A stretch of DNA of 64,000 nt from Pagrus major (lineage: Eukaryota; Chordata; Actinopteri; Spariformes; Sparidae). Below are positions 1-64,000 of the stretch, piece by piece. The translations under genes were made by a program, and so were the position numbers. Each line of letters opens with the position of its first letter. Within the stretch, counting starts at the first letter, position 1. The stretch lies in assembly GCF_040436345.1 (NCBI RefSeq), contig NC_133216.1:18357292-18421291 (forward strand). The letters are read 5' to 3'. The notes beneath the pieces are model-generated. The model saw only the letters and a program-made list of their open reading frames with translations, did not search any database and was not told the DNA's origin.

Positions 1-800
1 TGTAATTGAGTATTCACTGTTCACATATCACTGTGCAATGCAGGAATGCCCAACATGAATCGTAGCTTGACTTTAAGTTGACAGATAGGTGTTTTCTCAG
101 CCAAACCTGGTGCATTTGAATGTTTTTTTGACTACAAAATCAGATAAATTCAAGATTACACTGACAGTTCTGAGAAACAGTACATTCCTTTGAGCCTGTC
201 AAGCACCAGCATGAAGGGTCCCAGCTGCTGTCCTTATGCTGTGCGCACAGCTCTGCTGAAACCCACATAGCACACATTCCTCACTGACTCACCAAACGTG
301 TGTGTGTGTATGTGTGTGTGTTCATATCTGCCTCTTTTGGTCTAGCCCTCTTCTCTCATACACTAACTCACACAGCATCGACCTGTGTGAGCGTGTGAGT
401 GTGTGTGTGAGTGTGTGTGTCGTCCGTCAGTGACTCAGAGTCCATTATATAATGTGGGCTGCCCAACCACTACTTAAACTGCCAGTCAAAACACTCAGCT
501 CACTCGGCCTGTCGAGAGGAAATGCCACCTTAATAAGAGTTTGAGTTCATACTTCAAAACCTTTTGTTTATCAGATGGTGTGTTGCTCTTAACACAGCAC
601 ATAATAATCGTTTGCCTCATCACGCCAGCATGGAGATAGAAGGATTATTTTTTAAGCTGTACCCACATACACAAACACACGCTGGTGCCTGCATCATTTC
701 CTGCCACAAACTGAAAACAGGTTTCACCTGCTGATGTCATAGGACCTCGCCTTTCTCAAACTTAAGCAACGCCAGGCCACACCCGAGAACTCGTCTCCAG

Positions 801-804
<4 letters not shown>

Positions 805-888
<84 letters not shown>
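805..888. repeat. (CA)42 microsatellite
   Basis: Uninterrupted CA dinucleotide run of 84 bp. Open frames across it encode only Cys-Val and are artefacts. Confidence 0.98.
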
Positions 889-892
<4 letters not shown>

Positions 893-2120
893 CACACATA
901 TGAAGACAGATGCACACTCACACATTTTCACTCAGTTTAATGTAGCGTGTTGGTTTTTAACATCAGGCGAACGCTTTGATCCATGCGGTTTTCTCTACCA
1001 CCTATAATTACTTCTGTACACAGTTATCATGCTTTTTTTTTTATTGTGTTTGCAATCTGTGTGCAGTTCATTCCTCATCTCTCCCAGGTTACCATCTTTT
1101 AACACATCAGTGAGCTGAAGCACCGTAGCTATTTCTCTGTCAGTGTAAAAGTGAGGAATTTTTGTGCTTTTCCGATGCGTGTGTGTGTCTTTGTGTGAAT
1201 GACAGCATGTGTGAGGGTGCTGAAGTCACAGCAGTTTGACCCAGTTAGCATCACAAAGAAGGTGTTGGCGCTTTTAATGCCTCGATGAAAGATTGAAGAC
1301 AGCCCATAGAAGGGGAATAGAGACCTGGATTTAGTGCAAGGATTATTAATAAAGATCAGTTTGCCCGGCTGGGCTGTTGGCCACATTTTGTTCCCTCCTT
1401 GCAACAAATGCAGTTTGCTTGCACAGTTCTTAGAGCTCCATAACAAAGACACAAGACCAGATGGAGAATTCAGCACTTGGCATAAACAGCGTAAATCTAA
1501 TTCTTCAGCACATGTTTACTGTAAATGTGCACTGGAAAAAACTGAAGTCTGCAATCTGTAACTTTCCACATGATCAAACAATAGCCAAATTGATGATGTG
1601 TCACTGTCACCTAAAAGGTGTGACCTGACAAACCTGATCGACATTTTTTAGGAACGTGACAACGGTCCACTGTTTGCTTTCACTGGTAAAGTAAATAACC
1701 AGGATATGAAGGAGGTGTTTGCTTTGGAATCATTATTCATTTTGTCTTTGCAGCACTTCAGGCTACAATAACTTTGTATTTGTAGCCAAAGTCTGTTTAA
1801 TCCTGCCTGATACTGATGTTATCTCAGCATTGACACAGACTGGTATTGTTTTATTAGCAAGCAGAGTTGAATAACACCAGCATGGGAAATATATTGGGCT
1901 ATAAAGAACAATAATTATGTTATTCAGCTAGTCTGCAATTGCCAGTGTCAGTGTGCCACATTTAAGCCCTTTAAAGCTACACAAAGACATCACTTTATCT
2001 ATCTGTGGACTGTATTTACTCATTGAGAAATTTGCATGTATTAAAGCCGCCACTCCTGATATATCGACCTGTGTCCCAAAGCTTTTAGATACGGAAGAAG
2101 ATTAAAATTTGGTGGTTCTT

Positions 2121-2260
2121 ATTTTTTCTGACTTTTTTCTCAGAATTCTGACTTTGATCTTTGATCTGAGAAAAAACGAGTCAGAGTGATTAAAATCATG
2201 ATTCTGAGAAGAAAAGTCAGCATTCTGAGTTTAAAGTCATAATTCTGAGGAAAAACTCAG
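2121..2260. repeat. Imperfect inverted repeat built from TCTGA/TCAGA units
   Basis: The left part has TTCTGAC and CTCAGAATTCTGACTTT; the right part has the complementary AAAGTCATAATTCTGAG and AAAACTCAGA. This is a familiar style of fish interspersed repeat. Confidence 0.6.
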
Positions 2261-3032
2261 ACATCAACGTAATTTGAATATTATAAATGTACACTTTGGA
2301 CACTTTGGGGAGGTAGGATAACTGTTTCTGCAGAGTAACATCCCTAAACATGTATGTTTTCCTCCTTTGTGATTTGCAAAGAGGATCTGGAATGTGACAT
2401 ATGAACATGATCTTGTGTTTTTATCATCTGTGTGCAAAACACACACGCATACACAGTCACACTACCTTTCCGTTACATCTTTACACCTTCGTACTGTTTC
2501 ACACACTTAACAAGAGAGTCTTTCAAATGTGAGCAGTGAGTAGGCAGAGTGTGTGTGGGGGGGAGAGATTGTGTGTGGTGTACAGCTGAGATCCTGTGTG
2601 TGTGTGTGCCCGTGTGTGTGTGCCCGTGTGTGTACCTATGTGTGTGTCAATAGTGGTGTAGTGGGAAATACAAAGTGTATGTGAGATAGAGGAAGAGAGT
2701 AGCGGACAGAGGGGTTTCAGTCTCTTTTCTGTATTCTCTTGCCCCTTGTGTTAGTGACTTAATCATTCAGACCTCCTATTCAAGTTTGATTTTGGTCATA
2801 ATACTAATATGTAAAAAGTGTAAATACACATCACAGTCTGCCTCTATGTTATTGTTCTCTTTTACATTTATGTGTGCTGTATGTATGTTTCTGCTCACAA
2901 TTCTCCCCAAACATTAAAGGGTCAATAAAAAATTAAGAAAATTACATATAAATATGCCATTTTGCTTCATATTTCACCAGAGCCACTGCCAAAACAACAA
3001 TAATACACCTGTCAAATGATTTTTCCAATATT

Positions 3033-3700
3033 GGTAACACTTGAAGCCCATGTCTATAATGCATTAAAACGCGTTATGAAAATCCTTATAACCTATATTT
3101 ACAAGCAATCATAAGTATTCAGAATGGTTGATAACAATAATCATACCATTTTTCAAGTATCATTACTTCCTAATGCATTATAATGTGATTATCTCCGGGT
3201 TTTCACTATCTATTGTGTTTTTGGTTGCTAATCTGGAAGTGGTGAAATTAAAACTTGCACCCCTGAACACAGCAGAACGACATTTGAGCTTCCCACCCTG
3301 AGCGTGATGTCAGAGGAAAATGGCAGCTGTGTGACTATTATGGTCTATTGGGTGCTTGAAGTAAAATAATGAAATCCCTGTGACATAGGCAGCTGTAATA
3401 CATTACAAGCTGCTGTAAGTTACTATAAGTTATCATTGTTTGCTTTAAGTAACAGATACTGACAAAATGTGTAATGAATGGATTACTTAATTAGTATAAT
3501 CCATTACACTAATGTTTATGATGCATTATAGACCAGGTGTAATGAGTTATGATTATTGTTATAAAGCACTATGAATATCCATGAGAGCTTATTACTATAA
3601 TTATATGACACTATAGCTGCATTATGATGCATTATAAGTATGTTCATAATGCATTGTAAAGCAATATAGACATGTGATTCATAGAAAGTGTCCTGATCAC
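3033..3700. repeat. MITE-like element with long inverted ends (CATGTCTATAATGCATTA type)
   Basis: The left end GGTAACACTTGAAGCCCATG with CATGTCTATAATGCATTA is mirrored near the right end by GCAATATAGACATGTGATTC and AGAAAGTGT. The interior repeats TAATGCATTATA motifs on both strands. No coding capacity. Confidence 0.6.
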
Positions 3701-6700
3701 CATCACCACCAGGGTCCTCTACTGGCTCAACATCTGAGGTCACAGCCAAGTCTGCCTCCTTATCATAAACTCATCTGGACTCTCACTTGTCATAAATTTA
3801 ATTGGCCGGTTGATGTCAAATCCCGTCTTATAAATATATAAACTGATCAAGTAGTTCATCTTTATTATGTCTTGATTGTTACACCTTTCTGTTACACAAA
3901 TCTAGGTCATCTGTCACATATTCTCCACTGAACAACCCAACAGGGTCTTATTGTAAACTGGTGGCTATCAAGACAGCAAAATGTAGGTCAATCGACACAA
4001 TTTAGAGAGTAAAAGAGGAATAAAATAACGCAAAACTTGAGGGCTCAAAAGTCCAAACACTCTGTCCCAGTCGGTGTTTGCGTATCATAACACTTGTAGC
4101 CAAGACACATCTGTGAAACTCCCCTCTTCCCTCATTCTGATCTCTCCCTGTTACTGTGTGAGCGTTGTTCCTGCAGTGCAGCCAGGAACATACTTTTCCT
4201 TTTAAAGAAACAGTCAGGAGGGAAGGAGACAGAGTTACACAGAGAGTGTAGGACAGAATACTTAGAAAGGTAGGGCCGATACCTGCAAATAAGGGTGAGA
4301 GACATGGAGGCGTTATCAGCTGGGTCTGGCATGCTGTCAAGCAGGCCTGGGGGATAAGAGAAGATAGTGGCATAACATCAAAGAGGCGGTCTGTGTAATG
4401 ACGTAAGCGATGATCGTTAAACTCCAAATATTCAGACAACTGTTAGTGAAAAAACATCACAAAAAATCCCATTGAAATACTCTTGGAATCGAACAGAACA
4501 TACACTGAATAAAATCTCTGTCATCGTGCTTTGATTTCTGCTGACACTCTCCTGGTCCAACATTAATCTCACTTTTTATTTTTATTGAACCTTTACCGTG
4601 AAATTCAATAAAGTCCTTATCTAACTTGAGGCTGCGGGACAGTGTCCTAAAGCCTTATCTTTGCTCTTAAAGGTGCCTTGGACCAGAGTCTTCAATCTGT
4701 GCATCTTAATCGGTGCTGTCTTAAAGTTCACCATATAAGTCTACAACAAGGGCCATATTTTTCTTTGGCCCTGAAAAAATGAAAAGGTTGATATATGTTG
4801 GTGAAATGCCCTGAAATACCAAGAGCATTAGATGGTTTATTAATTATCATTTATTAACATGGTGCTAAAGCATATGCACTGACAGGAAGATAGAGGTAAA
4901 CCGAATGTAATGAATGCATAAGAATGCATGATGTACAAAAGGAGAAAAAAGGGGAAGTCGGTGCATTACAGTGTGTAGAGTAAAAAAGATGTAACATAAA
5001 GATTGCTTTATGACAGTCATATATTCTATGAGATTTTACTAGAAGTTGAGTAAGCTTGTCTCACGGGCGGGAAGGAGAGACTGGATTTCTGAGAAGTGTT
5101 TCATCACATGTTCCATTTTTTAAATATTTTTATCAGAAAACTCAAAAACAAAGAAGAAAGTTAGTCAATCTTTCAATGATCAATATAGTTTGTATGTGGA
5201 TGCATTTGTCCTTCAAGTACATTGGAGGAGGGGGAATAATGAGTTGAACTATTGTATGTACAGCCCAGTCTCGAGAGTGAAATGTTGGCATTTAACTTTT
5301 CTGCCAACCTTAGATATGTTCAAATTCAACATTTCTACATAAGGTGTCATTTCACATTCACTATACAAGTACATGAGCTGACTTTCACGTCAGGAGGTGG
5401 AGGTGTGTCTGGGCGAGACAGCTGCCAAGCCAGAGACCACTGTTCAGGACATTTGTTAGCACTAAGAGAGTGGATATTTTTGAAAAAAAGACATTTTGCA
5501 GCTGTGTTAGTGGAGACAAAACTGGATATTTTTGACGAGACGCCTGGACAATTTCCTACCATGTTTGTGGCTGCTAACCAGGTACTGTAAGCCATTTTAT
5601 GACCTTTTCCTCACGGTAACCAAGTGGATTTTGTGCCTAAACCTAACCAGACCGTAAGCACAGCATTGTAACAACATAAAAGTGAAAACTGAACATAAGG
5701 AACATAAAGTTGTGACAAAAAGAAATGTAAAGTTTCAGCATATCTGTGGTTTGCAGAAACATATTGTCAACATTTATTTTGGTGTGCAAGGGTCTGGATA
5801 AGCTCACAGATTACCAGAACTCAGTTTTGGAGTGGCCCACCTGCGGTCTGTGTGAGCCGTAACACTACAGTTTTACTGGAATCTGTCAGAAAACATTTCA
5901 AATTATTAATCTTTTTGTCCCCCTCTTCTCTCTCTACTTCCTTCTTCTGTGTATTGTGTGTTTTTTTCTTCCTCACAGGCAACAAGAATCTTTATTACAG
6001 GGAGGTTTTTATGGCTGATACAGAATCAAATTTAAGCATTCCTGGGGCAATTTCATAACAATCCAACCTCCCACTGTAATGTGACAATTATGGCACTGTT
6101 GATGTATAATTCCAATTTTCTTTTTTGTTTTTAGGGATGTATTTCACCTATCATCTAATTTGAGGGTAGTTTATAAACGTTATGGGGTAGTTTCGCCTCA
6201 TTTCCTGGCAGTTGCTTCAGCCAGCAGTGCAGAACATTTTGTTTCATTTTGTTTAATTTTCAGACTGCGGCTTCCCGTCTATCCCTCCCCCCTCATTCTT
6301 CTGCCTCTCTTCATACTGGCTCCGTTTCCGCGTGAAAAGGAAGAGCGGTACGGTGGTGCTCTGGAAAACTGGGAAGGGAAATGGAGGAGGAGGAGAGGGG
6401 AAAAACCAAAGTTTTGAGAAATAGCAGAACTTCAGCAGAAATCTATTAAGAGTCTCAGCGGGAGGTGAAACACATGCTGGAGGACAAAGAAAGGAAACAG
6501 ATGAGGCGTAGAGCGAGTTAGACGGTGAAAGAAAAGTTAGAGTCACAGCTGTGTTCAATCTGTGCTGTTCTAGTCTGTATATATACATATAACATCAGTG
6601 TTGCTCAATATTGTAGAGTTTGTGATAAGAGAGATTAAAGGTTGGGGTTTTGAAAACTCCCCCAGTAGGCTGTAAGTCAATGATTTCCTGGAACTAGGAG

Positions 6701-7235
6701 AATCTAATGTTCTTCCTGGTGTACAACTACTGCAGACACTATCCATTTCTGTTTCTGGACTCAAAAACAGGCAGCCTGCTGTAGCAATAAGCAATATTCC
6801 ATTCAGTTGTAATCAATAGTACTTCTTCCCGGTACTTTTGGTCCTTCTATGCCTTTATGAAGTCAGTTCTGCTTACTCTGTGTCAGATAGTCTCTACAAT
6901 TCTGTTTGTACTTTTTTTTTTTCCCCTGGTGGATGAGATTCAGTTTTTTGGGTGTTGTCAGCCATGTCTTTCCAGCGTTGGCAAAGGAACACCATGATTA
7001 AATAGCCCTAAAAATAAAACCCCAAAACATCTGCTGGGTTCTCACAGCTTAACGTGGTGTTCAGCGGACGCAGGATGAAAGCTGGACGGTAGCCGCGTTT
7101 TATTTGTGGTGGAATCACAGTAGATCTGCACAGCGGGAAAACACCTCCACACACAAGTGAGTCATAACGTAGCAGCGAACGTGGATATCTCCGGACAACA
7201 CACAACAGTGACCTTGAACTGAGGAGAGAGTCTGT

Positions 7236-7237
<2 letters not shown>

Positions 7238-7295
<58 letters not shown>
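7238..7295. repeat. (CA)29 microsatellite
   Basis: Uninterrupted CA run, followed after a short break by a further CA-rich patch up to about 7310. Confidence 0.98.
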
Positions 7296-7296
<1 letters not shown>

Positions 7297-7838
7297 GCAC
7301 GCACACACAGAGGGGTAGGTCAGCAACTTGCTGATAAAGCATTTGCTGTGCCAACACACGCTGAGGTTTTAGCTCAGTGTTTGAAACATATTTACCCAGA
7401 GAAAGGCAGACTTTTTTATTACTATTATTATGTTTTATGTACATGTTTGCACTTGGAGGGATGGAAACAGCTAAGTTGTAATTCCAATGGAGCGAGAAAG
7501 CTCATAGCATTACTGTTTACCTTGTAGCTTAGCATTACAGACTTCAGTTTCAAAGTGTAGTTCAGAATTATACTGACTGTATAAGTATGAAGGTGTGTTT
7601 AGTATATATGTGGTCCGGTGCAGAGGTAGGTTTTATGTGGAATATTGTTATTAGAGTGAGTTACTTTCAGCTACATTTTGCCAACAGGTAGGTGACAGTG
7701 GTAGGTTTTGAGATTAAGAAGATCAGAAAGCCTGAGCTCGACTCGTTTTGACAAAATTACATTTAAAAAATTAATACGTGAAAGTAGATCAAATGTTTGT
7801 GGCAATTAAGACCTCAAATTTAAGACTATTACGTGACT

Positions 7839-8020
7839 TTTAAAGGTGCAATACGTAAGAATTGGCCAGCTTGAATTCATCCAAACAAATAGGAGCAGCA
7901 TATCACCTGGGTAATAGCTAACTGCTGCTAACTGTATTCTACTTATCCTAGACTGTAGCTGCTGTTAGCCGAGCAGCTAGCCGGACTACCAGCAGAGTGT
8001 TGACGTAATAGCACTCGTAC
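7839..8020 (+). mobile_element. MITE family B fragment (TTAAAGGTGCAATACGTAAGAAT)
   Basis: The left end and the GCAGCATATCAC and CTAACTGCTGCTAACTGTAT segments match the elements at 38243 and 40584. I do not see the matching right end, so this copy may be truncated. Confidence 0.6.
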
Positions 8021-11000
8021 ACCAAATAGTACATGGTGTCCAAAGACAGGCACGTACCATTTTTAATTGTGTGACAGTTGTTGCAAAACTTCTCAAGAGG
8101 CTCCATCTTGCAACACCCAGATCATTTTCTCTTGCACAAGACGTTGATTCTCATCAACCATCCCTCCCTTTTCTTCTCCAACTTGACAGGTAAAGCCAGG
8201 ACCTCCAGGACTCATTGCTAAATGGCAGCTGCATCCACATGACTGAACCTGTAAAGCTGAATTAGCTGATTTCAACTTTCTGCTGCAGTTTTTAATGACT
8301 GACCAAACAGTGATTATAGTGCTGATATCATTGTCATCAGATCAGAGGATCAAATCCAAATCTTTGGGTCAGTGTGAAGGGTTGTGGCATAAAGCTGATG
8401 TGTTACGTGCCTGTTTGTTCCCGAGGGGGAAAAACTTCCCGCTGGGAAATTTGTTTGGGATGTGGATGAGAAATGTATAACTCTACAGAGAAAACACCCC
8501 TTCAGAATAGAAACACACACATATGTACACACACACACACACATTCCAGATTTCACTCAGTTACAAGAAATCCACCACTTCTGACTCCCCTGAGGCCGAA
8601 AGGCTGATAAACAACGTTTAAAGTTTCATGCTGGGAAGCACGAATATTAAGTTACTATCTTAAACTGCAGTATCAGCTGTCACAATAAGAAGTTGAATTT
8701 GAATTATTACTATTTTTATTTGAACATCTGTCTTATGACAGAGTTTGGCCCACAGCAGAAAGTCCTCCAAAACCACACTTCTGTACTGACAGAGGAAGCA
8801 GGACGGCCGTTTCCTCATTATTACTGGGCTTAATGAAATCTGTGTGTTTAGACATAAACACTTTCTGGAACCTGTAGTGCTTCACATACTCACATAACAT
8901 CTGTACATTCTGTACATCTTTTCATGTTTTACGCCTGCCAAGGACATCTCTCTTGTCAGTCTGTAGGTGTTTTGCATACTGATCACTTTTAAGTGTTAAG
9001 CTGCATCCCGCCTTAAGAAAAAAGCCTGCAGAAACAAGTCGAACCAGTCCAGCGTCATACTGATCCGCGCCACAGGCTACACCTTTGTGCTACTCCCTCA
9101 GTTCACAATCTGACATCCTCACAAGAGACGTCCTCAGAAGACTATGCTAAAAACTGAAGGTGACCTCAGTGCCTCAATTAGATCTCATGCCCGTCAATTC
9201 AATGTCATCTTTTTAAGGTTTAAAAAAACCCAATAACTCTGTAATATTTAATTCATATAGAAGTTCATGGTTTAATAATGTGCTTTTTATTCTCTCACTC
9301 TGTTATTGTGTTAATTCCTGGTGCCTTTGTTCTCCTTCTGGACGATAATCTCAGACTAGTTTTATAAATGAACTTAATGAACTCTACTTTTGAAACTTAG
9401 TTTTCAAAATGAGCAGTAAAAAGAAAATGAATACAGTTTATCATATGCTACTAATATCCACATCAGCTAGAGTGAAATGAAGCTGGCACTGACACCTCTG
9501 CCCGCAGTAATCATTCCTGTAATCACACCTCTGGCTTTTCTCAGTGAAATCATGAAAAATGAGGTCAAGGAACAGAAACAGAATGAGTGACAGGAATATA
9601 GGAGGAAACATACACAACCTGAGGGAAGAAAACTAAATTAGAATCCATTATCTTTCTTATCTATAGTGTCATCGATTTACTCAATTAATCATGCCATTGC
9701 TGCTTTAAATAACCTTCTTCACCTCACAGTTATTGATGATAAACAAAATAAGGGTAGAACATAACAGAAAAAGCATTGTAATAAAAGCGCACAGCAGAAG
9801 AGACCAGGAAACAGGTTGGTTAGATAACTGGTCTGTGGAAATAGGGGTCGGTACACCTCTTGAGAAAAAAAAACACCAGGCGACGATTGCCAAATGACTG
9901 TTTCGTGTTTCCCTGTTGCTCCTATACGCTGACACATACACAAAAAAATTCTCAACAGTCATCATGTATCCTGACCTGCCAGATTACTGGCAATGGCACT
10001 CGTAATTTACTCAGTGTGTATGGACTGATGTAAACAGAGAGACAGGCAGCTGTTACAACAAGTGGGGATTTCTCAAAGTGTCCAACACCCTGCTATAACA
10101 TACGTACCGCAGTGAAAAGAGGGTAACTCTAAAGTTTTACTGGTTTGTTCTATAAAGTAACTACCATTTATTTATTAGTGGATGTGCGAGCAGGCCTACT
10201 ATCTATGCATGGTTGTTTTCACAAAATATGTTGATTTATACTGTTGTAGGGTGTTTTTTAAAAATCAATCACTCAATCATACATCAAATGCAACATCAAG
10301 TGATGAGCAAGAGCAAGAGTTACATATAAAAGTTAAATGTTAAAACAGTTTAAATAAGGAAACTAAAAATAAAACTAATAATAACGTAAGAAATGAGAGA
10401 TAACAGTAAAAGTCCAAAATACACACAATACATGTTATTGTTTTGTTTCTGTTAAGATGGAAAATGGTACTAAGATCACAAGTTCCCCTTACTGACTGAC
10501 TTCCTGCACAAAGAGCCACTCCGCCTGCTTTACTCAGTGTATGAGAAATAATTAATAATTAGGGATCCTATGCATATTAAAGGGCATTTTTACCTCATAA
10601 AAAACAAAACAGCATTAAAGGTGATATTAATAACATTTTTATATAGTGTAGACACATTTAAAATAAATAAATAATACATCTACAGAGCTTTTGGAAAGGT
10701 GCAGAATAATCTCTTTCTTGCACAAGACAAAAGCCAGGTCAAAAAACACACATCTTTTACTATTTTACTACTACTATCTTTTACTATAACTATTCTAACT
10801 CTAGCTCATTTACAATATATACAGTATATATATTTTGATCATTGAGGCAATGTCTTATTTTTAATACAGTCAAGTTGCTCAAGAGTATCACCAAAACAAT
10901 TTGGAAATTTAGGGAGGCTAACACTTTTTTTTAAGTGTCGATCCAACATACACTTAAAATATAATATTGTTAAGTGATACAAGATTCAGTTTCACTGCAA

Positions 11001-12867
11001 CACCTCTGCTGCTTGAAACAGCAACTCTGTTTACACTGTGATTTTGAGAAATTCTCTCTCCTCTCAGAGTTGTTTGTTCCTTTCAGTAAGGGCTAGTGAA
11101 GTCATATGAGCCTCATAGTAACGTATGTGTTTGCACGTTCGCAGCGCATGATTTGCCAAAGTCCACAGTCCCTATTATCAAATTAACCTACACAGAAACG
11201 ACCTTATCAGCTACATGACATATATAAGATAAAGATGGTGACACTGTGTACCAGCCTCTCCAAATATACATAAGTCTGGAGAGGCAGGTACTTTCCCCAG
11301 CCATAAAGTCAACACCGACCAACTTGAACCACTGACTCACTTTCTCTCCACCTCATGCTCCCATCCCTCCTTTTTTATCCCCAGTCATCCTTCCATCCAT
11401 CTCTCTATCCTGATGAATCACCTGATAAATTCAGACACACGAGCAGCTCCGGCCTCATCACATTTCTGTGGCAGCCATGTTAGCTCTGCAAACCTGCTCA
11501 GCGGCTGTCGCTAAGTAACAGTTGAACCTGTGCCCGCTTGTGTGTGCACTGTTTGGCGTGTCACCATAGCGATGTTGTGGAGGGTTAAATATTTGCAAAG
11601 TATCACTTATTAGAGGCACAGGCTGGTCAAACTGTATCTGTCAGGGGCTTAAAGTGAAACTGGGCCAGAGTTAGAGGGATAAATGGCATTAAAAAAGAAA
11701 CTAAAGAGAAAAGAGTGGATGTTGTGTGTTCTGAAGCCGCCACAAATAAAATAAAAAGAACACGCAAATTCATTTCAATCGTCATCGTCATAAGCATCAA
11801 TTTTGTTTCAGCATAAAGGAAACCTCGGCGTCTTGTATGTCGAACAGTCATCATGAGCCGATGGTGACTTGGCAGTTTGTAGCCATCCAGGATGAGTCAG
11901 ACTCCTTAAAATTCCCCTCAGTTTCCCTCCTCTTAGGGTGGAATAGCAAGTGTCTCTTTAGAAAGAGAATCCTTGAAGGATGAAGATTGATCATATGATA
12001 TCGTTTCAGTGTCATTATAAAAGCAAAAAGTTCAGTTGTGGGAAGTGAAACTATTCATTTGTATTAAACCGTAGCACCAACGCACAGTTGAGCCTGCCTA
12101 ACAACATTAGAATTCAGTTATTGTCAAAAAATACGTTTACTTGGATATTTTTGTTTTATCTACTGTTTAGGCAATTTGACGATAGTTAAATTCAACAATT
12201 AAGAGGCCGAAGTTGTGTAAAAGTAACGGAGGAGAAATTGTATTGACTTTCTCCTGACTGAGTTATATGTAAAGCAGACGCTACATGGTTGATAAGGGTA
12301 AACACAGGCCTATTTTAGTTAATGATCCATCTATACAGCTTAGTGACACTACACAGTCACAGCACACAAGACGCCACGCAAGCACACTATAGGGATGTGG
12401 GGTATGTTTTATTATGACCTGTGCTAACTTCTTCTTCTGTTTTACAGTTATAGTAAATACTGTGCATGTTAATGTATACCATTTATAGCTTTCATTCAGC
12501 TTTTACAACTTTTTTTTTTTTTTTGTATATTTTTATGTTTTTTTCAATTAGATCATTCATATTGACAGACAGCAAAGCAGAACAAATGAGTCAATGTGTT
12601 TTTTTGCTTTGGAATAACAACATTATTGTCTGATGAACGTGATGTGAGAGAACTTGGTCTCCCTGTACTAGGTCAACCCAGTTTCTTGATGATATGGTGT
12701 TATGTCCGTGATGACAACAAGTTAAATACATAAATAAGTTCGTACATGTCAATGTTAACTTTCAGTTTCACACAGGACATAAACATCAGTCTCCTGGGTG
12801 AAAGTCCGGTGTTTGCTTGACCCATCCATCCGCCCCGATCCCACCCAAATGTGGGCTTTTTGTTCTT

Positions 12868-13206
12868 CATACTACATCACCTGACATTTTTATGCCTTTG
12901 TGCCAGCGATAGCCGTGGCAACATATGTTCGTGTTGTCTATATGTACATATGTTCTTGTGGGCATGATATCTCAAGAAAGTGTTGAGGGAATCTCTTCAG
13001 ATTTGGCACATATACCCACTTGGACTCAAGGATGAACTGATTAGGATTTGGCGGGCAAACGTCTAAGGTCAAGGTCACTGTGACCACACGAAACACATCT
13101 TTAGCCAGAACTCAACAATTTGTATAGTAATTATGACAATCTTACACAAATGTGTAATTAGGATTAAATGGTGACATTTTATATCCAAAAGGTCAAAGGT
13201 CAACAC
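12868..13206. repeat. Interspersed repeat (GGTCAAGGTCACTGTGAC family)
   Basis: It contains TTTGGCACATATACCCACTT, GGACTCAAGGATGAACTGAT and the AAGGTCAAGGTCACTGTGAC core, a wording I recognise as a widespread fish dispersed repeat. No open frame. Confidence 0.6.
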
Positions 13207-14121
13207 CAGATTATTCTGTGATTTTTTTTTCTCCTTGCTTTATTCTTGCAACCTATCCCCTCCATTTCTCATATTACAGATTTTCCCACAGTCCTACCAT
13301 CCTTCCACTCGCTTTTAAAACATCACTGATGCAGCACTGTATTAAACCATGCCCTGACATGTTAGAAACTACATGTACGCTGGTATGCCTGAAAACCCCA
13401 GTGGAAAACTTGGCATTGAGCACTCACTCGCTTAGTCACCAAAGAAAAAAAAAGAAAAACAACAACAACCTGGAAGGCAGCGTCAGCAGGAATGCTCTGT
13501 TAAGCTTGCGTTGTGTGAGCATGTATGTGTGTCTGCCCCTCCCTGTTAGAGTGACTTTCCATGCAACTGAGGCAAGAGCAGAACAGAAACAAGTAGAGCA
13601 AGGTAACCACAACACAGACAAAAACACACTACCAACACACATGTCACTGCACCCATTTTCTGCCCTCCTTACCTCTAAGCCTATTTACTGGCATTGCATT
13701 CGGGAAGTCTGGCGAGGGGAGAGGTTAAATAAGAAAGACGGGGAGCGGGGGGGGGAATTATTCCACACCCTGTAGATTTTCCCATCTAATGCTGTCAGGT
13801 TTATAATTAGGTAAGTTATTTATAGCTGCAGTTATTAATAGCTGAACATGAGAGGTCTGCTCGGCTTCGGTCAGCCTGTCGGTCTGTCCATCTGCATAAG
13901 AGGCCTGTGGGTTAGATTTAATTCACACTGGAGGCTTTTTATTTTCACAATCAAGCATCCCCGTCCCCTTAATTTAAAGAATGAATGCAGAATTGTATCC
14001 CCTTCGATTACACGTCAAACAAGCACGTTCAGTTTCAGAAATCTTTTCACCTTTTTGAACATGTGGATGTTTTAATGTTTTTATTTATTATGTTCAAACC
14101 TCTTCTTTGACGTTGATGTTT

Positions 14122-14444
14122 TTAAAGGGGCACTGTGGAGTTTTGGAGAAGAAATTCAAACTCAGAATTTTAATATTTATGATACTAATGAGGTAATTAT
14201 ACAAACTCAGAAATATTTGTTTTTTCTATCACTGAATGAAAAAGCTGTGCTCAGAGGAAAATAAGGTCCCCAGGACACTGTTTGAAGCTGAAAAGGTGGC
14301 AGGGTCCGCCACATATAAACAAAGTAGAACAGTATGAAATTTTGTTGTCCTTTAAGAGTTTGTCTATTTAGTTTGTGTAGGCTAGTGAAGATCCTTCTCT
14401 TCTGATTAAATCGTCCTCCCCAAAACTACATAGTGCACCTTTAA
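14122..14444 (+). mobile_element. MITE family A, copy 1 (TTAAAGGGGCACT...AGTGCACCTTTAA)
   Basis: Terminal inverted repeats: TTAAAGGGGCACTGTGGAGT with TTTTGGAGAAG at the left, mirrored by CCCCAAAACTACATAGTGCA and CCTTTAA at the right. The interior includes GGTGGCAGGGTCCGCCACAT. It matches the copies at 53185-53562 (inverted) and 55801-55987 (internally deleted). Non-autonomous, about 323 bp. Confidence 0.8.
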
Positions 14445-16939
14445 TGTAATTGTTTCATTTTAATTTTTGCCATATAATTTGTCTGCTGCTGTATGTTTTA
14501 GCCTATTGTAAAGTTTTCTGCAGGGCGATTCTGCACTTTAAAATAAAATTGATGTATTGATTTATCCCAGAAATTCAAAAAACTCAAACAAATCAAATAA
14601 TAAAAAAAGAGAATAATACTTTTTTCAACACCGAGATCACTAATATAGAGAAAACTCTGATGTAACTGATGACATGGGTTCACGTGTACAGAGAGTTATG
14701 CTGTGGGGATACACTTAAGAAAGTACAGTGAGAACTGGGACGTGTCGTGGCGGTAAGCTGAAGTGAAACTATGGTTTAACGTTTCTTGAAGCAGAAGTGG
14801 GAAGTTCAGTTCACGTTTGAAATATTCATTGTGCTTGATTTTAAAATCCTACTGCTTCATGTGTGTAAAAATGACTTGTTAGACTTTTATTCATTTAATC
14901 CAGTAGAGATGTTTTGAAATCTTTTGAAATACAAAAAGATTTAAACAGATGACCTCTACTTCTACTTTGGACATTTAGGAACGTTAACCTTAACTAAGTC
15001 ATTAACTTCATAGAAATAGATGTCAAATAAGATCTTATACATCAGTGCCCTTACTAATAAAGTACGTACTTAATACATTTTAATAAGACAAATAACATTT
15101 TGTTTAACTTGAAATTAACTATAAATGAGCTCACTCCTCAGTACTTCTGTGTGCCGTCTTGAACAGTTGGAGAAGCTTTGTATACTTGGCGTTTTGGCCT
15201 CAGGTTGAGCAGACAGCAGTCTGCTGGCACCCTTCTGTTTACCAATCTCACGCGTTGCCACTAAGCAATCAATATTGCCCTGATTTTTCTGGACTTGCGC
15301 AACACTTAATAGAACATGTGCACCGTCATTGCCAGGATTGAATATGACTCATGGGAGTGGGTGATTCATGCAGCAGCAGAGAATTGTGAAGTCTCCTGAT
15401 TAGCTGATATCAGCACAACAGCCTTGTAGAAAACAAAATGAAAGCTCTGTAGATTTGGATTCAGTGGTCACTTATTGGAGTTTCATTGGGTCACGTGACT
15501 TCATCTGCGCGCCATTTCCCACATATCTCGATGCTAAATCGCATTTAACATCTTATCATTCTGTGTCCGTCGTGCTTGTGATGTCATTAATTAACCATCA
15601 GATAATAAAGCTACAGTATTACGAGCTGCATAACTGATTTAAAGTGTGTTTTAAAGGGGACAAGAAAAGAGTGTGTGACATGTTTTTTTACAGCCTTGAA
15701 AGTCAGATGACACTGTGTGAAAACAGCCCTTGTAATGTGGGACTCTCGGAAATAACTCTTAGTGATTGTGTCTGCAGTTATACGCTCACATAACACACAC
15801 ACACACACACACACCATGTTACTGTAATACATTCTAGTGTGGGGGGAAAGGAAAACAAAAAACATAACTGCAACCCTCACCATAGAAACCAGCATTAAAA
15901 CATTTTTTTTTTTTAAAAACTTCATCAGCCACATCAGCCACTAACATTAATCTGCTGCTAATAACATGTTCAGATTGGTTTGTGAAGTTTATTTTTATTT
16001 GACATTTCCATTGTGGGCCATGCAGTTAAAAGTAGGACAAGGATGTGAATCTCCCATGAAAGCATCTTTAATAAATGTGCTTGGTGATAATGATTCATAT
16101 AAATGATAAAATTATAGTCACAAGAGCGAAGCTAAAAGAACAGAAGTGTTGAGCACAGAGGTATCAGAGTCCAGTGTTCAGGTTTATTTAGATTACTCGG
16201 CCCTGGTGTTTATTTTTACTCACTTCTATCTTGTTTTCAGCCCAAAGGTTTCTGCCTTGTACTGATCAATACTTCTATTGGCTGTGTTCGGGTAACTGCT
16301 CGACTCTTTCGGCGCTCTGGTGGAATATTAGACCTTTGTTGTACAACAGAAACCAAGGGAAAAATGGGGAAATGTAGATGTATGTATTCTGGTAAATGCA
16401 TACATCTGTCTGTAGGTAAAAACACTCAGATCACGTGACAGGGTGTGATCTGAGGCAAGATGATTGAATACTTCCTGAAAACCCATTACTCATAGGAATG
16501 TATGTACTGTAAATATATGATTATGTTCCTGTGTGTGTGGTTGCTACAGAAAAGCCGTGTTGTACTTGTTCGTGTGGGATGAAAAGCATCAGTCAACACG
16601 TCTTCGCCTCAGATCCTGAAATATTTCACAGAGCTGGGATCATTTCCTGCAGAAAACGTCTCAGTATTCAGTATTCACAGGAATGAACGAAAAAAACACA
16701 AGAAAAACAAGTGTACACTACTATGAAGAGAGTGCATGAGTGCTGTGTAAATAAGCCACTTTGCTTTCACATGCCCACGAAACTGAAGCATTTCACACAG
16801 CTGGCTAAAAATACACAGTTTTCTTTCTTTTTCCTTTTTTTCTTTTTTTTCTCTTGTTGTTGTTTAACTACCAGCCCTCCTCTGAGCTCACTGAAACCTG
16901 AGGTGGAGGGAGGGAGGGGTCATCCGGGAACATAGCGAG

Positions 16940-17106
16940 TGGAAACTCCTCCCCAGCCAAGTCCTGGGAGGGGTTTTCAGAGGCGGCTATAAAAAGGCTG
17001 AAGACTGCAGAGACAGTTAACTTAAGTCTGGACACAGGTATCAAACAGCCAACCCGTGGATCAGAGCTTGAATCTTCTTCTTCTCTCTTGGCCAAATTGG
17101 TACAGC
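16940..17106 (+). promoter_or_regulatory. zfp36: zfp36 core promoter and 5'UTR: TATA box with upstream kappaB-like site
   Basis: TATAAAAAG lies at 16988-16996, which places transcription start near 17015-17025 and leaves a 5'UTR of roughly 85 nt. TGGAAACTCC at 16940-16949 differs by one base from the NF-kappaB decamer GGGAAACTCC. A GC-rich pair (CTCCCCAG and CTGGGAGGGG) lies between it and the TATA box. I did not see a CArG/SRE box in the nearest 150 bp. A TATA-driven, short-UTR structure fits an immediate-early, inflammation-responsive gene, but factor binding is inferred. Confidence 0.7.
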
Positions 17107-18989
17107 ATGTCCGAAATGCTTGACGACATCCTCACAAAGGTGAGTCAAAGTTTTGTGGATTTTTTTTTTTCATTTTGTTTTGGAAAAAAAAGCCTTCATA
17201 AAGTTGGAGAGGGTTGGGTCTGTGGCTGTGTTTGTTTTTTCCTGCTCATTTTATTCCTCTGGGACTCACTGATCTGACAGTGGCTTCCTTTTGAACTGAG
17301 CGTAGTCACAGAGGAGTTCTCCATTCTAAAGAGATAATGAGATAAGGGAGACAGTCGGCGCTCGGTTGTTTGTTTCTTGAATTCCAATCCTCCACTCGCA
17401 GAATATTCACGAGGGACAGGATACGAGTCAAAAAATGCAATTATCTATATGTAATCTGTATTTTGTGATTTCATAGAAATGGCAGATAAGGATAATGGTT
17501 ATGTAACTTCTAGTACTGCACCGTTTCTTTGGTGACTTGATTTTACTTTTTATAATTGCCTTATTAATAAGTGCCTTTGGTATTTTTTTGTAATTTCTTT
17601 CTTTAAATATGAACTAGCTCTTGAATAAGTTTTCTGTAGCTGAATAAAAGAGTTAAAATTGAAATAGATTTGTTGTGGAAAGTAGGCATAAAGGGGAATG
17701 CGATGATGAATATTCACACAGTATATGAGTGGTATGAGTGTCTGTATGTTAACTATGTCAATCATCTGTCACAGAACTTCATGAACCTGGCCCTGGATGA
17801 AGTCTTGCTCTCGCAACAGTCTCAACTCAAAGTCCCAGGGCAGAGTCGCCTCAACCGGTCAACTTCCTTCTTCTCTCCCCCCTCCCCTCCTGCCTCCTCA
17901 GGCCACAGCATGAGCACCGAGCATGTTGACGACAATGGCAGCCCTTTTTGGCCATCCAATATCTGGGGCCAGGGCCCTGTCTCCAAACCCAAACAGCTGC
18001 CCTTCAGGCCCGACCGCTCCATGAGTCTGACCGAGTCCAGCAGCAGCCTGCTCAGCTCCTTCGCACAGCTGAAGAACCTGGAGGCTTTCACCTCAGGCCC
18101 TGCCACCACTGTGGCTCCACCGCCTGGCTTCCCTCCCTCATCTAACCTCCCACCCCAGGTCCAACCGATGGTGTCCCCTAATCGTTACAAGACTGAGCTG
18201 TGTCGTGGCTTCCAAGAGACCGGCAGCTGTAAGTATGGCAGTAAATGCCAGTTTGCCCATGGCGAGGCAGAGCTGAGGGGACTGTACCGCCACCCCAAGT
18301 ACAAGACGGAGCCCTGCAGAACCTTCTACAACTTCGGCTACTGCCCTTACGGCTCTCGCTGCCACTTCATCCATGAGGATAAAGCCAGCGGTGGTCCGTT
18401 ACCATCTGGTAAATTCCAGAATCAACAGCAACCTCCCACAGCAGCTCGCCACCAGCTCCGCCAGAGTGTCAGCTTCGCTGGGTTCCTGGGCTCCTCCCGC
18501 AGCTCACCTCCTCCATCATTCCCTTCATCATTCAATGATCCTAACATGGGGTTCAGCCGAGCTCCCTCTGTTTCTCCACCACCTGCTGATCTCCTCTCCC
18601 CAGTGTTTGACTCCCTGCCGCGGGAGGCAGCCGCATTCCAGTTTGGCAACCATCAGACCCGTGCCAGTACCGGAGACATCCACAACATTCCTCTCATCCT
18701 GGAGCCAAAGGCCTCACGCTGTGTGTGTGGCCATGGAAATAACTTTAACAGCAACAACAGCAGAGCCTTTGCCAACGTGGAGGATGGGCACCACCAGGAC
18801 GGCAAGCTGTTTCCTGGTCCTGGGGGATTCATGAAGCCTGCTGGACTCCAGCGCTTCTCCTCCGAGGACTCCCTGGAGGACAGCTACAGCAGCAGCAGCG
18901 GCGGCTCCAGTGGAACCGAGTCTCCAACGTTCGATGGGTCAGCCACCAAGAGGCTCACCGTGTTTGAACGCCTGTCCCTGTCCGACTAA
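17107..18989 (+). CDS. zfp36: Tristetraprolin-family CCCH mRNA-decay activator (ZFP36/TTP-like), two coding exons
   Basis: Exons are 17107-17139 ([11 protein letters not shown]) and 17775-18989. The intron is 635 nt with an AAG|GTGAGT donor and a CACAG|AAC acceptor, in phase 0. The 415-aa product has tandem CCCH fingers at about residues 149-211. Both have C-x8-C-x5-C-x3-H spacing, each is led by a YKTE(L/P)C motif, and they are joined by the [10 protein letters not shown] linker. The family binds UAUUUAU in 3'UTRs and recruits CCR4-NOT deadenylase. Other family marks are a PPPGF motif at 126-130 (TTP's GYF-binding proline motif), 14-3-3/MK2-type serines in RSTS (39-42) and LRQSVSF (239-245), and a C-terminal CNOT1-type motif [12 protein letters not shown] at the end. 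The second finger ([17 protein letters not shown]) and the PPPGF motif favour ZFP36 over ZFP36L1/L2. The open frame continues upstream of 17775 through the intron, but the spliced 11-residue start is preferred because it sits just after a TATA promoter and ends in a perfect donor. Ortholog assignment is moderately sure; family assignment is very sure. Confidence 0.93.
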
Positions 18990-20058
18990 ACGGCGGGAAA
19001 GAACAGAAAAGAACTGACACCCTGTGTCTGTTTATCTGAACTTTCTCCAGAACCAGAACTGATCAGGACAAGTCAACCTTTGACACAATAACACTTAAAG
19101 TTCTTAATTTATGTTTGTAAAAAATGGAACTCGTCTTGGATAAACTACACATGCTGAGATGATTTTAATACCCTCTATTTTTATACTTTAAATATTGTGT
19201 AGCCTATTAGACCTTTGTATGTGGTCTTCCATAAAAATTAACTCTTCTGCAGGTTTTGACAGTACCAGTAAATAGCCTGGTTTGTTCTTACCGTAAATCT
19301 GTAGTGATCAAAACGGCTTATCTTTAGTGATAATCATTAAATGCTGTGCCTTAATGATTCTCCTTGCCTCATAGGCTATGTACTCTGGTGCCATGAACAG
19401 TATGTTTGATTCAGTAGCCTTAATCAGTGAGACCTGACATGTGTCATTGATGCCATTTTATCTGTGATATGCACTTTACAGCTAATTCAAATGGGAGAAA
19501 CTGTCAACTCTCCCAGTAGCATTCAACCAAAGCTTCATACTTCACTCTGCTTTGTGTGTGTGTGTGTGTGCGTGTGTGTGTTTGTGTGTTTGAGTCTGTA
19601 CATATGCGTGTGTGGGTGAATGTGTCATTTTTCTGAGACCTGGGGTGCAAAAGCATGTGTGAGTTGCAGAATGCTGAAAGATCAAAGTGTGCTGATAGAA
19701 AAAGTGAATGTCTGACACATAATGTAAGATTTGCTTCTGTAAAACATTCTGTTATCTTTGCCATTTTGTAGAATTGCACCCCATCTTTCATTGTCCCCCA
19801 TTTGTTTGACAACCTGGTTCAGGGACTTTAACACCGCAGTATTCCTTTCGGTTATCGGTTGCCTTGTGTTTGTTTAACTTAAACTAATATATTTATTATG
19901 ATATTTATTTGTGTTTAAAGAAAAAAAATGTATTTTGTACGTTATTTATGGTGAAATATTTCAAGTTCTGTGAAATACCAATGTGAGAAAGTGCAGTAAA
20001 AAAAGAGAATCCTATATTTTTAATTGCCTGAAAGGGACAAAATACATTTCTGAATAAA
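18990..20058 (+). promoter_or_regulatory. zfp36: zfp36 3'UTR with AU-rich elements and poly(A) signal
   Basis: After the stop, about 1.07 kb of AT-rich sequence runs to AATAAA at 20053-20058. Three UAUUUAU heptamers cluster near its end (19890-19896, 19902-19908, 19943-19949); the first two extend to UAUUUAUU. These are the sequences TTP itself binds, and mammalian TTP mRNA is known to be self-limited this way. A short (GT)n run lies at about 19553-19590. The 3' end is inferred from the signal only. Confidence 0.7.
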
Positions 20059-21543
20059 GAAATGAATGTACTCACTTCTTCTTTTTGACTCATTTGTTAT
20101 TCAGTGACAAGTAGATGCTCACACAAGATGCCCTCTGAATAAAAGATATAGAAAGATATAGGTCACTTACATAACTTACAGAATATACAATTTAGTAACA
20201 CCCTCACCCACAGTGCCTTTAAGAGATTTTAGGTAAAATTAAGGTTAAGAAAAAGGATATAGTAAGAGGTATACTTTACCTTGAATGTGGGATGTTATTA
20301 ACACTAACACATGATATAATTGATGTGTTGATATTGTCAACAATACTGGCTCTATGTTGTAAACAGTAACTGGTTTCAAGAAAGGGAATCATTTTCAATC
20401 TCTCGAGGAATCTGTGTCAGCCACTTGTCAATTATTGGCTGAAGATCAATTATTTTAGTAAGTATAAAATCATCAAACACAAATTTAGGACAACATATTG
20501 TATGTCAGCGGGAGAGAGTTCAGAACATTTTTGCAAATTGTGCTGAATCACAATGTTTATTGTTTACAATGACTTCCAGGTAGAAAACCCCTGTTTCATG
20601 CACAAGCTTACATACAATATCATTTTCTTTTTTCAAGTTATTTCAAGTGCATACATCCCGATCATCTAAAATGCATGCAAGTTTGATGCTTTCATATCTC
20701 GTTAATAACGAGACTTTCACTAACGTTAGATTAGAGACTGAATTTACCTGTACCTGGGCCAGAGACAAAAGAAAAGGATGGCTTGAGTTTACCCCAAACT
20801 AGGAGTTAGTGTGAGATTTCGCTCTTGGGAAGATATCAAATACATTAGCAAAGCAACAAAGTGCATAAAATAAGCACAACAGAAACATCAAATCCAACAG
20901 GTGAACCACCTTGTTTTACTATAAATCTTTAAATGTTACAGTAACGGCGGAAAATGACAACAAAAATAAACAAGTTTGCCAATTTCACATTTCTTTACAA
21001 TGCAGATCAACTGCTGGTTTTCTACCAAAGTCAAGCTAAGTTATATAGTAAGTAAATAAGTAAACACCATACATGACAAAATCCTATACAAAACAATCAA
21101 AACATACAAGAGAGGAAAAACATATATGTAAAACATACATGATGAGAAGGTAACACAATAAAAAGGAATCATAAAAAGGTGTTACTGCGAAAAATAATGA
21201 TAAAAATAAAAATACCAGTGATTTGGTCTATTACGGGTTACATACACATAAACAGCATAGCCTGTTGTTTGTCGAACTCTGAGCCACTGTCCTTCTGTTT
21301 CTCTCTCCTCCTGTGTTTTGTGTCATACAGTGTCTTTGTTGTGTATACAGTACAGACCAAAGCATTAAGATCATCTCACGGAAGGTGGCACGTATACACA
21401 CGATCACTCAGCTTTTCAATCCCAGGACACAAACAGTCATTCCCCTTTGCAGCGATACTCCAAATTACCTTTGGATCTTGACAAATAAGGTTACAAATAC
21501 ACAAATAAACACTGTACAGGCATTTTAAAAGAAACACGGATGT

Positions 21544-21858
21544 TTAAATAAGATCCCACGGTACATAGTGGAAATCAGATCCAACAATTGAGAAATCTAA
21601 ACCATTGTGGAATCCATGAGACCTCTTGGTCTTTTTCCGGTCAAACTTGGTCATTGCGCAAGATGGATTTCGGTCAGGGAGGAAGCCAAAAGCAGAATTT
21701 GTTACTCTGATAGCAGGACGGAAGAATTCTGCTTTTTCTACCAGAACCTCATTGAATGTCCTCACTGATCCACAAACCTGTTTAACAGCAACCTTACATC
21801 CAAGAAAGTATACCATGCAATGTCGTGATCTGTGATGACATAAAAACAACATCCCCAC
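21544..21858 (-). other. Unrecognised minus-strand open frame (104 codons), status unknown
   Basis: A non-repetitive frame ends in FSIVGSDFHYVPWDLI and contains a basic, cysteine-bearing middle (RNPSCAMTKFDRKKTKRSHG). The plus strand is also open over much of the same stretch, which weakens the case. No partner exon was found, although a nearby upstream segment on the same strand (about 21899-21945) reads FNDFDQVIPGALPG before a GT. Possibly a decayed gene or element. Confidence 0.2.
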
Positions 21859-22823
21859 CGGGAATTCACAAGTGGTTCAGAGTTTAAAATAGCCCACCTG
21901 GCAACGCACCCGGGATGACTTGATCGAAGTCATTAAAAAGATGCTTCTAATCCAACTAATCCCGCTGATCTTGAGTAAAACAAAGGGAAAGACAGCGGGA
22001 AATCCTCAAATTTAGATTTATAAATCTGATCTATTAACAAAGACCCACAGCTGTAATCAGTGCCAAAACACTGGCGACATTTAATTTTTAATATTTTAGA
22101 AAGAAACTTTAATTTCTTTCATATCAAATTTCTGTATTAGTCCATTTTTGTCATTAACATACACACAATGTTCTGTTCACTGGGAATTTGCAGATGCCGT
22201 TTGATGGATCACCTCTGCTTCCTGGGCTGCACAGCCTTTGTTCAGAGCCCAGATGTTAGACACTTTTATGGAAATGGGATTGTGTAAGGCACATTCAAAA
22301 GTTAAGCAGAAGTTCAAGAAAATACCCTGTTGCAATTTCCCCTTTTTACTCTGGTGCGATCTTGTGTTGAGCAACCTGAGGCTACAGCCACACCCCCAAC
22401 TGTCACAGAGTAAAAGTCCTGGATTCTGTGTTGCAAGGCTTCAATCTGGAAAAAACATTTTTTTATAGTGATAGCTCACAGTATCAGACACAAACAATGG
22501 CCACTTGTTAATATGAATTATACTCACAGTTTATGGCACTATAAAACAATGACTAATGAGCCACAATATGATTTGCATCAGACATTTTAAAGTAACTTTG
22601 CCAGATCTTGATAGTACACCGTTGTTGAGATAAATATGACTCACAGGAATCAGATTTCCAAGGAACATGTGGGGGCTGACTGATGAAGAAATTGGCATTA
22701 GGAATCTTTATTTTCAACACTGCAGAGTGGATGCTTCCTTGTAACCTCTATAACTCTTTCTTAATCTGAAACATCACACACATTGTGGAAATCTGGTTTT
22801 ACACTTCAGCTGTTTGATTCAGC

Positions 22824-23066
22824 TCAAATAAACGGTTGTATTTTTGGTTCTGGTTCATCTGGGCTGGTTCCAACATTGTCACTGGTCTCAATCCACCTCC
22901 ACACAAACTCTGGTGTGGTGAGGACATATGGTGGCCCAACCACAGGCCTGTGTGATGGTGGATATTTGACACTTGCATGAACTGAAAAGCTAAAAATGAG
23001 CAAATTTACACAATATTCTGAGGGATTTTCCACAATATTAAGGGAGTGTAATGTGATTTTAAACAA
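22824..23066 (-). other. Unrecognised minus-strand open frame (80 codons), possible transposon relic
   Basis: The second half reads as an ordinary soluble protein (VGPPYVLTTPEFVWRWIE then acidic and proline-rich). The first half looks random. No family is recognised with any confidence. Confidence 0.15.
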
Positions 23067-23629
23067 AGGTGCTTTGTGCTAGGTTCTTACACATTTGGCA
23101 GTTCCTCTGTTAAAAGGAAATAAAAGTTGTGACCACAGTTTTAGTTTAGTTTAGTTTAGTTCTTTAACAGCAACCATATTCTCTGTCATATTTTGGTGGT
23201 CAATTACTTTATAACTTAAAATACCACAAGAGTCTTTGATGTACTTTAGCTGATTCCAACGGTACACCAGTCCTAATAGGTACAATGCACTTGTGCAATA
23301 GCTTGCACAAACTTTGTACAGGGAAGTAATGTAACAAAAAGTGAAGCACATATATAACAGCATGCATACTGTGCATGCCAAGCCTAAGTGAAACTGAAAA
23401 TCTAGCAGTGAGATTCCAATAAATACCGAAGTATTGAGCAGGTTTCCCCATATCTATCCACCCATACCCTATTATATGTTATACTGCCTCAGAAGACACC
23501 TTGTTTCTGTACTCTATCCCCACCTTGTTTTGCTTATGACTATCATAAAGAATTTAAAAAAACCAAACAAAACCCAAGGCGTTTAAAAAGTGTCAATGTG
23601 AAGAGGAAATATGTGAGTACTTGTGAGTA

Positions 23630-24068
23630 CTAATGTGTAACTCCACCAGTTTTACACATTAAAGTGTGTTGACAGGTCTTGGGGAGTACTACTGCATATG
23701 TGAAGTAGTATAAAGCCTTATGTGGCTCCAGAGGAAGCTGCAGTCCAATAAATTCCCTTTAGTGATGTCACTTAGTGGTTAAGTTGCATTGTGGGTAATG
23801 AAAAGGAAGAAGAATGTGTGGAATAAAAAAGGTAACATCTTTGGTTCTGCTGTTGGTCTTTAAACAGTCCATAATGAGTCCAACAGTGAGTGCAATGCTC
23901 AACCAGTGGACAGCTTTTCCCAATCTGGTGCCTACAATACCCACAATGCAACAGGCCCTAAGTGACATCACTGGAGGCTACAAAGGGTTTTTTAGTATTG
24001 TTTTTCAGTACTCCCCAAGACCTGTAAACATACTTTAATGTGTAAAATTGGTGGACTTACCCTTTAAC
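23630..24068. mobile_element. Foldback MITE with very long terminal inverted repeats
   Basis: The left arm CCACCAGTTTTACACATTAA, ACAGGTCTTGGGGAGTACT and GTGATGTCACTTAGTGGTTA with TGCATTGTGGGTA is mirrored on the right by TACCCACAATGCAACAGGCC, CTAAGTGACATCAC, AGTACTCCCCAAGACCTGT and ACATTAAA/GTGTAAAATTGGTGG. The arms together cover much of the roughly 440-bp element. Confidence 0.75.
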
Positions 24069-26354
24069 AAGAAAAATACATGTTTTTTTCTTAAGTCTAA
24101 ACCAAGGAGCCAAACTACACCCTTAGTGTTGCTGTAACCAATTTTAATTTCTTCCACATAGGCCTGTTGTTTGTGTACACAGTGTTAATCATAGTACATG
24201 TGGGCCTAAAAGTAATACAGATATACACACGTCCTGTAACCAGACATTCTCTCTCAAAACCGGTCTTTTTACACAATTTCTCACTTGGTAAACTCCTTAT
24301 CTTACCTTGCTCCTATTAAAAGCCACATTTGGCAGAAAGAGAAAAATTGCTAAAGGTCTTAGCCTATAAAAAAAATTATAAATATTGTGGTTAAGCTGTA
24401 TCTGTGTAGCCTTTCTCAGCTGCGGTTCCTACTGTGCATTGTGTCTCAAACCCTTGTTCCCCTTTGGACCAATGGCAGGATGTGTTGCTATGGAGATGGA
24501 CAATGACCACAAAGAGTAAACAGCAAACACAAAAAGAAGGGATCAGTGTGTGTTTGTGCGTTCACAAATATTAACTTCCCAGCCTGTTTTATAAGACCGG
24601 ACCGGTTAAAGTTCACCAAACTGTGCGGCTCGTATCTGACAGAATACTGTAGATACAGTTAGATTCATTATACTTTTGTCAAACTTATGGTGAAAATATG
24701 TGAATTTAAAAAGCCTTTGATATAGCTGTTTTTGACTCTCTGCAAAGTATACAAAGTATTCATTTAATTATTACCTACATTTTCTTAATGTTTGTTTCAT
24801 ATCTCCTCAACCCCCTGACCCCAACCACTGCGGCAGCTCCTTCCTAACACAGGGCCTAACATTACCACCACCTTCTGTTAATGATCAGCCACAAAGCTGC
24901 TGCTCACCTGATCCTGAGCACACAACACGAACAGACACACACACACACACACACCTTAGAGATAAGTTTAAACCCGGGTGGAGATCTATGAAAGCAATTA
25001 CATAGTATGTCGTCTAAAGGTGAGAAAGAGGCTGTGAGATAATGTTATCCACAGAAACTTAAGCAACAGTCCCAAGAGGACAAAAGACGCGTTCATGCAC
25101 GTTGTATCTGCGAAGAACACAAGAGAGTTTGTTTTAGAGGGACTAATTACTGTAGAGCAAAGTTTTCAGAAGAAGATAACTACTTAACCCTTTTGAAGCA
25201 TAATGGAGGGACAAGTGGGATTAAAAGTGCAAGAAAAAAGAGATGTGATAAGGCCAAACTATAGTTTTAAGGTGTTGGAGAGTGTAAATTTGTTCAGGTA
25301 AAAGGAGGAGTCTCTGTCAGCAATCTGTTTTTCAACTTTGCGGCTCGTCTGGCCAGTTCTGTTGGAACTTTTCAACCTGAGGCAATCGCCAACCAAGATC
25401 GGAGAGCTTGTCTAGAAACAACACGCACAGTCACATTCCTACCTCTGAAATGTGCTCCCGTGTGTGCCTTTATGTGCATACTGAAGCACAGTCAGTTTTC
25501 AGCCTTGGTTTTCCTCTTAATCCCTCCTTCCCTGTCATAACCTGCAGATTAAGCATTATGGTTGAGTAATCTTTCAACCCCAAACCTTCGTCAACCAGTC
25601 CAGAGAGTGACGGAGTATGTTATGTAACTTCTCCTTTACTAACTAGGTCATTGGAAAGCGCTATCTCCTCCTTGGGAAAGACAAAAACTTGAGAGGTTAA
25701 TGCACCTTCAGAATACGTAATTTATGTTTAAACTTTGACCAATACTCCCACTAAAAACAACTTCTCTTTGGGAGGAGTTTGGTGCAGTTTGTAGGGGCAT
25801 TTGAAAAAAAGTGATAAGCTAACCGACAGTGCATTGACAGAGTCATGATCAGAAACCGTCAAAACCAGAAAAATCAATGACTAACGACAAGCGACGAAGT
25901 CTGAAGGGTCAGATTGCTTCCATTTCAATGTCACATTACTGCCCTCTACTGTTCAAGATGTTTTCCCATGATGCTTAGCGTGGGGCTGATGACTAACATC
26001 CCCAGAGTAAAGTTTTCTTGAGTCACCGCTATGATTCACGTTCACGTGCAATCAGAGGAGGGAGGGGTCAAGGCGTCAAATGAAGAAATGGGACACAACA
26101 CTGGCTGTGCAGAACAGTTACATCTGTATAACTGAGTAAAGTGAAGATTTGGGAAAGTTACTTTCAAGTATAAAGTTTCCTTTGTTTTCCATTCAGTTGA
26201 ACTGAATCTGAAAGAAATTACTATTCTTCTGATTATTTTTAAATTATTCATCCATTTCACTTACTGATACAGGCTCTTATCCATAAGCATAGCCTGAGCT
26301 TTTTGTTAATGTTTATATGTCGCTGACTGCAGTTTAGAGATTCTTTGTCCAAAT

Positions 26355-26797
26355 GCAGGGTTCCTACACCTTTTCAATAGTCCAATTCAAGCACCTTTCA
26401 AGCAAGTTTTTCTGGCAACTTACATCTCTGGTAGATTTTAATATTTCTGTCTGTGTATATACTTAAAAGGAATATTTCACTTTATCGCATTAAATCTGAT
26501 GTTATTATGCTATAAGCAACGAAAATTATGTCTCTTGACAGCATTCTACAGAGGCATGACAAAATAAAGGAAAACACAAATAAATGTCATGTTTTAAAGT
26601 GTGTCATCTGTCTGTAGGTAGACTTAGCATCCTATAAAACTGAGCCAATAGAGACAATTTCTGCGGGAAGTCATTCGGTTACGATTTCAAGCAGTTTCAA
26701 GCACTTTAGCCGAGATCCAAGCATTTTTCAAACCTTGAAAACACCACTTTAAAATTCAAGTGTGTGCAAGGATTTCCAGGACCCGTACAAACCCTGC
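26355..26797. mobile_element. Interspersed element with GCAGGGTTC...GAACCCTGC-type ends
   Basis: Begins GCAGGGTTCCTACACC and ends GGACCCGTACAAACCCTGC. It contains the repeated TTCAAGCACCTTTCAAGCAA theme typical of a common fish non-autonomous element. The flanking CAAAT on both sides may be a target duplication. Confidence 0.65.
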
Positions 26798-27258
26798 AAA
26801 TATGTCCCTTTTCAAAGCTAATAGAAATTACAGGCCTATATCTCATTTTGTTTCATCAATACAGACCCCAAGATCAGTAGAAAATAGGGGGTATAATCAC
26901 TTAACTGAATGAGAGGACGCAACCTTGAAGTTTAAATGACTTCAGTATGAGAGGCTTACGTATTAAACATTGTAGGCACGATGCATGGCCCATGTCATGC
27001 AGATTATTCCACGTAATCATCTACGCACTAAAACAAACAACCCTCTTACTTCTAACCTACATAGTTACATACTTATTTAGCTGGAAAGAGAGGAGGAGAT
27101 ATCCAGAGAAATTTAGGAGAAACAGCAGCGTCAGTAAATCAGGCCTGGATGAGAAGGAAGGAGGAAATACTTGAGTAGTGACATCACAGCAACAGAGTGG
27201 AAGTGCTAACCTTTTATAGCCATGTTCTCTCTCTCAGCCACATTCCTCAGCTACACAA

Positions 27259-27289
27259 CTCTCCTCCTCCTCCTCCTCCTCCTCCTCCT
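27259..27289. repeat. (CTC)n trinucleotide run in a pyrimidine-rich tract
   Basis: About ten CTC/TCC units. The neighbouring 27290-27500 is strongly purine/pyrimidine asymmetric and lacks a gene. Confidence 0.9.
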
Positions 27290-29199
27290 GCCCTCTTTTC
27301 CTCCAACTTCACTCTTGCGCCAGCCCAAGTGGTGTGACGCAAAATGCAGGGAGCAGGGGGAGAGGAGATGTGGGAGGAGGAAGGGGGAGAGGAATTGGTA
27401 AACTCTGCGAGGGAAAGGCAGAAAATTCCCTGAACTCCCCCTCTCCTCGCCCTCTTGACCACTTCTCTTTTCCTTTCACTCCACGCTTCCTCTCTCCACT
27501 TTTACTTTCACCGGCGGGCTCGTTTTGGCACAGACGGTAGACTTGGAGGACTTTGTGACAAAGAGCTCTATTTGCCTTTTTACTGGAACACCTTTTATTG
27601 GCTTTCTAGTGTGTCTTGAAAACCCCTGCTACTCACAGGAAGGCCTCAGGGGAGTTTGTCACTTAGTGCTAAAATATTACTTTGATTTCAATTCAAAATC
27701 GTTTGACGATCCTCGTGCTGTGCATTTAAGTCTTACATGAAGTTTGTCATGAACAGAATCTGAAAAACGTACAACATTACTCCTGAGGTTAACAAAATAT
27801 TGCACATAGAGGTGTCGAAGGCAAGACGCCAAGGTGAAAACAATATGATGTACTCATCCACAAGAATAGCTATTACATATGATTGCTGTGGCTGCCCTTT
27901 TTTACAGAACAGGAAGTGAATCTAGATGAGTATGTACAAACTGATCTGAAAAGCAGAAACAGCACTCGTGGGCTGTGGCGCAGATATAAAGTACAAGATG
28001 AACTATAATATTTGCATTTCCTGTAGAAAAAGTGCATCTGCTACTGTTGTTAGTTACGTGCAAAATAAACAAAGTCCTGTAAATGGTAATTTATTAAATA
28101 ATTCTGTGTAGCGCCAACTAGAGGGGATCACATTTCACAGCAGTGAAGGTAATTTATGTCTGATGAGACAACCAAAAATTGGGGAAAATACAATCTTGCG
28201 TTAAAGAGATATGGTACCTTGCTTTAATATGTCGCACACATGCTTTTTGAGAACTGCTGTATCAGGATTCATTTTCTTAAAGACAACAGAAATGCAGAAA
28301 TATCATGTCATATTGTTTCACAGCCTGAGAATGAATAACATATTACGGACAAATGGTAAGTGATACCAAAAAACCAACACAAATGTTTTGTTTGGGGTCA
28401 TCAAAAACCAGTTTGTCATAGAATAAATGTCCTCAAAAAGCTGAACATTTTGATAGTCGAACGGATTATTGTTGCTGAAAGTATGCTGACGTAGTAGCGA
28501 TGCAAAAAACGTAGGGAAGAAGACTAAAACTAGAGAAACGATGTACCACCTCACGTGACCCCTCTCAAGAGATCTCATGGGGAAGTAGACATAAACAACT
28601 ACTACTACTTGCTGTAGTAACCAGTTAAACAAAATAAACAAAAGCAGAAGGTTAAATGTGTGTGGATGAGTGGGAGACACGGTCAACACAGGTTTTCTAT
28701 TCTTCAGCGAAAAACTGTAGGTGAGACTTTAAGATTTTAAGATAACAGTAGAATGCTAGCTAACATTAGCCTCAAAGGCTAGAATGTTTACCGCTATTTG
28801 GCAGCACTGTCAGCTGCTCCAGGATGCCTCTCTCATTGGTTGTTGTTGGAAACACCAGTACCGATTGAGGACCAAGACCAGATCTCCTCTAAAGGCTGCC
28901 CTTACAATCGCCTTTGTTTGTTCACACTGAACCAAGCAGCACCGGCATAAAGCCACTCCAGTGTGTCATTTCATACAGAATGCCAGTGCCCCAAAGGAGG
29001 CATGACGGTACACATCGTAACGTTGAGATCTGTGTGTGTCTATTCACGTGTTTCCCCGGGTGTCCACCTGTTAATCTAAACATGTACCCGCCGACTGTTT
29101 ATAATCATATGGATGCTGTTATAATATGTTCTGATTGAGATCCTGACCCATCATGTATCTTGGAAACTGACAGTGTTACATTTTTTGCTCTAAATTACA

Positions 29200-30213
29200 T
29201 AATTACATAATCAGCATCAACAGCGGACGCTGTCTGACTCTCTCACTCGCTGGGAGGGAGGCTGTTTTCTGGGGGAAAGTTCACTGAAGTCTCGGTCGGG
29301 AGGGCTGACCGTTGCGGTTTAGTTACCAGAGACAGTAACTACAACAATACAATAGTGGAAGGTGACAAACACATGGTGAGTTAAAGTGTTTTGCTCTGAA
29401 TCCCATCACATAATCACCGCCATTCAACTGCAGGAGTTGCCTGGCTCTACTCTCGGGGACAGACGCTATTCTTCAGACAGAAATGTGACGAAGAGTCGGT
29501 AGGACAGACAGGATGACAGAGGCTTTTCCACATATAAATTCTGTATTGTTTTTCCTCATTTAAGAGGCTGAAGACACTACCTGCTACCACATTACTGTTT
29601 TTTACTGTTTGGTCCTGTATCGTTTGCTTTGTGGGTTGAAGTGTGAGACATTTCTCTTTTATTTGATGAGTGAAGGATCTGTTTAGTTGTCAGACTGTGA
29701 ACGCCATCAGACCGACACACTCCTGTCCCACGCTGCTGGCTTTCCCATTCACACAGACGCCGTCCCTCCTCTGTTGCGGCTCTGTTACTACCTCCGGTGG
29801 CGGATCAGAGGTGGAACAAAACTGTCCCCACAGTCCGCCTCTGTAACTTTCACACAGACGGCGAGGCGGAATATCGGCGCAAGATTCCTGCCTTGCAAAA
29901 GGTAGCAAACCAGATACGCTCTCGATAGTCGCTGTTGACCGTGTCCTCTTAACTATTTCTGTATGAACACATGGCTAATTTGCATACAAGCGAGACAGGA
30001 AAGAAGTTTTGTGTTGGATACTGGAGGTGGAGACTACAAATCCAAACTGAAATGGCCTGTAGACGTCACTGTTACTCGAAAGTAGGCCAGATTTTACGGC
30101 GCCCCCCCAGCAACACAGAGAACATTGAGGGGGCTCACTAGTGTGTCCCTCAGCATGAACTAAATTCCAAAAGATAGCGATTAAGGTTGAAAATTGGCGA
30201 AGTTACCCTTTAA
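29200..30213 (-). repeat. Interspersed repeat ending TTACCCTTTAA (minus orientation)
   Basis: The minus strand begins TTTAAAGGGTAACTTCGCCA and continues through a GC-richer body with CCGCCACCGGAGGTAGTAAC. I recognise the style as a high-copy teleost repeat. The left boundary (about 29200) is approximate. Open frames on both strands inside it are not genes. Confidence 0.5.
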
Positions 30214-31295
30214 ATCATCCAAAATTAAGCCCAGCACCTCTGACTTCCCAGATGGTACCTCGTGTTTACATGTCTCGACAGGAGGATAGCAGGAAAGAAA
30301 GTGAAGTTGCTTTGTTGTTTGATTTTTGATCTCCTTGTGTACTTTCTGAATATGTCAGTGGTGATAATGTATTAGTCTAAGTTATGTATTCCATTATAGA
30401 AACATTTTCTGTTCTCTGCCACTTATCTTTCAGTTTTATAATTCTACCAATTTATTGTCTGATCACGTATTGATTTTTAAAAAAAAGATAAACAACAGGG
30501 GGTGAGTAATGTAATCGTATGCCTGAACACTGCGTAACACAAGTGACACTGACTACTACGGCAAGCCTATGAGAATGTGTTACAAACGCACTCTTACTTG
30601 TTTATTGTTTCCACATTAGATTCAATCAGAAGATCTACTCCACATTTCTCCCCAGTTGTGTGTAATGTCCCCCCCCCCCCACCAAACCAAAACTTTGAGA
30701 ATCAACAACACATTGTATAATAGTTCAGATTTAGATATTAGTTTTTGCTCTTATTACCAGAATTGTCAGACTTTTATCAACTGTAGCCTCGGTCTTATCA
30801 GTTACATCAGTGTGTTGGGCAGAAGAAGAAAGTCCCTTTTGACAGTTTCACATCTGTTTGTCTTATTAACGTCGATCTTTCACAACAGGCTGGCCCATAC
30901 ATGATCATTGCACACTTCCTGTTCATGCTCACACTCAGTACATGCTTCTCCTTTTAGACTTCACACTTCCTGTTTTTATGTCCTTTTCTTAATATGGTAT
31001 GAAAATAAATTAGCACTGCGTCAGTGTGTTTATTAAAAACAGATGTGTGATCTGCACAGGAGACCGAAAACAGCTTTCTGTGTTAAAGGCTAAATGTCTT
31101 TACATGTCAAACATTGGCTGAGGAGAGATTGTTTTTAAACTATACATTACGAAGAGTACACAAGTTTGTATCTTTTAAATGTGATCAAAAGCCGGCATTT
31201 GAATGATTGGATGGATACGCTCTTAACAGTTACACTCTGTAAGTATATTAAGACACTGAGTCATCAAAACCCCCGTATTGTGTCCTCCTTCTGTC

Positions 31296-31658
31296 TTAAA
31301 GGGGCACTATGTAACAAATTGTAGCAATTTACACATCTTATTCATTTTTTTATTGGCCTTATGTGAGCGGATTGTAACGTGACGTGAAAAATTAGACTTT
31401 CCCCGTCTCTCTCAGTTGCCTAAACAACTCTGTGGATGATTTGTTAAAGTTGTTTAATGCTGCTGGACTGTGGATTTCTTTGTGAAGGTCTCGGAACGGA
31501 TTTTCTGCGACAGTCGAAATGATTTCTCTTTATGCGCGTTCTCAAGTGTTTCGTCTCAGTGCCTCTCTCTGCTCAGCTAACAGAGAGCAACAGAAGCTAA
31601 CGTTAGTTTAGAGAAGAAGTCTGCTAACGTCAGAGAAAGTTCCACAGAGCCCCTTTAA
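31296..31658 (+). mobile_element. MITE-like element with TTAAAGGGGCAC ends
   Basis: Begins TTAAAGGGGCACTATGTAAC and ends CAGAGCCCCTTTAA. The ends resemble family A but the interior differs (GCTAACGTTAG motifs). No open frame. Confidence 0.6.
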
Positions 31659-34503
31659 CAGCGTATGATTCTTCAGCACCATTTCAAAGCAATTGTGAAA
31701 TAATTTAGGCTTTAAGAAACTGTACTTTTGTGTTGATGCTGTAATCAATATTTTTAAAACAACATTGGATCAAAGAACTATATGTAATATGAAAAGAGTC
31801 ACTCATACAGACCAACCCATAGAGAAATATCACCAACTCTTCAGTTTGCTTCAGCTCTACGGAGCAACAACTGTTTTGGTCCAGTCATACTGCTCTACTG
31901 AGCACCAAATGGCACACAAAGCAGAGACCAAAGGAGAGTGAATACTGTCCTTAAATGTATCAGGTAGCCTAAAACAACATATAAATACTGAAGTTGCTCT
32001 GTAGCACATAAGGGGTGTATATCCATATCAACAATGTATATGTTTTTTGAGTTTATAAGGATCTCCGTAAGCTAATGCTATGATGTTGGCTTGTCCTCAG
32101 GGTGATTATTGCAGGTTTGCAGTTATGCTGATGGATACATGAGGTCACGTGTTAGTGATAAAGGTATGGACTTGAGGCTGAACACACAGGCGTTTAAATA
32201 AACACTCATAGTTAACTGCTGACAGCTCCAGGTGTGGCTTAGGTATGACGACCAGCGAGAGAAGTGACTGTTTGAGAATATCAGAAGTGAAGAGTATTTT
32301 TCACTGAAAGTAGAAGGCTTGTCTCGATGTAAAAGATGCTCCTCTCTCAATGGGCTTCGGAAAGAGTTTGATTTCCCAACTGGCCCCGCTGGCGGTAGCT
32401 CTCTCCTACTGTTGATCTGACTGGTTTAAGTTAGCCCTCGATAGACGGTGATGGACAGATGGCTCGTCCAATCAACAATTTTTGCTCAACTCACAATTTA
32501 ACACTTTTTCAGCAGCATGGAGAGATTACAAAGTGTGTGTGAGTTTAACCGGACTCTGACAAAGTTGGAAAACAAAGTAGGCTACACTTCCTCAAAAAGA
32601 AAATCTTTCCTATTTCTGAGCAGATAAATAAATGAATATGACTTTCTATTGTTTTTCTTTCATTCTTAAAATCACTGAAAAAATAGGAAAGAGACATTAA
32701 TTAACAAAAAGATTAGTGATGTACATTAAGATCGTTTGTGTTTGCCTGGTCTTAAGCTTCTTTATTCCCCTGCCTATATTTAGATATTCACAGTAATCGT
32801 CTCCTCTCAGACAGCAGACCTATTCTCCGCTTCATGACAATATTTTTTCTGTGTGTCACGGCTTTCAAGACATTGTGATTCATGTCCTGATCCTTAAAAC
32901 ACCACAGCCTCGATGCTGAGCGAGCAGTATTAAGAGCTCAGCTGCGTCTTGTCCGTGGACGTGTTATTTTAGGTCCAGTGTTTTAGTTTTAAGCTAAAAT
33001 CAGCAGTGGGCTTGTGGCTGCCGAGCCAATTCATGACACAGCACACACATCTTAGCTCGGAGGACAATAGGCCCCTCTGTGAGGACGCGCTCATACGCAT
33101 ATGCACATACACACACTGCTATGTTTATACAGGTGGGCAGAAAATGAAGTGGTTAGCGAGGTGTGCGTGTGTGTGTGTGTGTGTGTGTGTATGGTGAGTT
33201 TGGTTATTGAAAGGAAAGGAATGGATATGGCGTATGTGTGTTTAGCCTTGGCTCCCCTCCAATGAATACATACCACAGTGACACTAGCAGTGCAGAGACC
33301 AGCAGAATTCCTTCTTATGAAAATAAGCTTCATGGAAATGGAGAGAAGAGGAGAAAACGGAAGAGGAACAAAATAAGACATAAATGGGCACGAACACCTT
33401 TTACACTTATGCAATACAATGCACGTGGTCTATTAACAACCTTTCTTGACCTTTCGTACACATTTCCTGGTCTTCAACGGCAAATTGAGCTGGCTCAGGT
33501 GTCGTCATGTTTTCCTACGTGCGCAGCGTCACTCAACATGATATTAAGTGGTCATACATGGCAGAGATTGTGACCTTCCTCACAATAGACCACTGATTTG
33601 CTGATGAAGACCATGAGATATGGTTGAGAGGTCAGAAAAAGCTAGCAAGTACACCTTGAGTTGAGATTATTTTTGTAACACACTGAGGGTCAAGAATGAA
33701 CTTCCATGTTCTCCACCAATATTAAAGTTACAAGAGTTAAATGAACATCTCTCTTTTTCAGCAAATACTATTTTTCTTTTGGGAGTTTTGTTTTGGACTG
33801 CGCTAGATTGTGCAGTTGCTTGAGATGTTGCGTCCTGTGTAGTTCTGCCGATAATGTTTGTTAATTTCAAGATTCTTAGCATATCTTACAGATACCACCT
33901 TTAAATGTATCCCTGTCTTCTGCTGGGATCAGCATCACCTATCATCATAAGGAAGCAGTGGTCAAGAAATCCAAAAATTACCGCTACACGCAAACAAAAC
34001 ACGTTGGTACAGCAGTCAGCCACATGTGACAAAACAAACAGAGCCCATATAGGGAAGTTACAAACGATTGGGTACATGTACGCATGGAGACAGGCTGAGC
34101 TTTTGGGAAGTGACTTGTTGTGTGAGGTGGTTTTGGGGTACTGACGGCTGCAAAAAAAAAAAAAAGAGGAAGCAGAGACTCTGATGACGCTGTGTGTCAG
34201 TGTTTGGCCAGAAGCCAGATGAAGTGTTAAGAGGCACTAAACAATGAGATAAACCTGACTGGGTATTTTCATGATGGTTGTTCCCAGAGGAGTGTGTACT
34301 CTCATCTCCTGTGTGTTTTCAGGCGAGTCTAGCCTAGTATCATGGTATGCTCTTACCACACACACACACACACTCATCCTTCACCATGACATAATGTTTA
34401 CTTTTAGCCTGGTTGGTGAGCTCCTTAGAAGAAGGAGAATCACGTCACCTGGAGATGCTCCCAAACACCAAAAACTGGAGGTGCGTCATCAGTTAGATCA
34501 CAG

Positions 34504-34625
<122 letters not shown>

Positions 34626-35890
34626 GCGCACACTCGATAGGCCCCACAATGCGGAAGACAATCGAGTCATTATGGCTTCATGCGCCACTGAGCAGCTTTC
34701 ATAGAAATGAACGGGACTTCGCCTCCATGGCCGTGTCCAGGTATAATTATAACGTCCTTGATGGACTCCAATGACAACATACAGACACTGACATCACAAA
34801 ACATTTGCCAGCGTCGTTCCCCTGATTCACAGACAGTTGACAGACATGCAAGCTAGCACAAAACATGGAAACTACACAGGAAACAGGGTGGCACAGACAC
34901 TTCCTTTCCAAGGGAAATTATGTACTGGAATGACACACACACACTCACACACACAAAGGATTGCACATGCACACACAGGAAAACACATTCAAAGAGTTAT
35001 ATATCGACATGTAACCGAGAGGAAACACAAGGAATGGGAGGAAATGGAAACCTAAATGCACACGTACTGGCACAGACACACACAGAACTGTTTTCATTAC
35101 ACGTTTCCTGGATACCGATACATAAATAAAAGACGTCATTTTATATGAAACTTCAGATCCATCAATATACCTGTGATCAAACACACTGATCAATATTATG
35201 AGCTGTTCCCTGGATACGGATGAATGAGCACAGTGTGAGAATATACAGACCTGGAATCATCTTTTGGCTTCACACACACACTTTGACACTTGCATCCACA
35301 CATCGGCTGCAGCCGTAACTCCTCTTTGACTCGGGTTAACAGATAAACAGTTTGTCTCTTTTCAACCATACAAACAGACACACTCTCCATTACCATTATA
35401 TATAGAGGACATCTTGTCACAGAGTGTTTACACAAAGCTTTCAGATGAATGAAGAAAAAGCCCTAAAAGTATATTTACATTTACGTCTCACAGCTGACAT
35501 AAATGAAGTTTGTAATATTATGTATGTAAAAGATGAAAAAACAGAGTTATAAACATACATTCCAACAGAAAATGAATTGCCAAACCTCCTGCCCCACTTC
35601 TGACTGGATAGGGCTAGGGTCAACTGCTGTGTGTACACAGCTATGCATATATAAACACACTGATAACATACACACAAGCTAATTCACCTAGCCTCAAGAC
35701 GACCGTACTGCATAAGCTGATGAATGAATAACATCGTAATAAAAGTTAAATCTGACAGTTTTGAAGTATGTTGTAGTGTTTTAGAGAGCAGAAAGAAGCA
35801 TAAATACACATTAAAGTTGTAATTAGTAAAATATGGTGCAAATTTAAAAGTAGGCCTAAAAATATAGAGCATATATAGAGAGCAAGGCCA

Positions 35891-37009
35891 TTAAAGTCCC
35901 CATGAAGTCAAAGTCACTGTGTAAGTTTATGGCTTGCTCCATTTTGTAGTTTTGTAGGTATTTTGTTTATTAGAGTTTGTAACTTCCTGGAAAAATCATT
36001 ACAAATGTTGATGACTCATCCTGCACTCAGGGACGTATATTAATTTTCTTTATTTTATGATGTCGCCATCGATGTATAAAAAGAGGAACACCACAGTGTC
36101 TCTCGGGACCGCACCACATGGATTACTGTACAAAAACTTTAAAACTTTTACAACTTTATTCAGTGATTTGGGTGAAACTGGGTCATGCTTTATGAGGAAA
36201 ATGTTTACAGCCCTCTGGCTGCTGCTAAATCTAACGTTAGCTGCTGTTAGCTCGGTAAGCGGCTCTATTCGCTGACTCAGTCCCGCTATTGGCTGCTGCC
36301 TGTTTTTACAGGAAACAACGTAACTATGTTGATGCAAATAGCACTCCATTTGCCGTTTAATGGAACCTCAAGCTTTTAGGATCACATTAGTTACAGTAAA
36401 TTAACTTGAAATATTATTATTCTGTGTGATTTTGCGACTGAGATTGTTTTACAGAAGCGGAAATAAACAGATGAGCAGTTTAAAGAAGCATTGTTTGGAC
36501 TGCACAAGGGACCTCATATCTGTGCACAAAGATCTCAGCAGCACAACACTGCCAACAGAAAATGTGCGCTCCTGCTTTTCAAAGTCCTTCATTCTGTTTA
36601 TTTTGAGTTAAACGTATGATGTTGGTTTGTGAGTTTAAAGCTTCAGGGACTCAACACAGGTCCCTGAGCTACAGGTTTGGAGTGTGAATCATCCTCTTGA
36701 GGAACGTGCCGTATCATTTCATCATTATCGCAGTTTCATCTCACCAGAACTACCAAAGGGTTTGCCCGACATCTCACTGGATTAAACCACCCGTACCTGC
36801 CGTATCTCAAACATTTGATATCTCTTTCATTCATCACAAAAAAAAGCACAAATCGGTTGATGTCGTACGTTTGTGTTTTCCTCATTCTTCGCCAGCCCAT
36901 GAGAAAAAACCAATACATCAGAAGCAAAATATCTCTGGGGAATTTTTACACAGAAAAATGTCTGACGCTGCAGAGTAGCAGACGGAGGACACTCTGTGTT
37001 CCCCTTTAA
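35891..37009. repeat. Possible interspersed element (TTAAAGTCCCCATGAAG...CCCCTTTAA)
   Basis: Begins with a TTAAAGTCCCCATGAAGTCA motif common in fish repeats and ends GTTCCCCTTTAA. The ends match only over about 6-8 bp, so a single element is uncertain. Confidence 0.35.
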
Positions 37010-37721
37010 CTGCTGCGGCAAATCAATTTGTTGCAACACTACTCCCTCTGACGCTCTTCATTTGGCCGAACTTCAGTATCCAAACACCTGACATCACTCT
37101 GCGCTCTTTTTACGTGAGTGATCTTGTTCCTCTCTAAGCCTGAGGTAATTACAGAAAAATCCCTTTCAAAGGTTTTTTCCTGAGGAGCAGATTAGGAGTA
37201 ATTAGTTCCAATTATTTTTGACAGTCTCTTTTGAGTTGGATTTTCTCCTCAAATCAGCCACGACAACACCAGGTCAGACTGTTCTAATGACAATTTATTC
37301 CCCAATTTATTTCAAGGTGCAACATCTGAAAGGAACACAGCCCACTCCTCTATCATGACACTTTATCTTGCTTTTTCCTCACCTCTGCCCTCTCTCTGTC
37401 TTGCTAGCTTAGCATTTGAAACATCAAAACTCAATTTTTCCTCTCATCAAAATGAATTTCCCATGAATTTCTTTAGATCTTATCACACACTGTTTGAGGA
37501 TAATGATCTTTCAGTGGGAATTTTTGATCCCATTCCTTGTGTGTGTGTATTTTTGTCCCGTTTCCTGAATTAAAACACACACTTCTGGATTCTTCTGGTC
37601 AACGTATGTCTTATCTCGCATGAGGCTGTCAAAAAACACTAAGCGATAAAGTTTTTTTGTTATTAGAACAAAGTTTTGGGTGTTTGTTTTGGGTTCAGGA
37701 GGATCTCCAGGAACTGTTGCT

Positions 37722-37723
<2 letters not shown>

Positions 37724-37768
<45 letters not shown>
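37724..37768. repeat. (AC)n microsatellite
   Basis: Uninterrupted AC run of about 45 bp. Similar shorter (AC/GT)n runs occur at about 15796-15813, 24929-24953, 33167-33190, 40161-40198, 42125-42148 and 43876-43900. Confidence 0.97.
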
Positions 37769-37772
<4 letters not shown>

Positions 37773-38242
37773 TTTGGGCTCTCTTCCAGGGACTGCTGGG
37801 GTTGTGTAAGTTCCCCTGCCTACCAGGCTCTGCGTTCGCTCACAGGCTCTGGCTCCCTGCCTTTGCCTCTTCCTCTTAAAACATGTTTCAAGTGTATGGT
37901 AGTAAGCATGCACAGACATGAAAAATAAATAAATACACACATACAGCGTAAGGTAAAAGATCCATTTCTTTATACATAAACTGAATAAGGCAAATTGATT
38001 GAATCCTCTCAGTGAAGTCTACCCAAACACTGTGGACGTGGTACAACAGCTCCCCCTGCTGGTGGATCAGACACACGGAAGAATTTAAAATGATGGCGGG
38101 ATGTTTTACATGCACGTCTTCTCATGTACATGTATCAACAATTACAAGTCTCATAGGAGATGATTCTTTTCTGTGTGGCAATTAAATCATGTGTGATTTG
38201 TGAAAAGTTGGATGTGTTTCTGTAAAACTATCGCAGGGATGT

Positions 38243-38988
38243 TTAAAGGAGCAATCTGTTAGAAATCGCCACCAGTTGGGGCAGCATACCACCAGAATAA
38301 CCACTACCTGATGCTAACTGTATTCTCTTTATACATCCATGACTGTAGCTGCTCAGTTAGCCAGACTAACGTGGGAGTGTTAGTGTTTACACCGCAAGTA
38401 CAGAAACCTTGGGACTGCCAGGAGGAAGTTTTCAGGCCCATGGCATGATGAGGGACCCAGCAGGGAATACTGGCAAGGAGAAGGACAGGCAACAGAAACC
38501 CGACTCAGCAGAGATCGAGACATATGCAGGCCAGTTTGATGACATGGAATTCAGCACCAAGGTGATTGACAGTGGCTCTGACCAGAGCTCTGACTCCAGG
38601 GATGAGTAAGACACAGCGGGCTCAGGCAGGGAGTGGGAGGAGGTCGGTCATCACAGAGGCAGGCAGCAGGGAAACAGTGTGCGAAGCCAAAATGTTTTCA
38701 CAGAAAACTCTGTGAGTTAAGGTTTCATTTTGACCAAAGTTGGTGATTGTTGGAACAGTGCAAAGCAAAGCAAAGATGGTGTTGTGTGCTTACAATGAAT
38801 TAACAAGGCAATTAAGCTCGTATTAGTTTGGTAACAAACAGAAACTTGAATTCAAGCTTATAGTTCAATTAGGAAAACAGACCGGAGCTACACTATCACC
38901 TCTTGAGGGGCAAAGTAGTGATAATTTGAGTTCTTTTAATGAATTTGTGAATGTTTTAAACCAAAATTCTTACATATTGCACCTTTAA
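38243..38988 (+). mobile_element. MITE family B, long copy with an internal acidic open frame
   Basis: The left end TTAAAGGAGCAATCTGTTAG is mirrored by TTCTTACATATTGCACCTTT and AA at the right, giving a 746-bp element. After the family-B left arm (GCTAACTGTATTCT, CTGTAGCTGCT) it carries an open frame (38409-38609), described in the findings, that is absent from the other two copies in this window. Confidence 0.6.
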
Positions 38989-40327
38989 ATTACATCTACT
39001 GATGTACCTTCATTTCATCAATCATTTTTTAAATAAAATACATTTCAAAGTGTATGAACCTCTTGACAATATTTTATTAAAACTGTCAACACAGTAGCCA
39101 TCTTGTGATTATTACACATCAAAAGCAGCCTTTAGGTCTTAACCCATATAATCTGTTTTATTATCTGAGCTCAGCACACTTCACCCAGCAGGGGGCAGCA
39201 GAATGAAGCAAATACCAGCAACATCCAGGATGTAAATATTCAGTTCCTCCACTTTTAAAGAAACTGTGAAACTGATTTAATGAGGTTGCAAATATAAAAG
39301 GTAGTTATCTCTATTAAATTACACTACAGTGTGGCCGCCCAAACAAAGTGTGGATAACAGCCTTTACCGTCTGAGAAGACTCTTATGTTGACTCTAATGT
39401 TGGGTGATATGGTTTAACTAGCAGTCAGTGTTACAATTCATCCCAATGATGTCGAAGAGGTGTGAAATCAGGACAATAAAGTCCTTCTACACCAAACTCA
39501 AGTGTTTTTTTTAGTTTCATGCTTTGTGCCCAGGGATACTGTCATGTTGAAACAGAAAGGGGCCTTTCCTGAATTCTCATCTCTGAGTTTGAAGCACGCG
39601 TTGTCGAAAAATATCAAGGCACGGCAAGTCTCTTTGTATAGCACATCTGGACGAGGCAAAACAACGTACTTCACATAAGACACAAAAGGCCTTAAGACAA
39701 GATATAAAAGTAACATGAGACACATTAAAAAGATTTAAAGAGTAAAACTAAAGGAACATACAGGATCATTGTCACTTTGGGCCACATAGGGAACCTCAGT
39801 ATGTCTATTGTACACAGCTGATTCCTTCTTGGCCACTTTCCCCCAAAACAAATGGTTTAAAAGAACTGATGCCTCATTTCTCCCATCACTCTCCCACTCT
39901 GAATCATTGTCTCTTTCACCACGCTCGATCCTCGGCAGACATTTGTCACTGTTATCTTGTTTTTAACCCTTCCATGCCCTCCTTCTCTCTCAGTCTCCTG
40001 CTCCCTTTCTAATTGAATCCACAGGAGTGAATTCCAGTGGGCAGGAGAGGAGGAGCGGGGAGGGAGAGTGATGTCGGAGGTCAAAGGTTGGGTTGTGACC
40101 TTTGGCCTGTGAGTAGAACCCTACTGTGCGACGTTTCTGGATGTGTGTTCATGGGAGGGGTTTGTGTGTGTGTGTGCGTGTGTGTGTGTGTGTGTGTGGA
40201 TACGAGAGTAAGAGTCATACTTGTTATGTATTTATGCATAAAAGAACATTCCAGTGTAGTCACTCTGGTTATCATGTCTATTCATGAGGTAGCCTTTATG
40301 GTAATGCTAATTTTGTTATCCTCTCTG

Positions 40328-40450
40328 CAGTGGTGGAATGTAACTGAGTACATTTACTCAAGTACTGTACTTAAGTACAATTTTGAGGTACTTTTCACTC
40401 ATCCACTACATCTCAAAGGGAAATATTGCACTTTTTACCCCACTTTAGTC
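40328..40450 (+). repeat. Interspersed repeat (ACTCAAGTACTGTACTTAAG family)
   Basis: GTGGTGGAATGTAACTGAGT followed by ACTCAAGTACTGTACTTAAG and CTCAAAGGGAAATATTGCAC is a wording common to many teleost genomes. Confidence 0.65.
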
Positions 40451-40583
40451 ACTTTGCAAATCCAGATTATTAATACAAAATACTAATGCTGCAACATTGA
40501 AGTGATGTACACATTAATGAATTAATCAATAATTATAATCCACTGATATAATATATATCATTCTTATGCTAATACTTTTGTAG

Positions 40584-40770
40584 TTAAAGGTGCAGTATGT
40601 AAGAATCGACCACCTGTCGAATTCATGCCCCAAACAAACAGGGGGCAGCATATCACAAGAGTGACTGCTAACTGCTGCTTACTGTAGCTGCTGCCATGGG
40701 CTCATCTGACTGTGCAGCTAGCGGTCGTATTAGCCAACTCTTTCCGGACCAGGATCTCAGAGCACCGGGG
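40584..40770 (+). mobile_element. MITE family B fragment
   Basis: TTAAAGGTGCAGTATGTAAG, GGGGGCAGCATATCAC and CTGCTAACTGCTGCTTACTG match the other family B copies. The right end is not found. Confidence 0.6.
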
Positions 40771-43370
40771 GATTGTTTGTGTTGTTTACGATCAGACTAC
40801 CATCTCTCGAGGTAAAATGAGGCTAGGAGCTAGCTGGTTAGCATGCTAACCTCAGTAGATATCCCTGCAACACAATAGATAGACGTAAAAACTGTTATTT
40901 CTTCAAATTCTGTTGGTAATTTTAGTTATTTTTTACGTTTTAGACCCTAATCTTTAAATAGAGTAGTTCTACAATGCGGTATTACTACTTCTATACGATG
41001 AAAAGTTGATAAATGATCTGTTAAATATCAGTTTTAAGAAAATAAATGTGATTTCGGAAAAAAGTATTGTATTTTTTCTTCTCAATGACAAAACACTTAA
41101 TGTTCATTTTTGGATCACAGTTGCACAAAGATTGGGAGAAAGGGTGGCGTTAGCTTACTAGTGATAAGATCACATAGTAATTACACTGATGGTTATCAAC
41201 TGTGGCTTTGCTGAAGTTTCCCTATCAGTGAATCTCCCTTCGTAATTCCCAAACGCTCTCTGTGAGCACACAAATGCACACAAGCCAATGGAGCGGGGGG
41301 GTACATTGTGAAAGAAGGGAGGTGGTGAGGGGCGTTGGAGGTGGTGGGGGGGTTAAAGAAAGGGGAGGAAAAGAGGAGCAGATGTTCCTCAGGTCCACAG
41401 ACCCCTCCTCCCCTCTCTTTAGTATGTCACTGGTAAAAGTAGCCTCTCATCTGAAGACGCCTGCGTGGGGCTGTGGAGGAATGACTTCACTTAATCAGGA
41501 GTGTTTCAATAGGCTGAGTGTGCAACAAACGAGGCTGCAATACAATTGTTTCACTGTTGACAGTGTTGCGATTGCTGTATAGATTAGCGAGCTCTCCTCA
41601 CACATCCCTCCCATTCTTCCTCTTAATGGAAATAGGCTGCGGTGTTTGTTCATCGGGAAATCTGTTAAATATGTCCCAGAAAAAACATACGACTTCATCA
41701 TTTCATACAAACACCTTGTTGGATTAGGGACCCTACAGCCAGCCGTCCTTGGCAACCCCGCAGTGCAATGTCACCTCTGTAAATCTCCTGTAACGTCAAA
41801 CAGATGTTGGATCAGCAAACGCCGTTCTAATGGCATGGCTAATTATTTCGCTGCAGGAGGATGACGTGACAAAGCGAGGGAATGCGTCCCACGACACATC
41901 ATTTTGCGTCTGGTTGATTAATCCCAAATCTATAGTTAAACCTTGTTGCAGTGAGTCTGTTGCCTGCTTCCTTCCTTTAATGCCTTCCTCTCATTCTCCC
42001 TGTTTCTTCTAAATAACCCCCAATCCTGCCCCTTCATCCCTCTCCTTACCCCCATCTCTTTCCTCCCTAACAAGCCCTCCTATCCCACCCATTCACCATC
42101 CTCTGTTATTTCCACCGCATGTGCGTGTGTGTGTGTGTGTGTGTGTGTATGGGGGTAGAGAGTCGCAGAGGGCGGGCCATTAGTTTGTTAGTTGGTTCTG
42201 CAGCTCATTGAGCTCATTGTGCTCACTGTGGCCCTCGAGCCCAGCTGGACTCAACAAGAAGCAAGAACTCTCTTTCAAATCTCTCTCCACCTTTCTCCTC
42301 CCTCCTCCCCTCCCCCTTTCCTCCAGAAGACTCCCCCCCCCCCTCCCTCGCTCTCCCTCCACTCTCAGTAATCCCCACCTCACCCAAAAGGGATTTGTTT
42401 ACAGAAGTAAACTCTACTCGCCAAGCAAACAGCTTGTTTATAGATAACACTTCTTTACTTAACCAAATTAGCGGAAGAGGCCTGCTTACCTCAACGCACT
42501 CGTGTTGTTGACGTCTTGCTAATGGCTTGTTGTTCGCAGCGGTGGTCCCCGTCTCAGGGTAACAAACAAACACAAACCTCTTAAGACGATGAACTAATTG
42601 GGGCAGTGTCTCACGTCTGGGTTAGCACCCAAGGGTCAGTCGCAGTATAATTAGGCCTTGTTCACACTTGGCATTAAATGAACTTTGGGTCATATGATCA
42701 GTTAAATACAGGAGAGAACGCGGCCAAAATACACACTGGGATCCTCAGAGCTGTTAGAGGTGGGGTGGAAAGTTGTCCACATACGTGAAGGTTTGTGGAC
42801 CAGTTCCATTTCTGGCCTGGGACCTTCGTTGCATGTCATTCCTCCCCTCTCGACCTTCATTTCTGGTAGGGGCCCAGACACACCAAACGGACATCAAAGA
42901 ATTAGTGGCAACCAAAGCCGACTGTTGCTTCGCCTCCCGTCACCTGTGTCTCGGCCAAAAAGCTGCACTTGAACACACCGCGGGGACTACAGCCAATGGC
43001 TAACTTCTGTGCCTGTGTTCATTACAAAAAAGCCAAACTGGAAGACTCAGGACTGTGGATATACAAACCTGACGAGGCAGATACTAGTTTCACACCACTC
43101 GAGCTAATAAAACCACTTCTGATCGAGAATATGTCTGATAAAACGTTACAAACTGCACTGACGTTTTTATCTTTTCTTGGATAAAACAGCAAAAGGCTCA
43201 AAAGGCTTTCACTATGTTTTTCCATTTCAGCCTCGAGTGTGTTGATTTTTTCGGTTCAGACGTGGTCAGACTCCTCATGATGAAATGAAATGTGATCGCG
43301 GAAGTTAAATCTGATAACAAAAGGTCACTTAAGATGAATACTGATGCCGGGAGAGGATCCCGGTGCGGGA

Positions 43371-43560
43371 GTCTGTAATCTGTCGTATATGTAAGCACAT
43401 CAGAGTTTTAACTCTTCAAGCTCACTACTCTGCATTAACTATTGCATCATGAGAGATCCTTATCTCCTGATTTTTTCTGTTCACTTTCATTTCTGTCCTG
43501 TAGCTGTTTTTATAAGAAAAACTGAGAGGAAATCTATCAGACAAAGTAAAGATGGACTGA
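43371..43560 (+). repeat. 190-bp duplicated block, copy 1
   Basis: From GTCTGTAATCTGTCGTATAT to ACAAAGTAAAGATGGACTGA this matches 46664-46857 with only a few substitutions and one small indel. It lies 2.2 kb upstream of the second CCCH gene and has no poly(A). Confidence 0.9.
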
Positions 43561-43872
43561 GAGGATCTCAACGCAATCTGGTACATCCGGACGACACTGC
43601 ATCTAAACATTACATTATTAAATGAAGAGCTGGTTTCACTGGCAGACAGAAGAAATGAATGACCAAGACAGCTGAGCAGATAGAAACCACTGAGAGGGAG
43701 AGAGCAGAGAAGAGAGATGCAACGAAGAACCAACTCAGCCTCATATACACATCACACAAGTCAAAGCACAGCTGGCCGAGGCAACCTCCAGGCTGTGTGG
43801 AGTGGACCTGTGCCATTACATCATCAGTGCTGGGGTAAGGGGGAGACCCTCTGTCAAACACACACAAGCATG

Positions 43873-43907
<35 letters not shown>

Positions 43908-45661
43908 TTAATGGTGACCACTTGGCCGGACCGAGACAAAGCTTGTCGGGAGGCTTTGTTCTCAGCTGAACTCATCTTTCTAAAGCCGCTCAGAGCCAAG
44001 GAGCTGGTTTCCAGAACTTTCTGACGTTTTCTTGGAGTTTCAAAACTTCGTTATGTACACCCAACTTCTTTCAAGTTGTAACATCTCATCTAACTTACTT
44101 ATCAGATAGAAAAATAACTAATTTGCAGACGTACTTTGAAGGGAAAAAAAGGTGTAAACTGTCATCTTTAAGTGAAGCTGCTTGTTGCTTTTATTCTAAG
44201 CAGACATGTTTATCCTCTCCTCCTCCACATGTGGTATTCAAATCTCTTTATCCGGCCACTAGAAGCACTGAACTGTACAGAAGAAATTGAAAGCTGTTTT
44301 ATTTCCCTGCAGTTGCAGCCAGCTGTTTACCAAGTCGTCAGGCTGCTGGGCGTGCTGTCACAATCCTCTTTACAATCCCAGAGGTGTGACAACGTCACTC
44401 AGACCTGTGCTCTTTAAATTCTATCTTTGTGAGCACCAAATGCCTTAACGGTGACGGTCCGAGGGTGAGACCTTTATTGTTGGTCCCTATTTTCGTGCGA
44501 TCAGTCTAAGACTTCAGTTTAAGGACATGTGAAGACAGAGGGACAACCCTGTGTGTGTTTGTGTGAGAGGGACTGTCAGATATTCTCATGGCGCTGCTCT
44601 GCGGTGGAACTTTTCACACTTCTACCTTTGAAATCAAAGACTTCGCTCCTCCTCGTCTGTCTCACAGGGCTCGTCTGTCTCCATGCTGTCTTTTCATCCC
44701 ATGTGTCACTCCTCCTGTTCTCTGTCTGCGCTCCTTTTTTGTCCTTTTCTGTTTGTGTTTGTCTGCTCCCTGTTTCTTGAGGGAGTTTTATGACCATATG
44801 AAACAGCAGATGTCATCACAAGATATCAGGGTCATGGTCTTAAAGTGCAAACTGCATTAGGTCTAATTGTTCTGATTGCAGTGGATGATATTATTTCAGC
44901 TCTATACACATCAAAATCAGAGAAGACTAATACAAAGAAATACTTGCATTAGCTTAGCCAATGTGCTGAAAAAGTTGTAAGTACAAGATGAAAAAAAAAG
45001 CCAACTATTACAATAATCAGTTAATCATTTCAGTAACTTTTCAAGCAAAATGTCAACATATGCTGGTTCCAGCCTCGTAAATGTAAGGATTTGCTACTTT
45101 TCTTTATTCTTTGACTTTCTGTTGGACAAAAAGATGTCCCTTTGGAAATTGTGATAAGCATTTTTAACAATTTTTTTTTACATTTATAGACTTAATTAAA
45201 AGATTATTGTGAAAATAATTGTCAGATTAATGAGTAATGAAAATACTCATTAGCTGCAGTCATAGCAAGGACCGAATAACTTATTATAAACAGGTTTTAT
45301 GGTAATTAATTTCATATATATCGTCTCAAACCTGTATTTTAGATGTTGTGTCATTCAAGCTAACTTTTAAGCACTCTAAACACATGATTTCTACCACGAT
45401 CTACCATCTTCCTTTAACTTTTAAGGGAGTTAAACACTACTTTCTATTGAGTTGGGTACCCTCCTGTGGATTTGGGTCTAGTAATGTCTGGAGAGAACCT
45501 GAAAACAACTTGTGTCTGACTCACAGAGACGTGGGAGTGGCCAGCGGCAGTGTTAGGTTTTAAATCCACACGTGGTCTGGCTCTGCGGCTTGTTTAGCAC
45601 CGCACTCAAAACTAGAAACTTCTGACCGACTCATGCCAGCGAGTTGCCCACGTCTATCACT

Positions 45662-45670
45662 GCGGGGGCG
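45662..45670 (+). promoter_or_regulatory. EGR1/SP1-type GC box just upstream of the second CCCH gene
   Basis: GCGGGGGCG matches the EGR consensus and lies 45 bp before the ATG. No TATA box is visible in the preceding 200 bp, in contrast to the upstream zfp36-like gene. The first intron begins with an unusually GCTAGC-rich stretch (about 45836-45895). Function is inferred from the motif. Confidence 0.4.
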
Positions 45671-45714
45671 GACGTGATCGGACGAAGCTTTTGATAACAC
45701 GGCCAAGAAGAAAA

Positions 45715-48700
45715 ATGCCTTCTTACCCCCTCAGCCAGTTCACGGACCTGGAGGAGATGATGTGCAAGGTAAACGGAAAAGCGCAAAGAAAGCGGAGCAG
45801 GAAAAAAAAAAAGTTGGCTAGGTCAGGAGGGTGATGTTAGCCAGCTAGCTCGCTAGCTAGCTGCTCTGCTAACTTTCTGGCTAACTTTGCTCGCTTCATC
45901 TTTTTTCCAAGTGTGTGTTAGCGGATGCTGTCGCTGTCCCGTTTGAGCAGTTTGGTGGTAAACGGGGGCTTTGTCGAGCTTTTATCTGTTTTGTATGATG
46001 AGTAAGTTTGCCTGGACCTGAAGCTAACAAGTTAACAGTGAAGTTGACACAAAGTTGGAAGCGTTGTAGGGGTCACGATTCATCGCGACGGGTGGCCATT
46101 AAACTTCTTCTAACCAGCTAACTTGGTGATTTAGTCGCAATTAAAGTTGGGTAACATGGTAAATACAGCTTTCGCATATACGTTTATACTCTCACTGGCT
46201 TTTATTAACGAGAAACGACGCCAACAAGTCGAGTCAAAACACCACCGCAACTTCAGCAAAACTGAGCTAACTAGCTAACTTATGTGCTTAAATTAGCTCA
46301 TTAAAAGTTGCCAGCTAAACGTGTGTGAACGGTGTGTTGTTAACGTGGAAAAGTGTTTAAAGTACACGTTAAAGCTATACTTTTTACTGTAACTTACTGC
46401 ACGATCTGCATAGCACCGCTGTATCCTGCCCCTAGCTTACTTTCATCACAGTAGTAGATGCAGCTGTGTGTGGGATGCCAGGTTACACCTCTGTAGTCTT
46501 GTTGCTGTGGGTTTTTAACAGGTAGGAAAGTTTGCTGCTCTGTTGTGACTTGAAATGTCAAGTGGCCTCCTGTTGTGAATCCACCCAGCAAGTCTCAAAG
46601 TGCACATTTTCAAATGGCAGCAATGTAAATATTGTTTTTTTTTAATTTATCATGCTGTGGTCAGTCTGTAATCTGTCGTATATGTAAGCAGATCAGAGTT
46701 TTAACTGAGTCTTCGAGCTCACTACTCTGCATTAACTATTGCATCATGAGAGATCCTTATCTCCTGAGTTTTTATGTTCACTTTCATTTCTGTCCTGTAG
46801 CTGTTTTTATAAGAAAAACTGAGAGGAAATCTATCAGACAAAGTAAAGATGGACTGATTGTAAAAAAAAAAAAAAAAAAAAAACACCTAGAAGAGGATGA
46901 CTCAGACAGTTGCTGACTGAAGTACTGCAGAGCCGAACAAAAACATACATCTGCAGGGTTTGACAGAAGTTTTAAAAAAGTCTGTTTTAATTTATTCTTG
47001 TATGCAGTGTTGTATAAAGTACCCAAGAGTCATACTTCAGTCAAAGTAAAGATATCATGTTAAAATACCATTTTGGTCAAAGTAAAAGTCACTCATACAA
47101 ATAGTACTTGAGTAAAAGTCATACAGGAGCAAAAGTAGTTTTCTAGCAAAAACTGAACATAACTGTCAAAAGTAAAACTAAATTATATATACTGTATACT
47201 TTGGGTTTATCAATTTGCGGCCGGGCCAATTATCAGAGCAGATATTGACATTTTTCTGATTATTGGAATCAGTGTTTTTTGTTTTGTAAGTTGATTTAAT
47301 TTCGTTAAAAATGCAGAATGTAATCTGAAAAGTAACTAGTAATGAAGTTGTTAATGTAGTCAGTAAAAAGTACAATATTTGCCTTTAAAGTGCAGTAGTG
47401 TAGTGTAAAACAAAGAACCAGGACTTGAAAGATATTATTATTATTATTATTATTATCAGTCATTACTTGATTTGAGTTGTAAAGTGCATGGCCTTATGTT
47501 GTGTTCCTGTCTGTTCTTTCTACAGCAGTTACTGAATCTGGATTTGAGGGAGCAGAGCAGACCGCCACCACCCCTCAGCTTGGCCATGAGAACACCAGGT
47601 TACATCGGTCAGCCACGTAGCAACACGTCGTTCTCCCTCTCGTCTCTCTCCTGCCTCCCTGCTGATCCTTCAGACAGTGTATTCCAGACCTCCAGCCAAT
47701 GGGGGCAGCAGCCAGAAAGCCCTCTGCCCTCTCAGCTCGCCAATTCCACCCAATGGGGCAAGGCGGGCTTCCTGGCCCAGCGCTCCATCAGCATGGTAGA
47801 GACCAGCAGCGCCACAGCAGCAAGTCTAGGCTGGCCCGGTGCTGACATGAAGCACTCCCCATGTGACATCAGCCCCACTGCACTGACCAGCAGCTCCTCC
47901 TCGTCCACCTCGTCTGTTTCCTCTTCCTCGTCACGTTATAAGACTGAACTGTGTCGATCTTTCACCGAGAGCGGCTTGTGCAAGTATGGAGGGAAGTGTC
48001 AGTTTGCTCACGGGTTAGACGAGCTGCGGGATCTTAGCAGGCATCCGAAGTACAAAACCGAGCCGTGTCGCACGTTTCACACCATCGGCTTCTGCCCATA
48101 CGGTATGCGCTGCCACTTTGTCCATAACAATGAGGAGGAAAAGAAACACTCCTTCTCTCGCTCCTCCTCGTCCTCTTCCTCCTCCTCAAGCATTACCCAG
48201 CAGCCACCTTCCTCCTCTCGCCTGCACAGACCTCCTCTTGTCAGACAGAGCTTCAGCTTCGCCGGGTTTCCCTCTGCTCCCCAGCAGCCCCTTCAGCCTG
48301 CCCTTACTGCTCATCCTCCTCCTGCCACTGCGTCTTTCACGTGTGCTCCATCAGCTTCTCCTCCTTCCTGTGCCGACATTACCGACCTACTGTCTCATGC
48401 CTTCCTGGAGATGGACTCTGCCTTCGAGGCCTCCCCTGCCCACCAGTACCAGCCCCCCATGGGCCAGGCCGCTACAGCAGATACCCGCTCTCCATTCCTG
48501 CCCTCCCCAGACTCCGGCTGTTCTCCATGTGGGCCATCTCCGAACGCCTCCCCTTCTCTGAGACAGAGTCCCAGTGCCATCGGAGTCTTCCCAGGACCAT
48601 TGGGTGCAAGATCCCTGTCTTACACCTCTCTGTCAGATCAGGATCAGGATGGAAGCAGCTCTGCTAGCTCGCTCAGTGGCTCTGAATCCTGCGGAGGACT

Positions 48701-48779
48701 CAACGACGCCAACGGCAGACGTCTGGCAGTATTCAGTCAGCTCTCCGTTCCTGAGGATGCTACTGGGTTCTGCCTTTAG
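45715..48779 (+). CDS. Second tandem CCCH ZFP36-family protein (ZFP36L1/L2-like), two coding exons
   Basis: Exons are 45715-45768 (MPSYPLSQFTDLEEMMCK) and 47526-48779, giving 435 aa. The intron is 1757 nt with an AAG|GTAAAC donor and a CTACAG|CAG acceptor, in phase 0. An exon 1 ending in hydrophobic residues then CK matches the ZFP36L1/L2 pattern. Tandem CCCH fingers span residues 156 to about 220, both C-x8-C-x5-C-x3-H; the second reads [20 protein letters not shown], almost the L1/L2 sequence. Phospho-switch-like sites are RSIS (104-107) and VRQSFSFAGFPS (257 onward). Serine-rich runs flank the fingers on both sides. The C-terminus has RRLAVFSQLSVPE, the CNOT1-binding type motif, then an unusual extra ATGFCL. 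Like its neighbour 28 kb upstream on the same strand, it should bind AU-rich mRNAs and promote deadenylation. Which family branch it belongs to (TTP duplicate, L1/L2-like or a fish-specific member) cannot be settled without a tree. Confidence 0.92.
46664..46883 (+). repeat. 190-bp duplicated block, copy 2, with poly(A) tail, inside the CCCH gene intron
   Basis: Near-identical to 43371-43560, followed four bases later by an A-run at 46862-46883. The tail suggests retroposition; the flanks were not resolved. Confidence 0.85.
47005..47410 (+). repeat. Interspersed repeat in the intron of the second CCCH gene
   Basis: CAGTGTTGTATAAAGTACCC, AGTACTTGAGTAAAAGTC and AAAAAGTACAATATTTGCCT form the known fish 'AAAGTAC' repeat style. 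It is followed by an (ATT)n run at about 47433-47456. Confidence 0.6.
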
Positions 48780-50499
48780 ACTGGAACACGGACATACACA
48801 TTCGACATGCAGACCCTGAATACTCTTGTCGAGACTCAATATATGCTGCACACACAATGCTCACCCACACACATGACCCTTATACATGCACACCTACTAC
48901 ACATAGCTACTGGACTGAGACCTCACACGTTCTTTGCACCTGTGTGGCGTCAAAGGAAACAAAGACTTTGCGATTGACTGTTAACGCTCAGAGAGATTGG
49001 CCTGTTAGATTCATGTGGTTAAAATGTCACTGGCATATATGCGTAAGGGAAGCCACAGTGATACTGAAACTAAAATGTGTGTTGCCACCAAAACAGAGTA
49101 CATATCAAGAGAGAAGTTTAATAGCGTTGGAAGTTATTGATGCTTTATCACAACTGTACGTTGAGATGGCAAAGATAATGTAATCAGTGTGATTGGCCGA
49201 TGAGTGCCGCCTGTTGTTGAGTCCAACCACACCATTTATATAACATCATCTTGTGAGTGATCTAAAGAATGTGACAAAGCCAAAGACATCTGTTTGTAGC
49301 TCAGACGTACGTTTTGATTAGTGGCACAAACACGCAATGTGACCTTTTTGTTTATGAATTGTTGTTTTGCCACTAACTGTCCACAGTATTGTGTTTATAA
49401 GCTGGTGAAGTAGTTTTCTTTCCCTCACAACTGTACAGTCTTGAGGTCATGTTTAGATCACTGGCCTCGTACCTGAATGTTTTAAACAACTGAAGTGCCT
49501 GTAGCGTTATTGAACAGGCCGTGTTACCTTGTTGAAGCTGGTTTGCTAGGAGAGATGTGACGAGGGGTGAGAGTCTGTTTTTGTTTTTTGTTTTTTTAAT
49601 CAAGCAAGTTAGTGTGAGTTCTCTGTTCTTTGTCTCTTGTGCCAAATGACCAAATGTATAATCTTCGACCCTCAGATTGAACCGAACAACAAAGCCCAAG
49701 TGTGCCTGATCAGACTTGTACAAATCTGATGTCCATGACATATCTCTAATTTATTTGTTGGCACAAACAGTTAGCATTGCAGAGAAGAGATAAAGATGGA
49801 CCAAAAACGCCCTCAATGAGATGCCGCCACGCTCTTCTGCATCTTGTTTTGTTAAACTGATTTCATTTGGACATAGCTTGAGTTACAAGTCACCCTATTA
49901 CGTCATGTTTACCTCTTGCATGTTACCTAAAAAGAACCTCGTGGTGCCGATCTGTATTTTAGATGATCTTAAACATTCCCAGGAGTGGTTTTTTCCCCCC
50001 TCCCTCATCGACAGGCAGCACCAACGTTACATTTTTGATAAATATTAATGTTTCCGTGCCTCTCACCCCACTCACCATATTTCATATCTCCTTCTCATTC
50101 AGTATTGATTCCTGTTACAGTTTTGTCCTGTTACGAATGTGTAGCGTCCTGGTCTCACACGTGTGAACTGTGCGCCCAGGCCTGTTGCCTTACTGAGCTA
50201 GATCCAGCGTTCTGTAGGGTAAGGGTATGTATGCTTAGTGTTATAGACGTTTTACTGGGCTGTTTTGTGTGTTTATGATGTAGTCGGTTAGGAGAACAGA
50301 CACCATGCTGTTACTGGTCTATTTAAAATTGCCTTTTCATCAACATGTTTGAGGCCTGTTTAGTGTTAAAGGTGATAATCTTTAGTAAATTAATTTCTTT
50401 AATTTATTTTAACGTATTTATAGAGGACTGAGTTGTTAATGCTTGTATCAAGTTTAATATATTTGTTTTTCTTTTTGCTTTTTTTGTACTGGAAATAAA
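48780..50499 (+). promoter_or_regulatory. 3'UTR of the second CCCH gene with AU-rich element and poly(A) signal
   Basis: About 1.7 kb of noncoding sequence follows the stop, to AATAAA at 50494-50499 with a T-rich downstream element. UAUUUAU occurs at 50415-50421, and several AUUUA pentamers occur around 49750 and 50400. This suggests ARE-mediated control by its own protein or its paralogue. The exact 3' end is inferred. Confidence 0.6.
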
Positions 50500-51656
50500 G
50501 TTGTTTTTTTTTTTACTGACTGTCTTTACTTTCAGCTTGTTTTTCTTGTATCACCTTCAGGGTTTCACTTAATCCTCCCCAGGTAACCAAAACCTATTGT
50601 TGAGGTGCTGATGCAACACAGGTTACGGGACTCGTGCGCATTTCCTTGAACTTTATGCGTAGTTGTATGTATGCATTATGCTGTCTGTAGTATATTTGCA
50701 ACAAAGCTGACACATTAGTGACGTTTTCGATGCAAGGTGCAGGAAGGGAGGAAGCAAGCAGGAAACCAGTGAACTGTCATTATGGTTTGCATTGTAGATC
50801 ACTATCCCCCAAAGGGCCTGCACTGTTGTGGTTAACTTGATCTACACACCATGTCAAAAGTGTTGATGAGTTATGAATTTACTGTGAAGTTGATCATCTC
50901 AAAGTGAGTGATGATGAGATGATGTCTTCCTGGAAAGCAACAAAGCAGCTGGGGAGACAGATTAATTTCAAACACTCACACTCACCATTACTGGGTGAAG
51001 ACTTGAATTTTCTGAAGATAAACCTGAACCTACAGACATGATGGATAATTGTACACATAATTGCTACAGAGGATACAATCAATAATGGAACATCTAATAA
51101 TTATAATATGTTTTATTTGTCTAGTGCTTTACATGATACTCAAAGACACGTATGGTTTAGTTTATCTGAAAACTTGAAAAATCACTGCTACACCGGGAAG
51201 AGATTGATAAGAATACAATGCTTTATAAAAATACAGTAAATAAAGCTTATAGCTAAAGAATACCTTTAGCATGAATGCACATCATTTAGTTTAAGAGTAT
51301 TTAGAGACTGGAACTTCTATTTCCATCCACAAGTGGCACCATACAAGAGTGAAACACAAACACAACCTTCATATTTCCTGGTGAAATTGCACCTGGGGAG
51401 CAGGAAATGAATCAGACTGACAATGAGCTGCAGCTTCTGCTTGAAGAATGTGCTTACAGACCAGTGTTGCTGTTTGTTTCTCAATCCTGGACCTTTCTTT
51501 CTTTATAACTGGAAGGAACTCAGCAGGTTTTTTCTCTGATTGGACCAAAATAAAAAAAGAGTAAACTATAAAGTATTAATAAAATGTAAATAATCATTTA
51601 AGCAGCTATTCTGTCATTCTGTTACAGCCAGTCTGCTGTAGGATAGCAAGACACTG

Positions 51657-51684
51657 GTGTGTGTGTGTGTGTGTGTGTGTGTGT
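51657..51684. repeat. (GT)14 microsatellite
   Basis: Uninterrupted GT run downstream of the second CCCH gene. Confidence 0.95.
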
Positions 51685-53184
51685 AGTCATGCCATTGAGA
51701 TTTCATGTGGAGATAAGAAGTCTTTTGTTTGGGGTTTAATCTGACCAATCCTAGGCTCCCACCCATTTCCCTTATCCCTCACTGCCTCCACTGAATCCAT
51801 CCTTCCTCCCTCACTTTGTTCCTCTTCTTTCCTTCAATTAACATCCCCTCACCTCTGCGCTTTCTACACTCTGCCCAGCAGCTGTGCAGTAGTTTAATTT
51901 GCTATAACTGGGGTGAGGGAACAGGCGCTTGACACAACTTAATGAGACTATATTTGGTGCCACATTTGGGGAAGTACACTCATAATACATTTGAAAGTGA
52001 AATTAGGAAAATTAAAACAAAATTGTGGCCCAGACTACCTTAATTACAGTGATTTAGAGAGGACTAATAAAGCATCATTACTTTATGAAAAGTAATGACG
52101 ATGGTAAGAAGTTTTTTTCCCCCCACCATTCAGGATGTCCAACAAAAAAGGGGCTACATATGCATGCTCATGGTTGACCCTCCAGGAATCTCTCTTTCAT
52201 GCGCGCACACACAAGAGCTATTATCTTGTCACTGTTAACATGAGATGGGCTGGCTGTCTGGGAGTGATTAGTGGCCGCGAAGGGGTTAAAGGCATGTGCG
52301 TGCTCGTATGGTTCCTCACTGTGTGTGTGTGTGTGCTGTATTGTATCAGATAGACATTCTCCCACACTCTTGCCCTGTGGGACATAGTAAAGGCAGGCAG
52401 ATGGCTGTATTCAGGTCCACCACGGGTCAACATATGGCCCCAAGAGACAAAGTTTGTGTGTGTGTGTGAGAGAGAGACTAAGACAGAGAATCCCTCTCTT
52501 ACTATGCATGAGTGGAGGAAGCTGAATGAGTGGGCAGGGAGGGAAAAAAGGTAATGGTGGGGGCAGAAAAGAAGTTGTGAAAAAGAAGCTGTGACATAAA
52601 GAACAGTGGGACAATCTGAGAGGATGAAAGTGGGCAGCATCCTGTGAGATCATACAGGTTGTTAAATACAGCAACTCGCTCGTCTGCAGTTTTGTTAGAG
52701 GAAATTAAGACGGGGCCTTTTGAGGCAGTGAGACTTCATCATGCTTTAGCAAGTTTAGTACACAACACCTCACTTCATTCATAAAACACCCAAGTAGATG
52801 AAATTAAGAAAAGAGTGGTCACTGTTGTTCAAATATTAAAGCTCGGTCGAGGCTTTCACATTGAACGGCTGGTCTTGTTTACCGACGCTACACAACAGGT
52901 TGTAGGGCTACATAGTACATCAGAAGCTAGCACACGAGCTACTGCTAGTTAACTGAGCTAATCGCTACTATATGAAGTAATTATAAGGAACCAGCTACAG
53001 CGTACTTCATTGATATCGTCCTTCCGTTAAGCATCCAGGTGGCATCAAATATTGATTCTTACAGAGTACGAACAGTTATACCTGCTTTGTTTGGACCCGT
53101 TTATGTTATAAAGTTACACAGATTGATCCGTTTATTCCTTCATATGCATCGTTTTGGATTCAAATTTAGTAATTAGTGTTTATT

Positions 53185-53562
53185 TTAAAGGTGCAATGTG
53201 TACTTTTGGGGAAGACATTTTTAATCTAAGAGAAACATCTTCATTGACTGAACTTTTATGCCTGAACAAACTAAATATACAAACCTGTCTTTGTTTTCAT
53301 GACTGAATAAACTAAATAAACAAACTGACCTTAAAGCACAACAGTTTCATACTGTTTTACTTTGTTTATATGTGGCGGACCCTGCCACCTTTCTAGCTTC
53401 AAACAGTGTTCTGGGGACCTTATTTTCCTCTGAGAACAGCTTGTTTATTCAGTTATGGAAAAAATAAACATTTCTGAGTTTGTATTATTACCTCATTAAT
53501 ATTGTAAATGTTACAATTCTGAGGTTGAATTTCTTCTCCAAAACTACATAGTGCCCCTTTAA
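53185..53562 (-). mobile_element. MITE family A, copy 2 (inverted orientation)
   Basis: The reverse complement matches copy 1, including the ATGTGGCGGACCCTGCCACC core, the AACAGTGTTCTGGGGACCTT segment and both TTAAAG ends. A partial internal duplication (ACTGAACTTTTATGCCTGAA / ACTGAATAAACTAAATAAAC) makes it longer. Confidence 0.8.
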
Positions 53563-55146
53563 TTAAGACAATTTCTAGTACTTAATTCTCAGGGTTGAAC
53601 TATTTTAAATTTAATTTGGTAAATATTTTATTTGGCATAGGCCACTACTCCAAAACGTAACAGGAAAAAAACAAAGATATATAGCCTACTTCATACAGGC
53701 TCGGCTAGTCTTACACATAGCTTGAAAAATCATAACTGTAAACTGGAGAAAAGCACTGCTGCAGATGCAAACTCAGTGGACTCAGACTGAAAAACAAGTT
53801 TACACAGTGGAAGAAATGTCAGCAAAACTGCAAATGAAAAGGGACGCTTTCCTACAAAGATGGATTTGTGTGTTGAATGTCTAAATGCTAGGTTGTCGCT
53901 ACACAGATGTACTGCTAGAGAATGAAAAGAACTCTGTCAAGGACTTTTTAACAGTATTAAAGGTAAAGGATTTAAAAACCAAAACAATGTTTGAGTCATT
54001 ATTTCTCTATTTGAGTGTCGATGAATTGAGGAACTCCGTAGTCTTGTTTTATGTTCAATGTTACTGATATTGAAACTGAACATTGGGATTTGGTTAGTTT
54101 GTTTCTGTCTACAAACTAAAGTGGACTGATGTGAGCTGCCTTCAGGAAACCTAACCCAGGAGCCTCTGTAGTCAAACTACAAAAGACTTCAGCCAGCCTT
54201 TGGACACTGTTACAGAATTTTAGCAAGTCATCAATTTGAGGGAATGAATGCCGGTTTTACTTGCACACCCCCAACACCTTCTTTTCTTTCTTCTATAGCC
54301 CCTGAACATCCCCCTCCTCCTCCCTCCCTCCATTCACCGCTCCTCTTTGTGAGTGTACCGGTGATATTGTGATGCAGGGTGGAGCAGGAGGAAGGGGAGC
54401 GAAGCTGTGCAGAGAGAGCAGCACACAACAGCTGTTGCTGCACTTTCGCTGTCCGAAGAGCTCCAGATTACTTCACTTCACAAAGTTTCTGAGACATTTA
54501 GGCACAGGTACGAGAGGCCCCTCACATCCTCACCCTTTCTTCTCCTTTTTCATCTTCCTCTTCTCCTACACTGCTTCCTCTCCGGCCCCCACCTCTAATA
54601 AACTTCTCTTGTCTACCATTCATTTCCCTCCAGCCTCCTGTAGAGGCTCTTCATTCTCCCCATCTCATTTTCCTCTGGCCCACTCTCTCAGTCTTGCCCT
54701 CTCCTCCTCCACTCCACCTACTTTCTACAATTCTGCCCCCTCCCAGGCTTTCCTCTCTAATCCCTCCTTCTGTTTTTTTTTTTTTCATTCTTTCCAGAGA
54801 GGATTTGGGCAAAGTGTTTAATGGGTTGCAACAAATGGGCAAAGGGGTGAGCTGTAGTCAGGTGCTACACATTTACGCAGACACCAAACTCACTTTTCCA
54901 GACTGTTTTCTAATTTCCTGGCACTCCTACAACTGTACAGATGTTCAAAATATATCTGTCACCTACAGTGCACTATGCAGATGAGCCGGGGTAGAGTGGC
55001 AGTCTACTTACAACCAGGGATCTTATTTAACTTTTCTTAAACTCTTAAGCTCGTTCAAGAACTCTTGTCTCAAGGGCTGCCATATTGAGGTAAGGACATA
55101 ACTCAGTTCGAGTGCAGAAGTTTCAGACAAAGGAGTTCAGAATATA

Positions 55147-55478
55147 TTAAAGGCGCACTCCGGCGACGTAGTGCTGCACTTCCATGGAGTTGGGGGGCTA
55201 GATGGTCAAAACAGATGCAGTAAAAGCCGAGGTATCCTGACTTTTAGTCGTTATCATGGGTCAAGCTCCAAAAACAATAGGTCCTACACTTCCCATGATG
55301 CAACTCCTTTCCCCCTCGAAACCAAGCCAAAATAACCCAGATGACCTCACCAGGGTTCTTTTCCTAGACTTTAAGGCATCCCTCGAGCCACAGAGGCCAT
55401 TTTACAGCTGTTTTCACAGTCCAACTGGACCTCCCTATGATGAGTAGGTTCTGTAAAATTGGTGGAGTGCCTCTTTAA
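55147..55478 (+). mobile_element. MITE-like element (TTAAAGGCGCACTCC...GGAGTGCCTCTTTAA)
   Basis: Inverted ends of about 15 bp enclose a 332-bp body carrying ACTTCCCATGATGCAACTCC. This is a different family from A. No coding potential. Confidence 0.65.
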
Positions 55479-55800
55479 GATGTAGTCCAAGTCATTCTCT
55501 TTCTCTCCTCCTCCATTGTATGGCAACCATTTATGTCTCATGGTGGCTTTTGTGACCAAACACAGTAGGGTGGCTATTGTTTCCACATAAGTGGAAAACT
55601 ATACGCCTCTGAACAGATGTTGTAACAGTGTTTGAAGCAAAGAGGAATGAAGCAATCAGCGCTGTGCTTATTAACTGATGCTCTGCCAAAATGTTTTTGC
55701 AGGAGTGAAAAACTTTTAAATGAACTTTTAAAATGACATTTTCAAGTATACATGCATTGCAGCTACTTCCGCCAAACTTTCTAAGGTATCTGCCTGTGTG

Positions 55801-55987
55801 TTAAAGGGGCATTATGTAGTTTTGGAAAAGAAATTCACACTCAGAAATGTAATATTTACAATATTAATGAGGTAATAATACAAACTCAGAATAGTTATTT
55901 TTCCATAACTGAATAAACAAGCTGTTCTCAGAGGAAAATAATTAAAAATTAAAATTTCCTCCTCAAAACTACGCAGTGCATTTTTAA
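55801..55987 (+). mobile_element. MITE family A, copy 3 (internal deletion derivative)
   Basis: Starts TTAAAGGGGCATTATGTAGT and ends AAAACTACGCAGTGCATTTT. It keeps the outer parts of copy 1 but lacks the CCGCCACAT core. Confidence 0.8.
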
Positions 55988-57198
55988 CTGAAGTGTTGTA
56001 ACTACAAACAGTCAGTTGGGTCAATTTATGATAGCAGCCATTACGTCATATGTTCGATGAAATACAGTTTTTCACTGACAGACACACTGGGAGCACATGA
56101 AATGAATAAAGTTACCTGTAACAACCTTTATTGTGTAAAACTATTACACTGATGGCAGTGGAATACTGGAACACAGTCAGGGGTACTTTATTAGAGCAGA
56201 GACACAAATAAAAGCAGAGTGAGCACCATAACACATCAACTAGTGCCATACTGTCAATGTGGTGCCAAATGTAACTATAATGAAAATACAGAGGGTTAAT
56301 AACCTAAAAATATTGTACCAGGTCTGATGGTGGATTTTACTGAACCTCGGTAAGCTTCTTGTAAAAACTAACTTACGATTTTCTTGACTTTACGGTTTAG
56401 CCTCCTGGGACAAAACTTTGATACGGAATATCTCAGAAGTGTAGTACACTCACATCCAGCACAACCTCTTAATACCAAGCTCATGATATGGATCAACAAC
56501 TTGAAAGAAATATTAATAACTTAAGCAGGGGTGATGGGAAGTGGACAATCTGTCGCTAGTGCACAAAGTGAAATGTGTTCTCAAGTAAAGGGAGAACAAA
56601 AGAGAAAAGGAAACACAGATTCATTGATATATACATGAGACAGTTATGACTAACAGTTCTCTTATGAAGGGGAAAACTGCAAAGGGTATGTATGCATTTT
56701 GTGTTGTCACATATTAATTGTATCAATAACAAAAAACGACAAAAGATTTTGAATAAGGTAGAACAATTGGTAAAGTGACAGACATTAAAATAATGACAGC
56801 TTTATGTGTCCCTCTAGTGGCACAAAGAGGCAACAGCATCTACCAGAAAGGTGAACTCTTATCATGATGTCACTATGCTGTCGTCTCTTGCTCAACTGGC
56901 CTGGTTTTAGTGCTGTTCTTGTCACAACATTATTATTCCAATATAGGAAATATGTAGTCGACAGTATAAAATAAATTAAACAAACAGCACATACCTATGG
57001 CCTTGGTGTTTTCAGCTGCTATACGACTCATACTTGAGGAGACCCAAGGTGTCATTTAAAGAAATCCATGAGAAATCCACGTGAAGGTATTTCAAATGAC
57101 TCAATCAGATTTGCAAGGAAAAACCTAGTACTATATGTTTACATATCAATGCTGTACAAAGGACAACAAATGTACATCTTGGCACAAAAAAACAATAG

Positions 57199-57522
57199 CC
57201 TAGTTTAAAAAAACGGTGGTCAACTCTGAAATGTGACATCGCTACACAGAAACCAAGCGATGCTCACCAAGAAGATGTCATCTTTCAAATCGTGGAAAAG
57301 CTAAGCCAAGAAATTGTTATTACACCGAATTATATAATTCCTTTACCAAATGACCACCAGCACACATTGAACACCCAGCTCCTAAAGGCAATCTGCTACG
57401 AGGCAGAGCAAAGCACCAAGAGCTGGTTACAGCTACTCAGCAAATCTGCAGAGGACGCGTTGAATAATGAATCTGATGTGTCAGGTGTTGTGATTTTTAA
57501 ATGCTCCCTAGCTGTTATTTAG
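57199..57522 (+). other. Unrecognised open stretch, coding-like, about 107 codons without ATG-led start
   Basis: The plus frame is open from 57199 to the TAA ending at 57522. Its composition is protein-like and not low-complexity, with segments such as EDVIFQIVEKLSQEIVI and NTQLLKAICYEAEQSTKSW and a mixed amphipathic pattern. A possible acceptor CACAG|AAACC (exon from 57250) and a weak donor CAG|GTGTTG near 57483 exist. It lies antisense to the region downstream of trappc6a. I do not recognise a family. It could be a relic of a transposon or gene exon, or chance. Confidence 0.25.
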
Positions 57523-58139
57523 ATGGATGCTCAAAGAGCTGTTATGGTAGTTGATAGTCCTGTGATATCAACTAGAATTATGTCTTTTATCCTAAATTCT
57601 GCTGATTTTCTTTTCAATTTGCAATTATTTCCTAATAAGTACTCAGTCTTTTCAATCTGAAGACTCAAAATTGCAACACATTACAAAGAATTTTACATTA
57701 CAATGTGATTTACTATACATTCACATTATTGTATTCGCAGCCACTGACAGTTTATTTTTTTCAAGCTTGGCCGAGTGGGGTGAGTCAGGGCCAGGCACCA
57801 CTCATTTACTGAAAACATAAGTTGAGAACATAATTCGTTATTTTGCTGAAAAGACAAAATAACCTATGTTAACATCAAGACGCAAAAGGAATCCAACAAA
57901 TCTTGTTCTGTATCAAAGTACCACAAGTAAAAGGTAAGCCCTGGCTAAACCTTCTCACTCCATCAGGGGTACCTGGTTGTCAGCAGAACCTGGCTTAGTC
58001 CTGTTTGACCCAGTTGTAGAAATCAGGGTGGTGTCTGATTGTCTCTGTGGTTGGACAGGGATTACTATCCTCACTTTAGGATTAACAGAACCCCCACAGG
58101 GCCGTGCTCATCAGCATCAGGGTAGCAGAGAGGATCAGG
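57523..58139. other. trappc6a: Likely trappc6a 3'UTR and downstream sequence
   Basis: AT-rich and noncoding. TTTATT at 57751-57756 reads AATAAA on the minus strand, about 385 nt after the trappc6a stop, and is a plausible poly(A) signal; other candidates lie further downstream. Confidence 0.4.
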
Positions 58140-60231
58140 TCACAACTTCTGGATCACCACCTGGAACTTACCTGGCAAAACAGAGAATAGGAGAGGTGAC
58201 CATTTGTTTAGAGCTTAATAGAGATATCAAACATTTTTTTAAGAATATGTTACTGAAGGATGCCCTCATGAATCTGACCAATATGTCCTGACTTCACTGA
58301 CCATATAATCAGTATGATTCCTCACATGAGTAAGAACCGTTATGCGATTATTGATAGCCAATGAGCATGTTATGTTACCTCACTCTACCAATCATGTAAC
58401 ACTTTCACACTGGACAAAAGCCACTGACACCTACTAACATCTGGCTTTTGTCTTTAGTTAAAAAGGGTACAATCTCAGATTATACCCTATCAATTCCAGC
58501 GCTGATTGTAATTTGGCGCATAAATATTTTTACATCTTTCTAGTAAAATGTAAAATAAAGTAACCATTGTGTCTTTGTCACTGGCCTCCATGCTGCCTTC
58601 TACCTTTCCCTGTTCTCTGGCGCATTGGAGATGTTGAAGTCAGGCCGACTCGTCCACAGACGATGTGAAAGGAGTCAATCTCCTATTTTAGTGGGCTTAC
58701 CCGTGTTAAAATAAAACAGCATATCTGTACTAATTTTGGTGTAAAATTGTAATAGATTGGTATTTGGATTGTACTTACAGGATGGCATAACAGAGACCTC
58801 TGCTGTCACCACGCTGTCCAAACCTAGGTTAGACAGCGCTCCTCTCACCACACCGCACGAAAAAGCGAGGTACTAAAAGTAAACACACACACAGAAATTA
58901 ATTGTAGCTACAATGCGATTGATCCTGATTTAAAAAAAGAACGGCAGTAAGAATGTATCGTGGTGTGTGAAGGAGAACGAGAGAAAGAGTGCACACTAAC
59001 CTTAGGAGCCTGATCCAGGTACTGTTTTCCATTGGATAGCTGAGTCAGCAGAGAAAACTTGTTGTCCTGCAGAACATAGGTACCCTATAGCAGAGAATAA
59101 ACACATGTATAGTATCAACCAGTAATACCAAATTTTAACCAGTGCTCAATATGCTTTTGTATATTTTCATTTCTTAATTTACCAATAAGGTTTCCTGTTA
59201 TTTAAAGACGCTTTTTGGGTTTCTGCCTTTCCTTTCTTGTGTTGCGGAGCATTTTTGTGCATGTAAAAGGTCTGCAAAGTGAAAAAGCCCAAAGTCCACG
59301 CCAAAAGGGGAGTTACTCTCTCCCACAGAAAAACACTGCTCCTGTACTGCTTGAAACGTCTGGTTTAGAGTCAAGCCTTTACTTCCATAACTTATGTCCA
59401 TCACGATGTAACAGGCGTTTTATAATTATGTATTTTTATATATTTATTATAAAATATATACACTCCAGTCAGTCTGCCGAAATCTCATTGACTGGAGAAA
59501 TAATTGTAGCTGACCAACAACCAGCTAAACACTACACACACAGCCCAAAGCGTGGTGTGCCATTTTTCGTTGTACCCTTGCCAGTCCACACCCTCTACAT
59601 TTTGATTGTACCTGATGGTTTGTTCTGAGGTTGTCAACCTGCCTCCTGAACACCTTCGTCCAGAAGTCTTTACAGACGAACTTCATTACATCCAACTCAT
59701 CCTTGAAGCTGGGAGAGTCCCGGGTCAACCTGGACAGAGCAAACATCAAAACAGACATTTACAGGATGCATGTCACACAGCATTAACTGCTGCACATACA
59801 GTATGAGGGTGTCCACCTACCTTTCGATGAGTCCTTGTCCCACTCTGAAGCCCATACTTTCAAGGACAGAAACACAGACAGCTCTGTCCTGAGGAGAGGA
59901 CATTAAAGCGGTTTAATTAGTAAGTGGACAACAATTAGCTTTATAAGTACAGTTTTGTATGTTTATTTTTATGGTCTGTCCTGTAAATGGTCATGTTGAG
60001 ACTACCATGTTATAATCAGATATAATCAGTGGTTATCACGGTGCAAGGTGAATCCAGACCACAGTGTAACTCACGGTTAAAGCTCTTCTGTATATTATGT
60101 GTCAACTGATTGATTCATGTCTTTACTGAACACACCTTGTTGTCCATCTCTCCTTTACTGGCTTGCTGCTCCTTGTAAACATGGGACACGATCTCCATAT
60201 GGAGAAAGTCAAACAGAGATTCGTCTGCCAT
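58140..60231 (-). CDS. trappc6a: TRAPP complex subunit 6 (TRAPPC6A/B-type, Bet3 fold), six coding exons
   Basis: Coding exons on the minus strand, in transcript order: 60136-60231, 59821-59888, 59612-59729, 59001-59084, 58779-58872 and 58140-58171. All introns are GT-AG and the frame is kept throughout, giving 163 aa (human 6A and 6B are about 158-159). The product begins MADESLFDFLHMEIVSHVY. It carries GFRVGQGLIER, the family signature KDELDVMKFVCKDFW, then DNLRTNHQGTYVLQDN, CGVVRGALSNLG and the ending CKFQVVIQKL. TRAPPC6 is a small Bet3-like core subunit of TRAPP, the GEF/tether for ER-Golgi and Golgi traffic. GTYVLQDN, APK and KFQVVI favour 6A over 6B from memory, as does the head-to-head neighbour bloc1s3, which adjoins TRAPPC6A on human chromosome 19. 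Family is nearly certain; 6A versus 6B is moderately certain. Confidence 0.95.
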
Positions 60232-60233
60232 TC

Positions 60234-60547
60234 CTGTCAAACACAGAAAAGGGGTTATATAGGCCAGTATAACGCTACCATAAAACGGTTTCACTTTATC
60301 TAGCTAGCTGTGCTCCGAAACACAAAAATTCGCCCCGCGTCTCAAGCAAGCTTAGCTTTAGCTAGATAGTTAGCCAAAGCAGCTAGCTAGTGTTTGCTAG
60401 CAACGTTCTCCAGGCGGTGATAACCAGTCTTTTCCTGTCTCGACATAAGAGAGATAATGAGGAAAAAAGTATAATACGTGTAACGTTGTGTATGGCATAG
60501 GTTGCAGTTAATAAGAAATAATAAAACAACGTTAACGCTACTGTACC
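60234..60547 (-). other. trappc6a: trappc6a 5'UTR intron and end of a noncoding first exon
   Basis: Two bases before the ATG the minus strand reads TTTGACAG|GA-ATG, a good acceptor. Upstream, TTACAG|GTACAG at 60545-60547 is a good donor. This implies a 5'UTR intron (60234-60546) and a noncoding exon whose 3' end is 60547; its start is not defined. The intron is rich in GCTAGC-like repeats. Inferred from splice signals only. Confidence 0.55.
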
Positions 60548-61154
60548 TGTAATGACTTCAGGCTACACGACGTAAACAAGTCGGCTTCTTTGGTTGCACT
60601 CGATATTAACGCCAGGGTACTCCTCGGGACTCATTTAGGCGGAGTTAACAGGAGTCAAACCCCTTGAGTAACGTGAAAAGTACCCGTTGGTGGTGAGCAA
60701 TATGCTACTTGAAAAATGAGGTAATGCTAAAAATTGTTCGTCCAGTAGTACAACATATGTTCCCGAGTGGTGCCTGAAACACATTAGAAAATTGCGCACA
60801 ACTTGATATCCGGCGTACGCCGATTTCATTATGAAACAGGCTTTTGAGTTCATGGTGCGTGTCTTCCAATCGCGTTATGAAACGTCACGTATCACATGAC
60901 CGGATGTCTCTGATCGGATTGGGTGGCGTACAACAAACTACTTCCTTATTGCTCATGTGATTTGTGTTTGGCATCTCAGAGGAGGTTTGACAGTTTTGTG
61001 TTTTTTAACTGTATTTTTAGAAATCAAGCTTTTAGCTAAGGTTAAGTTATCTTGTACTGAGAGCAGATTTGGGGAAACCTTTTGCTCTCGGTGTCACTTC
61101 CGGTTATTTACAGTAACAATACATATTTGTTTCAGTGTAGCTAACGACATTTCG

Positions 61155-61225
<71 letters not shown>

Positions 61226-61226
61226 C
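60548..61226. promoter_or_regulatory. Shared bidirectional promoter of trappc6a and bloc1s3
   Basis: The two ATGs are about 1 kb apart and divergent, with no TATA box seen. CCAAT occurs on the plus strand at 60866-60870 and on the minus strand at 60918-60922. The MITF/TFE M-box TCACATGA is at 60892-60899 and its reverse form TCATGTGA at 60953-60960. A CRE/E-box-like AACGTCACGT lies beside the first. An ETS/GABP site ACTTCCGG is at 61096-61103. CCAAT plus ETS without TATA is typical of vertebrate bidirectional promoters. A weak candidate donor AAG|GTTAAG at 61040/61041 could end a noncoding bloc1s3 exon. Confidence 0.6.
61156..61221. repeat. (TG)33 microsatellite immediately before the bloc1s3 start
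   Basis: An uninterrupted 66-bp TG/GT run ends in GCAG and is followed two bases later by the bloc1s3 ATG. It is either in the 5'UTR or forms the 3' end of a 5'UTR intron. Confidence 0.97.
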
Positions 61227-62746
61227 ATGTCAAACAGGTACCAGATAGTGGTGCAGGGCGAGGCCTCTGAGACAGACTCTGATGATGAGGTCTACATCAC
61301 CTCCATGCCTGCTCCCCAAACTGCCACAGCTGGAACCAAGGTTGTCTTGTAGGCATTGCCTGTGTGTGTGTGTGTGCGTGCATGTGGGTGTGTGCATGAG
61401 TGTGTGTGTTTGAGAGCGATGGCATTAAAGTGAATTCATAATAATCAAACAATGTCTCCACCCCTCCTTTGGTCATGGAGCTACAGTGTGCTTTGTCTGT
61501 GGTTTTGGATGCTGTCAGGTTCCTGGGGAGGCGTCTGAAACAGACAGTGAGGGTGAAGAGGAGCAGGCAGACCGAGCCTCTACAGTGAGCCAGGAGAGCA
61601 CTCAGATACTCAGGAGAGACCTGCCTCCACTTATAGTGGTCAGAGACCATCCTGATATACAGTCGATAGTGGAGGACCGGCCGAGCCCGACACACAAGCC
61701 ACATGGTGAGGATACAAAATTACACAATATTTTACATGATGTGTGACAGAATACTCTGAACTCAAGGCTCAGTTTATTAGGGATGTGGTTGAAAGGTCTG
61801 AAAAAACTGATAAGTGGACCTTCGAGTCCACACATTGGACTGGAGGAAGGCGGTTTGGATCTCAGTCATTTCAGTATGTAACTTTGTTTCCAGGTGACAC
61901 CCTCTTACAACAGAAGCTGCAGGAGTCTAACATGCGGCTGTATACTGACGTGGGACAGGCTGTACGGCAGGTTTATGGCAGTGCCAGTAGAGAGGTACGC
62001 AGATGTGCTTAACTCAGGACACTTCATATCATAGATGCCCTTTATGCTACATCTTTACTACAAAGACCACTGCACTGATTAAGAATATTTGAACACTTAA
62101 CATTCTGCTTCATAAAAGAAAAGTAATCAGACCAATGAAGAATTAGAAAAGAGAAATACTTTATTGATCCCTGAGGGAGGAAATTGGGTTACGTTACAGT
62201 TGCTCCTGTAAGAAAAGAAATGTTAATGCGTAGATCAATTTTAAGAAAATATAAAATGGAGAATAGATAACAAGAATTGAGAGTATTTTAAAATAAAAAC
62301 ATATAAAATGTAAAATATGTGCTTGAACCTATGATATATGATAACTATTTAGAAATAGAAACATGAAAAGATATGTGCCTCCTACTACACTACCTAGATA
62401 GATCAATTTGAGTCATACTGAAATAGGTAATAGAATAGGACAGAATTAACAACAATCCTATGATAAGTATCTTGTAACAGATAATTGAATGTGAGCAGCA
62501 TTCCCTCATTTCAGTAGTTTTGTTGCTGTGGTTGTTTGACTCTGATTGTTTGTGTGAAAGGTGCAAAGTGCGACAGCTCAGCTGAACGGTTCGCAGAGCG
62601 CCATCATCAACGCCTCCCACAGCATCCGATTAATCCTTGACGACCTGAAGGCTGTGTCCGAGAAGATTGACATCATCACCAGCTGTCAAATTCTGCCTGA
62701 TATAAACATCAACAATCCAAATAATAACACCGCTCCTCTACCTTGA
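61227..62746 (+). CDS. bloc1s3: BLOC-1 complex subunit 3 (BLOS3), four coding exons
   Basis: Coding exons are 61227-61340, 61519-61705, 61894-61994 and 62561-62746, giving 195 aa (human about 202). The start MSNRYQIVVQGEASETDSDD sits three bases after a possible acceptor (GTGCAG|TC-ATG). The acidic N-terminal half holds two GEASETDS motifs, one in each of the first two exons, as in mammalian BLOS3 where two GEA-ETDS copies occur. RDLPPLIVVRD follows. The helical C-terminal half includes LLQQKLQESNMRLYTDVGQAV, the segment QSATAQLNGSQSAIINASHSI and the near-terminal ILPDIN, matching the conserved end of BLOS3. The protein is a structural subunit of BLOC-1, which sorts cargo to melanosomes and other lysosome-related organelles; human loss causes Hermansky-Pudlak syndrome 8. 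The donor of exon 1 (AAG|GTTGTC) is weak; intron retention there would add VVL and a stop. Confidence 0.93.
62138..62200 (+). repeat. Retroposon-tail-like repeat in bloc1s3 intron 3
   Basis: AATACTTTATTGATCCCTGA followed by GGGAGGAAATTGGG matches the 3' tail wording of abundant fish LINE/SINE repeats. Only this short piece is seen. Confidence 0.55.
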
Positions 62747-63381
62747 AGAAACAAACCAGTATATGTATTTAAAACATATATATATTATGGATGTATTTTC
62801 TCTGAATATTAGAGTAGGATTCAAGCTGGAAAGAACAGCATGTTGGTTTTATTTCATTGTTTACAAGCAGTGCCTACACAAATTAACAAATTTGTATATT
62901 TAACAGTCACACAATATATATTTATTTATGTATGAGGATTATTTGTTCTGTGTTTAAAGCTCTGGGGATATTTCTGTAAAGAGTAGGATTCTAGGAAAAG
63001 ACTGGTTCTGTCATTTCATGTTTTGAGATATGTTTAACATAGGAATGTGTCAAATATGCCCTTTTCTTGCTGTAAATATTAATATAACTCAATACAATCT
63101 CTTAAACCACTGTGCACTGTTTCACTATTTTGAAGTCACATCCTTTGCTGTCTGTTTTATGCTCCTCTGTGAAAGTTCAGTGAGGCAGTTTCTTTTTTTC
63201 TGCCTTGTGTAAAATTAATATATCTCAATCATTTACATTTCTTTTGCCAAAAGTCTGTAAGTGTGTGTGTGCTGGGAGACATTGATCACCTGGTAGAGTG
63301 GACAGCCCATGCACTAAGGCATGTCTTCCCCCACTCTTTCAACCATTTCCTGTCACTCTCGCAGCTGTCATATCAAATAAA
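62747..63381 (+). terminator. bloc1s3: bloc1s3 3'UTR and candidate poly(A) signal
   Basis: AT-rich noncoding sequence follows the stop. The first clear AATAAA is at 63376-63381, giving a 3'UTR of about 630 nt. It would end about 145 bp from the candidate poly(A) site of the convergent minus-strand gene. Use of this site is inferred. Confidence 0.4.
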
Positions 63382-63525
63382 TGCTAAAGAAGCTCAAAAC
63401 AATGTGTGTGCTGCTGCCCTGGTGGTTCTTTCACAGATGTTGCTTTGAATGAAGGTAAAGGTGTAGATTCTCGAAACAACTGGAAAGAACATTCTTGCTT
63501 TAAATTAATTGGTTATGAATATACA

Positions 63526-63531
63526 TTTATT
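63526..63531 (-). terminator. Candidate poly(A) signal of the micropeptide gene
   Basis: TTTATT on the plus strand reads AATAAA on the minus strand, about 345 nt after the micropeptide stop. It is the nearest canonical signal I see. Low certainty. Confidence 0.3.
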
Positions 63532-63876
63532 TCCAAAAAACAATGTAAAAAAAACAAAAATACAGAGTGTGAAAATAATTTTCTGTGACTGTATATTTTG
63601 CCACTACATCTACAAAGGTTGATTGTATCAGACTGAATACCAGTAAATTATCCTCAACATTAACAATATCATAGACTGCTACTGATACAATAGGCCTGAT
63701 ATGTTTTTATAAGTGTACTGTATTACTACAACTCTCTTCTGTGTATAAAGCACGCTGTCCCGTCCTTCTACTTGTCCTTCCATCCATCTATCAATTAGAA
63801 GATTTCCCATTTCTACATCTGTCCATACCATCCAACAGCTTCAAGTCCATCCATGACCAGTGTGTGTGTAGGCATG

Positions 63877-63999
63877 TCAAATAGGTGTATAGACGTACAC
63901 TAACACCACAACCAGCAGGTTGAGAAATGTGCCCACAATACCCACAATGCCAAGTATGTCTTCGAGGTCACCCTTGCATCTGCATGATTCAGGAGGCAT
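63877..63999 (-). CDS. TUNAR/BNLN-like single-pass membrane micropeptide (last or only coding exon, at window edge)
   Basis: The minus strand from ATG at 63999 to TGA at 63877 encodes 40 residues. A short polar and acidic start (PPESCRCKGDLEDI) leads into a hydrophobic stretch ending GTFLNLLVVVLVYVYTPI at the C-terminus. From memory, human TUNAR (48 aa) ends GTILNLIVIIFVYIYTTL: 10 of 18 positions are identical and most others are conservative. TUNAR sits in the ER membrane and modulates SERCA/calcium in neural and beta cells; that role here is inference. The frame stays open to the window edge (one more base), so the true start could lie upstream or this could be the last exon of a longer message. 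A possible acceptor (CATGCAG|ATG) within it cannot be excluded. Not seen: promoter or Kozak context. Confidence 0.6.
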   Translation of the reverse strand: MPPESCRCKGDLEDILGIVGIVGTFLNLLVVVLVYVYTPI

Positions 64000-64000
64000 G

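Follow-up and report, generated by a model that had tools for sequence, protein, structure and literature searches.

A probable TUNAR-family microprotein gene beside bloc1s3 in Pagrus major, one of three family copies clustered on the same contig

TUNAR, which we take to be the gene of the protein called pTUNAR or BNLN and to correspond to Pfam family PF21954 and zebrafish megamind, is the closest described relative of the locus reported here. It is spoken of as one gene in those parts of the literature on which we draw. PMC6886504 states that human TUNAR has been reclassified as coding. According to PMC8758570, mammalian pTUNAR resides in the ER membrane and binds SERCA2, and its overexpression speeds calcium clearance; the same paper attributes to other authors an action on SERCA3 in beta cells, and describes a 48-residue form together with one of 65 residues that might start at an upstream ATG. 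In zebrafish, the megamind morpholino was reported to have the same effects in a mutant without the targeted segment, indicating off-target action; redundancy is not raised in the passages concerned (PMC7155256). In open-licence literature, at the level of titles and the beginnings of abstracts, we found no paper that describes another gene of the TUNAR family; genome databases may hold automatic predictions.

We analysed a stretch of 64,000 nucleotides (the window; contig C2, positions 18357292-18421291) within a searched genome of 786 Mb on 25 contigs. A sequence-only reading of the window had claimed a 40-codon minus-strand frame at 63877-63999 with a hydrophobic C-terminal helix, akin to TUNAR and next to bloc1s3. 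The reading frame check returned the same letters, an intact minus-strand frame of 40 codons followed by TGA from 63999 to 63877. The features of the window on which the argument draws are the following.

63877..63999, minus strand: coding part of what is probably the TUNAR-like gene's last exon, with 40 codons running from the in-exon ATG to TGA (Pfam TUNAR E 3e-8)
63997..64000, minus strand: start codon at the window edge; the exon continues to 64017 (C2:18421308)
63901..63957, minus strand: the 19 residues of the protein with the highest hydropathy (mean 2.68; residues 15-33), which fall within the predicted helix
63526..63531, minus strand: AATAAA poly(A)-signal candidate of the same gene, 348 bases past the final sense codon
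61221..62683, plus strand: bloc1s3, convergent (tail to tail) with the TUNAR-like gene (two pieces match Pfam BLOC1S3, at E 5.6e-12 and 5.2e-13)
59627..60234, minus strand: upstream exons of a TRAPPC6A-like gene (Pfam TRAPP E 1.1e-8 on 59627-59740)

The 40-residue translation was compared with Pfam and passed the curated cut-off of PF21954 (33.9 bits against 27; E 3e-8), which upholds the proposed kinship. The alignment covers 26 residues only (residues 13-38, profile positions 21-46 of 48); the TUNAR N-terminal half, acidic N-terminus included, has no aligned counterpart in the window protein, and the full-length copy on contig C16 aligns over positions 1-48. AlphaFold2, run on the single sequence of 40 residues, predicted one helix at residues 9-37 (mean pLDDT 84.1, and 96 over residues 21-30), so that the hydrophobic C-terminal helix of the sequence-only reading also stands. 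No relative of the protein was found in the PDB at E ≤ 10, and NCBIfam, a prokaryote-oriented library, gave no match. These comparisons, made at the level of sequence, show that the window protein is a TUNAR-family member with a single predicted membrane helix at its C-terminus.

We searched the genome in six frames with PF21954, using the cut-off of 27 bits and 14 control genomes. The results showed six places at E ≤ 10, four of them over the cut-off, and none in the control genomes (0/14). The window exon scored 31.8 bits (E 1.3e-4), the lowest of the four copies; the other three were as follows.

C16 at 18.409 Mb: TUNAR, full length (93.2 bits in the genome search, 95.0 as protein)
C2 at 18.4855 Mb, minus strand: copy A (56.6 bits in the genome search, 57.7 as protein)
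C2 at 18.4848 Mb, minus strand: copy B (38.0 bits in the genome search, 40.2 as protein)

The remaining two places, on C9 and C15 (18.7 and 17.1 bits), were rejected as further family members, being below the cut-off and of low complexity by eye. A protein search of the genome with the 40 residues returned the same four copies and nothing further at E ≤ 10 (four candidates scored), the best matches of the window exon after itself being copy A and the exon of the C16 TUNAR. Thirteen alignment columns are invariant across the four copies, and the G-x-x-G, LNL and VY-x-YT positions are invariant in the helix of all of them. Copies A and B share with the window gene its strand, its cluster, the helix core and, by eye, the exon layout; copy A differs in having kept an acidic N-terminus, and copy B has a short one. 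A 173-column match between the sequences that precede copy A and the C16 TUNAR was considered as a conserved regulatory element and rejected because a 164-base piece of it recurs on many contigs (39 matches besides itself among the best 40 of 140 candidates). The piece upstream of copy A, C2:18486558-18486721 on the minus strand, is an AT-rich dispersed repeat.

Beyond base 64000, the exon of the window gene extends a further 17 bases to a pyrimidine-rich splice-acceptor candidate just past 64017, which ends TTTCTTTCAG (sequence TCTCTTTCTTTCAG). Since the exon reaches this candidate, the start codon chosen in the sequence-only reading lies within the exon. By eye, an acceptor candidate precedes the in-exon ATG by 18 to 39 bases in all four copies, and by 27 to 39 bases in the C16 copy, A and B. 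The window frame is therefore probably the final coding exon of a gene that is spliced and reaches past the window edge. The frame itself is intact as described; the splicing, like the further copies outside the window, goes beyond the sequence-only reading. A candidate upstream exon lies 1.59 kb further on (C2 about 18422898-18422948). It contains an ATG with an in-frame stop ahead of it, and its donor GAG|GTAAAT, which ranks second among 402 GT sites in 8 kb, joins in phase to give 63 residues. This form scored 32.0 bits with PF21954 (cut-off 27), and homology of its N-terminus to that of TUNAR was rejected as unsupported by alignment. The extension proves little because two of the four donors scoring at least 4, GAG|GTAAAT included, yield some in-frame ATG extension, and a 63-residue product is put forward here as only a possible one. 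The search for the true start thus brought to light an acceptor candidate and a candidate in-frame ATG upstream, and the in-exon ATG is possibly not the first. Exons this short are easily overlooked by gene finders with length limits.

The arrangement of the three copies on C2 bears on whether they are separate genes. Copies A and B lie 0.7 kb apart and the window gene about 63 kb from B; the three share one strand. Most of the larger gap is taken up by a satellite array of about 52 kb with a 172-bp unit (C2 about 18426927-18478726), delimited with Tandem Repeats Finder at its two end loci and with a lag scan along its full length. Because removal of the satellite leaves roughly 12 kb between B and the window gene, the layout fits a tandem cluster that was later split by the array. 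The array sits at the middle of the 36.8-Mb contig. The same unit also occurs on C1 near 27.62-27.71 Mb (253 matches, the best 40 of 484 candidates scored), and the matches listed are all on C1 and C2. The unit is of a length that we take to be alpha-satellite-like, and the array is possibly centromere-related.

The same order of A, B and window exon on one strand, with only 0.7 kb between the first two, would also be expected if the three were alternative last exons of one transcription unit, and each exon does seem to start at a splice acceptor and to stop on its own codon. We consider a single unit unlikely: about 52 kb of satellite separate B from the window exon, and a candidate upstream exon belonging to the latter lies 1.6 kb from it. 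We accordingly continue to treat the window feature as the end of a gene of its own.

The neighbours of the window gene were then compared with those of the C16 TUNAR. Pfam BLOC1S3 was found on two pieces of the adjacent gene, as the sequence-only reading had it, the first pieces of that gene being placed by codon bias and reading only. For the TRAPPC6A-like gene, the N-terminal piece had no Pfam match and was placed by reading; the gene is presumably 6A rather than 6B, given the neighbouring bloc1s3. The two genes stand head to head, about 1 kb apart, and we take TRAPPC6A and BLOC1S3 to be neighbours in human 19q13.32 too. Two genes of ZFP36 type, each with paired CCCH zinc fingers, also lie in the window (17766-18986 and 47523-48773, plus strand), about 29 kb apart; the second matches butyrate response factor 2 and tristetraprolin in the PDB. 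On the human map, 19q13 carries TRAPPC6A, BLOC1S3, CKM, VASP and ZFP36, and likewise ERCC1; 14q32 carries TUNAR, ATG2B, EVL, EML1 and CKB, and likewise HHIPL1.

The C16 block contains TUNAR, ATG2, an EVL-like gene, an EML gene 48 kb from it and a B-type creatine kinase, and the C2 block contains a VASP-like gene, an M-type creatine kinase, and bloc1s3 beside the TRAPPC6A-like gene. The Ena/VASP profile, which is short and also matched three of the 14 control genomes, one of them over the cut-off, exceeded its cut-off at five places: by eye, C16 and C22 (25.5 Mb) are EVL-like and C2 and C13 VASP-like, and the fifth, on C22 (5.2 Mb), falls outside this sorting. The best PDB match of the C2 piece is VASP. 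The creatine kinase piece on C2 scored 220 bits with M-type chains versus 196 with labelled B-type chains; that on C16 scored 218.1 bits with labelled B-type and 209.0 with M-type chains, its top chain (222.9 bits) being labelled 'creatine kinase' only. At the level of family, creatine kinase also matched on C1, C5, C8 and C12, and ATG2 on C18 as well as C16; at the level of domain, EML-type matches fell in 13 places on C1, C2, C10, C15 and C16. Second copies of the EVL/B-type pair lie on C22 and of the VASP/M-type pair on C13, with types assigned by eye only. Two families, Ena/VASP and creatine kinase, thus split alike between the blocks, and ERCC1 and the HHIPL1-like gene fit poorly. The ERCC1-type (Rad10) exons are on C9, not C2. 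The HHIPL1-like gene lies near A and B (C2 about 18513763-18524734, minus strand), with SRCR and Folate_rec over their cut-offs and GSDH below; the genome search with GSDH matched C5 and C16 only, and the fragment had no PDB relative at E 0.001.

Full-length TUNAR thus sits on C16 together with 14q32-type genes, and the window gene has bloc1s3 and a TRAPPC6A-like gene for neighbours, not the 14q32-type block expected of a TUNAR orthologue. For this reason the window gene is best read as a paralogue rather than the orthologue of TUNAR, as had been suggested from the letters. C16-C22 and C2-C13 look like pairs from the teleost duplication, with C16 versus C2 as the older split. On these sequence comparisons, the C2 cluster is likely a paralogue of TUNAR dating from the early vertebrate (2R) duplications and later duplicated in tandem; the 2R origin is held back from proof because of the misfits in ERCC1, the HHIPL1-like gene, EML, creatine kinase and Ena/VASP.

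A younger origin would make the C2 cluster a product of the teleost duplication (3R), paired with the TUNAR locus on C16, or else a copy that was transposed later. In its favour, the helix of copy A agrees with that of the C16 TUNAR at 76% of bases over 28 codons, the HHIPL1-like gene lies nearby and ERCC1 is elsewhere. This origin is nevertheless improbable, given that C16 appears to pair with C22 (EVL-like, B-type) and C2 with C13 (VASP-like, M-type), the C13 and C22 types being by eye only, and that synonymous sites between the copies are near saturation. A 2R-age split followed by tandem duplication is the history that we favour.

We compared the last 28 codons (the helix) of the window gene with those of the other three copies. 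Differences at codon positions 1/2/3 were 12/2/19 with C16 (pN/pS 0.38), 10/2/23 with A (0.25) and 11/4/20 with B (0.46), figures that overstate constraint somewhat because the copies were found via protein similarity. Synonymous sites are saturated or nearly so in all three comparisons, which suggests an old split of the copies; with 28 codons only, the duplication is not datable by a tree. The lowest profile score of the four and the diverged N-terminus might indicate a decaying relic whose frame is still open by luck. We hold this to be very unlikely, since the frame has no stop, an intact acceptor candidate and a poly(A)-signal candidate, and synonymous sites change at the higher rate. A chance reading frame, suggested by the short hydrophobic product and the weak low-complexity matches below the cut-off on C9 and C15, is scarcely credible against E 3e-8 over Pfam, E 1.3e-4 genome-wide, and copy A and the C16 TUNAR exon as the next-best protein matches.

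Taken with its copies, the window feature is in our judgement quite likely the last coding exon of a functional TUNAR-family microprotein gene, with an ER/SERCA-type role, 2R-age ancestry and a later tandem cluster on C2. The gene would be transcribed and translated into a product of 40 residues (63 with the upstream exon), short and polar at its N-terminus and with a single membrane helix towards the C-terminus. The protein would most likely reside in the ER membrane, as mammalian pTUNAR does, where the helix may bind a SERCA-type calcium pump and shift calcium uptake; by analogy, it could act as a calcium-pump regulator. Because the helix is conserved and the tail variable in the four copies, the helix is likely the pump-binding part, and differences probably stem from the tails. 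In the proposed history, the TUNAR locus would have been duplicated in the early vertebrate genome duplications, tandem duplication would have produced A, B and the window gene, and the satellite array would later have parted the window gene from the other two.

The family is a known one and this is an extra member; its place and number are unexpected. With three more copies in a single fish genome, the family would have a longer history, and natural helix variants would help to find pump-binding residues. A broader proposal, in which our confidence falls somewhat short of even, is that TUNAR belongs to a family dating back to the vertebrate genome duplications and represents one of its branches. 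The other branch, next to bloc1s3 in the 19q13-type block, would in fish have become a cluster of several microproteins that are directed at SERCA and differ in their tails. This cluster could hide the effect of losing TUNAR (megamind), and in other vertebrates the branch may persist without annotation or have been lost. Such redundancy is a possible reason to recheck fish megamind mutants.

Compared with known systems, the window protein resembles TUNAR in its single C-terminal helix, in the ATG within the apparent last coding exon and in scoring over the curated cut-off, and differs in its gene block, its unaligned N-terminal half and its length (40 residues versus 48). It has two cysteines near its start (SCRC) and ends in YTPI, whereas the C16 copy ends in YTTL. 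The regulins and DWORF, according to PMC8758570, are likewise small proteins with a single helix and an action on SERCA, and for the window protein this role is proposed by homology. The regulin LF-x-x-F motif is absent from the window protein, which has no LF in its 40 residues, and pTUNAR is reported to be likewise without this motif (PMC8758570).
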